A program made the translations under genes and the position numbers. DNA of 64,000 nt from the NCBI GenBank assembly GCA_946699065.1, contig CAMPDV010000128.1, positions 620,001 to 684,000 of the forward strand, given 5' to 3'. The notes beneath the pieces were generated by a model. That model saw nothing but the letters and a program-made list of their open reading frames with translations. It had not been told where the DNA came from and made no database searches. Of this stretch, positions 1-64,000 are shown one piece after another; the first letter of the stretch is position 1; each line of letters begins with the position of its first letter. Source of the DNA: Loxodes magnus. Lineage: Eukaryota > Ciliophora > Karyorelictea > Loxodida > Loxodidae.

Positions 1-3000
1 ATAACGCAACTAACTTGCACTTGGTGTCCTGATAATTAGTACACGTTATTTAATAACGAAACTCTGTGTAATCCATGCCCTTAAGAAGCAATTTGTTATG
101 GTGGATTTATGATGACTCCTAAACCAGGGTATTGAAGAACAGAAATGATGAGCACTAAATTCTATCGATGCATGAATCAAAAAGCATGTTTAGGAGAGAC
201 TATTGACCAAAGTAAGATAGATGAATACACTAATTCAAGAAATCAACTATTGAAAAAAGCTTTGATTGATTAAATAAAATGACAGGGAAAATGTGAGTAT
301 GGATATTCAGGAAGAAAATGTTCAGTTTGCTATGAAAATTTCAAAATGGAAGGTTATTATACATGTATCTTATGTCCCTTATTAGATAAAAATGTTATAA
401 GAATAGTAAGCTTCACGCTAATATTAGTAATTTACTGTATAATCTATATAAAAAAGATTATGGCAGCAGTTTATTAGAAGGATAACTATATTTAAGTACT
501 GATGAAAAATTTAATTAACTACCTATAGATAATTTTACTCGCTTTCTCATTTAGTATTTCTTGACCTAAATCCATCTAGTAAATATATAAGGGACAAGAG
601 GAAAGTGGAAGAGTGACTTATAGTTTTGTAAGTTTGACCTGCTTGTTAAAAGAGATTGAATTGAACGAAGTCGATCCATTTTACGTAACCTTGTTTATCT
701 CAACTTTAATACCAATTGTCAGCTTTTTAATCATCTTTTTCGTATTCTTAGTGCTGAAATTTATTTATCCAGAAAAGCGTAAAACGTTAGTGAATTAAGT
801 TAAGGGTTCTTTTATAGCCACTTTTTTCGTTGTGCATCCTTATGTATTCAAAGTTGCTCTTGAAGTGTTCTCTTGCTAAAATATTGATGGTGAACTTTAT
901 TTACTTGCCTCTTCTAATAAAAAATGCTGAACTTAAGAGCACAGTATATGGGCATATAGTGTAGGACTTCCTTCACTTCTATTTTGGGGATTTTTATCTC
1001 CTTTCTTCATTTTCCTGAAAATGAGATAAGAAAGGTTCATTTTCAATAGTGTCAGCTTTAAGTAAAAATTTGGAATTCTTACAGCGGGATATTAAGAAAA
1101 GTACTATTGATGGGATATAGTGATCCTTTATCGAAGGTTATCAATAGCATTACTAATAGTATACATGTAGGATATGAGTGTCCATTATGTAGCATTATCG
1201 ATCATGCTTATCATGTACTTATCAGTAATTATCTAGCAAAACTATAGTCCATTTGCAAATCAGATGCTCAACCAACTAGAAGTTAGATAGATTTTGGTTT
1301 CTTCAGTAGTAATTTACTGTGGACTGTTTTTCTTAAAAGGTAAGAGCGATACTATTTTTTCAATCATACTACTCTTCTTTGCGATTGCCTCAACCTCTTA
1401 CTATCTTTCTTACTGGGTAAAGAATTTGATAAAGCTACTAATGTATGAACTTAGCATATAATCATGGGATAGCTTTAGGAAATTAATCATCTTGTTTAGA
1501 ATCAAGCTTGACATACTAGCTATAGCACAAAAGTGAAATGATACTTAATGGGAAAAAGATTTAAAAATAGAGAGAAAGAGGCTTAAGAACCCTAGGAGGG
1601 AAGTAAAGGAGTATATAGAAAGGTATAGAGACATAGCCAATCTATCTCAGGACTAAATTAGAGCTGCTCTAATACTAGATACGTTATCAAGGTAATAGCT
1701 TTACCACTGGATAGCTTATAGTGTAAGTTATTTCTATTTATATAGTCTGTTAATGAAGATATGAAAGACCTCCATCAAAGAGTCACTAGATAAGCTCATG
1801 ATGAACTTCAATCTCGTCTAGGAATTGATCCTATAAAATCCGCATTTGATTAGATTCCTTAAGATATTATGAGTCTGAAGGAAAAACACAAAGTGGTTCA
1901 TTCAAAAATCGGAGTTTCTAAAATACGCGAGTCTTAAAATAAGTAAGTTCAGCAGCAAGATACAAAAGACCCTGATTTCGTTTTGACTATCTAAGATAAG
2001 ATGCAAATCAAAAAAGAACCAAGCAAAAAGGAAAAAAGGCCAGTAACTACTATTTAGTAGTATTACTAAGACTGGGAGCATCTAAGTGATATAGAAAAGG
2101 CCTTCTTGAAGTATTAGCATTAGAGGAACCTAAATATTATCAACCCCTTATTTACTAAAAGAATGCATTAACAGGAAAATTGAATAGTAGAAGAAGAGGA
2201 TTCTGAGAATGAAAAGGATTAAGCAGTTGATTTTTCATAGTAGATGTAAAAGAAAAAATAGAGTCAAGGAAATCAATTATCATCTATGCTTAGTCCAGAA
2301 AAGTTCCATACTATCGAGAAGTTTTCCTACTTTAATGTACTTAAAAAGTTCTTAAAGGAAAACTATTAAGCTATTGATTAACTTAAAAGAAGCTTCTAAG
2401 GTGATTATATTCAAGAGGAGCTTTAGGAAAGCGAAAGTGAATAAAGTTAGACTTTGATGCTTACGGAGTAAGAAAATGAATAAGAAACTAAGCAAAATAC
2501 TGAGGTAGAGGGTCAGTCTTTAGAATAGAGATAGGAGAAAGAAATGTAAACCATTTAAAGAATTCTGAAAGAACATTAAACCATTTAAAGCGAGTAATGC
2601 CAATAAGAAATATAGTAGCTTCTTATCATTTCTCAAGAACTTGACTTACAATGTTAAAAGCTATAAGAGTAGAAGAATCAAATAGAAAAATAGCAATCAA
2701 ATACTAGTTAAGATTTCGCTTTCATCTAGTAATCCAGTTAAAGTTTAGGATACTCAGGCTAAATTCTATAGTAAGACTAGAGCTAAGAATAAGTTAAGGC
2801 GAACTAGCAGATCAAATAAATAGAGCATAAAATAGGAACTTACTAAGGGCTTATTCAATAGCTAATTGATCAAGTATAAAGAAAGCAATAATAATAGCAA
2901 CAAGCGTAGTAAACCTAGTCAAAATAAGGAAGGCCAACTCATAAGAAGATAGAAGAAGCATAAAATTATTTATTGAAGAAGAAATAAAACTTACAGAAAT

Positions 3001-4946
3001 AATATTAATATCTACTAGAAAATAAATAGAAAAGGCTTCTTTAGTCTAAAACCTATAGTAAAGAATAGAAAACTGAAACGTAAGATTATAAGAAGAGAAC
3101 AAGCTTTTCTAAAGAGATGATGGGGAAGACTTTCGAATTCTAAAAAAGCAAAGAAACTGAAACTTAAGAATAGGTGGAAGAAGAGAATTTTTAGGGTTGT
3201 TAGAGTGATAAAGAAGAATACTAAATCTAGATTTAAACGATAGAAAGTCAGAACTAAACGTTATAAGATTTATATGGGTAGATGACTTATGAAAATACTT
3301 AAGTGGATAATAGTAAATATGATTAATAAGAGGAAAGCCATCTAACAAGAACAGGACAATCAGAAAAATAAGAGGAAAGCTAGTAACTTGAACGTGATAC
3401 TATTTCTCTGGAAAGGCTTTCATTATAAAGTCAAGAATAATAAGAATTAAGTAAAGAGGATAGTATAAAAATCGATAAATAAGAGTAGAAACTACCAATA
3501 ATTTTTAAATATAGAAGTCTTTAATTAATTCCTAAAAAATTAAAGAGGCCAAGAAACTAATCTTTGTTCTGAGAATTTGATCTGATAGCCGAAAACATTA
3601 ACTAAACAGAGAATAAAAGATAATCAAAAGATACAAAAAAATAGAAATCTAAGAGGAAAGAAGAATGAGATAAGATGATCTTAAAAACTAAAAAGAAAAA
3701 AGAAGTATGCCAATAATCTACTATATCAGAGTAAGAAGATAATTAAGTATCTGAAGAAAATCTTGAAAGCTAAGAGTAAAAAGAAGGAAGTTAGGAAGAG
3801 TAAGAATATTAAGGAAGTATAGAAGATCAAAAAGATTAAGATGAATAAGAAGATTTAGATGAAGAATAAAATTAATCTGATTAAGAAGAATAAGAAGATT
3901 ATGAAGACTAAGATGAATAAAGTGAATAAGAAGATAAAGAAGATTATGAGGACTAATCAGATAAAGAAGAATAAGAAGATTATGAGGATTAAGAAGAATA
4001 AAGTGAATAAGTAGATAAAGAAGAATAATCTGATTAATCAGATGAAGAAGAATAAGAAGATTACGAAGATTAAGATGAATAAGAAGATTCAGAGGAGTAG
4101 GGATATCAAGAAGAAATAGAAGATTTAGAAGAATTAGAATATTAAACTGATTAAGAAGAATAAATAAAGCAAGAAGAATAGTAAGATTAAACATATTAAA
4201 CAGAAGAAGAGGAAAATGTAGAGCAAAAGAAAAAAAGCAAAAAATCTAAGAAGCATAAGAAAACGAAAAGAAATAAGAAAAAAGAAGAATAAGATTAATC
4301 TGATTTAAATGAGGAGATTTAAAAGGAATAAAACTTATCTTTAGAATTGCAAAACATTGAAGATGAAGAAAAAAACATATTTAGTTTTTAGGAAAATATA
4401 TCAGAAGATTTTACAGCTCAAAATCCAGCAAAAGTTAATAAGAAAATAAGTATAGAGTCTTCATAAGAATAAAGGAAACCTGTAAAGATAAATTCTTTTA
4501 TTTATGAAGATTTATCTCCCTAAAAAAGATTACTCTTAAAAGATATTTGGACTACCTCTAAATCTAAATAACTTTAAACAAATGTTCCAATACCTTAATT
4601 TGAAAAAGCTCAATAAAGTCAGCAGACTTTAGAAGAAAGAAAGGTAGCTTCTTTTAAGGAAAGGCAAAGTAGTAAAATAGAAAAATAAAGTGGATAGTGA
4701 AATATAAATGAATTGAATTTGAATACAAGTTAGGAAAAGACGACTAGCAATATGTAATCAAAAACAAAAGAACAAGAACATGAAGAAGATTAAGACTAGC
4801 AAGATAAACTTTTACTAGAAGACGTTGATATCTAAAACGAAACTGATGAATTTATATAAAAATAGACTATAAAGCTAAAAAAGAAGAAGAAGAAGATTAG
4901 AGCTCAAGATTCTTCAAGTGAGAGTTTTGGATAAAGCATAAACTGA
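1..4946 (+). CDS. Multi-pass membrane protein with Cys-rich ectodomain and long Gln/acidic tail (5' partial)
   Basis: The reading frame is open from base 1, so the start lies outside the window. The first 130 codons are Cys-rich (CxxC pairs such as CTW-C, C-x2-C), like the extracellular EGF/GCC-type repeats of ciliate surface proteins. About eight hydrophobic segments follow (codons ~130-480), including a YYWWDIVILYRR motif typical of TRP-like membrane domains in protist Cys-rich receptors. A 23-nt intron (1723-1745, GTAAG...ATAG) shifts the frame from phase 1 to phase 0. The remaining ~1,070 codons are hydrophilic. They are rich in Gln (UAA/UAG), Glu, Asp and Lys, with an almost pure Q/E/D/Y block around 3830-4200. 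The chosen stop is UGA at 4944-4946, followed at once by AT-rich DNA and a second in-frame UGA at 4959. Internal UGAs read as Trp. Function unknown; a surface receptor or channel-like protein is an inference from family resemblance. Confidence 0.7.
1723..1745 (+). other. 23-nt spliceosomal intron
   Basis: GTAAG...TATAG. Removing it joins the membrane domain frame to the long hydrophilic frame (NEDMKDLHQRV...). Without it the protein becomes nonsense-like on one side. Confidence 0.75.
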
Positions 4947-5029
4947 AATAACTAACTTTTATGATATTAAATTAAATTAATTTATATAAATCCAGACATG
5001 CTTATAAGAAATCTTCTCAAAGAACACTT

Positions 5030-6893
5030 TCAAACCTATTTCAACAAGCACTATGATAAAGCATAAATAATAAAGTTAATTAACTTAAAATAGAAATTAG
5101 CAAAAAGCTTCTTTAAAGAAAGTTCTTTCATTAATAGCAGACACAAATTCTTTAAATTTTTAATATAAATTAAATAGTAATAAAGTCAAAACTTGTATTA
5201 GCATCTATTGCAGGAATGATTAAGATCTTAAGCGATTAGAGAACATTTTAAAGTAGTTATACTAAGTAACTGTATTTAAGATTTGAACACCTATTTATTT
5301 ATTAACACTAGCACTTTATTATCAAGCTTTATCTATAGATGAGGTATATGCAAATCCTTCAGTCTTATTATGAAATAACTAAGTTTCAAGTTAAATGAAG
5401 TTTGAATAAAATAAATAAGAAAAAGTGTTTTTATTTAATAGGACTAATTAACAAGCTTTTAGTCTAAAGATTTGATAGTCAGTCACTATATTAAAAATAT
5501 GAAAGGTCTTATAGCTTATTAATAAAGCATTGAGATACTTATATTAAGAAGATTTGTTTAATTTAATTAAATTAACTTTTTTCTAGTAAGCTTCTACTCT
5601 ACTTGCTGTCATTTCTAAGATCTAATACTAGAATGTCTTTAAATTATCAAAATCGTTAATTTTATTATTAGTGTATTGCTTAAAGTACATAATACTGATT
5701 GCTTGCTTATTATTACAGTGTATATTCCTTATTTCTACTAACTGTAGAAGTTATTCAACTTGGTAATTCTTTTAATCCTTTTAAATAGTAAATCTGAGTT
5801 ATATGAGGCAAATTTATATCTTGCTAACTTCAGTTTAGCATTTTTTAACCTCAGCTCTCTAGAAAGATTGTTTATTACTTTACTAGCAAATCAAATTGCA
5901 TCTGCTTCTCTTGATAATATACAAAAAGTAATGTTTCCTACTAAAGCACTTCTTAATAGAAGGTAATCTTCACCCCATGTCTTTCTGTTATTATTTTAAG
6001 TGCTATATTACATTATGTTTCTCTTTATTTCTTATTGAATCTCAAGTTTCCTCTTTTAGTTAGAAATCCAACAAATCTATATAGTCAAAAGTGTTATCAC
6101 ATTCGAGTTGATATGATTCAGAGAAAGTAAAACTTATTCAATTAATTCTATTTGCATTTTGCTTGATCTCCCAGTAGCTTCATGATTAATCTCTAATAAT
6201 AAAAGCATGGTTTGATTATTGTGAAATACTATTATCGTTTCTCTATCATGAAAGTCTGATTTAGGTCAAATTTCAACTCCTACTAATTATTTAATCTTCC
6301 TCTAATTTTCTGATTTCAAGCTTGGTAAGAGTATAAGCGCTTTACTTCCTCAGAAGATTGGCAAAAAGAGACAGATTTGCTTTTTATTGAATGTCTTTCA
6401 TTCTAAGATTTGGTATCCTTACTTAAGACATACTAGAGCTAGATTTCCCTAGTTCTCTTTTCTCTAAATTTCTAAATATCTTTTAAATCAAAAAGTTCCA
6501 AGAATCCTAAAATGCTAGCTTAAGCAAAGAAACCCTAAAAAAGGATAGCTATCTTAGCATAATTTTCTAAAAGAAGTGGCAATAATAATGAAGCACTACA
6601 AAAGGACCCTTAATATGAAATTCTAATATCAAAGCAAGTATCTAAGGCATTAAAATAAAGAAGCCTAATAACTAAGAAAGTAATATTATAAAGCAAATAG
6701 CAAGAGTCTTATTATTATAGTATCAGTTTAGGTTAATAAGTTTGGCTTGATAATTAAAATTTGCAACTTTCTGTTTAGCTTATTGGAGTAAGAGGATTTG
6801 GCTTGTGTATAATAGCAGTTAGCTTTAGCTTTATAAGGTACTATTATCCTATATATCTAGCTAGTTAGTGCTATAGTAGATTTATATTTCCAT
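5030..6893 (-). CDS. Multi-span membrane protein, unknown function
   Basis: Not recognised. From ATG at 6893 the minus frame reads MEIQIYYSTNQLD, then hydrophobic segments (TLAICFIILLSQLLGFF, ILALILEF, PFVVLHYY) in the first third. A soluble middle follows (RELGKSSSS, KLEIRKLEEDQ, ECDNTFDYIDLLDFQ). Two introns are proposed from frame arithmetic: 5952-5973 (22 nt, GTGAAG...TTAAG) and 5859-5878 (20 nt, GTAATA...CTAG). A third, of length 1 mod 3, must lie near the end to reach the UGA at 5032-5030. Coding was judged from the frame with most G in first codon position and acidic residues; two other minus frames are also open and partly protein-like, so the exact protein is uncertain. The gene is convergent with its left neighbour, with 83 bp between stops, and divergent from the coiled-coil gene on its right. 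Confidence 0.5.
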
Positions 6894-7547
6894 ACTCTAG
6901 GCACTTATAAGAAATAGGCGTTTGAGTAAGGCACTATTAAATACCTTAAAGTAAGATAAACATTAAATCTCCTAACTCTACTAGCTCTACCTGTAATAGA
7001 ATACCTAGGTAATCAAAAGTGAGCAGAACAAGTGATTAAGATACTTAGTAATGTAAATAAGGAAAGCAAGGAGGTAAATATAGCAAACTAGTATAGTCTA
7101 ACTAGTAATTGTTATTACTAGTACTATAATAGCAAAGCATCAAGAACATACTCTTAGCTTATATATTTACGGACTAGTAAAAGCTAGAGTATTAATTTAT
7201 AAGGTTTGAATATTATTTAATAAAAGCCTCTAGTAGAAAATATGAGTTACATTAGATTGGAAGATATAATATTGAAGGTAGTTATGTCAACGTACATTTC
7301 AGTTACATTATAAATTATTTATTTAGTATTTACTAAATAGAGAAGCTTATAAAACTAAGCTGTGATAAGATATATGCTAACTAAGGGTTAGAGTATGAGT
7401 AAAGCAGTAATCAAGAGAGATATGGATATGCTAGTATATGAAGAAGCATCTGACAGTGTAGGTGAAATTTATAAGGATTACCTGAAACTAATTAAAGTGA
7501 TAATTATTATTTAATTTATTTGGCTTTAGGTTAAGTAATTATAATAA
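6894..7547. other. Divergent intergenic region
   Basis: It lies between two divergent gene starts and must hold both promoters. It is rich in short CTAG/TAG dyads (for example around 7085-7130). An ATG at 7395 opens about 35 codons (MSKAVIKRDMDMLVYEE...) in the same frame as the downstream gene. That could be an upstream ORF or an earlier start, and I cannot decide. Confidence 0.4.
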
Positions 7548-9204
7548 ATGGCATAAGACAGTTCAAAATAAAAACAAAGCATGAAAAACCTTAATCTTAA
7601 AGAGTAAATTTCAATTGATAATTTTCCTGAGTTTGAACAAGAAAAATATCCAAACACTCCTTTATCGAAAGAAGCATGCAGAGCTGTCGGGTGCAAACCT
7701 AAAGAGCTTCTTTATAAACCTCCTGAATGTTTTTTGAAGATATCAGCAGATGAGAGCTTGTAGAAGATGCATTTCAATTTCTACGAGGCAAAGAGGAAAA
7801 GTAAGGCTTTTATATAGATCTGATTAGGTAAGTCTAAGCAGAGAAAGGCAAACTTGCTTAGGAAATGGAAAAGCATAAGCAAATGTATTCAATTACTAGT
7901 AATGGAAATCCCTTCAATTCCAGTTTTTCAGCTAAAGCAATAACGGATAGATCAGGTAATCATTCAACAAAAAGCCCTTTATAAGAACTAAATAACTAAA
8001 ACTCTACCAAAAGTTTTCATTCATCTGGAACTAATTTTGATTAAGTAGAGAAGGCTCGTGAAAAATACTTAAGATAAATGCAAAATATGCTCAAACAAGA
8101 GTAAAAGTCTGCACTTAAAATGCAAGAACTTGAGAACCAAAAAGAAAAAGAACGCTAAATGGAAGAATTGATGAGACAGTAGAGAAAACTGGAAGAGAAG
8201 CAGAAAAGCGAATTAAAAAGGTAACAAGAAATAGAAAAAAAATAGCAGGAAGAAAAGGATGAAAAAACAGCAAGATAAAAGGCTATTCAACTACAAAAGA
8301 AGACATAGTAAGAAAACTAAAGAGTAGAATAAAGACTAATCGAGAGAATAAACAAAATGAAGCAAAAATAGCTAGAAATTGAGTAGAAAAGAAGATAACA
8401 TTAAGAAAAAACTGAAAACAATATTATAGATAATGAATATAACCTCAAAAAGAAATTGGAAAAAAAGGAACAAGATGAGAAGATCAGAATGAAAAGCCTT
8501 GAAAACTTGAGATATCTTTAACTCTAAAATTTGCGGTAGAGAACTGAATAAAACGATCAGAAGCGTCAAGCAGCTCTTTAAAATATGAGTCAAAAATAGT
8601 AGAATAAAATAAATAAAGTGATTGAGAAATAGTTAGAGTAAGATAGAGCTTATCAGAAGTATATGGATAAATAAAATGAGAAAATGGAAAAGCTTAGAAA
8701 TGTTTCTGTGTAACGAGATATGAAGATAAATAATACCAAATCTTAAGCTTAGAAAATTATATAAGAAAACAAAGACAGAATTACTATAAAGCAAATAGAG
8801 GCTTTAAAAAGGTTAGAAGAAGTAAAGAAAACTTAGGAGAAAAGTTTGATGTATAAGAGATAACTTGCAAATCTAAGAAACCAATTCTTAGAAGAAAGTA
8901 GACTCAGGAATATGAACCGTTAAAATTACTAGAAACAAAAGCTAAAGAAGAAGCTGCAAACGATTAACGAGAAAACTGAATAGTTCTTAATGTATAAGCG
9001 CTAGCAATAGAGAGAAAGATTTCAAATAAATACTGAATCTTAAATCCAGAGAGCTAGAATAAAGGATTTAGTAACCTAAATGTCAGTAAGGAATAAATGG
9101 GATATCGATTCTTTGTAAGTTAGTAATACAGAAACAATGCATTTAAAGGTTCTAACAAAACTGAGGACAAAGACAACCACTCCAAAACTTACCGTGAACT
9201 GTGA
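7548..9204 (+). CDS. Coiled-coil protein, 540 aa
   Basis: ATG at 7548 gives MAQDSSKQKQSMKNLNL. The short N-terminal motif ACRAVGCKPKELLYK resembles the 'xLGxxPxxLL' signature that opens many ciliary and cytoskeletal coiled-coil proteins; that resemblance is only suggestive. Residues ~180-500 form a continuous Lys/Glu/Gln heptad-rich coiled coil with almost no Pro or Gly. Two 17-nt introns are clear: 7801-7817 (GTAAGG...TATAG) and 9114-9130 (GTAAGT...ACAG). Both are needed to keep the frame and to reach the terminal sequence KTYREL followed by UGA at 9202-9204; (length minus introns) = 1,623 = 541 codons. Likely a structural or ciliary protein by inference. No close family was identified. Confidence 0.8.
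7801..7817 (+). other. 17-nt intron
   Basis: GTAAGG...TATAG. After removal the frame continues NLIRQVQAEKGKLAQE. Typical size for this genome. Confidence 0.8.
9114..9130 (+). other. 17-nt intron
   Basis: GTAAGT...TACAG. It joins the coiled coil to the final exon ending in CTG-UGA. Confidence 0.8.
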
Positions 9205-10055
9205 GTCCAGTATTCTATGGAATATTTATTTGCTCATAACAAATTTTATTTATTTCTCTATATAAAAATAACTAACTAAATAATAGCTGCTACTAAGTAA
9301 ACCGCTATAAGATAATTCTATTAAACACTACATCTTAAGGGAAAATCCATCAAATGAGCCAAAGAAATCATATACTATAACTTAATAATAATGATAGGCT
9401 TAGAAGAGCTAATCAAAGACAATTTAATAAGGGTTAAGTAAAACTAACTAAATATTAAGCATTCCTTAAATTCTAAATTTAAGCAGCCATATAAAATAAT
9501 AGCCTTATCATAATCCAAAGTATAGATAAGAGATGTGGGATAATCAATTTATAATAAGATAATGATAAGAAGCTAAAGGATTGCTAAGGTGGTAATATAT
9601 TTTACACCTAAGCTATATAAATTATCATTTCCGTTATTTTAAATAAATACTTAAGGAAGATATAATATTAACTATAATATTAGGGAATTAAACTAATTAA
9701 GTAGGTAGTAGAAATAGATAGATATATAGATATGTTAAGGTGCATATTATGAATAGATATGTTAATAGGCAGAACTGTTTGCATTCTAAATACTTAAATT
9801 AGGACTTGATAATTATGGTGTAATATAGCCAATCATTACTTATTGAATAGCTAATTAACTTTTGTTATATTAACGTACCTGATAATACATCTGTATATGA
9901 CTTAAACATTAGCTAATTAATAAAGAGTAGAGTTGGAAATAGTTAGGCTTAAAGTAAAGCAGGACCCTTATAGAGGGTTAGTATATTAATGTTAGAAGTG
10001 TTTAAGTAAAAAGAGATTAAAGAGAGACTTTCAAAGTTTAAGTAAATACTTAAAA
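9205..10055. other. Convergent intergenic region, no gene seen
   Basis: 850 bp of AT-rich sequence between two convergent genes. No frame on either strand shows a convincing coding signal. Confidence 0.5.
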
Positions 10056-11012
10056 TCATAATAAGTTACTTAAGATTGGAGTGGGTTTACAACAACCCTT
10101 GATTTTACATATAACCATAAACTTCTTAGCAAGGCTTTAATACTTATCAGCGACTTTGATATCCGCTTAAATAAGTTTTTAAGCTGCTTTATGATACTTC
10201 ATATAATTTTACAGAACAAATGCTCTATCATCACAATGGTTTATTAAGTTGAAGCCAAACTCAACAGCATCTCTTAGTTTCTGGTATCATTCAGAGAGAT
10301 CGATTTAAGTTAAAGCAATTTGACTATTCGGGTCTTCTCCTATAGTAAAAATAGCCTCCCTATTCTTTCTTCACGCAAGGACCAGACTCATGATTTGCTT
10401 TATTTTAAAAGACTTAATAATACTTTTCTTATTTTACGGTACCTTTTATAGTTACTAGCTTTCATAAATTAAATCACTTTGTCAAGGTCCAAGAACGACA
10501 GGACTCTAATCCATATTAGACTTACTTTCATACTCTAATGTAGGTTACATTTACTATTAGGTTGGTTGTTCGTTAAAGTTCTATTATTCAAGTACTTCGT
10601 TATTATTAATGTACTTAGATGCCTTTCTTACTTTTAAGTAGATGCTGTTTTAGGCTATTACTGGAACATACATACAATGTAGATAAGGTACAGTCCCCAT
10701 GAAACTATAAATATTATCTAACCCCATGTAAAACACTTAGAAGTTGCTAAAATCCAAGTTTAAAAGTTTTAGCTTATCTAACAAAAAGGAGGCAGAAACT
10801 TGTTCGACTTACTAAATACAGTTGAACACGCTCCACATCACTACTTAACACTACATAATTTTATTCCCTTCACTAGCGAAATCTTCATACTCAACTATGA
10901 TGTTGAAGATACTACTATAATTGAATACAGGATAACTCATAAAATTATGTCCTGCTTCTACGGAATCTGCAACATCAGGGGTGAAGTCCTCACAGCTTGA
11001 AGCTAATTTCAT
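10056..11012 (-). CDS. Hypothetical soluble protein, 318 aa
   Basis: Not recognised. From ATG (11012-11010) a single frame runs without introns to UGA (10058-10056): 957 nt = 319 codons. The N-terminus is MKLASSCEDFTPDVADSVEAG. The middle is Gln-rich (EQQNFNEQPTQQQMQ). The C-terminal third is mixed charged helical sequence ending CKIKGCCKPTP. In-frame UGA occurs as Trp (GPWQSD, LAWRKN, SEWYQK). Frame choice rests on strong G-first codon bias and balanced acidic content compared with the other five frames. A 66-codon standard-code ORF on the opposite strand (10800-11000) is its shadow. Confidence 0.65.
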
Positions 11013-11767
11013 ATTTAAATTTTATATTTAAACATCAAGTAAAATAATAAATAAGCAAATAAAACGTTAATTCTCACCTTTAAATATGCTAGCAATTAAG
11101 TAAATCAGTTCCACTTAATAAATCTCCACGTAGCTAAATATGCCTTCTTCACTCTATATACTCTAAATTAACTTCCTTTTAGGTTAATAAAATAGGATAC
11201 TGTCTTAGTTATGTGATTGTATAGTAATAGCTTAGACAGATAAGGTAGGAGTGTTTGAGTAAAGGGTTTAAAATTAAATTATTATAAGATAATTTTTCAT
11301 TAAGCAAGTAAATCTAGAGGATCAATATGAGGCATTATTAAGCTATATTATTACTCTAGATGTAACTTACTGATCACATGAACGATAAAATATGTGTTTG
11401 TGCATTTTCACTCAACTTTCAATTATCCTTCCTAGTAAGGATATTAAAATCTAGGTTATAAGAGTTATCACTGAAGTTAGTGATCGAAAGAGAAGGATAT
11501 GGGTATAAAGTGGGTATGGTATTGATAGTGTATGTGAAGAGGTTTATAAATAGAAGGTATCTTAAATATAATATCTTAAGTCTTTATTACATCAGCGAGT
11601 AGTAAAACCACTTTGGTGGTTTTAGAAGCAAATTAATAGATAGAAAGGTTAAAATGGAATGTAAAGAACATGTATGAAGCATAAGTAGAATAGCAAATAA
11701 AGGAGAAAAGAAATAGGTATATTGATATTTAAAGTTAAATCAAATAATATAAATAGTTATTTTCATA
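11013..11767. other. Divergent intergenic region with a 9-bp hairpin
   Basis: It separates a minus gene from the dynein gene and must contain both promoters. The only notable structure is a perfect 9-bp inverted repeat at 11603-11624 (TAAAACCAC, loop TTTG, GTGGTTTTA). Confidence 0.5.
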
Positions 11768-13650
11768 ATGGATTAGGAAAAAAGACTTAAGCTTTAACAA
11801 GATCTAAAAGAAAAGCAAGAAAGACTTAATAAACTTCGTGAATAAAGAAAATAAAAAGAAACTACAGAAGATCCAAAAGCAAGCTCAGCACTCAGTTAAA
11901 CAACTATAAAGTAGAATACTTTTGGTGATTAATTGAGAATTAATTTAGAAAAGTAATAGCAACTTAATCCAGTCAATGTTGTCTAGGAAAGCACTCAATA
12001 AGTTGTGTAATAGCCATAAGAATAGTCCAAACCTAAAGTCTTAACGATTTATTCTCAACTTGGAGCAGTTGATGTTATGCCTAGACCTAAACCTGAAACT
12101 TATACTAAAGAATGCTAGGTTGGCTCAAAAGAAGACAAAAATAAAGACTCAGAAGAAGAAGATGTTGTAGAGGAATTGCCTTAGGTTCTTCCTTAGCATT
12201 CTCCTGGCAAAAGAAGAATTTCTAAAGTACCTATGTTTGAAGGAAGACAGTCATTATAAGTATGGGGCCATTTTCCTGAGTAGTAAAATCAAAAAGAAAC
12301 AGCAGAAGTGCAAAAAGAATTAAAAAAGGAAGAAGTAGATTAGATGATTATTAGCAGTCAGTTCTAAAGTTTCATTAAGACTACTTCAAGGTTAGTTGAG
12401 CGTGCTTTAGGGCAGGAATTTGATATTGTAAAAGAATAATACGAAGAAGAAAGTGATTTCGAAGAGTAATTTTTTAATTTAGAAGTAATTAAAACAAATT
12501 GACCAAATGTACCAGCTTTAAATACGATGATAGAACAATTGTAGCTCTTGATTGGTCTCCTAAGGTATAACTTTATATAGTATGGAGAACTTATCTTAGC
12601 TGCTAGCTCTGATTTGAATAAATAATAAGAAGAAGACGGCGTTGTTTGTCTCTGGTCACTGTCCCTAAAATCCAGACCAGAATTCAAGTTTACATGCTAG
12701 GTAATTTTTGAATTCAGTCTAGAATAATTACGGCTATTTTTCATAAGTTTGATACTAATTTAATATTGGGAGGATCTGAGACTGGATAAATTATGTTATG
12801 AGATTTAAGAGCTAAAGCTGCTCCTGTAATGCGTACTCCAATGCTAGAAGAGGGAGTTCACAGTTACCCTGTTCACGCTCTTTGTTTTATAGGAAGTTAG
12901 AATTCAAACAACTTAGTATCAGCCTGTGATTATGGAAGAGTTTGCCAATGGAATCTTACTATGTTTAACAAACCCACTGTTCATCAGGATCTAGTGATGA
13001 AAGAATCTCAGCAACAAAATTCAAGCAAAGAAAAGAATCGAGAAATCGCAATTAGATGTCTGCAATTTCCGGAAAACGAAACAAATACCTTTTTCGTAGG
13101 TACTGAAGATGGAACAATATATAGATCGTAGTTACATGGGTCAAATGCAGCTAAATGTGATATATATAAAGGACACAAAGGACCTATTACAAATATTCAT
13201 TTTCATCCAACTTCTGACTCTCTTTATCTTAATGCAAAATAATTATTGCTTTCTTCGTCATTCGACTGGACAATAAAATTATGATCACCAAAAACATAAG
13301 AAGACCCTATTTTAAATATAGATTCAAGTAACTTTGAGTACATCTAAGATGTACAATGGTCACCTTTTGGAAACTTAGTATTAGCTAGTGTAAACGATGT
13401 AGGAGTAATCGACATTTGGGATCTCAACAAAGGAGTAGAACAATCTGATTTCAGACTGCAAGCAAGTGAGAATCCACAAGCTCTTACAAAAGTTAGATGG
13501 AGTTTAGATGGTAGAAGATTAGCCACTTCAAGCATTAATGGAGAAATAATAATATGGAATACAGATAAAGAGGTAAGCTTTAATATTTAGTACCATGTAA
13601 CAAAATCCGATGAATTCGCAAAACTTGATAAGATAATAGAAAGGAATTGA
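11768..13650 (+). CDS. DYNC1I: Cytoplasmic dynein 1 intermediate chain (WD40)
   Basis: This is the cargo-binding intermediate chain of the dynein motor, acting on microtubules in the cytoplasm or cilium. An N-terminal coiled coil (MDQEKRLKLQQDLKEKQE) is followed by an acidic region and then WD40 repeats. Diagnostic family strings are visible: IVALDWSPK, LILAASSD, DGVVCLWSL, LILGGSETGQIMLWDLR, RTPMLEEGVHSYPVHALCF, LLSSSFDWTIKLW, LASVNDVGVIDIWDL. Introns are 12466-12482 (17 nt), 12565-12580 (16 nt), 12701-12717 (17 nt) and 13573-13590 (18 nt). Removing them restores the family frame exactly and gives 604 aa ending in UGA at 13648. The Trp in IMLWDLR is UGA (12799-12801), direct evidence for UGA=Trp. 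The N-terminal coiled coil would contact dynactin in known homologues. Confidence 0.93.
12466..12482 (+). other. 17-nt intron
   Basis: GTAATT...TTTAG in the dynein intermediate chain gene. It restores the frame to TKCTSFKYDDRTIVALDWSP. Confidence 0.88.
12565..12580 (+). other. 16-nt intron
   Basis: GTATAACT...ATATAG. It joins LDWSPK to YGELILAASSD, as in all homologues. Confidence 0.9.
12701..12717 (+). other. 17-nt intron
   Basis: GTAATTTT...TTCAG. It joins FKFTCQ to SRITAIFHKFD. Confidence 0.9.
13573..13590 (+). other. 18-nt probable intron
   Basis: GTAAGC...TTTAG. A multiple of three, so the frame does not force it; called from its splice-site sequences and position after the last WD repeat. 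Confidence 0.6.
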
Positions 13651-14109
13651 TTGAACTTCTTAAATATTTGATTTAAATAAAGGTGATAACTTCTTAAATA
13701 AGATAACTTTACACAGCTTTTCCTTCATACTCTTCTAGATATATAAGTCTGTTTTCTTTGCATGATTCATACGATATTATTTAACGATTCAGTGAAGATA
13801 TAATAAGCATATATAATGCTTTATCTAGCCAGCTAATTAGTTTAGCAATAAGTTTGATAGATTATTTTTAATCCTAGTTCGTATATCAAAACATTATGCA
13901 TCATTTATATAAAAACCTACTTATAATATCTCAAGTTTAAAAAGCTATTCTTAGGAAAAAGTTTCCATTATTTATCTAGAATAAGTGAAGTAAAGGGTAT
14001 TGAATGGCTTAAGCGCTTACTTAAAAGATAGTTAGAAAATAATATTAATATCTATGCAAAGATAGTTTGGCATTTATATTTAACTATTCCTTTTCATTCT
14101 AACATATAA
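13651..14109. other. Intergenic, no gene seen
   Basis: About 460 bp of AT-rich sequence between two same-strand genes. Presumably the 3' end of the dynein gene and the promoter of the kelch gene. Confidence 0.5.
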
Positions 14110-17100
14110 ATGCTAATTCATTTATTTCCATTCCTTTTTCTGATTCTCACTGTGCTTCCTTCAGAATGAAAAGTATTTCCATAAACGATGACTCCACCTG
14201 AAAAGAGAAATTATATGTCCCTAGGTGTTAATGAGGTACAAGGATATGCTATAATTGGAATGGGAGACAGCGTTCATAATTTTCTAAATGATGTATGGAA
14301 ATTCGATATGAATATCAATAGATGGACTTTCTTAGCTTCTACTTCAACTGAACAACCAGATCCAAGATATTATGCAACTTCAATATTTTTAAATCAAGTG
14401 GAATTGCTTTTTACTTTTGGAGGATATTCAAATCTAGGTCCGAAAAATGATTTATGATCCTTTTTTGTTTAGCAATAAAAATGACTCGAGTTAGATTTTT
14501 TTGGACCTACACCTGATCATAGATACGCTGCAGCATCTTGCTTTATATAAGGAGAAACAGATGCACTGTATTATATTTTTGGTGGATAAGGATTTAATGG
14601 CGTTTACAAGGATTTATGAGTTTTCTCTAAAAGAGAGTTAAAATGAGATTTTATTGAATCTCGAGGAACAAAGCCTCCAGCTTAATATGATTCAGTTATG
14701 ATATGCGATTAGAATGAAATTATGATTCATAGTGGATAGAATAAAGAGTAAACGTTAAATGATACTCAAATATATATTCTGAACCTGACGAGTCTAGAAT
14801 GGCGGTAATAATAAGTCCATCTCAGTCCTGGTAATATAATTTCATCGAGTGCAGCGATTGATAATAAGAATAAAAGGCTCTATTTAGGGGGAGGAGTAAT
14901 GCCCTAAATAAACGTAGCTTTCGATTAATTGTGAGTTTTAAACTTCCAAAATCATAGTAATTTGAGTTGGTAAAGATTGCTAATCTAGAATAATGAAGTC
15001 CTTCAAAGACTAGCCCATGCATTATGGTTCCATTAAGACAAATTATACATATTTGGAGGAAATTCTCTCATCAGTGGCTTTAAAAATGATTTGTGGGTTC
15101 TAGATCTTAAAGCATAAAATAGCTTAAAATGAATACAGATAAACGAGAATTTTGATGCTCCCAGTTAAAGGTCTTTCCATACAATGAATGTAATTTCAGC
15201 TAATGCTTATGTATTTGGAGGTAAGGATCATAATGAAAAGTATTTATCAGATATTTGAAAACTAGATTTAGAAAAGTGAAAGTGAGAGAATCTTCGAGCA
15301 AAAGGACAAGCACCATCTGCTAGAAATAAGCATATTTCTATAAATCATGGTAACTTCATAATAATTTGAGGTGGCATCGGCGAAAATGGGATTTTGAATG
15401 ACATGTTTAAATTTAATACACTAACATCTACATTTGAAGAGATATAATAATATAACGCTCCTCCTCCTAAATATGGAGCTTGTGGAACTTCTGATGGATA
15501 AATTTTGTATTTATATGGAGGAATGGAAACAAAGGGTTTAAGCGACGATTTTTGGATATTTGATTTCAGTACAAGTGAGTGAATCAAGAAATCAAGCACA
15601 AGCTCTTAATGTCCTGGAAAATTAGTATATTGCAATATCATAGTTAGAAATGACTTAATTATTATATTCTAAGGAGAAGATGAAACTAAAAGGCCAAATA
15701 AAAATGTAGCAATCTATAGTTAAGGAAAATAATTTTGATATGTAATAGCATTTGATAAATATGCTTAATCAAGAACAGCTTTTGTAGAAATTGAAGATCA
15801 TGGAGCTTCCTTAGGAGGAATGTAATGAGGTATAGATACTTCTAATACTTTAACTGCTTGAAAATTTTCAATTATTTAATTCGAGGCAACTTAATATCCA
15901 GAAATCAACATCTCTACTCCAAAAAAAATATATGGTCATGCTATGGCATATTACAAAAGATTAATATTAGTGTTTGGAGGAGGATACGTCTTCAAATAGT
16001 TGGCTATTGATAAAAGGGCTTAAAATGAGTTTTTATTTTATGAAGTTCCTAAGAATTGTGAAGGTGAAAAAAACTAGTAATTATGTGGATGAAAATGCAG
16101 TCAAGGCACTTATGAAAAATACTCTATTTGCTTGCCTTGTCCTAAAGGAACTTGAGGAAATTCTAATAATTCTTGCTAAAAATGTGCAAAAGGAATGGAA
16201 TAATCAAAAATAGGTGCTTATTCAAGTAAACAATGTATTCCTTGCTAAGAAGGAACTTTTAGTAACGTAGAGGGGCTGGAATCTTGCTTTAATTGTCCTT
16301 ACGGATTCAAATGCCCAATTGGCAGCATTATGCCTGTTGTGTAGAATATTTCTGTAGTAGCAGAATCAGATCAACCAAAAAATTATGAGCAAAACGACGA
16401 GACAGTAGAATATGCAATTATTTACCTATTTACCTTCATAGGTTTTATATTCCTTATAGCTATTTTATTTCTAGCCATCTGAAAAAAGTCCAGCAGTTTT
16501 CTTTTAAAAGTAGATATGTACAATCAAAATCATAATTATAAGCTAGGCAAAAATATGAAATTGATTAAGAACCCTATTGGAGGATTTTTCTCAATGGTTT
16601 TTATAATAGCAAGCATAGCTCTATTAGGCACTTCCACTATTTCATTTTCAATCGATAATATAATCGAATAAAAAGGCCTGATACCATATATCGTTATGAA
16701 AGAAGAATATCCTTAAATATGAACTGACTTTGTAATCACGATTAATTTTTAATTTTATGCAGGATTATGCCATTAAAAAAGTAATATGGACGAAGATGAT
16801 TTTTATAAGTGTGAAGATGAAATTAAAACTGTATAGTAGGATATTTTAATAGATAAGATAGAGGGTTATTTAAACAGTGCTAGATGTAAAAAGGTTGGTT
16901 CTAATTGCTATGTAAAAATACGATGCCATAGATGCTAGTTCATATCGTCTTCTTCAATTAATTTTTAACTTCTTGAAGAAGATTCATATGCCTCTGCTAT
17001 TCAGTTTAACGTGACAACTACCTCTTCAATACCAGATTAGACATCCAGTATCAACATAACTGTTTAATCAGATGCAGGTCGAATTTTTAGAGGACCTGAA

Positions 17101-17715
17101 GCTACATAACTTCGTATTATAGTAATACCCTCTGCTTTTTAGACTAATATACCATCGAAGGAAAAATACGATGATGATACTGGGTATCATATTATGTGAT
17201 CTAACTACATTGTTAGAGGTTCTCAATTTCAAAGTACAGAAGTCTAATTCACTTCCAAACTATTTGCTTAGGTATCTTTTGAACTAAGTGATTCTGCTCT
17301 TATTACATAGCAAAACTTAAAAATCACTTGAATTGGTCTAGCAAGCTAACTCCTGGGTTCTATTTTTGGATTAATGGGAGCGATAGGAGGAATAATGAGT
17401 TTTTTTGAGTCCTAAAAAATCTCACTAGATGAAAGAAGCGAAAAGAAGAAGTTAAAAACAAGATTCAAATCAGCCAAATTAAAGTTGCTCATTTAAAATA
17501 ATTTAGTCACATAAAAAAGATACTCTAATGATCCCTAAGCCTAGCAACTAAGATCAATATACTCTACTTCAACTTTCCAAAATGAATATAAAAATTAAGC
17601 TTTCTAAAATCTTAACATAACTAGTGATAATGAAAAAGATTCTATTATCTAGATAGGAAACTTTGAGTCAGAGACGGAGTTAAAAGTTAATAATGGGTAT
17701 GTAACTGATAAATGA
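14110..17715 (+). CDS. Kelch-repeat, Cys-rich, transmembrane surface protein, 1,201 aa
   Basis: One intron-free frame of 1,202 codons. A signal peptide is evident (MLIHLFPFLFLILTVLP). About ten kelch blades follow (residues ~40-620), each with a GG doublet and a downstream W (FTFGGYSN, YIFGGQGF, YIFGGNSL, YVFGGKD, YLYGGM). Next comes a Cys-rich GCC2/GCC3-like segment (CGWKCSQGTYEKYSICLPC..., ~residues 650-750). A first membrane span follows (AIIYLFTFIGFIFLIAILFLAIW), then a second (GGFFSMVFIIASIALLGTSTI), an extracellular beta-rich domain with paired Cys, and a last span (LLGSIFGLMGAIGGIMSFF). A ~110-residue cytoplasmic tail ends VTDK-UGA (17713-17715). Many Trp are UGA (for example in DIWKLDLEKWKWENL). 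Probably a plasma-membrane receptor or adhesin; the ligand is unknown. Confidence 0.85.
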
Positions 17716-17736
17716 ACTGTTAACTACTTTTTATTT

Positions 17737-18852
17737 TCAAAGGATTTTCTTAGAATAAATCAAAAATATTTTCAGGATTCTACATAATATACTGAAATAA
17801 CTCTTACTATTCATCTAAGAAAAGTATTCTATACCATCCAAAATACTCCTAATCTCTTCATACTAAATCAATCTGCTTTATACAATAGACATACGAACAT
17901 ACCTAAAATCTCTTATACATATTGATCTTCTCATACATTGCAAACTATTGTACTTTTATAAAAAAGTGTTAAGGTTGTTCTTAAATAACCTCTATATGAT
18001 TAGTATAGCATATAACAATCAAGTCTAAACTTAACTATCTTCAGAAGTAAAAATACAAGGAAGTTAGTAATAATGAGTCATAAGTACAACTTTACTTGCT
18101 ATAAGAGAGACAATTAAATCAATCTGATTCCCTTCTAGATTATCCTTATAACTATGTTAAATCTTTAAATTACTCTTAGTTTACTATATCAAGTAGATCT
18201 ACAACTTTTAGAAAACTTCAATAAATCTAGTAAAACTACTTGTCCTAAATAAGAGGAAACTGCTATTAATTCCTTATTTCTATAGCTCTTAAATGTGATT
18301 AAAACTGGCATGGTAGTACAATATATCAGAAACAATATAAATGAGAAAACTAGAAGCTTATGAATATTACTTGCCTCCACTACTCAAACTTATTGGAATT
18401 CCAAAGGGATAGATTACTATTCTACTACCTTTTTTAAATTACTTTAATATATTATATCAATAATATATATAACTAGACTACTTTATTTGACATCATAGCA
18501 AGCCTAAAATATAAGCAGTTAATGATAGTGATAATTAGAAAGACTTCATTTAAATGCAATTTTTCTTTTTAATAATTTTGAGTATTTTCATTGCTTGATT
18601 GAAGATATTATAATTAGCAGTAAGGATGTTAAAGTATAAGGATATGTCTAGATTCTTAAAAGGAATATCCAGAACTTTTAAAAAAGTATCATCAAGATAA
18701 GAGAGTGGTAAGTATAAAGCTTGTATGAGAATAGAATATAAATATATAAACTTTGAAGGGATTAGTTTAATTAGAAGAGTAACTCCATATCAAATCTCTA
18801 AGGTATATAACATATTGTATTGAATGCATTAAAGCTAATCCTTTCTAGTCAT
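17737..18852 (-). CDS. Hypothetical protein, about 360 aa
   Basis: Not recognised. Start ATG at 18852 (MTRKDQLQCIQYN). The frame continues with LDDTFLKVLDIPFKNLDISL, then RIVIYPFGIPISLSSGGKQ and FTRFIEVFQKLQ. A frame change of 2 mod 3, probably an intron near 18020-18060, leads to EQPQHFFIKVQQFAMYEK and IDLVWRDQEYFGWYRILFLDE. A clear 16-nt intron (17792-17807, GTAAGA...TTCAG on the minus strand) then gives the last exon, ending KKIL-UGA at 17739-17737. The total length minus introns is consistent only if the unresolved intron is 2 mod 3. The stop sits 21 bp from the stop of the convergent kelch gene. Confidence 0.5.
17792..17807 (-). other. 16-nt intron
   Basis: On the minus strand GTAAGA...TTTCAG. 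It brings the final exon to a UGA stop just before the neighbouring gene's end. Confidence 0.6.
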
Positions 18853-19268
18853 TAGTCTTCATAATTACCTCCAATATTTTTAAAGATATCTATGATTTAA
18901 TTACTTTTTAGCTTTTATGTAATAGATATTGAGGTAGCCAGTACTATTTTAATTAGCCAGATATTAATTAAAGCGTTAAAGTGTTAGGATAAATTGCTAA
19001 GATTTAGCTAACTAAATGATTCAAAAGTAGATATTTAAGATACTAACTCTTTCTTCGAAGGATCAATTACCAGATTTAAACTTGGCAGTCATTGTCTAAA
19101 TATTAGTATGCTACTTAATCGAATCTACTTTAGGTGTAAGATTAGCAGGTTGTAAATATTTCCATAGCTAAAGCATCAAAGTACTATTAAGACTCATATT
19201 ATTGATAAAGCTAGAAAAAGTAGATAGAAGTAAAGAAGGTAAAAAGGGAATAGATAATAAGTGCTATA
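18853..19268. other. Intergenic, no gene seen
   Basis: 416 bp between two minus-strand genes. AT-rich with no coding signal seen. Likely promoter of the gene at 17737-18852 and 3' end of the next. Confidence 0.5.
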
Positions 19269-20404
19269 TCACATGTTTTACATATAATTAATTTTCTCCT
19301 GCTTCTTAAAAAATAATCTCAGCATTGCTTTCATTTCTTTTTCATTTGTTTTTATTAACTTCATTGCTTCTTCTGGCAATTTCTCTTAACCTATTCTTGG
19401 GTTTCTTTTCTGTATTTTAAAAGGCTTACTAAGTTATAAGTCCAGAATGTTAGCAACTCTTCTGGGCTGTTAGCACTATAGCCTACTTTTTCGTAAAATT
19501 AAGAAGTTAAGTAATTTAAAAGTCTTAGCTCTTCTATTTCCTGGCTATCATTCAAAGAAGTCACTTTTTACTAGTCAAATACCTAACCAAACGCACTCAC
19601 TTCATCTATTGCCTTAATAAGTTTTTCGAAACTTAGTGTCTAGATATTTTGATTAACCTTATTTTAGTTTTCTGTAGCCATTGTGTTCCTTTCTGTGTTC
19701 ATTCCTTTATTTTACTAGTTTTAAAATTTCTATTAGCACTCATTTTTTGAAGGCTCTTGATTTCCATTCTATTTAGAAGCTTTACTCTATTAAAATTTTT
19801 TATTTTCAGGAAGATTCAAATTGAAATGCTTTTCTTCCTTCTCTGCTTCCTTTCTATTATTCTGCTTTATCTGTTTCTGCTTTAGTATTTATAAAGACTC
19901 TTAGTCTATTTACTCCGACTTGACTCTTTTATGTTTCGGTTGCAATTTAGAATAAGGAGATTTAGGTTCAGCTATTTCTAGATTCTAGTTAAGCAAATTA
20001 TCAAAGTTAAACTAGCTTAACTTAGGAGAATTAACTCCCTTTTTAAAAGGAGATCTATTATTGAAGCTAGTGTACACATTACCTGAAACATCGTTCTAAT
20101 TAGTTTTATTGAAGCTCTACCTAGTACTACTAAAAGTATTAGCTGAGTTCTTAGTTTCATTATTATTACTTCTACTTTCAACCTAGTTCATCTTATGCTT
20201 AGACATCAAGTAGTAGTTTCTATAGAAGTTATAAAGGTGAAGAATAGAAAAAGTAGTTCATCCATTGATTCTTTGGAACTCATTTTGTATAATTCTAATA
20301 TCAGTTGGAATGGTAATTTTAGATGATTGCTCTACTTTGGAAATGAGTTAGAAGGTTAGTTAAATAAGTTAAATACACTCTTAGATTTTTTTCAAATCAG
20401 ACAT
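19269..20404 (-). CDS. Hypothetical Gln/Asn/Lys-rich protein, 371 aa
   Basis: Not recognised. ATG at 20404 gives MSDLKKIQECIQLIQLTFQ, then a helical stretch (NGWTTFSILHLYNFYRNYYL). A long low-complexity region follows, rich in Gln, Asn, Lys and Ser with SP/TP-like sites (NNRSPFKKGVNSPK, AEPKSPYSK). The C-terminal part looks folded (FEKLIKAIDEVSAFGQVFDQ, EIEELRLLNYLTSQFYEKVG). A 20-nt intron (19410-19429, GTAAGC...ACAG on minus) is needed to reach the Lys-rich end (KQEKINYMQNM) and UGA at 19271-19269; 1,116 coding nt = 372 codons. An internal Met at 20206 could be an alternative start. Confidence 0.7.
19410..19429 (-). other. 20-nt intron
   Basis: Minus strand GTAAGCC...TACAG. It joins TFWTYNL to KRNPRIGQEKLPEEA. 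Confidence 0.75.
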
Positions 20405-21349
20405 TATCTAATATACCGTTTATACTTTACTTACTAACTTCTATTTAATTCTACTAATACTAACCTACTCTTCCTGTATCTACGCTAATACTACAGTAGT
20501 TCTAACTCTATTTTTACAGTAATCAGTATTACAAGACAGGCTAGATGGTTGGCTAATGATTCGTATAAAGTTCAAATTTAGCTTCGTCTAACCTTTTAGA
20601 GCATTACATGGTTCGTATGCCTATGGTAATAGAATTAAACTAAGACTAGATATGATTGAGTAAAACAGAGGATAGAAAAGACTTGGACTGCTAAGTAACA
20701 TAATAGGACTGATAATATTAAATAAGCTTAGTATATTAAACTAGTGAAGCTATACTAATTAAGCTGAAGTTATATATAAGATACTGTAACTTGATGTAAG
20801 CTAATAGATAGCTTATTAACAGATCACTAGATATAGAAAGAAGCGAATAGGCTTGCTTTAGTCATATAGTATATAGTAGCTAGAAGAGATAATGGTATCA
20901 AGGCAAGCTTTATATACTCCTTTATCTTAGATGGTAATAGTGTAAATGATTTGACCCATTTATATATTAGCTTATTTAGTTTAATGATATAAACTTTCCG
21001 AAGTTTTAAAGCAAGGGATAGTTATTATAAAGGAATATATTAAAACTTGAGAAAGAAGATAAATATGAACCTTTAAATATTAGAAAAGCTAGCATTTAAA
21101 TATAAGTGTCAGCTAATATAGGAATAAGGTATTCTAGTCCATTTTATTAAGTAATTCACTTACCATGGTATTTGGTACTTGATAGCTATAATAGAAGTAA
21201 TAAATGCAGCATAGTGATTAGATATGAGATGGTAGAATGAAAATAGAGTTGAGTTAACTAGAAAGATAAGACTTGAAATGATATATCTTGTATAAATAAA
21301 GTTTATTGGTTTTAAGTGTAAGCTTTGTTTTTCATTCTAATCATAAAAT
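20405..21349. other. Divergent intergenic region, no gene seen
   Basis: 945 bp upstream of both neighbouring genes. Rich in CTA/TAG trinucleotides. No frame with coding bias was found. Confidence 0.5.
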
Positions 21350-23678
21350 ATGGAACAAGAAATTTTAGGAGCTATTAAAATAAAAGACGGTTTGTTTATA
21401 GGAGATGAATTCGCAGCATAGGATCTTGAGTTTCTTGTTGCAAATAAAGTAACTCATATCATAAACTGTGCTGCTAGATAAGTTCCTAATCACTGAGAAC
21501 CAATAGGAGTTTAGTACTTGTCGTATTATTGGCTTGATCATGATGCGTAAGTAATCTTTGATCTGAAAGAGCAAGTTTTGAATGATATCTATAATTTTAT
21601 TGAAAAGGCTATAAGCTCAGGAGAAAGTGTACTGGTTCATAGTATATAAGGCTAATCACGATCTTGCTCAGTAGTGACTGCGTTTCTAATGAGAAAGTTT
21701 AGATGAACATTATTTAAAACTTTGGAGTTTATGAATTCCAGAAGACCTGAACTGGAAATCAGGGCAAGTTTTATACATTAATTAGCTGCTCTTGAAAATA
21801 GACTTAGTAAAGCAGGACTAGGAGCAAAAACGAGCAAGTGAAATGAGCTAAGTGAGGAGTAGGATATTAGATCTGAAGAGCTACTTTTAAGAAACACGTA
21901 TTTGAATTCTCAGATGGCAAATAGCAACCCATAAGATATCTTAAGGCAATCGTAAGAACTGTCAAAAATTACCAAAACGTTCAAAATTAATTGATCAGAT
22001 AATAATTCCAACGACCCTAAAAAACTAACCAGCTTCTCTAATTACAAATCCAGAAATCCTATTTACAACGGATGTGCAGTATTAAAATCGTGCTTAAAAG
22101 GAGCTAAATAGACAGAAGTTTATGTTCCATTAAAGCATATTTCGTAGACACTAGCATAAACACTTAAAAATTAAGATGGAATATAACAGTTCTCTAATAG
22201 TCAGTCCCAAAGCTCTTCAATAAGTTAAACTGGATCATAAAATCAATCTTACAACAACCAGGAAACGTAAAATAAGATAACAGGGTCAAACAACTAAAAT
22301 GAATAAAAGTAATAAACGAAAAAAGTGAGACCACCTTCTCCAGCCTAAAAGTAACAGCATACCAATCATAAGACTAAACAAAACACAAATGAATAAGCAG
22401 CATCCCAACAGAAAACATCTCAGCAATAAATTTAACGGCTTATGTAGCATTACTAGCAATAATCGTAGCAAATTCAGTAGCATAAACCTAAGAAATAAGT
22501 ACAACCTTAATTATTGAATCCACAGACAAAAAATACACATCAAAGTGTGGAATTAAAAACAAATAAGTAGCCCTCTTAAAGTATTCAATTGTAATCTTAG
22601 AATAATAAGCTTTAGAATTAAAACCAGCAACTAGCATAGAGTAGCAGCTATTTGCAGAATATTTAGTAGCAAAATTAAATGATTAAAATACAACAAAATC
22701 AAGAGAATTAGATAAGACCTGAACAGGCATAATAGTAGATAAAAATTTAGCTGAATGTATAAGGTGTAAATGATAGTGAAAATTAAGCTAACTAATTGTA
22801 AAAAGGTTCAAACAATCAGTAATAGCTTACAACATCTTAGCTTATCAATAACATTAAAGAGTAATATAAGAGTTAAGGAGCTCCAAGCTAGAAGAGTTAG
22901 AAAGACCAATAAATAAAAAATGGTAACATGTAGTCAGAAAATGACGAAGAAGTGAATAGTTACAGTTAGATATAAGCCTAGAATGCAGGTTTTTCGCTGA
23001 CTTATATTTAGAATCAAAAGAAAGGTAATAATTATAAGAGAGAATTTACTCCTTTACTCAAATCGTAAGATTGATTTATATATTAGTCGATAGTAATAAG
23101 AGGTTAAAGAATAGGCAGAGCGACCAGAATCAGCTCCAAGGTATTTAATCCTATTATAGACCAGTAAGAGGAGAATCTCCTTAAAGGCAAATTCTGAGAT
23201 AGACATTAACTCCATCAAGAAATGTTGACAAGCAAGCGAAGCCACTTTTTCTTACCTAAACAAGTCATTAAAGTCCTTTATAGTAGTCTTTAAATGGAAA
23301 TTTAACAAGCTCATATGATGGAGATTAAAAGAAAAGAGTACCTATAAAGTAAATCTTAAATACAGAGCAACAGTTGACTTTTTATAAAAGCATAGATAGT
23401 AGCAATAATAGCAGCCATAGACCAATACTAGCAAAATTAAAGTATAGCACATTGCAAAAGATTCTAACCATACTGAGAAAAAAGTAATCGTTAGGCCTCA
23501 AACTTCTGTTAGTATTCGCCCTCCATCACCAACACCAATAATTAAGCACAACCAACACTAGTAAAGTGCAGAAAAAAAGACAAAGATAATATCATATCAA
23601 AGTTAGAATCCAAAGAGATCATCATCAACATCTCAAGCATAACTACGGCAGTCTTAAGCAGGAAATAAAAACTAATGA
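21350..23678 (+). CDS. Dual-specificity phosphatase-fold protein, catalytically dead, with long Gln-rich tail (768 aa)
   Basis: Residues ~7-160 form a DSP domain: KDGLFIGDEFAAQDLEFL, VTHIINCAA, YYWLDHDAQ, then the P-loop region VLVHSIQGQSRSCSVVTAFLM and the motif MNSRRPELEI. The family signature is HCxxGxxR. Here the catalytic Cys codon is AGT (Ser), giving H-S-I-Q-G-Q-S-R, so the protein should bind but not hydrolyse phosphotyrosine or phosphothreonine (STYX-like pseudophosphatase). The general acid Asp region (LDHDAQ) is kept. Residues ~290-560 are extremely Gln/Asn/Ser-rich. A 22-nt intron (23065-23086, GTAAGA...TTAG) restores the frame to a basic C-terminus with PPSP/PTP motifs, ending GNKNQ-UGA at 23676; 2,307 coding nt = 769 codons. 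Role inferred: a phospho-dependent adaptor in signalling. Confidence 0.85.
23065..23086 (+). other. 22-nt intron
   Basis: GTAAGATT...TATTAG. It joins EFTPLLKS to RQQQEVKEQAERPESAP in the pseudophosphatase gene. Confidence 0.8.
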
Positions 23679-24285
23679 AATTAAAAATGTAGTATTATAG
23701 ATATTATTACCTAATCCTATTTTATCCTCTCTATTCTTATATACATCACTTCATAATGAGGCTAGAAAATAATAGCCTTAGTATAATGAGTTACGTAAGT
23801 TAAAGGTTAAGTGATTATATCACTGAAATTCTTTTTAAATAAAACAAGAGAATTGAGTACTGTGAGGATATACAGATAAGAAGCAATAGATACACTAGTA
23901 ATATAAATAGTATTAGTATAATAATAAGGCATCTTAAATGGATAGTTAGTTAATGTTAGTTTAACAAAGAGTTCTAATGTAAAAATCAGAATAAGAAGCA
24001 AAATTTTTTAAGCTAAGTAAGTAATTCCTAATAAATAATAGAAAGAACGATTTTTATTATTGACTTCTTTTTTAGGTTCATTAAAGAATCACTTAGTGAG
24101 CAAGTACTTAACTACTCTTTACTAAGCATCAAATAAACTCTATAATTAGCTTTCCTAAAAGAATACTGAAGGTGCTTAGTACTATCTAGTTTAATAAGTA
24201 AAGCTAAATGCTAAAAGTATATGTGACTGAGAATATAAGTAAAGCATTTTTTTAGTTTTTGCAGATTAACTAATTTAATACTAAA
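23679..24285. other. Intergenic, no gene seen
   Basis: 607 bp of AT-rich DNA between two plus-strand genes. No coding frame is supported. Confidence 0.5.
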
Positions 24286-25808
24286 ATGAAAGGAACATCA
24301 TAGTAGAATACTATTTATAAAAAGACTATTAATACAATCGACACTGACAAACTAGGAAAATTTTTGCATGACTCTGGTAAAGTTACTGAAAACTTGAGAA
24401 TGTAAAAAGAAAAAAAAGATCTCAGATTAAAGAGAAGGAACAACAAAGCGGGCATCTACCATCATAGGAAAAATAGTTTGCTACTTTTCAAAGAGAATAG
24501 AAATCCTGAAGACGTAATAGGTTCCATATATACTAGATAAGAAGATAAAATACAGAGAGAAATGAAATTTGAGCAGATAATTAAAGAGGTTGTTAGCAAA
24601 CCTGATATTTATTAAAAAATTCTGAAAAACTTAAAGTTTAACTTTACTCTCTAAGACTTCATTAATTATTACTTGAAAGGAACCTTTCAAGAAATAATTA
24701 AAGAGACTGAAACGGATACTGATATGAAGGAAATTCCATCATTTTTTTTGCATAAGATCAAAGATCTTTGGATAAGCGGCGTGCGTAGGCCAAACAATCT
24801 AACTTCAATTTTTTAGAAATAGTTTGTTGATAATGTGAGGAATGTTTAGCGGCAACTACCATGCAACAGAAGCATAACTCCAAATCTAGACAAACTGAAG
24901 GAAGAGATGTTTAATGCACAAAAGTTTTAAACTTATGAAGGCGAGCCTAAAACTAGTAGATAGCATAGCTAATAGTTTCTAAAGAAAAAAGTAAAAAGTT
25001 CAACTTGGTTAGAAAAATACTTTTGCGAAAAGTACAACGAAGATCTTCAAAATTAAAATGGAAGAGCTTAAACTACTCAGCCAAGATCCAGACAATACAA
25101 AACAATATCCTAGTAATCTGAGCAAATAAAGTAACCTCTATAAAAGGAAATTTTTACTTAAGTTAGTCCAAAAACAAAGATATACTAAAAGAAGTATTTG
25201 GATAAAATAATAAATTAATGTGAGAAACAAGAGAAAGAAACTAATGACATTTTAAAATAGTCTAAGTAGAAGCAGCTTCTTTAAAACAAATACATTTCTA
25301 AATGGTAGCAATAACTACAAATGGCTCAAGATCTAAGCTTCGTGCCTACTCATATCCTGACAAGTATAATTTAGCATCTCCATTATGTCAACGATACTTA
25401 CAAGATTGAAAGCTTTTTGGCAAGTTCAGAATGGAAAGAAGGTCAGTTTGATTCATCTAAAAACTGCCTACTATATAAGACTAAAAGGAAAAAGAAAGCA
25501 AATTCCTTGAACCAAAATTGATTTTTCCACAAACAGCTGAAGATATTATATATCATTACACTTCTTTACTTAAATCAAAGAAACCTGTTAATTCACTCTA
25601 TCTTCATATTAGCCACTCTTAAGTTATATGTAAAGTATAGTATCTTTAATACTAGGAAGTACACTAAATTTAACTATGCATTTAGAAGAAATAGGAATAT
25701 AAATATAAATATTCAAGCTAGTTTCCTTAATATGAACTTATAAATATAAATAGAAACTGTTATGTTATAATTACCATTAATAATAGACTTAAAATTAAAG
25801 TAGCTTGA
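24286..25808 (+). CDS. Hypothetical basic protein, about 500 aa
   Basis: Not recognised. ATG at 24286 (MKGTSQQNTIYKKT). The first ~330 residues are Lys/Arg-rich and helical (KEKKDLRLKRRNNKAG, FEQIIKEVVSKPDIYQK, FLHKIKDLWISGVRRPNNL). The last ~170 residues lie in a frame shifted by 2 mod 3: LRAYSYPDKYNLASPL, QRYLQDWKLFGKFRMERRS, EPKLIFPQTAEDIIYHYTSL, ending NNRLKIKVA-UGA (25806-25808). A 26-nt GTAGC...CAAG segment at about 25306-25331 would supply the shift, but other splice sites are possible. Total length modulo 3 agrees with one such intron. Confidence 0.6.
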
Positions 25809-26265
25809 TATATTAAGGCATACTTAAGCATACTTAATTCAAAATCTACAAATCAATAAAGAGATAGAAAAACAATGATATGCTGCTTATATTACACACT
25901 ACAAAAAAAGAAGACAGTAGTAGATCTTCTATCAGTTAGAAGAGTGATAGTACAAATCGAGGATCTAGATTAACATTTTCTATAAGAGAGTAATGAATAA
26001 ATTACTACTTGAGCAATAATAATATGAGCAAGTAGAGTAACTAAAATATAGATAAAGTATTATATAGTTAATAAATACAATCAGTGAAACTCATCACTTA
26101 TAACAAACATACAATAGAATCACCATAAAAATATAAGAAAGACTATAAAGCTAAAATATAATATTAGCAATCTATTAAAGAAGGTCTTGAGAAGAAAAAA
26201 TCACATTGAGTAACTAATAAAATGCTTAATTTAAATATTAATATAATCTTATTGTATCAATAAAA
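25809..26265. other. Intergenic, no gene seen
   Basis: 457 bp of AT-rich DNA with no supported coding frame. Confidence 0.5.
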
Positions 26266-27201
26266 ATGTACAAGTCATTTAATTCTACTTTTCAATAGGA
26301 TAAGTACAAGGAGTAAAAGAATATCTATTCTTAAGAGGCTAATTCAAAATCGCATATTATAACACGCCTTCCTGAAGAGTTAAGCCCACATGATAAACCA
26401 ATTGGTTCAATGAATTGAATATATAAAAATAAAATAAGGAAATATAAGACTATTAGAAGCAATGTTAGTTCCTCCCTTAATCTCATTTCTAATTTGCAAG
26501 AATTTGAATAATAATTAGCTTAGAGGAGAAGTCTTGTCTAGTCTAAGTAGCTTTATAAATCTTATGATCTGTAACGGATCAAGAATGAAAAAAGGTAAAT
26601 ATGAGAAAAGAATGTAAGAATGTGGAAAGAAAGCGAGAACTCACGACTTAAAATAACGCCTCCAAAGCTATAAAGAAAACTTATGAGTGAGCATATAATA
26701 GATAACGATGAGTATTACAAGACTATTGCTTACTCTATTAACAATAAGAAGAAACTATCAGTTGATCACTTTTTCAATAACTAGGTAGACTCTGATATGT
26801 AAGTTTAGCTTCAGCAAATTCCTAAAATCAACTCTAAAATTATAAAGCCTCTATCTAAGCTAAAAATTAAAAGGTTCGTTCAGAAGTTTGACTTCGCTTT
26901 CACTAATTGGCAACTAGCAGATGCAATGAACACTAAGTTTAAAGTAATTAAAAACTAGCCAGTTAACAATAAATCAACTTAGTATTTAAAGGGATTCGAA
27001 GAAAAAAAGGATTACGATACCATCCATAAGAAGAACTTCAATAATGAGCTCTCAGAATTCTAGAAATATGATTAGAAGCATATTCTCAAGCAAAAAAATA
27101 CCAAGCAAAAATTTTCAGCTCTAAAAATGACTTAAGCTATAAACAGATTAAATTTACAATTTACGATACTATTTTTTATTAAGATATCTAAACTAAGCTG
27201 A
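26266..27201 (+). CDS. Hypothetical basic protein, about 311 aa
   Basis: Not recognised. ATG at 26266 (MYKSFNSTFQQDKYKEQK). Lys/Gln-rich, largely helical. Visible stretches include RLPEELSPHDKPIGSMNW, KITPPKLQRKLMSEHIIDND and FVQKFDFAFTNWQLADAMN. The frame ends at UGA 27199-27201. Coding bias fades after about 27130, and a neighbouring frame (IYDTIFYQDIQTKLKLFMRL ... KIDGEEYYETSKQ) then looks coding up to about 27420. An unrecognised intron and a longer C-terminus are therefore possible. Confidence 0.55.
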
Positions 27202-27455
27202 AGCTATTTATGCGACTTCATTACAATAGAAGTTAGATATAAAATAGTCGTTACATTTTAACTCAATTAGGTATAAAAAAAGCTATCTTTTGGTATGAAT
27301 TGTAGACAAAAAGGTATAGGAGACATAAAATGTTAAATGTGAGTAATTTAGGTTAAAAAATAGCTTAGAACAATAAGATAGATGGTGAGGAATATTATGA
27401 GACTAGCAAATAATCTTAAATTATTCTTATTTATAACTTTTAAAATATTTATAAA

Positions 27456-29029
27456 TGAAAAACGAAAAAGACTTTTATTTGACGTAAAAAGAACTTGAAG
27501 GGCTGTCTAAAGCTATTAAAAATCCGGAGTTTCACAAGCTTTTTAATGAATATTTGGAAGAAGTGTCTGATCCGAAAGGCAGAGCCGAGTAAGAAGAATA
27601 TTTAAGGCAGTTAGAAAAAGCTGGAGAAATTCCAGAAGGAAAGCAGCTTATTAGACCGAAATCGCATTTTTGTATAAAGAGCATAGTTAAAAAATAAAAG
27701 TAAACTTAAAAGTGCTTTGTTAATATCTGCTCAGCTGAATGCATTGCTTAACCATAAGTTTATGACTAAGAAAAGGGAAAAAACTGGTCAGTTCCATATT
27801 CGCTATCTAAATACCGTGCTGATAGAGATGCAAAAGATATAATGTGCTTAACTTACGATTGTATATTCCATCCATATGCTATTCAAATTTCAACAACTTC
27901 ACTAAAGTTTAAATAACTGCTATGCGATATAGCAATTGATGCAGCGGCTAAAGACTTAAAAGAGAAAGCATAAGTAAACTTAAGTAAAGACTATAAAGTT
28001 TTGACTAAAAAGTCCTGCAAAGGAGGAAATCCAGATACTATAATGATTGACGTTTAAGGAATAAGAAGCAAAACAGAAGCAGTTCCAGAATAATCGAAAA
28101 TAAGCTTAAACGAATAAGGACCTCAAATCTATAAAGAAATGATGTCTTAAAAAAGTGAATTCGCTCATAAGAAGAGAGAAGAGGAAATAAAAGAAGAAAT
28201 GAATGAAACAATATAGTTTAGAAAGGAGAGAGAAGAGTAAGAAATATCTGAACTCTTAAGTAAGAAAGAAGCTAGTTACAAAATCACTTACTCATATGGA
28301 GTTGACTATGCTAATTTTATTGAAGATAGTAGGATTCAGCCCGTTAACTAGATTCCTTAAGAGCTTGTTGTTTAAATTGTAGCTCCTCTTATTTCCTCAG
28401 CTGCTGAAATATAACTAGATGCATCTGAAGATTAAATCAAGTTTATAGCTCCAGGGAAGCATGAATTGTTTATAAAGCTTCCTTACAAAGTTGATAACGA
28501 AGGTTAAAAGGCGTCCTTTGATAAAAAAAGAAGAACTTTAACACTTAGATTACCAGTCTAAATGAAACTATACTTGAAAATGCCAAAAATTGAAGTTTTG
28601 GAGGAAAAGGAATTTGATTAGAATGATTTATTTTTTGAGGAATAAGAAAAGATTAGAATCAAAGAAAAATTGAGACAGCAAAGATAATAAGAACTAGAAG
28701 AGTAAAAATAGTAGAAAATGGAAGAGTAAAATAAGCTAGAATACAAAGGGGATAGTGATGACGAAAAAGATTAGGAAAAACCACCAAAAATAGAAATTAT
28801 AAAAGAGGAGCAAAATCAGTCAACAGAAACCAAAACTGAAGTTTAACAGCAAAATTCAGAAGAAATCAACTAGCAAAGTGAATAAAACTCTGTTCAATAG
28901 TAAAATAACAACGAAGAAATGTAAAAAAGCGAAGAAAAGACATAAGTCGAATCAGAAGAAGAAAAGGAAGATGAAAATAAAATTAAAGCAATCAGTTATG
29001 TGGAATTTTTCAATGACCTAATTTTCTGA
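27456..29029 (+). CDS. DNAAF2: PIH1-domain axonemal dynein assembly factor (Kintoun/DNAAF2-like), 518 aa
   Basis: A co-chaperone for cytoplasmic preassembly of ciliary dynein arms, working with HSP90/R2TP in known systems. The N-terminal segment LSKAIKNPEFHKLFNEYLEEVSDP matches the conserved opening of Kintoun. The PIH1 core follows: KCFVNICSAECIAQP, NWSVPYSLSKYRADRDAKD, YDCIFHPYAIQI, LCDIAIDAAAKDL, NLSKDYKVLTKKSCKGGNPD. After a coiled coil comes a CS/p23-like beta domain (LVVQIVAPLISSAAEIQL, FIKLPYKVDNEGQ, RTLTLRLPV). The tail is Glu/Gln/Lys-rich and ends FNDLIF-UGA (29027-29029). The first exon (MKNEKDFYW) joins through a proposed 17-nt intron (27484-27500, GTAAAAAG...GAAG); this is the least certain part, because the intronic bases also read ELEG in the downstream frame. 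Its presence implies motile cilia. Confidence 0.87.
27484..27500 (+). other. 17-nt probable intron
   Basis: GTAAAAAG...TTGAAG. It gives the only ATG-initiated reading of the PIH1 gene. The 3' end GAAG is weaker than the usual TAG/CAG. Confidence 0.5.
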
Positions 29030-29709
29030 TCTAAACATTCATTTAAAGTATTTTAATAAGCAAAATTATTCTTTCTTTTATACTAAAGAAAAGTAACCAA
29101 ATTAAAGCCAGATAAAAATAAAATACTACTAGCTGTAATATACAATAAAATATACTCCAGTGAAAGGATTTTATCCAATATTTTCACTTGATGACTCTAC
29201 CTGAAATACATAGCATAAAGCTATTAATTTAAGAGTAAACGTTAATTAGATTTAAATTAGGTAAACTCAAAATAAAAGGCTAATATATAAAAGTTGGATT
29301 CTCAATCTTTTAACTCTTACTTCTTTATTGAAGCATAAATTCAATACTTCTATCTTTTAACATTCTTCTTCATCTATTTTATGCCTTAACAAGTTATTTT
29401 ATCCAGCTTTTAAACTTAAAAATAGATATCAGATAAATAAATAAATAGCTGCGATAAAGCTATCTGATGTATAACTAAAAGTTGAGCTACTCACATATAG
29501 TTAGATCATACTATCATTTATACTCCTATATAACTATCTAACTTTATTCTTTACTATAGAATAGTATTTTGTATCGACTATATTAGTCCTTTCTATCTAA
29601 AGCAGATATCTTTAACCTACTAAATAGAGTTAATAAAGACTTGGTATGATTAGAAGATATAAGAATACAGGTATTTAAATGGTTTGATTTATGCTAGTTT
29701 AAGTATAAA
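29030..29709. other. Intergenic, no gene seen
   Basis: 680 bp of AT-rich DNA between the PIH1 and AAA genes. Both are on the plus strand. No coding frame seen. Confidence 0.5.
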
Positions 29710-31241
29710 ATGTTTAGATCTTATAAATGCTTCAAAAGCTTTTTTAATTACCGCGCTCTCACTTTCGCAGGATTGTATATATTTACTATTCAAGACTATC
29801 CTTCTACTAGAGTCAAACAGTTCTGAACTTAAAAGAAAGAAAACCCTGACTCTTCATAGTATCTTCCTAAATCTAGCGAGTAAAATAATGCTTTGGAAGA
29901 GTAAATTAATAAAGCGATAGAGTAATTAAGAAAAAGCCATGGAACTCAAATAATGACTTTCCCTGAAGTCTAGATTTAGCAAAAGGGAGTATACTAATCA
30001 GCTTCATTTTCCATAAATGCTAAAAAGAATACTCTTGATAATACAGTTAATGAACTAGAAAGAATGATTAGTTAAAATGTTCTCAAAAGCAAGAGAATCT
30101 AGAAGATAGAAGGTACTTAAGTCTCTATCTATGAATTTTCATTTGGAAATAGCGATCCTAGAACGGTGAGTATAATTGGACCTACAAATAAGATCTATTA
30201 TCTGCTGGATTATCAAGTGGTAAGGTTAATTTAAATATAATGCAGCCTGGAAATTGAACATCTTAAGATATAAACACTTTTATGAAGTTATATGAAATAG
30301 CAAATCTAGTTCCTGATACTGTTAAAGAATCAGGTCCTTTTTAAAATCCATTTTAGTAAGTAGAAGGAACTAAGGATTCAGGTAAAAGTCCATAGGAAGA
30401 ACTTTAAGAGCTTGGAATAACCATTTTTATGCCTTCTGATAAGAATTAATATTTGGACTGAGATTATTTAGCAGGATATGAAGATGTTAAATAGAAAATT
30501 GAAGAAAGTGTTCTGTTAACTCTTGAACATCCAAAGATTTACGAATAAATTTTGCATTATACTAGAGTCAAATAAGAACCTAACAAACCTAAAGCTATTT
30601 TATTCGAAGGGCCTCCAGGAACTGGAAAAACTACGAGTGCAAAAATTATAGCTCATTAAGTTAAAATACCACTTGTTTATGTTCCTCTTGATTCCATTGT
30701 TTCACAGTATTATGGATAAGCAGAAAAAAATTTAGCTAGTGTGTTTAGTGCATGCAAGAGGTTAGGAAAATGCATAATTTTTATAGATGAAATAGATTCT
30801 TTGGCTCAATCAAGAGATAAAGATATGCATGAAGCTACACGAAGAGTTCTTTCGGTATTCTTAAGACATCTTGATGGATTTGAAAGTTCAGAAGATACTA
30901 TGGTTATTAGTGCTACTAACAGAAAAGAAGACCTTGATGCAGCTTTGTAATCTCGCTTTTCAGTAGTAATTACTTTTGCAGCTCCTGATGAAAAGGCTAG
31001 AGCTGGAATCTTCAAAAGATACGCGAAATAATTAACTTAAGAATAACTTTTAGCTCTTGGACAGATGTCAGAAAATATGACAGGAAGAGATATTAAAGCT
31101 TGCTGTGAAGACGCAGAAAGAAAATGGGCAGCAAAAATGTTAAAAGGAGAAACTAAAAATCCCTAAGTATCTTTCGAAGTTTACAAGCAAAGCGTTCAAC
31201 AGAGAATTCAGTCCTTAGTCAGTTTATATTCTAAACATTGA
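29710..31241 (+). CDS. AAA ATPase, probably mitochondrial, 501 aa
   Basis: A single AAA module occupies residues ~280-460: Walker A GPPGTGKTTSAK, pore-loop-like QYYGQAEKN, Walker B CIIFIDEIDSLA, second region of homology ATRRVLSVFLRHLDGFESS, sensor-1 VISATNRKEDLDAAL, and arginine-finger SRF. The C-terminal helical lid is MSENMTGRDIKACCEDAERKW. The N-terminus MFRSYKCFKSFFNYRALTFAG is basic and hydroxyl-rich with no acidic residue, like a mitochondrial presequence, followed by a hydrophobic stretch. The middle region (FSFGNSDPRTVSIIGPTNK) is unassigned. A 26-nt intron at 30220-30245 (GTAAGG...TGCAG) is required; coding length 1,506 = 502 codons, stop UGA 31239. It resembles the single-AAA 'SPATA5/Msp1/katanin-like' architecture, but the exact subfamily is not clear. 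ATP-driven remodelling of a protein substrate is inferred. Confidence 0.88.
30220..30245 (+). other. 26-nt intron
   Basis: GTAAGGTT...AATGCAG. It joins YYLLDYQV to PGNWTSQDINTF. The longest well-supported intron in the window. Confidence 0.82.
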
Positions 31242-31571
31242 TAAAGATATTTAATTCAAAATGTCTATTAACAAGCTAATTAAATCAATAGCTATACATG
31301 ATCAATTCTATTTAAATTAGCAGTCATATTACAAGGTAATCCATTAAGCAATATATAACTTCAATCCTTTTTTAACTATATAATCTCAAATTAATAAGTT
31401 AAAAAGCGACATAAGCGAGATCTTCAAATAAACAGTAAAGCGAGATAGTAGAGGTAGGTTTAAATTTAAAGATGAGGCTGTAACTTAGCTGAGGTAGTTT
31501 AAATTAAAAGTAAGTTAGTTTAATTTAATATCCTATTTATTATTTATGCCTTTTCTTTAAAATATATCATC
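31242..31571. other. Intergenic, no gene seen
   Basis: 330 bp between the AAA gene and the eS12 gene; it should contain the eS12 promoter. No motif was recognised. Confidence 0.5.
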
Positions 31572-32021
31572 ATGTCGGACAAAGAAGATTCATAGAAAAG
31601 CGAAGAAGCCCAGGAAGAAGTTAAAGTAGAAGAGGAAGAAATTAAAGAATTAGATATCCATCAAGTAATAAAAGAAGTCATTAAAAAGTCACTTTTTGCT
31701 GATGGTTTGTCTAGAGGACTTCATGAAGCTGCAAAAGTTTTAGACGCAGGCAAAGCCTAAGTTTGTTTCTTAGCTGAAGATTGCAATGAGGCAGCATATA
31801 AGAAATTAGTTTAGTCCCTATGCAGAGAGCATGATGTTCCTGTTCTAATGATACCAACAAAAGTTGATTTAGGAGAAATGGTAGGTCTATGCAAGTATGA
31901 TACAGAAGGAAAGCCAAGAAAAGTATGCAGTTGCAGTTGTGCTGTAATAAAGAATTATGGAGAAGAATCTGAAGCTCTTGCAAGACTACAGAGCCATATT
32001 GAAGAGTAGAAGAAAAAGTGA
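31572..32021 (+). CDS. RPS12: Small-subunit ribosomal protein eS12 (RPS12), 149 aa
   Basis: A component of the 40S ribosomal subunit. ATG at 31572 gives an acidic start (MSDKEDSQKSEEAQEEV). The L7Ae-type fold then follows, with family strings VIKKSLFADGLSRGLHEAAKV, AQVCFLAEDCNEAAYKKLV, CREHDVPVLMIPTKVDLGEM, GLCKYDTEGKPRKVCSCSCAV and NYGEESEALARLQSHIE. It ends in three Lys and UGA at 32019-32021. Length 450 nt with no intron, matching the family. Internal UAA/UAG read as Gln at non-conserved sites. Confidence 0.96.
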
Positions 32022-32343
32022 TACTAATAACATTTAATTAAACTTAATAATAAACTAATTTCCTTTTCTCCTAATCTAAATTAATCATTGCAAGATCATC
32101 CAGCAATTTTATACCTTACCTTACTCAATCTCTCTATATATATCAATAATAATAATTGAAAAGAACTATATTTCTTTACCTTCATTCCCACAGTAAGCTA
32201 AATTACTATTAAGAGTATCTTTTTTCTTGGTATTTACTTAAAATCTATTTATTTTGTATAACTAAAGAGTTTAAAACTCTATTATCTATAAATAAAGTTG
32301 TACTAATCCCTTCAAACTTAATTACAGCGTATAATAAAATTGC
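32022..32343. other. Intergenic, no gene seen
   Basis: 322 bp of AT-rich DNA after the eS12 gene. Confidence 0.5.
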
Positions 32344-33571
32344 ATGAAGGTATTATTTTAGTCTTAAAGAGAGAGATAGATATAATAGCTTTTTAGCAAA
32401 TAGTTAAAGAAAGAAATAACTTACTACTAGCAAGAGTTATCTCCAATAATCGATAGACTATTAATAATTGCTAGTATAGCTAAGCATATTTACGTATTAA
32501 GTAAATTGATAAGTCCTATGATTTCTAAGTGCTTTTTGAGAATAACTAATAATCCTTTTATTGAAAGTTAGAGATAAAATTAGGCAATATCTTAATATAA
32601 GAATTGAAAGATAGCTAAATTCACTAGATGAAGAAATTATCTAGCTAAATGCTTATAAAATAGAAGCTGAAAGTGTAAAGATAAATAGTGTAAGTGAGCT
32701 AAAATAAAATCTAGTTGCAGTTAGTATAGTAAAAGCTTTAGAAATTGCTTTTAGACTATAAGTGCTTAATCTATCTTCAAAGATTAATAAAGATAATATC
32801 AAGTTCAAAAATAATATTTCGTTCTAACTAATTTTAACTACCACAATAGACTTAATTATTAAATATTAGTTTAAGGAAAAAGGAACTGATTAAGCCTATT
32901 AAAGAAGATATGCTTTTTAGTAATATTTATATAAATAATCTTAGTATATAAATAAGGTGTTGAAGGAATATAAAAAGGCCTTTACTTACGCTAAAATAAT
33001 GGAACATATGGTATAAGCAAATATCAACAAATAAAAGCCTCATACTTTGACATCTCTTACTAAGAAAAAAGATTAAATAGATCAAGTTAGTTTTCATTAA
33101 GAAGTATCTGAAATCATAAAGATTTCAAAATTAAGTTTCTAACAGCTAGTTAAAGTAAAATATGTTAGCAAAAGAGATTAAACATTTAAATAGGATCACC
33201 TAGGTTTTATGGAACACTTAAACAAAAAAAAAATAACCAAAGACTTATGTTTTAAGAATTGAATTCAAATGTTTTCTGAGGCTTGCAAAAAAGACAAAAG
33301 TAGCTAAAATCATAAAATCTTGAAAAGATTTGAAAATAATTAATAAAGATATTTAAGCATTTTTTAGTCTCCTGATAGTGAGGTAAGTGAAAAAAGAACT
33401 GAAAGTCCTCAAGATCACCAAATATAACTAACTCATATCATAAATAAGATTTTCTTTAATATAAAAATAAGATAAAGATTTATCATATATTAAATAAAGA
33501 AAATAATAATCTAAGTAATTATAACTATCTAAATCACAATTACAAAGTAATAGAAAAAGAAAAAATGTTGA
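32344..33571 (+). CDS. Hypothetical basic protein, about 400 aa
   Basis: Not recognised. ATG at 32344 opens MKVLFQSQRERQIQQLFSKQ and continues to about codon 73 (ITNNPFIES). The frame then has to shift by 1 mod 3 to KIRQYLNIRIERQLNSLDEE, through an intron I could not place. The rest is helical and Lys-rich (KVLKEYKKAFTYAKIMEHM, KDQIDQVSFHQEVSEIIK, GFMEHLNKKKITKDLCF). It ends with an SP-rich segment (FQSPDSEVSEKRTESPQD) and a basic tail to UGA 33569-33571. Confidence 0.5.
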
Positions 33572-33715
33572 AATTTGATGAATAAATGAAATAAAAAGCA
33601 ATAATTTTTTAACTTAGAAAATTATTCAAATTGAAATATAAAATTAAAAAAATAAAACTTTAAAAAATCTAAAGAAAAATACATAAATAAATAAATTTAT
33701 TAATTTATTAAATTA

Positions 33716-34256
33716 GAGTGGTACTACATTACTTGGTTCACCACGAAAAAATAAAAAAACTAAATTTAATTGTTAATAATAAGTTAGAAATGTTTCTAGC
33801 TTCGTCTGGTCTCTTTGATTCTTATCTTCTTCTCTATGTTTTTATAATCGAAATTGATTGCCTTTACTTTTTAAATTCTTGTTATTCTTGCAAAGGCTGG
33901 AGTTAGAAGTCAGAGAAAATTCAAATATTTGTGTCAAATGATTCAATTAGGTAAAATTCTTCTAATAATTGTTATTTTTGATCTCAGTCATATATTTGTT
34001 GTTTTCTAAATTCCTGATCAGAATAGCGACATGAAAAATCAGGACAACTCTGAGATCTGGATTTCAATTCCCTCTAGTCGATATCTCGTACTGATAGAGA
34101 GAACCCTTAGATAAGTAAAGCTTATCACAAAATGGGCCCGTCCTTACTTTTTTGTGGTGACATCTAGTACAAGAGTAATTGCATTGCAGACATGATTTCA
34201 CCGGATTATCTACTCGGTCGATTAGAAACCAAAATCCATTAAAAAAATGAATTATA
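33716..34256 (-). repeat. Dispersed repeat R1, copy A
   Basis: Nearly identical to 60671-61211 (copy B) in the same orientation, with scattered substitutions and small indels. Both copies end at high coordinates in a TAA/ATA-type microsatellite, as non-LTR retroelement ends do. On the minus strand one frame encodes a Cys cluster (C-x2-C-x4-C-x2-C-HHKK, then PFCDKLYLS). A second frame encodes a helical stretch conserved in both copies (CPDFSCRYSD-x-EFRKQQ ... RRRQESKRPDEARNIS). The change of frame between the two suggests decay or an unseen intron. Probably a fragment of a transposon-encoded protein. Confidence 0.8.
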
Positions 34257-34328
34257 ATAATAATATATTAACATGGCCTCATCTTGTTCGGTTTACCACG
34301 AATTAGAGTTTATGGTGATTTGTATAAA

Positions 34329-34688
34329 TCAATATGTCTCGAATTAGTTTTCTTCTGGATTTTCTGGATAGTAAATTCTTATAGCTGGCTTGTTTTCTCC
34401 TCTTGCTATTGCTTGTAAGTCAAATCCAATTGCCATCTTTAGTTGCGTCAATTCTTCTTAGATTTTTGGAGATTCTAAGAATGGTTTAAATATTTTTTTC
34501 TTGTAAATTCTTCTACCAAGGCAAGCAATAGATCTTGGTTAGGTTTTAGATTCCTCTTTCTGTTACTTGAGATTGCTTCTTCTTAAATCTACAGCATTAA
34601 TTAATCTAGTGTCCATAATTATTGCAGAAGCAACATCTAATTTTTCTTTTCTAATAGGATAAGCTTAAGTTCTGATTCCCTTCTCCAT
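34329..34688 (-). CDS. Hypothetical protein, 119 aa
   Basis: Not recognised. ATG at 34688 to UGA 34331-34329, 360 nt, no intron, strong coding bias. The sequence begins MEKGIRTQAYPIRKEKLD, contains TRLINAVDLRRSNLKQ, PRSIACLGRRIYKKK and LKMAIGFDLQAIARGENKP, and ends YYPENPEENQFETY. Basic, with no membrane span. It lies directly beside repeat R1 copy A but is absent next to copy B, so it is probably a host gene rather than part of the repeat. Confidence 0.62.
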
Positions 34689-35065
34689 TTAATTCCGGAT
34701 CTGAAATTCTATTTAACTTATTATGCTTCTTTTAACTGATATAGATATACAAAAATATATTCTAAAAAAGATGAATTAACCTTTAATATCCTTTAATATA
34801 AAATACTAAACAATATATAACTTTATCCTTTATAACAATCATAAACACAAAATATATAAATTTTTAAAACAAAACTTAATAAACTTTGAAACTTTATAAG
34901 TATATTAACTGATATAAATTATGTACTTAGATTTTACTAATTTTAATTATAACTTCTTAAATTGTTAAATTTAATTAGTCTTAGTAAGTTTTTGCCTCCT
35001 CTCAACTTGCAATTCTCCACTTTCTCACATTATAGTCATATCCTCCTGATACTAAACATCTATTG

Positions 35066-35968
35066 TCACTACTTAATGCTATTTAAATTATTTTATTTGA
35101 TGTCCTTAAAGAGTCTAGATACATTCACCTGTATTAAAGTTTCATATCTTGATTAAATGATCATAAGAACAAAAAATATAACACTTGAATCAGTACTAAG
35201 TTGAATGCTTGTCACAGTATCTGAATGGCCAGAGAGAGTACGAATACATTATCTAGTAGAGAAGTTCCATACTTTAATTGATAAATCACTCGAACCAGAT
35301 ATTATATATTTATTATCCAAAGTCAAAATTACCAAAAAAATTGAGCCTGAATATCCTGTAAGATTTCGAATAAGCTAACCAGTTGAGAAAGAGCAGATCT
35401 TTATATTTTTATCAGGAATTGTTGAACCAGCTACTATTTATTTCTGGTCATTTGTTGCTACTACTGAGTTAACTCGATACATATTTCCATTCAAAGTTCG
35501 AATACATTGACTAGATAAAAAATCCCAAAATGAATTCTTTGAACTTTCATACTTTTATCGTTTTATCTCGATTTCCAGATAAAATTCATTTCTTATCACT
35601 TGTTAGTGCTACTGAGTTAACTCAATCCTTATGTTTAGTCAAAGTTATCGTACAGTTTCCATTCTGATAGTCTCAAATCTTTATAGTTTCATCGTAACTT
35701 CCCGATACAATTCATTTCTGGTCACTTGTTATTTCTACCGAGTTAACAATTCATGTATATCCAATTAAAATTTAATCTGCAAAATTAAAGAATAAATACC
35801 TTGAGCTTATTCGTATTTTATTTTATTAACAAGTTTTTCGAAGCACAAGTTAGGTAAAATTTCATATTTAAAAAAAAAAAAGAGGTATTTTGCCCAGGAA
35901 ATAGTTTCTTTGTCTTAAGAGTTTTCTTAAGAAAATTATTTTCGTAAATTATTTTTCTTTTTTTTCAT
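35066..35968 (-). CDS. WD40-repeat protein with a frame-broken C-terminus (287 aa as read)
   Basis: ATG at 35968 (MKKKKNNLRKQFSQ). WD repeats follow: VNSVEITSDQKWIVSGSYDET-IKIWDY, WVNSVALTSDKKWILSGNRDKTIK, SFWDFLSSQCIRTLNG, NKYIISGSSDLSIKVWNFS, CIRTLSGHSDTVTSIQLSTD. Introns are 35777-35799 (23 nt) and 35537-35552 (16 nt); phases add up exactly (169+224+471 nt). The annotated frame then ends without a WD match at UGA 35068-35066. Further WD sequence continues in two other frames (CSYDHLIKIWNFNTGECIQTL, then ALSSDNRCLVSGGYDYNVRKW) to about 34990. One missing T in a T6 run would explain the first shift. Either a decaying gene or one with unrecognised splicing. Trp of IKIWDY is UGA. Confidence 0.65.
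35537..35552 (-). other. 16-nt intron
   Basis: Minus strand GTATGAAAG...TCAAAG. It joins RDKTIK to NSFWDFLSSQCIRTL. Confidence 0.7.
35777..35799 (-). other. 23-nt intron
   Basis: Minus strand GTATTT...TTGCAG. It joins KIKYEQAQ to DQILIGYTWIVNSVEIT in the WD40 gene. Confidence 0.75.
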
Positions 35969-36750
35969 TTTTTATTTAATAACATACTTTAATAATCGCT
36001 CAATAAAGTAACTCATCTTAAGAAAATAATATTTTGACTTAATTTCAATACATCTAAATACTTTATTTATTGATTTATTGAAAATTGTAATTATAAGTAC
36101 TCGATTATCACTTTATTTATTTTAAAAATCTATTTTATCCTTAAACCTAGGAAACTATAAATTGATTTTATAAAGTCCAGTATAAATAAGTTTCTTCAAT
36201 TTTCGTTATTTTATAACTTATTCTTTTATATAAAAGAGTAAGTTATTATATCCCATTATATCAAGGAATTTATATTCTTATTATGGTAACTTTACATAGT
36301 AACTTTACTATGCATTTATTAATTTTATTTTACTTTAGTTTTAAATCTAAAGAATCTTAAAAAGAAAACCTTTATTTTTATAAACCTTTTAAATGATAAA
36401 CAATATAATAAATTAAAAATACACTGAAACCTGCTATTATTAATAATTGCTTTTCACTTACATTTAATCAAGCAAACTAGTTTATATTAGAAAATCATAT
36501 ATAAATAAAAAAGCATCAAACTATTAATACTCAGTATTGAACTTTTTATTTTATAAGCTATTATCGTTTAATTATCTAATTTCTTGTTACTATTTATTCA
36601 TACTTTTTATTTGAACAATTTCCTCTTAAAATAATTTACAAAAGTAATTTATTATTAAATGGATGAAATTACCATCTAGTGTAATTATAAAAGAAACAGG
36701 ATGATTAATTTATAATCGATAAATAATGCTAATAATAATAATAATATACT
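35969..36750. other. AT-rich spacer, no gene seen
   Basis: No coding frame or repeat recognised. The right end runs into a TAA microsatellite (about 36722-36752) that belongs to the neighbouring ORF1 element. Confidence 0.5.
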
Positions 36751-36752
36751 AA

Positions 36753-37554
36753 AATAAATGTTTGTGGCTTTGAGGAATCTCAACCTCGTTTCCACTGCCA
36801 ACCAGTGATCGCTCCTGGAGGCTTAAATAAAAGTTTGGGCCACTCAGTTTTTTCGGAGTTCTGGAACTCGATCGAAAAATTCTCTTTCTGTAAATTCTTC
36901 AGTCAATCGTCACATAAATTCTTGTTAATTCTCTTCATACTTCTTCGCTGTTTCTCTTCATCTATTCCTTATATATCTTGCATCTCTTGTAATTATGAAA
37001 TCTTGATTAGCACAGGTAACAATCTTGAAAATCCTTCTAATATTAGTTGTCTCTATTTGTCTATCGTCTTCTACTTCCATTTTTATTTCTTAGATTAAAT
37101 GTTCTTCTCTTTTTGTCCAAGTTGCTTTACTTCAATTTCTTATTTGACTATTCTTTCTTCAATATTTTTTTTCTAATAATTTTTTGTTTTCTTATCTTAA
37201 TATTTTGACTTCTTCTTACAGAATTCGAACAAATTTCAAAAGAGTTTCAATTAGTATTTATTCTTCATTTTTCTGTTTTTGCATAGTTTTTACATTATCG
37301 AATTTCATATAGTTACTTGATCTTTGCTTAGGAAGAAATTCAATACTTTATTATTCGTTTTATTCTGTTTATGTTTATTTTAGTTCTTATTTAATTTAAG
37401 ATTGTCTTTAATTTTCTACTATTGGAGGCCATTAAGATTAACAAAATTATTATTTCCGTAAAGAAGTCGTGGTGGATGAAGAATTAGAAGTCTCTGGTTT
37501 TTGCTCCTTTATCTATAGAGCCTGCAAAAAACCTTTCTTGAGACCCTCTGCCAT
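36753..37554 (-). mobile_element. Non-LTR retrotransposon ORF1 (gag-like), decayed copy of element R2
   Basis: On the minus strand ATG at 37554 opens MAEGLKKGFLQAL. It continues with a Gln-rich region, a coiled coil (LLKFVRILQEEVKILRQENKKLL) and a zinc knuckle CYLCQSRFHNYKRC (C-x2-C-x4-H-x4-C). A Trp/Arg-rich end follows. The same protein is encoded without interruption at 59079-59840 on the plus strand. This copy differs by several single-base and short indels that break the frame (for example in the coiled coil and just before the knuckle). After the ORF both copies go straight to a (TAA/TTA)n tail, with no ORF2. The ORF1 protein binds element RNA in known LINEs. Confidence 0.75.
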
Positions 37555-38019
37555 TTTTTATATTGATAAATAATGCTATATCTAGGCTTTTAATTTGATT
37601 AAAACCAGAAACTAAATTACTCGATCTCATTTCAGTCTAATATTAATCAGTAGAAGCAATAACTTTTTTTGTAGGTTTTTTTACTTTAACTTAATAAGTA
37701 GAAATAATATAAAAATTTACTATAACTAGTATTTCATTTTTTCCTAGTAATATTTACTAAAGTAGAGTTTAATTTAATTCTGCCTTTTTACATAATGTTT
37801 TAAGTTAGAATGGTTAATCCTTATATTAATTAAAGAATTTTTAAAAAATGAAGTATTTATTTCGGTTAAAGTTTAGAAAAGGCAGGAAAAGATATAAAAT
37901 ATAGCAATTTATTATTTTAGCTTTTTTAGTTTTGAGAAGATTTCATTTAAGTAGTTATATAAAATTTGAGGCTAGTAAAAAAGCAAACTAGTGCTTGGCA
38001 ATTGACATTAATTTTTGCG

Positions 38020-38532
38020 AGTTTAAAGAGAAAAAGTAAAGAAGATAATAAAAGAATAATAATTAATTAAATTAAAGAAGATTGATGAACTGAGAAAGAA
38101 ATTTCAAATCTAGTAGAATAATTAAATGTAATCTAGAATCAACTGAAATTAGAATAGAACAGGTTAACTAATCAAATTAAACTAGAAAATTCACAAGAGC
38201 TATTCTAAAGTAGGAACTAAATTATTAAAGATATGGAAAAACGGAAAAATAGTAAAATAGTGAAAAATATAATCCAAGAGGTTGTAAGATAAAAAGATAA
38301 TAAATAAATATAATTAAATAACTAAAATCTAATTAAAAATATTATAAATATTGTTCTATCCTATTCTATGCTAAAAATTGTAATACGTTGTGAAGTTAGA
38401 AGAAGATAAGATATCAAAATTTATGAAGAATTTTTAAAATATTATACAGAATATTTAGTTATGGAATATATCAAAATTATACCATAATATGCATTCTCAA
38501 TTATGTAAAACAGTAAAAATAGCCTATTTTGA
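38020..38532 (+). CDS. Possible coiled-coil ORF
   Basis: Not recognised. The frame reads KEDNKRIIINQIKEDWWTEKEISNLV, then EQLNVIQNQLKLEQNRL and KDMEKRKNSKIVKNIIQEVV, to UGA at 38530. There is no clear ATG. The composition is charged and helical, unlike the flanking AT-rich DNA, but with every frame open this is weak evidence. It could be an exon of a longer gene or a transposon remnant. Confidence 0.3.
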
Positions 38533-40214
38533 AGAAAATATATAAAAACAGAATGTTAGAGATTTTCTTAAAATTTTATATTAAAAAAATATGTAAAAAT
38601 AATTACTTTTATATAATATTCCTATATTTAAATAAACTAGCCAATATTAAAATTAAGGTCTTTTATTATTCTATAATATTTATCCTAGTCTCAAAAATAG
38701 TTATTGTTTTAAATAATTTAATAGAAACTGATAGAGTTAGTTAAAAAAAATTTATTTTATAAAAAATTTTATTTTTTTATTTATTTTTTCCATTTATTTT
38801 TAATATATTATTTAGTTATCTTACTATATTTATAAAATAAAACTGAGATTATATAAGATATTATATGCTTTGTCTTAAATTTTGGTATAAATATTTAAAA
38901 TATTTAGTTTGATTTCTTATAAAAAAGAATTATTTTAAACTTTTATTCGATAAAAAAAATAAATATTCACTTTCCTTAATTTTAATTTTAATTTAACCTA
39001 TTTTTGCTCTTTCTTTATATGATATTCAATCAACTAAAGTAATATTAAATATTTGTACATTTTTTATTTTTATATTTCTTTTTTTCCTTACTTGCTGTTT
39101 AACTAATATTGATTATTTTTTCATATTGCTTAATTAATTAATTTGATTCATTCTAATTTTCTACGTTTTTAGATTTCTTTAGATTTATCTCTTTAAATTC
39201 TATTTCTGTTATTTATTATCTGCTAGTATGTTAAATTTTAGCAATGCTAAGCATTCTTTATATTTTTCTTTGAAAAAGTAGCAAATTATTTAAATTTATA
39301 CCTAAATTTAGTTTTGTTATTTCCTTCTGAATATTTATAACTCATTATATCCTCTTTTCTTTCGCTAAATTAGTAAGTAAATTTCCAAGAAAAATTTAAA
39401 TTGATCTCTTAATTAGCTATTATTCAATAACTTATAATCTTAAGAGAAATAAAATTTGAAAATTAATTAGTAAAATTAACATAGAAGATAAGCTTCAAAA
39501 AACTGGATTCTGAATATTCTACTGAAACAACGTCAAAATGTTAACCGAATTTTTTATCTTCAATCAATATGATCTTAATTTCTCTAAATTTGCTTCAATA
39601 TTAAGTTTTATTTATTTTAGTCTCAATGTAGTTAAAACTTCATAAATTAAGAAACTGCCCAATTCTTTTAATTAACACTCTTATAATAGTTTTTTATATT
39701 TGCTTTATATAATCTTAATATAACCAATTTTATTTATTTATAAACTTTAGCATATTTTACCTCTAAGCAATTATAAACTACCATCAACTCATTATTTCAA
39801 GCTAGTTTCTCATTGAGAACTATATTGAAGATAAAATTTTGGTACAATTTTGTTTAGAAGAACTTTAAGTTTCAGAGATATTCAGACAAATATATACATT
39901 CCAGGAAAAACTTGAAGGAATTTAGAAATTTCCTAAAACTAACTATATTAAACTTATAAAGTTATATAGGAAAGAAATCATCTTAATCTTTAATTTTCGA
40001 ACCGATTCTTGTAGTTATCAATATGGTTTACATTAGCAGTATTATCCTGTTCAAAGTTATCTCAATTATGAATGGAGGTAAAAACATGCTTAAACATATC
40101 TTCAAATTTTACTACTATTTGGATTTACTTAGAAATCTTTCTGATAAATTTCTAGAAAGAAATTTGTAAAGAATAATAATATAAAACTAAATCTATTTAA
40201 ATTAGCAAAAAAAG
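38533..40214. other. AT-rich spacer, no gene seen
   Basis: About 1.7 kb, extremely AT-rich with long A and T runs. No supported gene, repeat or RNA. Confidence 0.45.
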
Positions 40215-41010
40215 ATGGCGGAATGGAACAAAGCCTTTCTCGATTAAAAGGCTTCTCGTAGCTCCTTAGATCAATCTTTCCAGCTCTAACAAACTCCAAC
40301 AAAGACAAAAAAGAAATAATATTGTAAAATCTCAGAAGAAAAATAGTTTCCTTCCAAGATTTAAAAAAAAAGTTATACCTTCGAACAACTTATGAACTTA
40401 GATAAAAAGTCTCTTGTTTAAATCATTTTTGATTACATTGATAAGGTAGAGAACCTCGAACATTACGTCATGAGTTTACAATAAGACTTTTAAGATAATG
40501 TTTAGGACGAGAGACCGCATAATGAATTTGTGACCAAAGAGGACATTAACAACAGATATTAAGAAATAGAATGCGATATAGTAAGAATTTATGAATAACA
40601 GGGAACAGATTTCTTAAAGTATGAAAACGCATTTTAATAAATAACGGAAATAAAAAAGAGACTAGGAAAATTAGAGGAATAAGACCTAAAAAGAAATAAT
40701 GAACCAATGGTAATAGAAGAATAACTTATGACGACAGAAAAATTTTTCAAGGAAAAATGTTATATATGCGGCAGCTTATTCCACTTATGAAAAAAGTGTA
40801 GGAGGAATTGGTAAGTAAGAAAAAATATTTGGAAAGAACTTACAAATTTTTATCCTTCCTCGGATGGTTAGCTTTGAAGAAAAAAGATAACTCCAAGACC
40901 ATTCGGAAAGCTCGGAAGTGAACTTGGAAGGAGACACCGGCAAGTCCGAGACCCTGTAAAAGGTAATGAAGGGGTTATAGATCTATTAAGGAAACATTCC
41001 ATTATCCATA
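40215..41010 (+). mobile_element. Non-LTR retrotransposon ORF1 (gag-like) protein, second family
   Basis: ATG at 40215 (MAEWNKAFLDQKASRSSLDQ), a Gln/Lys-rich N-terminus, then a long coiled coil (VENLEHYVMSLQQDFQDN, ITEIKKRLGKLEEQDLKRN). The zinc knuckle is CYICGSLFHLWKKC (C-x2-C-x4-H-x4-C). A basic Trp/Arg end (ELTNFYPSSDGQLWRKK) is homologous in layout to the R2 ORF1 end (ELTRIYVTMEGRIYRRR). One open frame from start to about 41010. No ORF2 follows. The layout is the same as in R2 but the sequence is clearly different. Confidence 0.72.
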
Positions 41011-42809
41011 AAATTTTTAATTTAATTTAAACTAGCAAAATACTTCATTTCAATAATTAAAAACAAACCTTCAAATTTAAATTTTTTCATAAGAATTTAC
41101 TAGAAAAAGAAATTAAATATTTAGAAAATGCATATCAATCTAAACAGAGCAGTAGTTAGAATAAAAGAAAGCTTTAGGAGGGTTGAGAAAAAACAAGAAA
41201 CGTAAAAAATCAAATATTCAAAAGAATTTTGCCTTAATAAACTTAAAATTATAAAAATTAAAGTATCTGAACTAAATTAGAAGCTGCATAAAAAATAATT
41301 TAATTAAAGTGAACTAATTTTATATTTTATAGTTTTAAGTTTACTTTATTATATTTAAATACTTTTCTCTTAAAAAATTTCATTTATAATAAATCTAGTA
41401 AGAAATGTACTAATTTAAGCTTATTTTATTACTTCTTACGATTTCATTAATTATCTTGTTCTTACATAAAATAAATATAAATACCTTATTATTAATTTAC
41501 AGATTACTCCTCTAAGATCTTTTAGTTCATATTTCAATAAATTAATTGATTTTATTATACGTTGAGTTAAAGGAATTATTTCGTAATTTATTATTTATTA
41601 ATTTTCTAAAATTATCTAATAATTATCTTCGTAGAATCGATTAATCTAAAGTCTTTTATTTTTATAATGTGGCAAATTTAAATTTATAAGAGTTATAAAT
41701 ATATTAAAAAAGGGATGAATATAGAGATAATTTGTTCTTAATAATGACTCTTCTTTAATTAATTAAAAAAGAAGCTGCAAATTCAAAGGTTAAGCACAGG
41801 CAGGCGCATAAAAACCTCAAATCAAGAGAGTGGAGTTTCTACAACTAACAGAAGTCAACTTAATAATGAATTTGTTAAGGAAATTATTAGAAAACTGTAG
41901 TTAAAAACTAGAAAACAAATCTCTATGTGTTCCATTTAAATAGCTTAGAAACTCTCTTTAACGGGGACATTAATTGTAGAGTTTACGGAAAGAAAAATCC
42001 AATATATAGGAAGAAAAATAGTATTACTCCTAAAATAGTACCACCAAAGATACTTAATGAGTATCCTAAAGATATTTTAAAAAATTTGATATTATCTAAG
42101 ATAGTAAGAATATTAAAGATATACATTCAAATCAGAACTAAAATTAAAATATCTTTATTTGCTAATCAAAAAGCACATAAACTTAAGATTTATTAGAATA
42201 ATACCAATCAGTAATTAGATTATAATTGATGCAATTAAATTAATTAAAAGTAAAGCAATATTATTAAATCTTATATTTCACACGATCATTATTTATCTAG
42301 TCTCTAGAATAAAAACACACAATTTTAAAATTAAACGCTTACTTTATAAGTGTAATACAAGAACAAATAATATAAAATAAATATAATGAAAATTAGTCTA
42401 TTTAAGAAATAAAAAAACTTAAAAACACTATATAAAGACTAATTGATAAGAACTAGCTGTTAAACGAAAATTTAATCAGTGTAAAAACAAAATATGATCT
42501 AGATATATAAACCTTGATAAGTAACTAAGAAGCAACCGAAATAAATTATAAAAATTACATAAATAAAATTTAATAGAAATTCAAAAGAATATAAAATATA
42601 AGCTAGCTACTAAAATATGATATATAATAATATCAGAAAAAGCTACAATAAAAATAAATCGATAGCAGATAAAAATAACTTATTGATATATCTACTTAAA
42701 CCAATCTTTTCTGTAATTTCTAAAACTAAATAATTTAAACTGATTAATTTTTATTCTAGATAGAGAAATTAAGACACAACGAGGCACTGATAAAAATCAA
42801 ATTAATTAT
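41011..42809. other. AT-rich spacer with a possible ORF fragment
   Basis: Mostly featureless. A GC-richer patch at 41765-42000 gives a plausible plus-strand reading (QAQAGAQKPQIKRVEFLQL, then EVNLIMNLLRKLLENCSQKL). No start or stop is convincing, so it is not called as a gene. Confidence 0.35.
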
Positions 42810-43667
42810 ATGAGTGAATCTTAATCTAATGGATCAAAGCTGAATCCGATGTTAATGACAGGTGTAGATATCTCACAAAGAGATAATTTGGAAATAATTA
42901 CTAATTTTAATTAAATTGAAACAGATAACTTACTAAATAAAACTTAGTTGGATTAATAAAGAATTGGGGTAGAATAAACTTATCATTTACTTCAACTAAT
43001 TACCTAATAAAAGATGATAGAAATAGAATTATAATAGTTATATGCTTAGTATTAGAATTTAAAAAACTTAAATATGTAATCAATAGACAAGGAATAGAAA
43101 GCTAAAATGGAAAATTTACTCTGAGTATTGAATTAGATAAGTAAAGACTATATATTTATGAAATAAATATAACTTTGTAAGTATAAGAAAATTAAAGGAT
43201 TTAGTTTATAATTTTAAAATTATATCTAAAATTTAAAAGAAATTAGTAATTAATAATAGTATCTTATAAGAAATAATATGTAGATGCTTAAGCATAAACA
43301 TGGAATGGAAATATTTAAACTTAAAGTAGTCTTATTTAATTAGATAATTTAAATGAAAAATAAAGAGATCTTATCTGCCTAAAACTTACATAAACAGATA
43401 TATTGAAACAAGATAAGTAAATTCAGACTTAAATCTTTATAAGGAAGTATCAACTAACACTATTAGAATGTAATATAATAACTAATATTGTCAAGAGATT
43501 TAATTAATCAAGATTTTATTAAACTATATAATTAATATCACCAACTAAACTTAAATTTCATTTTAAGCACCTAAAATATTTAGGCACAAGAGATAAAAAT
43601 ATAGGAGTATTAGCAATTTAATTAAAACTTTTAAAAAGATATATTTGATTTTTCTGCCAAAAGCTGA
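42810..43667 (+). CDS. Hypothetical Gln-rich coiled-coil protein, 285 aa or longer
   Basis: Not recognised. ATG at 42810 (MSESQSNGSKLNPMLMTGVD) opens a frame rich in Gln, Asn, Leu and Lys with helical stretches (TYHLLQLITQQKMIEIELQQL, SIDKEQKAKMENLLWVLNQ). It ends DIFDFSAKS-UGA at 43665. Beyond this, a frame shifted by 2 mod 3 (LIELDRLIDIVYQNQNLP, ILKRKHEEDDIIILSAK) looks strongly coding to about 43880. The gene may therefore continue through an unplaced intron and be cut by the ORF1 element that starts there. Confidence 0.5.
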
Positions 43668-43894
43668 TAAAAGGATTAATAGAGTTAGACAGATTAATAG
43701 ATATTGTTTATCAGAATCAAAATTTACCTTCGAATAGTAATCTTAATATTCTTAAAAGAAAACATGAAGAAGATGACATAATAATTCTATCAGCAAAATG
43801 CATAAGTAAACATAATAATAAAAAAGAATTTATTAAATCATATATTACTTAAATCTAACTAGCATATATCTTTAAAAGGTTATGGTAATAGATA

Positions 43895-44749
43895 AAATTG
43901 TTTAGAGGTCTTCTTGGATTTTCACCAATTTCCCTCTTTCCAACCAGAATAGTCTGGTGAATAAAAAGAGAAGTTTATTGCTTAATTTCTATTTTTTCTT
44001 GTCTTAAATCTTGTATTTCTCTTCTCTCTCCATCTTTCATCCATCTACCTTTCTACTATTCTTTTGGCGCTTGTCTTTTTAATTTTATAAATAGATCCTC
44101 TCTCAGTAATATAAATTCTTTCTGTCAGTCTCTTAACTCTCTAATTAAAATCATTCTTGAATACATAGAAATTTCTACACTATTTGTATTATTGTCCTTT
44201 TTTCTTGCAGTAACAGCACTTTCTACTATTCATTGTATTCTGATAAATTTTTGGTCTTTTTTCAATTTCCATTTGACAACCTTGCTAATTGTTTTAAAAT
44301 TATTCTTAAATTTGATTTTGCCCCAATATCGCAATTGGTTCTGGCTATTATGAACGTTCTGTTTATTTAATTAATTATGATTATGAGTCTTTTATTTACT
44401 ATATTTACTAAGAGCAGTCAGTTTGAATATTTAAATAGACATTCATTTCTCTTTCTTATTTAATTAATCAATATTCTACGTTTTCACGATTCTCTATCAA
44501 TATTTGATTTTACTCCTTAAGCTTTTTAACCTCATTAAGCAAAATTTTTACTAATTCTGTAAGTTATTCAATGCTATTTCGATTCTCACTAAGATTAATT
44601 TCTGAAAGATCTTAGTCAACTGGAGTTTCTTATTACTTTGTAGATGTGGACATTCTCTTCCTAGGTTTTGATTGTTTCTACTTTTTCTCTTCAGATTCTT
44701 ATTAATGTTTACCTTTCTAATTTTATTAGGTAAAAAAGCCGGGCTTCAT
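43895..44749 (-). mobile_element. Non-LTR retrotransposon ORF1 (gag-like), third copy
   Basis: Minus strand ATG at 44749 (MKPGFFTQQNQKGKHQQ). A Lys/Gln-rich region precedes a coiled coil (LTELVKILLNEVKKLKEQNQ). The knuckle region reads CYCKKKGQQYKQC, where the zinc-binding His is Gln. A basic end carries the same ERIYITERGSIYKIKK layout as the other ORF1 proteins. The RNA-strand 3' end has a CCAGA-TCTGG hairpin followed by GGTGAAAATCC, a block shared with the copy at 53535-54474. Confidence 0.65.
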
Positions 44750-45084
44750 TTCTTTTTCCTTTAAAAAATTATTAAAACGGAATCTTGAAGACGTCTCTAA
44801 TATGAAATGTGCAATATATAAAATAGATGTGTTACAATTTATTGAGACTTAGAATAAGGAAGGGTAAATAGTATGAAAAGTAAATTTGATATAGGCTGAA
44901 AACTCCTTAAAAGATATTCAACTTAAGTATATATTTTGATTCAATATTTTCATTAACATCCTGAACTTGGAAAAAGATTAGTACATATTTAAGTGAATCA
45001 ATGAGGATAAAAGAATATCTGCATTTATGAAAGTGGACTATCGGTAGAATCCGAGAAATGTTAGTAAATATTAATAAATTAGAA

Positions 45085-45700
45085 AAATAAAGATGGGGAA
45101 TATAAGCATTAATGGAATATCTAGTAAATGTATGAATGTAGAAGACTTTTTCAGAGATAGCAAATAGACGTTTTATCAATAAATGAAAACTGATAAAAAG
45201 ATGAATTTCCTACAATAATAATAAATGAATATGAAACATATTTTATAAGCTCAGGAAAAGGAGGTGGAGTATGTCTAGTAGTAGAAGAAGGGTTGGATAT
45301 TATAGAAGTGCAAATAGAAGATGAAAAATAATGAAATCGATTAGTTATAATCAAACTGGATAATATTTTAATACTTCTTGTTACATGCCTGATAGTGGGA
45401 AAAACTAAGATATCAAAGATTAAGCATATGAACTTCTTAACACATTGCTAAATAAATTCGATGAGAATCCACATAGACTAATGAGAGATTTCAACACCCT
45501 TTTATAAGGTTTTGGAGACAATCCTGAAAAAATTTAGATAATACATATAAATTATAAAAATTTCTATTACAAAATGGTCTTGAAATAATTAATGATAGTA
45601 GCGTTAATACATATATACATAAAGGAACTGGATAATTTTGTTGTAATTATTAGATCATTAAAGCAACCATTTGAATATTAAATATAAATAAATAGGGAGG
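45085..45700 (+). mobile_element. LINE ORF2 endonuclease (APE-type) domain, frame-damaged
   Basis: The reading MGNISINGISSKCMNVEDFF, QIDVLSINENWQKDEF, INEYETYFISSGKGGG-VCLVVEEGL follows the APE endonuclease plan of LINE ORF2 (opening G-x-x-x-x-N-G, catalytic Glu in 'SINE', the GGG-V strand). After a frame change near 45350 it continues NQTGQYFNTSCYMPDSGKNQ and RLMRDFNTLLQGFGDNP, corresponding to the conserved GDFN motif, with Arg in place of Gly. The frame changes indicate a degraded copy. Nicking of target DNA is the known role of this domain. Confidence 0.7.
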
Positions 45701-45990
45701 AGCAATCCTCCAACTGAAACTGACTTAAACTCTGGTGCCAGGAAGTACCCCATAGATGAAGAACCAGCCAAGAAAAGAGAAGATAAGATCGAAGAGGCAT
45801 CAAGTAGCATTAATGATGAAAGATGCCAGATAACAAAGTCTCTTAGGGTAGCAATCCGATCGCAGCCCTATAGAAGACAAATTGACAAGGGAATGCTGGC
45901 ACTGTGGAAGACTTCAGCAAGAATTTTTTTAACTTTAAAAATCTTTATTAAAGAGCTGCGCATCATTGAGATGATAAGCGCTCTATAATC
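45690..45990 (+). repeat. Repeat R3, copy A, ending in a GCGC hairpin
   Basis: GC-richer than its surroundings. It aligns over ~250 bp with 57755-58045 (copy B, more diverged), including a conserved reading (ERCQI-x2-xLR ... PY-x-R). The right end is AAAGAGCTGCGC, an ATCAT/ATGAT inner stem, then GCGCTCTATAATC. The same flanks enclose a different inner stem at 56915-56955. Either the linker of the LINE ORF2 or an independent short element inserted in it. Confidence 0.6.
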
Positions 45991-45999
45991 TCATTTATT

Positions 46000-46735
46000 T
46001 ATTTAATTAATTTGCAAACTTCACTCTTAATAATTATTTATTTTCTGATCATATTTCAATCACTGTGGATTTTATTTATAATACTATAATATATTGGGAT
46101 AAGATAACTCAAAGGAAATATAAAATAAATAGGTTACAAGATGCAATAGATAGGCAAAAGTATTAAGAATCTTTCCTGCAAACTTATCTAGAATTCTTTT
46201 AGATAGATTAAGATGATTTTGAAGAATATGAATTTTTCAAAAGTAACATCTAAGACAATGCTGATTAAAAATTAAGATTGCAGACTCAAATTATAACAAG
46301 CTTCCTCGAGATCTTACTAAGAAATATATAGAGGCTAAAAGGGCATACTCAGCATATAAGGAAGCTCACATTAAATCTGGAAGAATAAACTAACAAGTAG
46401 CTAATCTTCATGATACAGCAAAACGACTTTGGAAATACTCCAAGTAGAATCTGTGAAAATACAAAAAATAAAGCAAAAAAGAAATATATAGTTTTAATAG
46501 GAGATGCTAAGGAAATATTTTCACATGCTAAGAAAATTATAAATCCTAAAATAAATTCAAATGAACTTTAATTAAGAAATCAAAAATTAATTCATTAATT
46601 CATGGGAGAATCATGCTTTTAACAAGCACTCTAATCTAACTCAATAATAGATAAGTCTTAGTAATTAAAAAATAGATAAAATATAAGATAGTATTTAAGA
46701 ATTTAAAGATTATCCACTCTCATTTTTATACGATT
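46000..46735 (+). mobile_element. Probable ORF2 linker between endonuclease and reverse transcriptase
   Basis: The reading LPRDLTKKYIEAKRAYSAYK and KLINYEEIFSHAKKI-like stretches resemble the basic helical linker upstream of LINE RT domains. Frames change more than once, so it is a degraded part of the element rather than a gene. Confidence 0.4.
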
Positions 46736-48100
46736 TTTATCTTTTTACCATACAAGAAATTATAAAAGAAATTCCGAAATGAATAGCAGCTGGTCCAGAT
46801 GGAATAAAAGGCGAACTTCTGAAATATGGTGGATAATATTTATTAATAATTCTTCATTCTTTTCTGAATAATATGCTAAGACTTGGAAGAATCCCTTAGG
46901 AATTAAATATATCGGTGATAATTCCAATATTTAAAAAAGGAAATAAAGATGATTGGAAAAACTGACTACCTATTTCTCTTATTAATACTATTCTAAAACT
47001 ATATGATAAAGCTTTAACAAAAAGACTATACAATCTTATTTATTAGAGAAATTTGATTCACCCTTCATAAATGGGATTTATGAAAAACAGATAAACAACT
47101 TAATAAATTTGAATAATATAACAAATAATTGATAACTATCGGAAATGTGCTAAAGGTAAGACTAAATTGATAGCAACATTGATAGATGTTGAAAAATGTT
47201 TGACTCAGCAGAAAGGAAATTTTTGTTTGATTAACTTAAGAGAGTTAAACTACTACTTGGAATAATAATAACCTTGGAATCGTTTTACAAAAGCCTTAAT
47301 TCTTCATTATCATAAATGGTAAGAACACCAGAACATTATAATGCAACAATGGGGTTATGTAAGAAAGTTCGCATGGACCAGTTATTACATTGTTGTATTA
47401 TGACATAGTGATTAGATATTCGGAAAGTAAAATACCTAATTTTGGATTCAAATGCCAGGATTCGAGTATTAGCTTCGCTTGCAGAAATGGGCAGATGATC
47501 TGTTTCTTCTTTCCAAATCTGCAAAGTAGATGTAGGAGATAATAAATGAAACATATAAAATTTTTGCATAAACTCACTTAAAGATCAATGTTAGCAAATC
47601 TGAATGCATCTAAATTTTAAAGAAAAATAAGAAAAAATAAAACTTGAATATATGATTAGAAAATTAACCAATTATTTAAAAAAAACAAGTAACATATTTA
47701 GGTAATTCTACATCAGAAGAAAAATTTAATCCTCATTGTAGAGAAGTCACATTAAAATATTTAGCTGCAATGAAAAAATCTTTTTCCAACTAATTTTATC
47801 TAAGAATGTCTCTCCTTGACATTTTAAAACTGTATGCAGACATTTTACACTAGCTAAAGCAGAGTATGGAAGAGAACTAGTACCATGGTGTATTCAAAAA
47901 GGAATAATTGATGTTTTAAATAGAATGGAATCAAGTATGAGAATGGTTTCAATAAAAGCATTTGAAACAGAAATTTCAACTTTTAACGAATCATGATATA
48001 TAGATTTAAACTAGCTACTTTTTAAGTACATTATGGCAATAACATTTTTTAAACTCTATTAAAAATGAAATAATGAAGTGCTTTAAAGATTTATGAATAA
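46736..48100 (+). mobile_element. LINE ORF2 reverse transcriptase, copy 1 (frameshifted)
   Basis: Clear RT motifs: EIPKWIAAGPDGIKGELLK (motif 0/1), VIIPIFKKGNKDDWKNWLPISLIN (motif 2; Trp of NWL is UGA at 46973-46975), SQMGFMKNRQT, LIDVEK then MFDSAERKFLF in another frame (motif A, expected FxDxEKAFDS; one indel lies inside it), and KWADDLFLLSKSAK (motif C, a WADD form of YADD). Thumb-like sequence follows to about 48070 and duplicates 54855-55225. The indel in motif A makes this copy inactive as read. Confidence 0.85.
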
Positions 48101-50042
48101 CATGTCAAGAAAACATACAATTCCAAATAACTCATACATGAAAGAAATCTTCCAATTTATAGTAAAGGACCAAAGAGTAATTGAAAAAACTGGAGGCCTA
48201 TCGCGCTTATAAATATTATCCTCAAAATATGATAAAATAATCACTTATAGAATTTATGGATACATTTATGAGCGTTAGATCATACACCCTTCATAACAAG
48301 GATTTTTAAACAAGAGATAAACATTACATCAAGTTTGAAATTTATAATCAATTATTGACTTACATAAGAGATGAGGAAGAGGAAAACATCTTCTTGCTAC
48401 TCTTATAGATGTAATAAAATGTTGATACCATTAACGGGGATTTGCTATTTGGACATTTACGTAGAATTAGGTTCCCTCTTGCTCTAATAAATTGTCTTGA
48501 ATCATTTTATTCACATACAATCGTTAGATTTTTTTTGGATGGAACATTATTAGAAATTTGAATTATAGCAATGGGGTTTTACTAGGAAGTTCACATGATC
48601 CAGTTCTTACCATTATCTTCTATGACATTGTAATTAGACATTAGGAAAATTTTTTAAAACAACTTGGTTTTAAAATTTGTGAATGTTTATTTATTTCCAA
48701 AGCTTGGGCAGATGACTTGCTATTGCTATCTAATGAAGATAATATGAAACATCTAATTTAAGTCACATGTGATGTATTTGGTTGAGTTAAATTATCTATA
48801 AATGCTGAAAAATTTGAATATATCTGCTTTAGAAATAAGAACATAAAATTTAGACTTCAATATAAAATTAAATAATTAGCAAATTTAAATATCAAAAATG
48901 TCATCTATCTAGGATATGATATTAATGAAAATGAAAACTATAAAGCTCATTGTTAAGAAGTTTCGATAAAGTACAAAAAATGTTTGAGTGGATCAATTTG
49001 AAAGTTATCTAAATTTCAAATTATTACTCCTCAAAACTTTAAATAGGTTTTTCGACATTTATACTACCGAAGGCAGAGTATGGGTCAGAAGTAATTCCTT
49101 GGGCTATATTTCTGGGTATAAAAAAATGATATAATACTAGCTAAAGAAAAGTAGCAAGATGTGCTTTAAAAAGTCCTAATTCAACTTTTAATAATCTTGC
49201 TTTATTGACTTGAATTGGTTATCTTTTGAATACTATATTGCAATAAGGTTCTTCAAATTCTATAAAACTTTACACTGAATCTTAAAGGGATCCCAACTAT
49301 GATGTAGCATTTCTTTTAACAAAACAAAGAACAGTAACCTTAAATATTTCAAGAATTTAAAATAAATGACTTAACATTTTAAAATAGACCCTTAAGATGC
49401 TAGTAGCAGCAAATAATTCTAAAACAAAATTTGAAATAAAATAGAATAAAAGTTTTATTAAGATGCAATAGGAAGCATGAGTGCTATGCCTACTACACGC
49501 ATTTATTTTGAAGATTAAGATAATAACATTGATTAAAAGAATTCTCCAACTTATACTTACACAATATTAGACAAGAAATGATTCGAGAAATAGCATCGAT
49601 TTACAAATTAAGGACCTTTAATTGCAATTTTAGTATGATTTGAAATTAAGACACTATTAAATAAAACACTCTGAAATTTGCATTTGTGGAGAATAAGATG
49701 CCTGATAACATATTTCTCAATGAGAAGCTCTGCAAGATTTAATAGAAGAAATGAAAGATTTCATGCATTAAGATTTACTACAACTTATAACTTACAACCA
49801 AAATTACATTAATCTTAACTTCTTTCTCTAAGATAACTTTAATAAGTTGACTAAAGAATTAAGTAATTTCATTCAAAGTTGTTTCGCAGAAAAAATTAAA
49901 TTTTAGATCAAAATGATGAACAAGTAGAAGAGTTATTGGAACAATTTGGTTAGTGACCAAGCGAAAAAGAAAATGTTTAAGGAAAATTGAATCAAGATTA
50001 TTCAGATGGAAGTTGCAAAACAATTTTTATACCTATATGAAA
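48101..50042 (+). mobile_element. LINE ORF2 reverse transcriptase, copy 2, with C-terminal zinc knuckle
   Basis: A second RT domain restarts inside the motif-2 region: KSNWKNWRPIALINIILKIW, IIHPSQQGFLNKRQTLHQVW, KHLLATLIDV, AWADDLLLLSNEDNMKH. Thumb sequence follows (NVIYLGYDINENENYKAHCQE). The C-terminus contains CICGEQDAWQHISQWEAL, a partial ORF2 zinc knuckle, and ends MFKENW-UGA at about 49990. It is homologous to, but diverged from, copy 1, so two elements or a tandem duplication are joined here. Several frame changes again indicate decay. Confidence 0.8.
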
Positions 50043-50377
50043 TATGATAAAGAACATTAAATTTTAATTAATTAATTAATATTCTTCTAGTGGTATGAAA
50101 GTAAAATATTTTAATTCTCTTGTTTAAAGTTTAACCTTTTTAACAAATCTATGGAATAAATCTTAAGTATTTCCTTAGTGAAGCAAATTATAAATAAGTT
50201 GCTATTAATATTAGTAATTAATTGTAATATTTTAAAATAAGCGTAATAATAAGTTTAATATTTCCAGTTTAGTAATTTTAAAACTAAATAGCAAATATTA
50301 AAGATCAACATTTTAGAAGGAAAATTAGTTTTTATAATGTTTAAATCATAATTTAATATAAGACTTCTAATAAAAAC

Positions 50378-50449
50378 GCCGACTAAGGGACTTGAACCCT
50401 TGACCACCAGCTTAAAAGGCTGGCGCTCTACCGACTGAGCTAAACCGGC
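50378..50449 (-). tRNA. trnK-UUU: tRNA-Lys (UUU)
   Basis: 72-nt cloverleaf on the minus strand. Acceptor stem GCCGGTT/AGTCGGC (with two wobble pairs), D arm GCTC...GAGC with GTCGGTA loop, anticodon stem CCAGC/GCTGG with loop CTTTTAA (anticodon TTT), and T arm AAGGG TTCAAGT CCCTT. No intron. The transcript side ends in GTTTTT, a pol III terminator. The internal A box (TAGCTCAGTCGG) and B box (GGTTCAAGTCC) are intact. The gene sits between LINE debris and repeat R4. Confidence 0.96.
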
Positions 50450-50756
50450 TTATAAACTATTTTTCTGAATGCTTTAAATAATAATTTAAAATGCTACACG
50501 CTCTCTAACTTATATTATCACTTTACTATTTTATATACATAATAATAGCTTAACTGTCACCTTTGAAAATAACTTACTTCTACAATAATTAGTAAAATGA
50601 ACTAGTAAAGCCTAACATAGATACCTAGTTTAAAAAGGATTATATATAGAATATTATATAATATTAAGTACCAAATAGCAATAAATAGATAAAGCATGAT
50701 ATTAATTGAATGTTAGAAAGAATATTAAATTAATTATTTAAAATAGTTAAAAAATA

Positions 50757-51058
50757 ATTGAAAAGATGGTGGGAACTGAGAATGACCTTCGTGACAACAC
50801 TTTCTGGTTTTATGGCTAGGAACAAGTTCCTTTCCTGTCGCTGAGAAAGTCTCTGATCAGAGTCATTTTCTGAAGGGAACGCTGTCTTTGAGATTATCCG
50901 CTCTTGGTAGGGGCTTGAAGCCTGGCTGCTCATAGCGATGGAGCTCCCTAGCAACTGTGCCTGGAGCACAACAGGATATCCCTGTTATTCCATAAAAAGA
51001 GAGCGTCGGGTCGTGCAATCGGAAAGGAGTTTCCGGCCCAAAAACTTTCTTAGTTGAA
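50757..51058. repeat. Dispersed GC-rich repeat R4, copy A
   Basis: About 300 bp, much richer in GC than its surroundings, with a second copy at 61441-61741 (same orientation, roughly 90% identical by eye). It contains local hairpins at the right end (AACAGG/CCTGTT and CGGAAA/TTTCCG). On the minus strand a frame is conserved between copies (RKLLSDCTTRRSLFMEQ, SSIA-x2-SQASSPYQERIISKT, FPSEND, LFLAIKPES), and the one length difference is exactly 3 nt. Both coding and structured-RNA (SINE-like) readings are possible. Confidence 0.75.
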
Positions 51059-51163
51059 ATTAATTAAAATAGTTAAAAAGGCTTTCCTTATTATATATTT
51101 AATTCCATACACTCTTAAGAAATCATTTTTATTTTAAATTAAATTAATTTAAAATAAATATAA

Positions 51164-51220
51164 ATGGCACCCAAGAAGGAAGCTGCACCCACTAAGGGAG
51201 CACCAGCCAAGAAGAAGTGA
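51164..51220 (+). CDS. 18-codon Lys/Ala/Pro-rich micro-ORF
   Basis: ATG at 51164 reads MAPKKEAAPTKGAPAKKK and ends in UGA at 51218-51220. The ORF is GC-rich (codons such as GCA CCC, AAG AAG) in otherwise extremely AT-rich DNA, and the bases before ATG are a long A/T leader. The sequence looks like the N-terminal tail of a chromatin or ribosomal protein (H1/H2B or eS25 type), but nothing recognisable follows in any frame. It could be a genuine microprotein, a first exon, or a truncated retrocopy. Confidence 0.45.
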   Translation: MAPKKEAAPTKGAPAKKK

Positions 51221-53530
51221 TTTTAAGAATAAAGATAAACTCTTAATTTTCTTAATTTCCTTAAAAAAATTAAATTAATAATCTTAAGTTAGTCTTTTTG
51301 TTTGAGTTTGAAAACTAGCATTAGCTATATTATACTAAAGGGTGAAATATAAATGTGAACTGAATTTTATAAATTTCCTATACAAATTTATTAAGATAGA
51401 TATATTAAAAAAAAATTCTATTTATTTTTTAACTAATAAAAATACTTTTAGCGCACTTAGATAATTTATTTAAATTGTATTTAATTTATTTTAGTAGTTA
51501 TTTATTTATTAAATTCATATTTATAAAGAAAATTAAATAAAAATGATTTAAAATTGAAAATCTTTTTATTTAATGTTGTCAATTTTAAAAATTTATGCTT
51601 ATTAATGTTTTACTAATTAAGATAATTCTTTATCAACTAAAAGAGTTTATATTATGCTGCTGTTATTTCAAAAATTATAGTATTTAATTATAACTCTCTT
51701 GCTATTGAATAAGTTAAATCCTGTTTAATATTTTAGAATTTATCATCTATCTTTTAAATTATTTTCTTCCAGTCAACTATTTTTTAACATAATCTTAGTT
51801 GCTTTGTTTTTCATTTTTTATATAAAAAGTATCAAGCTTTCTTTTTTATATTTTAGAACACAAAAAAAGGAATGAAATTCTAAATATCTTAATTGAAGTT
51901 ATCGCAATTTTATAAATGAAGCTTTATTCCTTATTATCTGATTTTTTCATTATTCAACCTAACAATTTTAGCTTAATAACAACCAGATAAATAGAGTCAT
52001 GAGCAATAGTTTAATAACCTTACTAAAGTTATAGAAGAAAAGACAGTATTTTATTTAACAAAGGTAATAATAAGAGAAAATAGTTTAAGCAAATAAATAT
52101 TCTTCCTTTTTACTATCTTTCATTTTGAAAACTTTTAATTTGCGTATATTTTTTAGAAAATGATTAAATTAGAATACTAAGAAGAAAATTGAGCTTATAT
52201 AATATTTATTTAGATTTATTAAACCTTATTTTTCTATTTACCTGTTTCAATAAAAATATTATAGTAGATGACTAAAGAAGATCTTAACTACTTTTTTACC
52301 AATTCGATCTTTAAATCTCTAGAGATTTTATTTATTACTACTTTATTAAGATTTTTATACAAAAGTTAATAAACTTCTCTCTTAATCTTTTTATCTGGTT
52401 ATATCTTAAGTTCAAATATCAAGTTATCTGATTAAATATTTCATTATTTTATTAAATTTCCCTTTGCTTTCTACTTAAGAGTTAAATTGTTTAATGATTT
52501 AGCATTTTTTTAATCTAGTATTCTAGAATAAAGTTTTAGGATTAAAACATTTTACCTTTTAAACCAATCTGGTTGAAAGAAATATTTAAATTAAAAGGTA
52601 TTTGTAGTTATATGCTTTGGAGTATCATAACCTAAAGTCAATATATGAGGTAATTATGCTACCTAACAATTTTTTTAAAAACCTTGCTAAAAAAGAATAA
52701 TTAACTATATTCAAATTTTTCATATAAGTAGTCTTTTAACAGTTAAATTCTAATAAACTAAAAGTGCATAATAATTAGATAGTTGAATTTAATATTCTCA
52801 ATTAAAATTAAAATATTAATTAAAAATATTAGATGAATTTACTAAATTGAATTCATTAGATTTAATAACAAAATAAGCTGCTAAAAGCAATATATTTTTG
52901 ATAATTTATCTTTATTTGAGTATTAAAAGAAAATTAATATAACTTCAATTTTAATTTTATCTAATTAAGATATTTAAAACTTTTTTACCGAATTAAATAC
53001 TTATAAATTTAACTTTGATAAAAAAAATAAAATTTATTTTTAGATTTTGATGCTTGCTTAAACATTTATTGCTTTTTCTTGTATTTCTTATCAAAACTTA
53101 TCTAATAATTCAATTTTTGTTAATTATATCTTTTTTATTTCTGAAAAGTTTAGTTCTATCCAGTGCTATTTTTATTTGGAATAACTTTTGCTCATTGATT
53201 TTCTAAATCTGTTTCTTTTTATAATTTCTTTATTTTGCTTTATTTTCAGAAACTTGGTGTATAATTTCATTTTTATAACTTTTTCCCCGAAAAACGAGAC
53301 TTTGCTTATATATTCTTAAATGGGTCGGATAGTTTTGAGTTTAATGTTAAAAATGATTTTCAAAATGATATTCTCTGATTTTATTCTTAATTCTGTGATA
53401 TCGATTATATTTTTTATTAATGATATAAACTTTTAAGTAAGTTTTTCGACATCCAATTTTTAAGTTTATAAACTGACATTTAAATTTCAAATTTTCATTT
53501 ATATTTATTATTATTAAAATAATTAAGTTT
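51221..53530. other. AT-rich spacer, no gene seen
   Basis: 2.3 kb with long T and A runs. No frame on either strand has a convincing coding bias, and no repeat match within the window was found. Confidence 0.4.
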
Positions 53531-53534
53531 GGCA

Positions 53535-54474
53535 ATTTTCGAGGATTTTCACCTCTTCATGCCGATTCCAGATTGCTCTGGGATTAAAAAAAGGTTTATA
53601 AGTCTCTACTTCTCTCCCACCCATTTTTTGTTGTTGTCTCTAACTATATCTTCAGTTCAGCAAAGGTTTCTTCCTATAAATATTTCCAAGCTAGTTCATG
53701 AATAGTCTCTCTCTAATTTTCCTTTGTTATAGTTGCTTCATTTTCTTTTGCTACGCTTGCTGCTTCCTCTATTTCTCCAATACTTGTTCTTAAAGTTTAG
53801 GAAATATTCACATCTTCTTCATAGGTATTTCTCTGAATTACAGTAGTAGCACTTTTTAACTACTTTGATTGACTTTGCCTTCTTCTTCTTGTCAATTACC
53901 TCTATCAGCATTGGATCACCTCTTTGCTCATTAAGTTTCATTTGCTGTTGCAGCTTCTCTTCTATTTCTCCAAGCTTGTTGCCCAGCTCCGTCTGTTTCT
54001 ATTGCTAATTTTAGGATTAGCAGTTCTGATTCTGTGATATGTTCCAAAATGCACTTAATTCCCTTTCTTAGGACATAAATCTTGACTCGATTTCCTCTTG
54101 CTTGTTCAGATTCTCCATTAGCCTGTCGTCGTCCTTCTTTAGTCTCTTGACCTCTCCCTGGAGGTTTAGTACAACTTGGATGAGCTGTTTCATGCTCATC
54201 TGGTCAGAAGGATTAAATTCCGACACCTCCTGGTGTAAAGCAGACTTTGCATGCTTTCTATGCTTCTCTAGTGAAGTCGGTGTTTCAGTATGCTTGCTTT
54301 TCTGAGCCTTCTTCTGTTCTTCTTGTTAAATTCCAGGTTGTTAAGATGTTAATATTAAGAAAAAGGTTAAAGTTATGAAGAAGACGACATCCAAGAAGTG
54401 GTTTCCTGCTTCCTCTCTTCCTTTTTGGCTTAGGAAGAGGTGGTATAGAAGCTTTTCCTGAACCCTTCAACCAT
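53535..54474 (-). mobile_element. Non-LTR retrotransposon ORF1 (gag-like), GC-richer family
   Basis: Minus strand ATG at 54474 (MVEGFRKSF) is similar to the R2 ORF1 start (MAEGLKKSF). After one frame change near 54340 the protein continues QEEQKKAQKSKHTETPTSLE, a coiled coil (LIQVVLNLQGEVKRLKKDDD, ELGNKLGEIEEKLQQQMKL) and a knuckle-like CYYCNSEKYLWRRC, where the His position is Tyr. The RNA-strand end carries a CCAGAG...TCTGG hairpin, then GAGGTGAAAATCCTC. G+C and codon use differ from the other ORF1 copies, suggesting a separate lineage. Confidence 0.65.
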
Positions 54475-54854
54475 TTTATTTATTCCATTTATATATTTAT
54501 TAAAGTACGTTTAGCTTTAAGAAATCAGATATCAAGACAAATTAGAAATTATTTATTCTGCAAAGATCATTTAAAAATTAAGAAACTTTAATCTTCCTTC
54601 AGTGTTTTGGAAAAAATTGATTTAATTATTACTTTTTCTTTCAGTATTTCAGCTGCTAGAATTTTATGAATTGCTTGACAAAATCTAAGGATTCTAAGAA
54701 GTTAGTTTCTTGCATTTAAGTTAAAATGTCAAATTTGAATAAGCTTAATTTTACATTTTCGAGTCCCAATTACTCCTTTGTAGCATTAATTGAACATATG
54801 TCATTATCTATCCTTAATCTTAAATATAAATTATTTCAAAAGAACAATATCATA

Positions 54855-55890
54855 TTTAGGTGTAATTCTACATCAGAAGAAAAATTTTAATTTCCATTGT
54901 AGAGAAGTCGCGTTCAAGTATTTAGATACAACGAAAAAAGCGGTTTTTTACTAATGAGATATAAGAATGTGTCTCCTTGACATTTTAAAACTGTATGCAG
55001 ACCTTTTACACTAGCAGAACTAGTACCATGGTGTATTCAAAAAGGAATAACTGGAGTTTTGAATATAATTGGGTCAAGCATGAGAATGATTTCAAGAAAA
55101 GTATTTTAAGCAGCAATTTCAAATTTTAACGAATCATGTTATATAGATTTAAACTAGCTACCTTTTAAGCATATTATGGCAATAAAGCTTTTTAAATTCT
55201 TTTATAAAATGAAATAAGAAAGTATTTATTTTCCAAAATCGATAATAGACTCTCTTTTCATTACCAATTGGAAAAAAAGGATTTCAATACTATGAACAAG
55301 TTTATCAATTATCAGATCTCTATAGGATCGATCTTTAGAATTCCTAGATTAGTACAAATTAAAAAATTAACTAAATATATAAGAGATATAATACAAGATT
55401 ATTTCTATAATACAGCTATTCAAAAGTTTAAGAGAATGAAAACAATTAAAATAAATACTGAGCAGTTTAGTAATCTTAACCAATTTCCAGTAATTACTTA
55501 CACTAAGATGAACAAAGAACTAAGACAAGAAATTATAAGTATATATATACTTAGAACCCAATCCTATAATTTTTGAAAAGATCTTTAAGATCGTCAGTAT
55601 CCTATTGATAATCCCTACTGTATGTGTGGAAAATGAGATACATTCGAGCACTTTTTTAAATGTATATATTCTAATATAAGAGATTGACTATCGTAAAAGA
55701 TTGGGAATTATGATTTAAGACGCCTTATATTATATTATCAAGAACCTTTAAACTCATTCCAAAGTTTTATTTGAGATATTTAGATTTATAAATAAAAATA
55801 TTTCACAAGAAACTTATGTCAAGAAAACTAGAATTATTAGATATAAAAAAAGCAAAAAAGGAAGAAACAAAAGTTGAGATAATAACAAGA
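54855..55890 (+). mobile_element. LINE ORF2 3' fragment with C-terminal zinc knuckle
   Basis: 54855-55225 duplicates 47690-48070 at the nucleotide level (RT thumb region) with scattered indels. From 55268 a cleaner frame reads MEKKDFNTMNKFINYQ, EIISIYILRTQSYNFW and IDNPYCMCGKWDTFEHFFKC. The last is the canonical ORF2 C-terminal CxCG...H...C knuckle, better preserved than in the copy at 49690. It is 5' truncated, as expected of incomplete reverse transcription. Confidence 0.75.
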
Positions 55891-55899
55891 GTAATTAAA

Positions 55900-56564
55900 A
55901 ATTGAAGATATCTTGATTATAATTAAAAAACATTTTAAACATTTACTAATATCAATAATTGAAGGAAGTAATTCTTACAGTTATAGATGTCAATAATTAT
56001 TTCAGTTTAAAAATTTTACATATGATGAATTACCTTAGATAATATGAGGGTGCTCAGTTATGATTGAGGTGAGGTTGGAATTAGTGAAGTAACAGTTTAT
56101 GAACTTTGTATTTCGTAAGTTACAAAATTGTAAGTTAGTGTTAGAAAAATTGCAATTGGTGAAAATACTGTCAGATAAATCTGTATTAATTAGATTTAAA
56201 TTATTTAGATAAATTTAGTTGAATTTTAAATTAATGAAATTTAAGAGAGTAATTGCATTAGATTAAGCTTACTAAGCCTTAAAGTTATCTTGATAATTCT
56301 ATAATTTTTACTAACTTTTACTAGTTAAGATAACTAAAACTATATATCATTATTATCTTTCAAAACAGACTTATTCAAAGGATTTTACAACATGAATTAT
56401 AAGTCTATATTCTATTACTCAAGAATTAATAGATTTGATCAAAAATTATGCTATTAAAGTTTATATTTTATAGTTAGAGATGTTTTTTATGCTTATTTAT
56501 TATAATGTTTTACTTTTAGCTAAACTTAATAATATTTTATTAAATATCATATAAAATGGATGTC
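55900..56564. other. Spacer with a Val/Ile-rich periodic reading
   Basis: At 56070-56280 a plus frame reads VGISEVTVYELCISQVTKL and similar, alternating hydrophobic and polar residues with recurring GTAAGTTA-like motifs. Probably chance or a decayed repeat. No gene is called. Confidence 0.25.
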
Positions 56565-56960
56565 GGCAGCGTCAGAAAAACTACTAGGTAATCTGGTGCA
56601 GTGTATACTGCGTTGCGAGTAATCTCGCACTAGATGCCACCACGGGAAGGGTGGATAAGCTCCGTTGAGACATGCCTAAAATACCCCGAGAATTCTCTCT
56701 AGCAGTATGAAAGTTTGACTGACGGGCCTTCTAATTACCGACTTAATAACTAATTCTTATTTGGACCTTATTCAAGAAAACTAAAGCATTTGACTCAAGA
56801 TTTAAGAATAATTTTAATAAGAAGATTCCCCATTTGGAGAAGCTGACTGACTCATTGGACTTCTAGAATTTTAACAAGAAGCATGAGAACATTTTTCTTA
56901 ATATTAATAATGAAAGAGCTGCGCGCCAATGAGGGGCTACGCGCTCTATAATCATTTTGA
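56565..56960 (+). repeat. SINE-like element with serial hairpins and a GCGC end hairpin
   Basis: The first 200 bp are GC-rich and contain three consecutive perfect hairpins: GCAGT-GTAT-ACTGC, TGCGAG-TAAT-CTCGCA and CCACC-ACGGGAAG-GGTGG. About 170 bp of AT-richer sequence follows, then AAAGAGCTGCGC...GCGCTCTATAATC, shared with R3 copy A but with a different inner stem. The structure suggests a transcribed RNA or a ribozyme-like LINE/SINE 5' end; no known family was identified by eye. Confidence 0.55.
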
Positions 56961-57754
56961 TTTATTTAAGTACCCAAAAATTTTTGTTCTTCTTGAATCT
57001 TTTACTTTATTATCCTTCTGCTAATTTACATTTTATTCTACTGAAAATATATATTAATAAAATAGTGAACTTACTACTCCGTCAGTAACTAACCCTAAGA
57101 CTACTATTTTAAGTATGTAAAGAATTCGAGAATTAAATCTTGTGTCAGTATCTTAGAATTATTGAGATCCTATAATTAAACTTAATTTCCTAAAACTCTT
57201 GAATTTACTTAGTATTAATAAGTTAAACTTTATTACTCATGTGAATTCTACTATCTTACCTACTATATTAATTTTGTCAAAACGATAATTATTCTTTCGT
57301 ATTCTTTATTTTATCTAACTTATTTATGTAATTACCTTAATGATGAATATTACTTCTTAAATTTTCTTTGAAAACTTTTAAAGTTTGCTAGTAAACCAAA
57401 CTTAATAGAGATCTAAAAAGCTTTTGGCTATCATTTAGCGATGCTATACAACTTATATAATTATTTGATTTCTAAAAATATTTTTATTTCAAACATCTTA
57501 TATAACTGTTTATCTATAAGTCATTATGGATATTTTTTAATACTTTCATGCTTTTATCTGATAATGCTACATTTTATATTTCTTCAGGTCTTATATTAAA
57601 TTCTTTCTTAGAGCAAGCAATTTTTTTGTAAGCTGATATACTGTTTTGAGGAATTATAAACAAGAAATGTATCCACTTGGAAACTATTTTGCTAGACACT
57701 ATTATTAATCGTATATAATTTACTAATCATCAAAATTCATATCATAAATCTAGT
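56961..57754. other. AT-rich spacer, no gene seen
   Basis: No supported coding frame or repeat. Confidence 0.4.
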
Positions 57755-58045
57755 TTAAATAACCACTATCAATCCTTCCAATGTCATTTACTGAAACTCT
57801 GATACTTCCAAGTATTCCATTTGCGAAGATCCAACCAAAAATCAGAGTATAAGCTAAGATGAACAAGATCAGAGAGGAAAAAAATACCATTAAAGTTGAA
57901 AGATGTCAGATATTAAGGTATCTTAGAGCATCACTCCAATAACGGCCTTATATAAGAAAATATTTTCAAAGAGATACTATCACTAAGGAGGTTTTCATTG
58001 AAAAATTTATTAAAATTTTAAAAATCTTATTAAATTAATTGAGCA
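57755..58045 (+). repeat. Repeat R3, copy B (diverged)
   Basis: It aligns with 45690-45990 through shared blocks (CAATCCT-CCAA, ACTGAAACTCTG, GAAAGATG-CAGAT, TCTTAGAG-AGCA) and ends ATTGAGCATTCAATAATC, a decayed form of the GCGC hairpin. Confidence 0.5.
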
Positions 58046-59078
58046 TTCAATAATCTATATTCTTTTAATCGAAAAAATTAGAAAACTATTAAAATTATAA
58101 ATATTAAATAAATAGTCCAAAATATTTAAAAGTTTTAGTAAAAAATAAAATATTTCTTTATAAAATTATCCTTTCCTGTAGCGAGAAGGTACCTAGAGTC
58201 TTTAGTTTTAAATTAGTTAATTTGCAGATTTACGTTCATTCTATATTGGGTTTCTTCTTCATAGTTTTCCATTTCAAATGGATAAAAGTTAGTAAGATAT
58301 TTTTAAATCTTCATGATGATTTATACAGAAAAAAACAAATGTAAGTAAAATTTTATTTTAAACTAAAAGATTAAAAATAAATTCTTTCCAGCTTTCTTTG
58401 TCTGTTATCTTTTTTTATATATTTCTATTTTTATCATGATTCTCTTTTTCCTTTCGCTTTCTATTTTCTAGGTAAAATTTTTCACGTGGTATTTTTTTAT
58501 TTTCAGATTTTTTAATTTTGAAACCATTTTTTGTTGATTATTTTTAAAATTATTTTCATTTTTTATTTAAATATTAATTTTATTCTATTGAAAAATAGAA
58601 TTTTTAATTCTTTATAGTTTTCTCTTTTTAAAATTTTATCTTAAAAGATTTAAAAACTTTGTATAAATTAATCTTTGAATAATTAATTTTCTTATTATTT
58701 TTATTTAAATAAATTAAAGGAATTTTAGATTTTTATAAATTAAGTTTTAATTTTTGTTTTAGATTACTTGCATTTACATTTTTATCAATATTTTTGCAAG
58801 TTTTTTTTATTTTAAAGATAAAAGTTTATTATTTTTTGATTTTATCGTATTTGCTTTTAAAACTTTTTTTAAAATGGTTTTTCATTTTTTTAATTCCTCT
58901 ATCTTGATTTACATTTTTATTTAATTTTTTGTTTATTTTCTGTTTTTTCTTTTTATTTTTAATCATTTTTTAAATAATTTCTTGATATTCTAATTTTTTA
59001 TTTTATTAGCATTCTACTATTATTTTTTAAAGTGACTTGAAGTTAAGTAAATAATCATTTTTAGCTAAAAATAAAAAA
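58046..59078. other. AT-rich spacer, no gene seen
   Basis: About 1 kb, very T-rich on the plus strand. Upstream region of the intact ORF1 that starts at 59079. Confidence 0.4.
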
Positions 59079-59840
59079 ATGGCAGAAGGCCTCAAGAAGA
59101 GTTTTTTGCAGGTTCCTTAGATAAAGGAGCAAAAACTAAAGACTTCTAATTCTTCATCCATCACGTCTTCTTTAATAAAATAATAATCTTCTTAATCTTA
59201 ATAACCTCCAATAGTTGAAAATTTAAGACAATTTTAAATAAAATAAGAACTAAATAAACATAAACAGAATAAAACTAATAATAAAATATTAACTTTCTTC
59301 CTAAATCGAGACCAAGTAACTATAGAAAATAAGAGAATCCAAAAACGATAAAAACAGACAAATGAAGAATAATTATTAATTGAAAATCTTTTGAAATCTG
59401 TATGTATTCTGTAAGAAGAAGTAAAAACATTAAGATAAGAAAACAAAAAATTATTAGAAAAAAGTTAAAATACTGAAGAAAGATTAGTCAAATAAGAAAT
59501 CGAAGTATAGCAACTTGGACAAAAAGGAATAGAACCTCTAATAAAAATGGAAGTAGAAGATGATAGGCAAATAGAACCAACCAACATTAGAAGGATTCTT
59601 AAGAGATGTTACCTGTGCTAATCAAGATTCCATAATTTCAAGAGTTGCAAGATATACAAGGAAAAAATGAAGAGAAACAGCGAAGAAGTCTGAAGAGAAT
59701 TAACAAGAATTTATGTAACGATGGAAGGAAGAATTTACAGAAGAAGAATTTTCCATTCGAGTCCAGAACTCCAAAAAATTGGTTACCCGAAATTTTATTT
59801 TAAGTATCCAGGAGCGATCATTGGATGTCAGTGGAAATGA
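59079..59840 (+). mobile_element. Intact non-LTR ORF1 (gag-like) protein of element R2, 253 aa
   Basis: An uninterrupted frame of 254 codons from ATG 59079 to UGA 59838. The N-terminus is MAEGLKKSFLQVPQIKEQK. A Gln/Ser-rich part (SSLIKQQSSQSQQPPIVE) precedes a coiled coil (NLLKSVCILQEEVKTLRQEN, KSQNTEERLVKQEIEVQQL). The zinc knuckle is CYLCQSRFHNFKSC (C-x2-C-x4-H-x4-C). A basic C-terminus follows (EELTRIYVTMEGRIYRRR, KFYFKYPGAIIGCQWK). After the stop the sequence passes through a short conserved hairpin region into (TTA)n at about 59880. No reverse transcriptase follows. An RNA-binding nucleocapsid-like role is known for LINE ORF1. Confidence 0.82.
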
Positions 59841-59879
59841 GGTTGAAATATCTCAAAGCCACAAACACTTTAATTAAGT

Positions 59880-60670
59880 TTATTATTATTATTATTATTA
59901 ATTTTTTATCTAGTTCTTTTATATACTTTAAATGTACGAAAGTTTATATATATTTTTAATTCTAAACAATTTTAATATAAATAATAGCAAAAATTAATTC
60001 AAGCTGCACTACGCTTATTAGGCTAGCATCTTTAAATTAAATCGTATTTGTTGTTATAAAATTTCTGCTGGTTGCTGCGAAGTTGCTTATAGATTTTTTA
60101 TTCTTCTTTTTCTTGGACTCAATCTTCAAGGTGAGTCTTTCCAGCTCTATTAATTTTGATAAATGGTTAGCTAGAGCAGATTACTACTAATTTATACTTT
60201 ATATAGTTTTTACTTTTATATGATGCTATATTATACTTTTAAAATATTCATATCATTTTCGAGTTTTCCTTCTCAATTAGACTTGTTGGCAATATTTATT
60301 AGTAACTGATTTTATTTTATTTCTACAGAGCCATAAATAATTTTTCTTATATAATAAGATAGAAATCATTCAGTGTACTAATAACTCTGATTAAAGACAT
60401 AAATTAGTAGTAAAACATAAAATGATGAAATGTAAATTGGGTACTTTAAGAGTACACTTCATCTTAATAGTATATAACTAGAGAAATGTTACCAACAATA
60501 TGACAGAAGTTAGATAGAGGATAGTAATAAATAGGAGTTATAAAAAATAAGTAGTTTATGTATGAAATAGAACATAAAATAAGGTTATAAAGACTATATA
60601 GTATATTACAATATATTAAAATTAATAATATTGAAGTATTAGTTTATAATAACAATAAATTTATTAAATT
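59880..60670. other. Microsatellite tail then AT-rich spacer
   Basis: Begins with a (TTA)n run that closes the R2 element. The remainder shows no gene. Confidence 0.45.
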
Positions 60671-61211
60671 AGCCTGGTACCACCATTGTTTGCTTCACCA
60701 CGAAAAATAAAGAAACCAAATTTAATTATTAAATAGGCTAGAAATGTTTCTAGCTTCATCTGGTCTCTTTGATTCTTATCTTCTTCTCTCCGTTTTTATA
60801 ATCGAAATTGATTGCCTTCACTCTTTAAACTCTTGTAATTCTTCCAAAGGCTGGAGTTAGAAGGAGTTAGAGAACATTCCAATATTTGTGTCAAATGATT
60901 CAATTAGATTAAATTCTTCTAATAATAGTTATTTTTTATCTCAGTCATATCTTTGTTGTTTTCTAAATTCCTTATCAGAATAGCGACATGAAAAATCAGG
61001 ACAACTCTGAGATCTGGATTTCAATTCCATCCAGTTCCCTCTCGTACTGATAGAGAGAACCCTCAGACAAGTAAGGCTTATCACACAATGGGCCCGTCCT
61101 TACTTTTTTGTGGTGGCATCTAGTGCAAGAGTAATTGCAATGCAGACATGATTGCACCGGATCATCTACTCGGTCGACTAGAAACTAAAATCCATTTTAA
61201 AAATGAATTAT
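60671..61211 (-). repeat. Dispersed repeat R1, copy B
   Basis: Matches 33716-34256 throughout, including the Cys cluster on the minus strand (CLHCNYSCTRCHHKK) and the helical frame (CPDFSCRYSDKEFRKQQRYD). Differences are mostly single substitutions plus indels near 61030. Both copies share the TAAAAAATGAATTATAATAATA end. Confidence 0.8.
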
Positions 61212-61440
61212 AATAATACTAGATAAGCATAATTCTTATATCTGCTTTAATCATATTGTTACATTTATATATTTAAATTAAATTAATTATCTATTAGCAA
61301 TTTAAAGAATAAGAGCAACAGTATCATAGTAACATTTTATCACTTTATTACATTTATAAGCATAACTAAATCAAACTAACTAATTACATTCTTACTTTAC
61401 TATTATTTAAACTAAGTATTTTATAATTCATTAAACATGC
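61212..61440. other. Spacer between repeats
   Basis: AT-rich, nothing recognised. Confidence 0.4.
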
Positions 61441-61741
61441 ATAGAATAATTGGGGAGATGGTGGGAGCTGAGAATAACCATGACTAAACTTTCTGGTTTT
61501 ATGGCTAGGAACAAGTTCATTTCCTGTCGCTGAGAAAATTCCTGGTCAGGGTCATTTTCTGAAGGGAACACTGTCTTTGAAATGATCCGCTCTTGGTAGG
61601 GGCTTGAAGCCTGGCTGTTTATAGCGATGGAGCTCCCTAGTAGATGTACCTGGAGCACAACAGGATATTCCAGTTATTCCATAAAAAGAGAGCGTCGGGT
61701 CGTGCAATCGGAAAGGAGTTTCCGGTCCATAAACTCTTTTA
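61441..61741. repeat. Dispersed GC-rich repeat R4, copy B
   Basis: Matches 50757-51058. Here the conserved minus frame reads RKLLSDCTTRRSLFMEQ, then SQASSPYQERIISKT and FPSENDPDQEF. The hairpins at the right end are kept. Confidence 0.75.
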
Positions 61742-62199
61742 GTTGAAATTAATTAATTAAGCACACATAGAAGGGGAGATTAGATCATTACATGTTATCT
61801 TTCTATTAAAAAATTACTAAAGCTATTTAAAATATTAATAGAAAGGATATAAAATCAATACTTCTAAACATATTTTAAGAATCAAAGAACTATTATCAAG
61901 AAATCTAATACATCAGCAAAAAACTCTAACTATTATAAAAATATTAGCTAAATTAGCAATTCCAACATCTCCTTAATAGGAATTACTTTTTGATTAATAA
62001 AGTAAGAAAGTTAGCAAAGATCTTAAAATATAATACTAGTATGCTTAGTAAATTTAAAATAATTAAAGTATCTAAATCAAAAATTAATTAATAATCAAAT
62101 ATTTGTTTAAGATAAATATTTAAAATTGTTATTTCCTTCTCTGCTCAAAAATCACACTCTATAATCAAAAGCTTACTTAAATTATTTACTTCCTAAAGT
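61742..62199. other. AT-rich spacer downstream of the intron array
   Basis: On the minus strand GT...AG pairs continue but the 3-nt spacing is lost. The gene feeding the array may continue here, but I cannot read it. Confidence 0.35.
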
Positions 62200-63828
62200 A
62201 GAAAAATAGCTACCTAGTATAAATAATCTGATATTAATCATTACTATAACATTCTTTAATCAATTATATTAGACATTACTTTCTTTTCAAATCAATCATT
62301 ACCCCCTATAAGTATCACTTATATTACATTCTATATCATTTTATTACTCACTAAATTTAAATATTACAAGCTCATATTAATAAATACTAATTTCAATAAA
62401 ATCAAAGCCATCTAATTATTATTTCTTACAATCAAAAATTAAAAAGATACCTTAAGTAGATTCTTACCTTCTGTGGTAACTTAATACCCTCTAATAATAA
62501 TTAAATACCATCTGTAATAGTTTTAAATACAAACTATAAATAAAAAATATCCTACATTCTATAAGCATTTAAAATATCTTACCATCTATGAATGTTTCAA
62601 ATGTCTTACCCTCTATATAAAATATTTTACTCCCTATAAATGTTTAAAAATCTTACATTCTATAAATATTTAAAATATTTTACTAACTATAAATGTTTAA
62701 AATATCTTACCTTATATAAATATTGAAATATCTTACATTCTATAAATATTTCAAATATCTTACAATCTATGAATGTTTTAAAAATTACTTACTCTCTATA
62801 ATATTTCAAATATATTACCGACTATAGTTATTTAAAATATGTTACCCTCTATAAATATCTAAAATGTCTTACCATCTATGAATGCTTAAAATATCCTACC
62901 CTCTATAAATATTTCAAATATCTTACTCACTAAAATTATTTAATCTATCTTACTCCCTATAAATATTTCAAATATCTTACAATCTATAATCGTTAAAAAC
63001 ATCTTACGATCTATAAATATTTCAAATACCTTACCCACTATAATTATTCAAAATATCTTACTCCCTATAAATATTTAAATTATCTTACATTCTATAAGTA
63101 TTTAAAATATAGTACCCCCTATAGATATTTTAAATATCTTGCAATCTATCAATATTTTTAAAATTTTACTAACTATAAATATTTTAAATACCTTACATTC
63201 TATCAATACTTAAAATATCTTACTCCCTATAAATATCTAAAATGTCTTACATTCTATAAGTATTTTAATATCTTACTCCCTATAAATATTTAAAATATCT
63301 TACATTCTATTTTAAATGGAAATACCATCTCATTTTAATTTTTACCTCCTTTATTTATTTTTTTACTCACTATACATTAATTAATTTACTTTCTGGATTT
63401 ACTATATTACCAGCTTAACATTATTATTTTACAATCTTCTTTAATTTTTACATTCTATACTTAAGTTTTACTTTCTTTCTTAGTATTTTTACAATCTTAT
63501 TTGATTTATTACATTCTTAAATTTAATTCTATTACTTTCTGGCTTTAAGGCATTACTCACTTTTATTAAATATATTACATACTTTTTTAAATTTTACCTC
63601 CTATACATTTATTCTTAACTTTGCTTGAAGTCATTTTAATCTTTTTCTAAATTTTCTTACTTTCTCCTATTTTTGATTACTTATTACTTTCTAATATTTT
63701 ATTAGTATTTTACGTTCTATTATTATATTATTTACCATATTATTTTCTCATTATTTCATAAGCTAATCTTTTATTAATTACTTTCTATCTTTATTTTTTA
63801 CCAACTATATTTAATCTCATTTTCTTAC
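62200..63828 (-). repeat. Array of about 55 tandem intron-like units separated by 3-nt exons
   Basis: Read on the minus strand from 63828, the sequence is a chain of GTAA...TAG/CAG/AAG units 14-26 nt long separated by single triplets (AAC, AAA, AAT, ATT, CTG, TGA, GAG, ATG, GGA, TTA, TGG, ATC, AGG, TCG ...). In the core (about 62420-63310) most units follow one 24-nt consensus, GTAAGATATTT-x5-ATTTATAG. The DNA there is a ~27-bp minisatellite of 24 nt plus one variable triplet. On both sides the units differ completely in sequence, yet GT, AG and the 3-nt spacing are kept. Exceptions: one unit begins GC (about 63166), one junction has no exon (about 62752), and spacing is irregular between 63560 and 63770. 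The unit matches the form of bona fide introns in this window. Confidence 0.8.
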
Positions 63829-64000
63829 CTCCTAAAATTTATATTAATTACAACGCTCAAACTTTAGGTCTAACTAAACTTCTTCTTGCTTCTCCATTTT
63901 ATTTATTCTTTGTTGATTATCTAATTTTTCTTCTTCTCTATAAAGTTCATAAAAATCAGGGTCGATTCCTTCTAATCTTTCTACTTTCTATTTAAGTTGT
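63829..64000 (-). CDS. Coding exon feeding the intron array (partial)
   Basis: The minus frame reads QLKQKVERLEGIDPDFYELY, REEEKLDNQQRINKMEKQEE, VQLDLKFERCNQYKFQE, with strong coding bias, charged and helical. It ends at GAG immediately before GTAAG at 63828. The gene begins beyond the window. Function not recognised. Confidence 0.6.

Follow-up and report, generated by a model that had tools for sequence, protein, structure and literature searches.

Chains of putative single-codon exons between tiny introns in genes of the ciliate Loxodes magnus

Can spliceosomal introns divide a gene into exons of a single codon each, repeated dozens of times in succession? The question is posed by one end of a 64,000-nt stretch of Loxodes magnus DNA (the whole of which is referred to here as the window), where ~60 tiny predicted introns of the form GT...AG lie on the minus strand between positions ~63,851 and 62,283, with 3-nt exons between them (Table 1). 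The introns were located by a dynamic-programming split that rewards GT and AG and in which exon length earns no bonus; over positions 64,000-62,000 of the minus strand it returned 68 exon lengths, 56 of which are exactly 3 nt. In the final scoring the array comprises 61 introns and 54 three-nucleotide exons in 1,581 bp, and 60 dinucleotide-preserving shuffles gave on average 1.18 such exons and at most 4. This upholds an earlier, sequence-only reading of the window, which had proposed about 55 introns with single-codon exons between them and had named chance phasing in a simulation as a result that would refute it: dinucleotide shuffles do not reproduce the 3-nt spacing.

The same reading had described a coding exon that ends at 63,829 and is followed by an unbroken chain of units. 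The coding exon exists and ends at 63,852 instead, and the chain is present with exceptions, namely exons of 27, 21 and 6 nt in the 5′ part of the array. Two introns proposed by the automatic split (63,984-63,969 and 63,889-63,870) were disbelieved, as both fall within the open coding exon. The minisatellite core has the composition that had been claimed for it, with a period of 27, 28.7 copies and a unit that is mostly a 24-nt intron plus a triplet; one core unit without its TAG appears as a zero-length exon in the split. Flanking units unrelated to the core were said to keep its spacing, and they do so: the non-repetitive 5′ part (526 bp) carries 18 three-nucleotide exons, whereas shuffles of it average 0.53 and never exceed 3. 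The 3′ part includes two longer stretches of 21 and 44 nt, which are putative exons from the automatic split, and the irregular units that follow are probably the end of the gene. Elsewhere in the 64-kb window there is no further run of at least three 3-nt exons.

Table 1. Parts of the array gene at the end of the window, in window coordinates
Feature	Position	Strand	Basis
3′ part of coding exon, RING finger plus ubiquitin-like gene	63852..64000	minus	frame reading; Pfam
First intron of the array (phase 1, 20 nt), GTAA...TTAG, following the ubiquitin-like domain (UBL)	63832..63851	minus	split; paralogs agree on place and phase
First triplet, GAG	63,831-63,829	minus	
Array 5′ part: non-repetitive GT...AG introns of 16-24 nt, mostly 3-nt exons	63307..63851	minus	conserved in 13 copies
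Minisatellite core: ~29 copies of a 27-bp unit, 24-nt intron GTAAGATATTTTAAATATTTATAG plus one triplet	62544..63310	minus	
Array 3′ part: non-repetitive units, GTAT/GTAA donors, 3-nt exons	62283..62530	minus	automatic split
Further intron-like units, irregular spacing	62136..62282	minus	split

Several other elements lie in the window. A 27-bp tandem repeat with an 81-bp higher order, AGAAGATTAAGAAGAATAAGAAGATTA, occupies positions 3,821-4,163, with no run of 3-nt exons there. An interspersed, GC-richer element of ~300 bp, SINE-type in look, recurs beside or inside array loci (window ~61,450-61,770 on the minus strand; L044 ~4,000-4,260; the end of L047; within the L030 array), and its window copy has no Rfam match at the gathering threshold. 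An Rfam search of positions 50,000-64,000 returned nothing beyond one tRNA gene (50,377-50,449, minus strand; RF00005, 74 bits).

To establish how widespread such chains are, the whole genome (705,730,643 bases in 7,843 contigs) was searched for a two-unit chain, GTAA..TAG NNN GTAA..TAG NNN GTAA, with the reversed pattern as control. The search, of a kind that the earlier reading had proposed, found 32,476 chains with a 3-nt spacer (675 in the reversed control) and 25 with a 4-nt spacer (control 96), counts that include overlapping matches and to which the high-copy family of the window gene and repeats contribute many. With a 6-nt spacer there were 123 matches (control 64), and most of the 100 listed are in four satellite contigs; these contigs (C381, C826, C4082 and C4445) carry satellite arrays with GTAA...TAG at 6-nt spacing that are apparently unrelated to the 3-nt chains. 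Single units numbered 52,438 against 13,107 in the control. On contig C1, 55 single matches were listed and ~54 are expected from the genome-wide control rate; because the two agree, ordinary genes, as represented by this one contig, seem to have no excess of 3-nt exons. A pattern with a GTAT donor, which largely avoids the 27-bp core, matched 122 times against 5 in the control, and among the places listed the matches fall, by eye, into ~28 sequence families, a count that includes a few members of the window gene's own family. At individual loci, three-nucleotide exons again exceed the shuffle maximum (C16, 91 against 10; L047, 80 against 6; L048, 18 against 3). The arrays would be present in the macronucleus, as the assembly agrees in size with the published 706 Mbp macronuclear assembly of L. 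magnus; canonical IESs have not been found in Loxodes (PMC11441545).

Six largely non-repetitive arrays permit the lengths of exons and introns to be compared. Of their 498 exons, 413 are 3 nt long and 32 have zero length, and the remaining 53 are divided between multiples of three (28) and other lengths (25). The corresponding introns are spread almost evenly over the three classes of length modulo 3 (144/141/128), with no depletion of multiples of three. The quantity that is fixed is exon length, not intron length. Array introns measure 16-26 nt, with a mode of 20-21 in the six arrays and 24 in the core, although the split favours 16-27 nt and their shortness is therefore partly by construction. 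Among the 413 units the donor is GT in a fraction of 0.99 and GC in 0.01 under a split that required GT or GC and an AG acceptor, and GTAA is favoured. A spacing of exactly 3 nt, with 6 nt very rare, suggests that units multiplied as an intron plus a triplet; 3 nt would be the smallest exon that keeps the frame.

These figures also separate the arrays from two known arrangements of introns. Recursive splicing has zero-length exons (AG|GT) as its hallmark and leaves nothing behind; the arrays have 32 such joints against 413 three-nucleotide exons. At one locus (L048, C15:607501-610000, minus strand) many exons alternate between 3 and 0 nt and introns reach 35 nt, and its zero-length joints may be recursive-splicing points or signs of longer introns. 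Introners are sequence-similar introns that spread to many unrelated sites and genes. By contrast, the arrays are local and most of their non-core introns are unique: between 3 and 16 of the 46-94 introns in each of the six arrays have a similar partner in their own array. Few similar introns are thus present within six of eight arrays, and likewise in the small array of L048 (2/18), unlike that of L072 (10/16). The 27-bp unit itself is repeated locally, in tandem, within copies of a single gene family, as judged from a subset of the contigs that carry it.

If the dinucleotides at the ends of the units are used as splice sites, they should be better conserved than the rest. For 35 non-core introns in three copies of the window gene, GT or AG changed in 9/278 comparisons, against 117/818 for intron bodies, and the triplets changed faster than the bodies (34/148); the comparisons were of C128, the window copy, with C10 and with C15, so changes shared by the latter count twice. 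Across 13 copies, 7/88 GT/AG columns are variable compared with 60/327 body columns (p 0.02). Of these seven, four are apparently alignment slips; the rest reflect a pair of donors that five copies have lost together and an acceptor missing from a single copy. Length is constrained in a complementary manner. Intron bodies have 15/327 gapped columns, with four further insertion columns in introns, and array exons have 0/108, with one insertion column at the 27-nt exon of L054; coding sequence has 0/511.

Core units were examined separately by aligning them with the four splice positions masked and then comparing the match at GT/AG with that of the body. GT/AG is better kept in C128 (0.974 v 0.872), C10 (0.994 v 0.941) and C15 (1.000 v 0.932), and also in an old copy, C4 (0.926 v 0.801, p 6e-10). 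In C6 the excess is gone (0.721 v 0.737 and 0.702 v 0.780). This broken copy is a pseudogene, with an in-frame TGA in the coding sequence, a frame shift in the UBL and a replaced RING histidine, and as a natural control it is the strongest single argument that the splice sites of intact copies are in use. The copies are relatives, and tests on them are not independent. Taken together, the comparisons indicate purifying selection on GT, AG and the length of exons, with drift in the intron bodies and in much of what the triplets encode as sequence. The view that constraint acts on splicing, and not only through repeat homogenization, is supported by the non-repetitive arrays elsewhere, the specificity for a 3-nt spacer, the conservation of GT/AG and its loss in the pseudogene. 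The array introns are very probably spliced in vivo.

Two explanations that do without single-codon exons can be weighed against these data. One is that the array leaves as one or a few long introns, with internal GT and AG acting as decoys or as steps of recursive splicing and no triplet retained. The zero-length joints (32/498 in the six arrays) are of the kind that it predicts, but they are a minority, and 3-nt exons persist with conserved length. Furthermore, introns of L. magnus have a mean of 19.3 bp and a mode of 17, with 93% at or below 25 bp (PMC11441545), and selection would not be expected on internal sites that are skipped. We consider this explanation very improbable. The sequence-only reading had left a choice between one-codon exons and an array that is silently removed from mRNA; the former is the best reading, and regular triplet spacing with an open frame in the window gene makes the latter a poorer fit. 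The other explanation, which appears scarcely credible, is that an unspliced AT-rich minisatellite contains GT and AG by chance and that the flanks are old, diverged copies of the repeat. The core is indeed a minisatellite, and C4 demonstrates that units can diverge widely. However, arrays at other loci are largely non-repetitive, intron length varies where exon length is fixed, intact copies, unlike the pseudogene, conserve GT/AG above the remainder of the unit, and shuffled sequences fall far below the observed number of 3-nt exons.

The genes that host the arrays have features in common. In the window gene, the coding exon begins beyond the window with an ATG at contig position C128:684362, and as 511 nt separate this ATG from the first array intron, that intron is in phase 1. 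Its product matches PF00240 (7.2e-5) and PF00097 (4.6e-4), both just under the Pfam cut-offs. A DNA search with the first 363 coding bases gave 344 candidates, and the 40 that were scored, the window copy included, all match over the full length with 88-100% identity. Among those scored, six are on C156 (43524, 158488, 323584, 439931, 503490 and 619585), and their separation by ~64-165 kb suggests large segmental repeats. Another copy, L061, has ~850 bp of other sequence near the array start and a TGA within the RING-UBL frame.

Nine other array genes were examined, five of which have a phase-1 first array intron just behind a UBL, a few to ~15 residues from the end of the UBL match in the automatic split. 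L047, L068, L071 and L072 combine a UBL above a Pfam cut-off with a RING recognised from its motif or from the translated frame (under the Pfam cut-off or outside the Pfam scan), and L069 combines a protein kinase (PF07714, 3.6e-50) with a UBL (7.8e-12). With the window family, a phase-1 first array intron behind a UBL recurs in six gene groups. In L048 frame reading indicates a RING, and there is a UBL-type match above cut-off (PF11543), L050 has a RING upstream of a short array with nine 3-nt exons, and C16 is a protein kinase with no UBL recognised upstream of its array. The first exons of C16 and L048 were mis-split, so that the array phase printed for them is unreliable, and L070 is counted among the nine with its host gene not assigned. 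Two further candidate loci, L049 and L073, were rejected, having three and one 3-nt exons respectively. TAA and TAG occur inside open frames, and TGA occupies positions at which the motif of kinases has tryptophan.

Whether the spliced array is translated can be approached by following the coding frame into it. Over the clean prefixes of their arrays, 14 RING-UBL copies contain no TGA in this frame beyond the first codon, but 54 and 60 in the two remaining frames; the copies are related, seven being long and seven contributing 14 exons or fewer. When the triplets of the 14 copies were permuted and pooled, the mean was 7.7 TGA and zero was never reached in 2,000 permutations. The absence is nonetheless partly a matter of triplet composition, because no single copy is significant when triplet order is permuted (fractions 0.07-0.55 in six copies of the window family). 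Over ten arrays, phase 1 has 7 TGA against 10.2 after permutation, which is not significant (p 0.14), and phases 0 and 2 have 24 and 33. Unspliced arrays carry 7-13 (C128), 3-4 (C10) and 4-9 (C15) TGA per frame. When spliced to the far end, the coding frame retains two in C128, two in C10 and four in C15, the latter after a 5-nt exon; frame breaks are found in C15 and L054. The five copies that share two lost donors retain a 69-nt exon that is in frame. For C128 the predicted peptide is WVETYEIMRKQYEQRENQNDFKQRVLKKYQKYSEMRDE and for the old copy C4 it is WKEIFKEMRLLYEKNENLDEIKKRALKKFWRYFEIRDE; the cores of sister genes would give tails such as TVTVTV.. (L055), DDDYDYDDD.. (L058) and YYYDYYYYYYD.. 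(L060).

Codon usage lends modest support to translation. Pooled junction codons have a mean log-probability under upstream coding usage of -3.81 in phase 1, -3.95 in phase 0 and -3.89 in phase 2, compared with -3.71 for the upstream coding sequence itself. Pairing each triplet with its true neighbour adds codon signal (p 0.035; three controls, 0.17, 0.30 and 0.66). Taken singly, phase 1 is the most similar to coding sequence in 3/6 arrays, and neighbour pairing is clear in 2/6, one of which is L070, whose phase, like its host gene, is not assigned. Among four lineages no frame-specific protein constraint was found, as amino-acid identity and BLOSUM scores are about equal in all three frames. 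In C4 a GAA exon creates a T|GA codon; the corresponding codon is TGG in C10 and L056 and TAA in C128, a single case that proves nothing. Queries with 39 aa of array peptide and with 66 nt of spliced sequence matched no spliced retrocopy, a null result that is uninformative. Given splicing, we regard translation of the array as likely, on evidence that is moderate and weaker than that for splicing.

A rival to translation is that the array is spliced as part of a 3′ UTR. The first junction of the RING family is always T|GA, a possible stop, and it is T|GA in 14/14 RING-UBL copies tested and in L071. The array would then be an untranslated region collapsed by splicing, perhaps because UGA terminates translation only near the poly(A) tail. 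Indeed, UGA in L. magnus is either tryptophan or stop, encoding tryptophan if far enough upstream of the poly(A) tail, and 3′ UTRs are short with a mean of 53 (PMC11441545); the lack of frame-specific protein constraint is also as this explanation would have it. Yet L068, L069, L072 and L047 have a codon other than TGA at the first junction, though in L047 a TGA follows a few codons later in the array, and the spliced array would exceed 150 nt, more than the stated mean for 3′ UTRs. The exclusion of TGA from the coding frame past the first codon, with the caveat of composition, the resemblance of pooled phase-1 codons to coding sequence and the in-frame 69-nt exon of the copies that lost donors also argue for reading through. 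An untranslated array accordingly appears unlikely.

A translated array would have points in common with two known kinds of coding element. In coding minisatellites (VNTRs), protein length follows repeat number. Repeat number would likewise set protein length in the array, which has a repetitive core and an open frame when spliced, but its 5′ and 3′ parts are non-repetitive, its unit is mostly intron and 27 bp would add one residue only. In common with microexons, the array has putative exons as short as 3 nt between spliceosomal introns, and frame and conservation suggest that they may be included in mRNA. Two isolated 3-nt exons occur in each lipS gene of Dactylellina haptotyla (PMC5639578), whereas the arrays contain tens to about a hundred that are nearly consecutive.

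The earlier reading knew of no described system of this kind, and a search of the open literature agreed: among the titles and abstract openings listed, none describes runs of single-codon exons, although an earlier mention may have escaped notice. The array introns resemble the tiny introns reported for L. magnus in being GT...AG, AT-rich and ~16-25 nt long, and differ in their mode of 20-21 or 24 and in lacking the relative depletion of multiples of three; chains or 3-nt exons are not mentioned in the passages of that account that were compared (PMC11441545). Introns of 15-16 nt, known from Stentor (PMC9505925), and the isolated 3-nt exons of D. haptotyla are the nearest cases that the search brought up. 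Stwintrons (PMC8469720) and recursive splicing share with the arrays closely packed splice sites and some zero-length joints, but array units lie side by side and are not nested, most of them leaving a triplet. The core also multiplies introns together with a bit of exon, as in intron gain by tandem duplication (PMC4974935, PMC3443670).

The best explanation, and one that we find reasonably likely, is a chain of spliced and translated single-codon exons that gains or loses one residue per unit. Specifically, ~60 tiny spliceosomal introns would interrupt almost every codon in the 3′ half of the gene. The short-intron spliceosome of the ciliate would remove each intron of 16-26 nt singly and join the 3-nt exons. 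As the introns would be in phase 1, each codon would be assembled across an intron, taking its first base from the end of one triplet and its other two from the start of the following one, and the RING-UBL frame would continue through the array with UGA read as tryptophan. Because the unit is an intron plus one triplet, its tandem gain or loss would add or remove one amino acid and never shift the frame. Gain and loss of core units may thus have given sister genes their differing simple tails, at one residue per 27 bp, the result being a tail behind the UBL that varies in length and composition. The sequences themselves demonstrate the spacing, selection on the splice sites, the constraint on exon length, an open frame in the window gene and the recurrence of arrays behind UBLs; splicing in vivo, translation and growth of the array by slippage or unequal exchange are what we infer from them. 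A more tentative extension, which we think rather unlikely as it stands, is that UBL and array form a module behind RING and kinase domains that generates diversity without risk to the frame: with nearly every exon a single codon, any pattern of exon skipping would stay in frame, and one gene could give rise to a very large set of C-terminal tails.

One intron per codon corresponds to more than 300 per kilobase (cf. PMC3174169), and standard RNA-seq mappers and gene finders would probably overlook such exons. If the interpretation is true, L. magnus has a spliceosome able to join long runs of 3-nt exons, where there would presumably be no room for exon definition, adjacent machines or marker complexes upstream of the junctions. 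It would also provide a route by which tandem repeats can expand within a gene while its frame remains intact.
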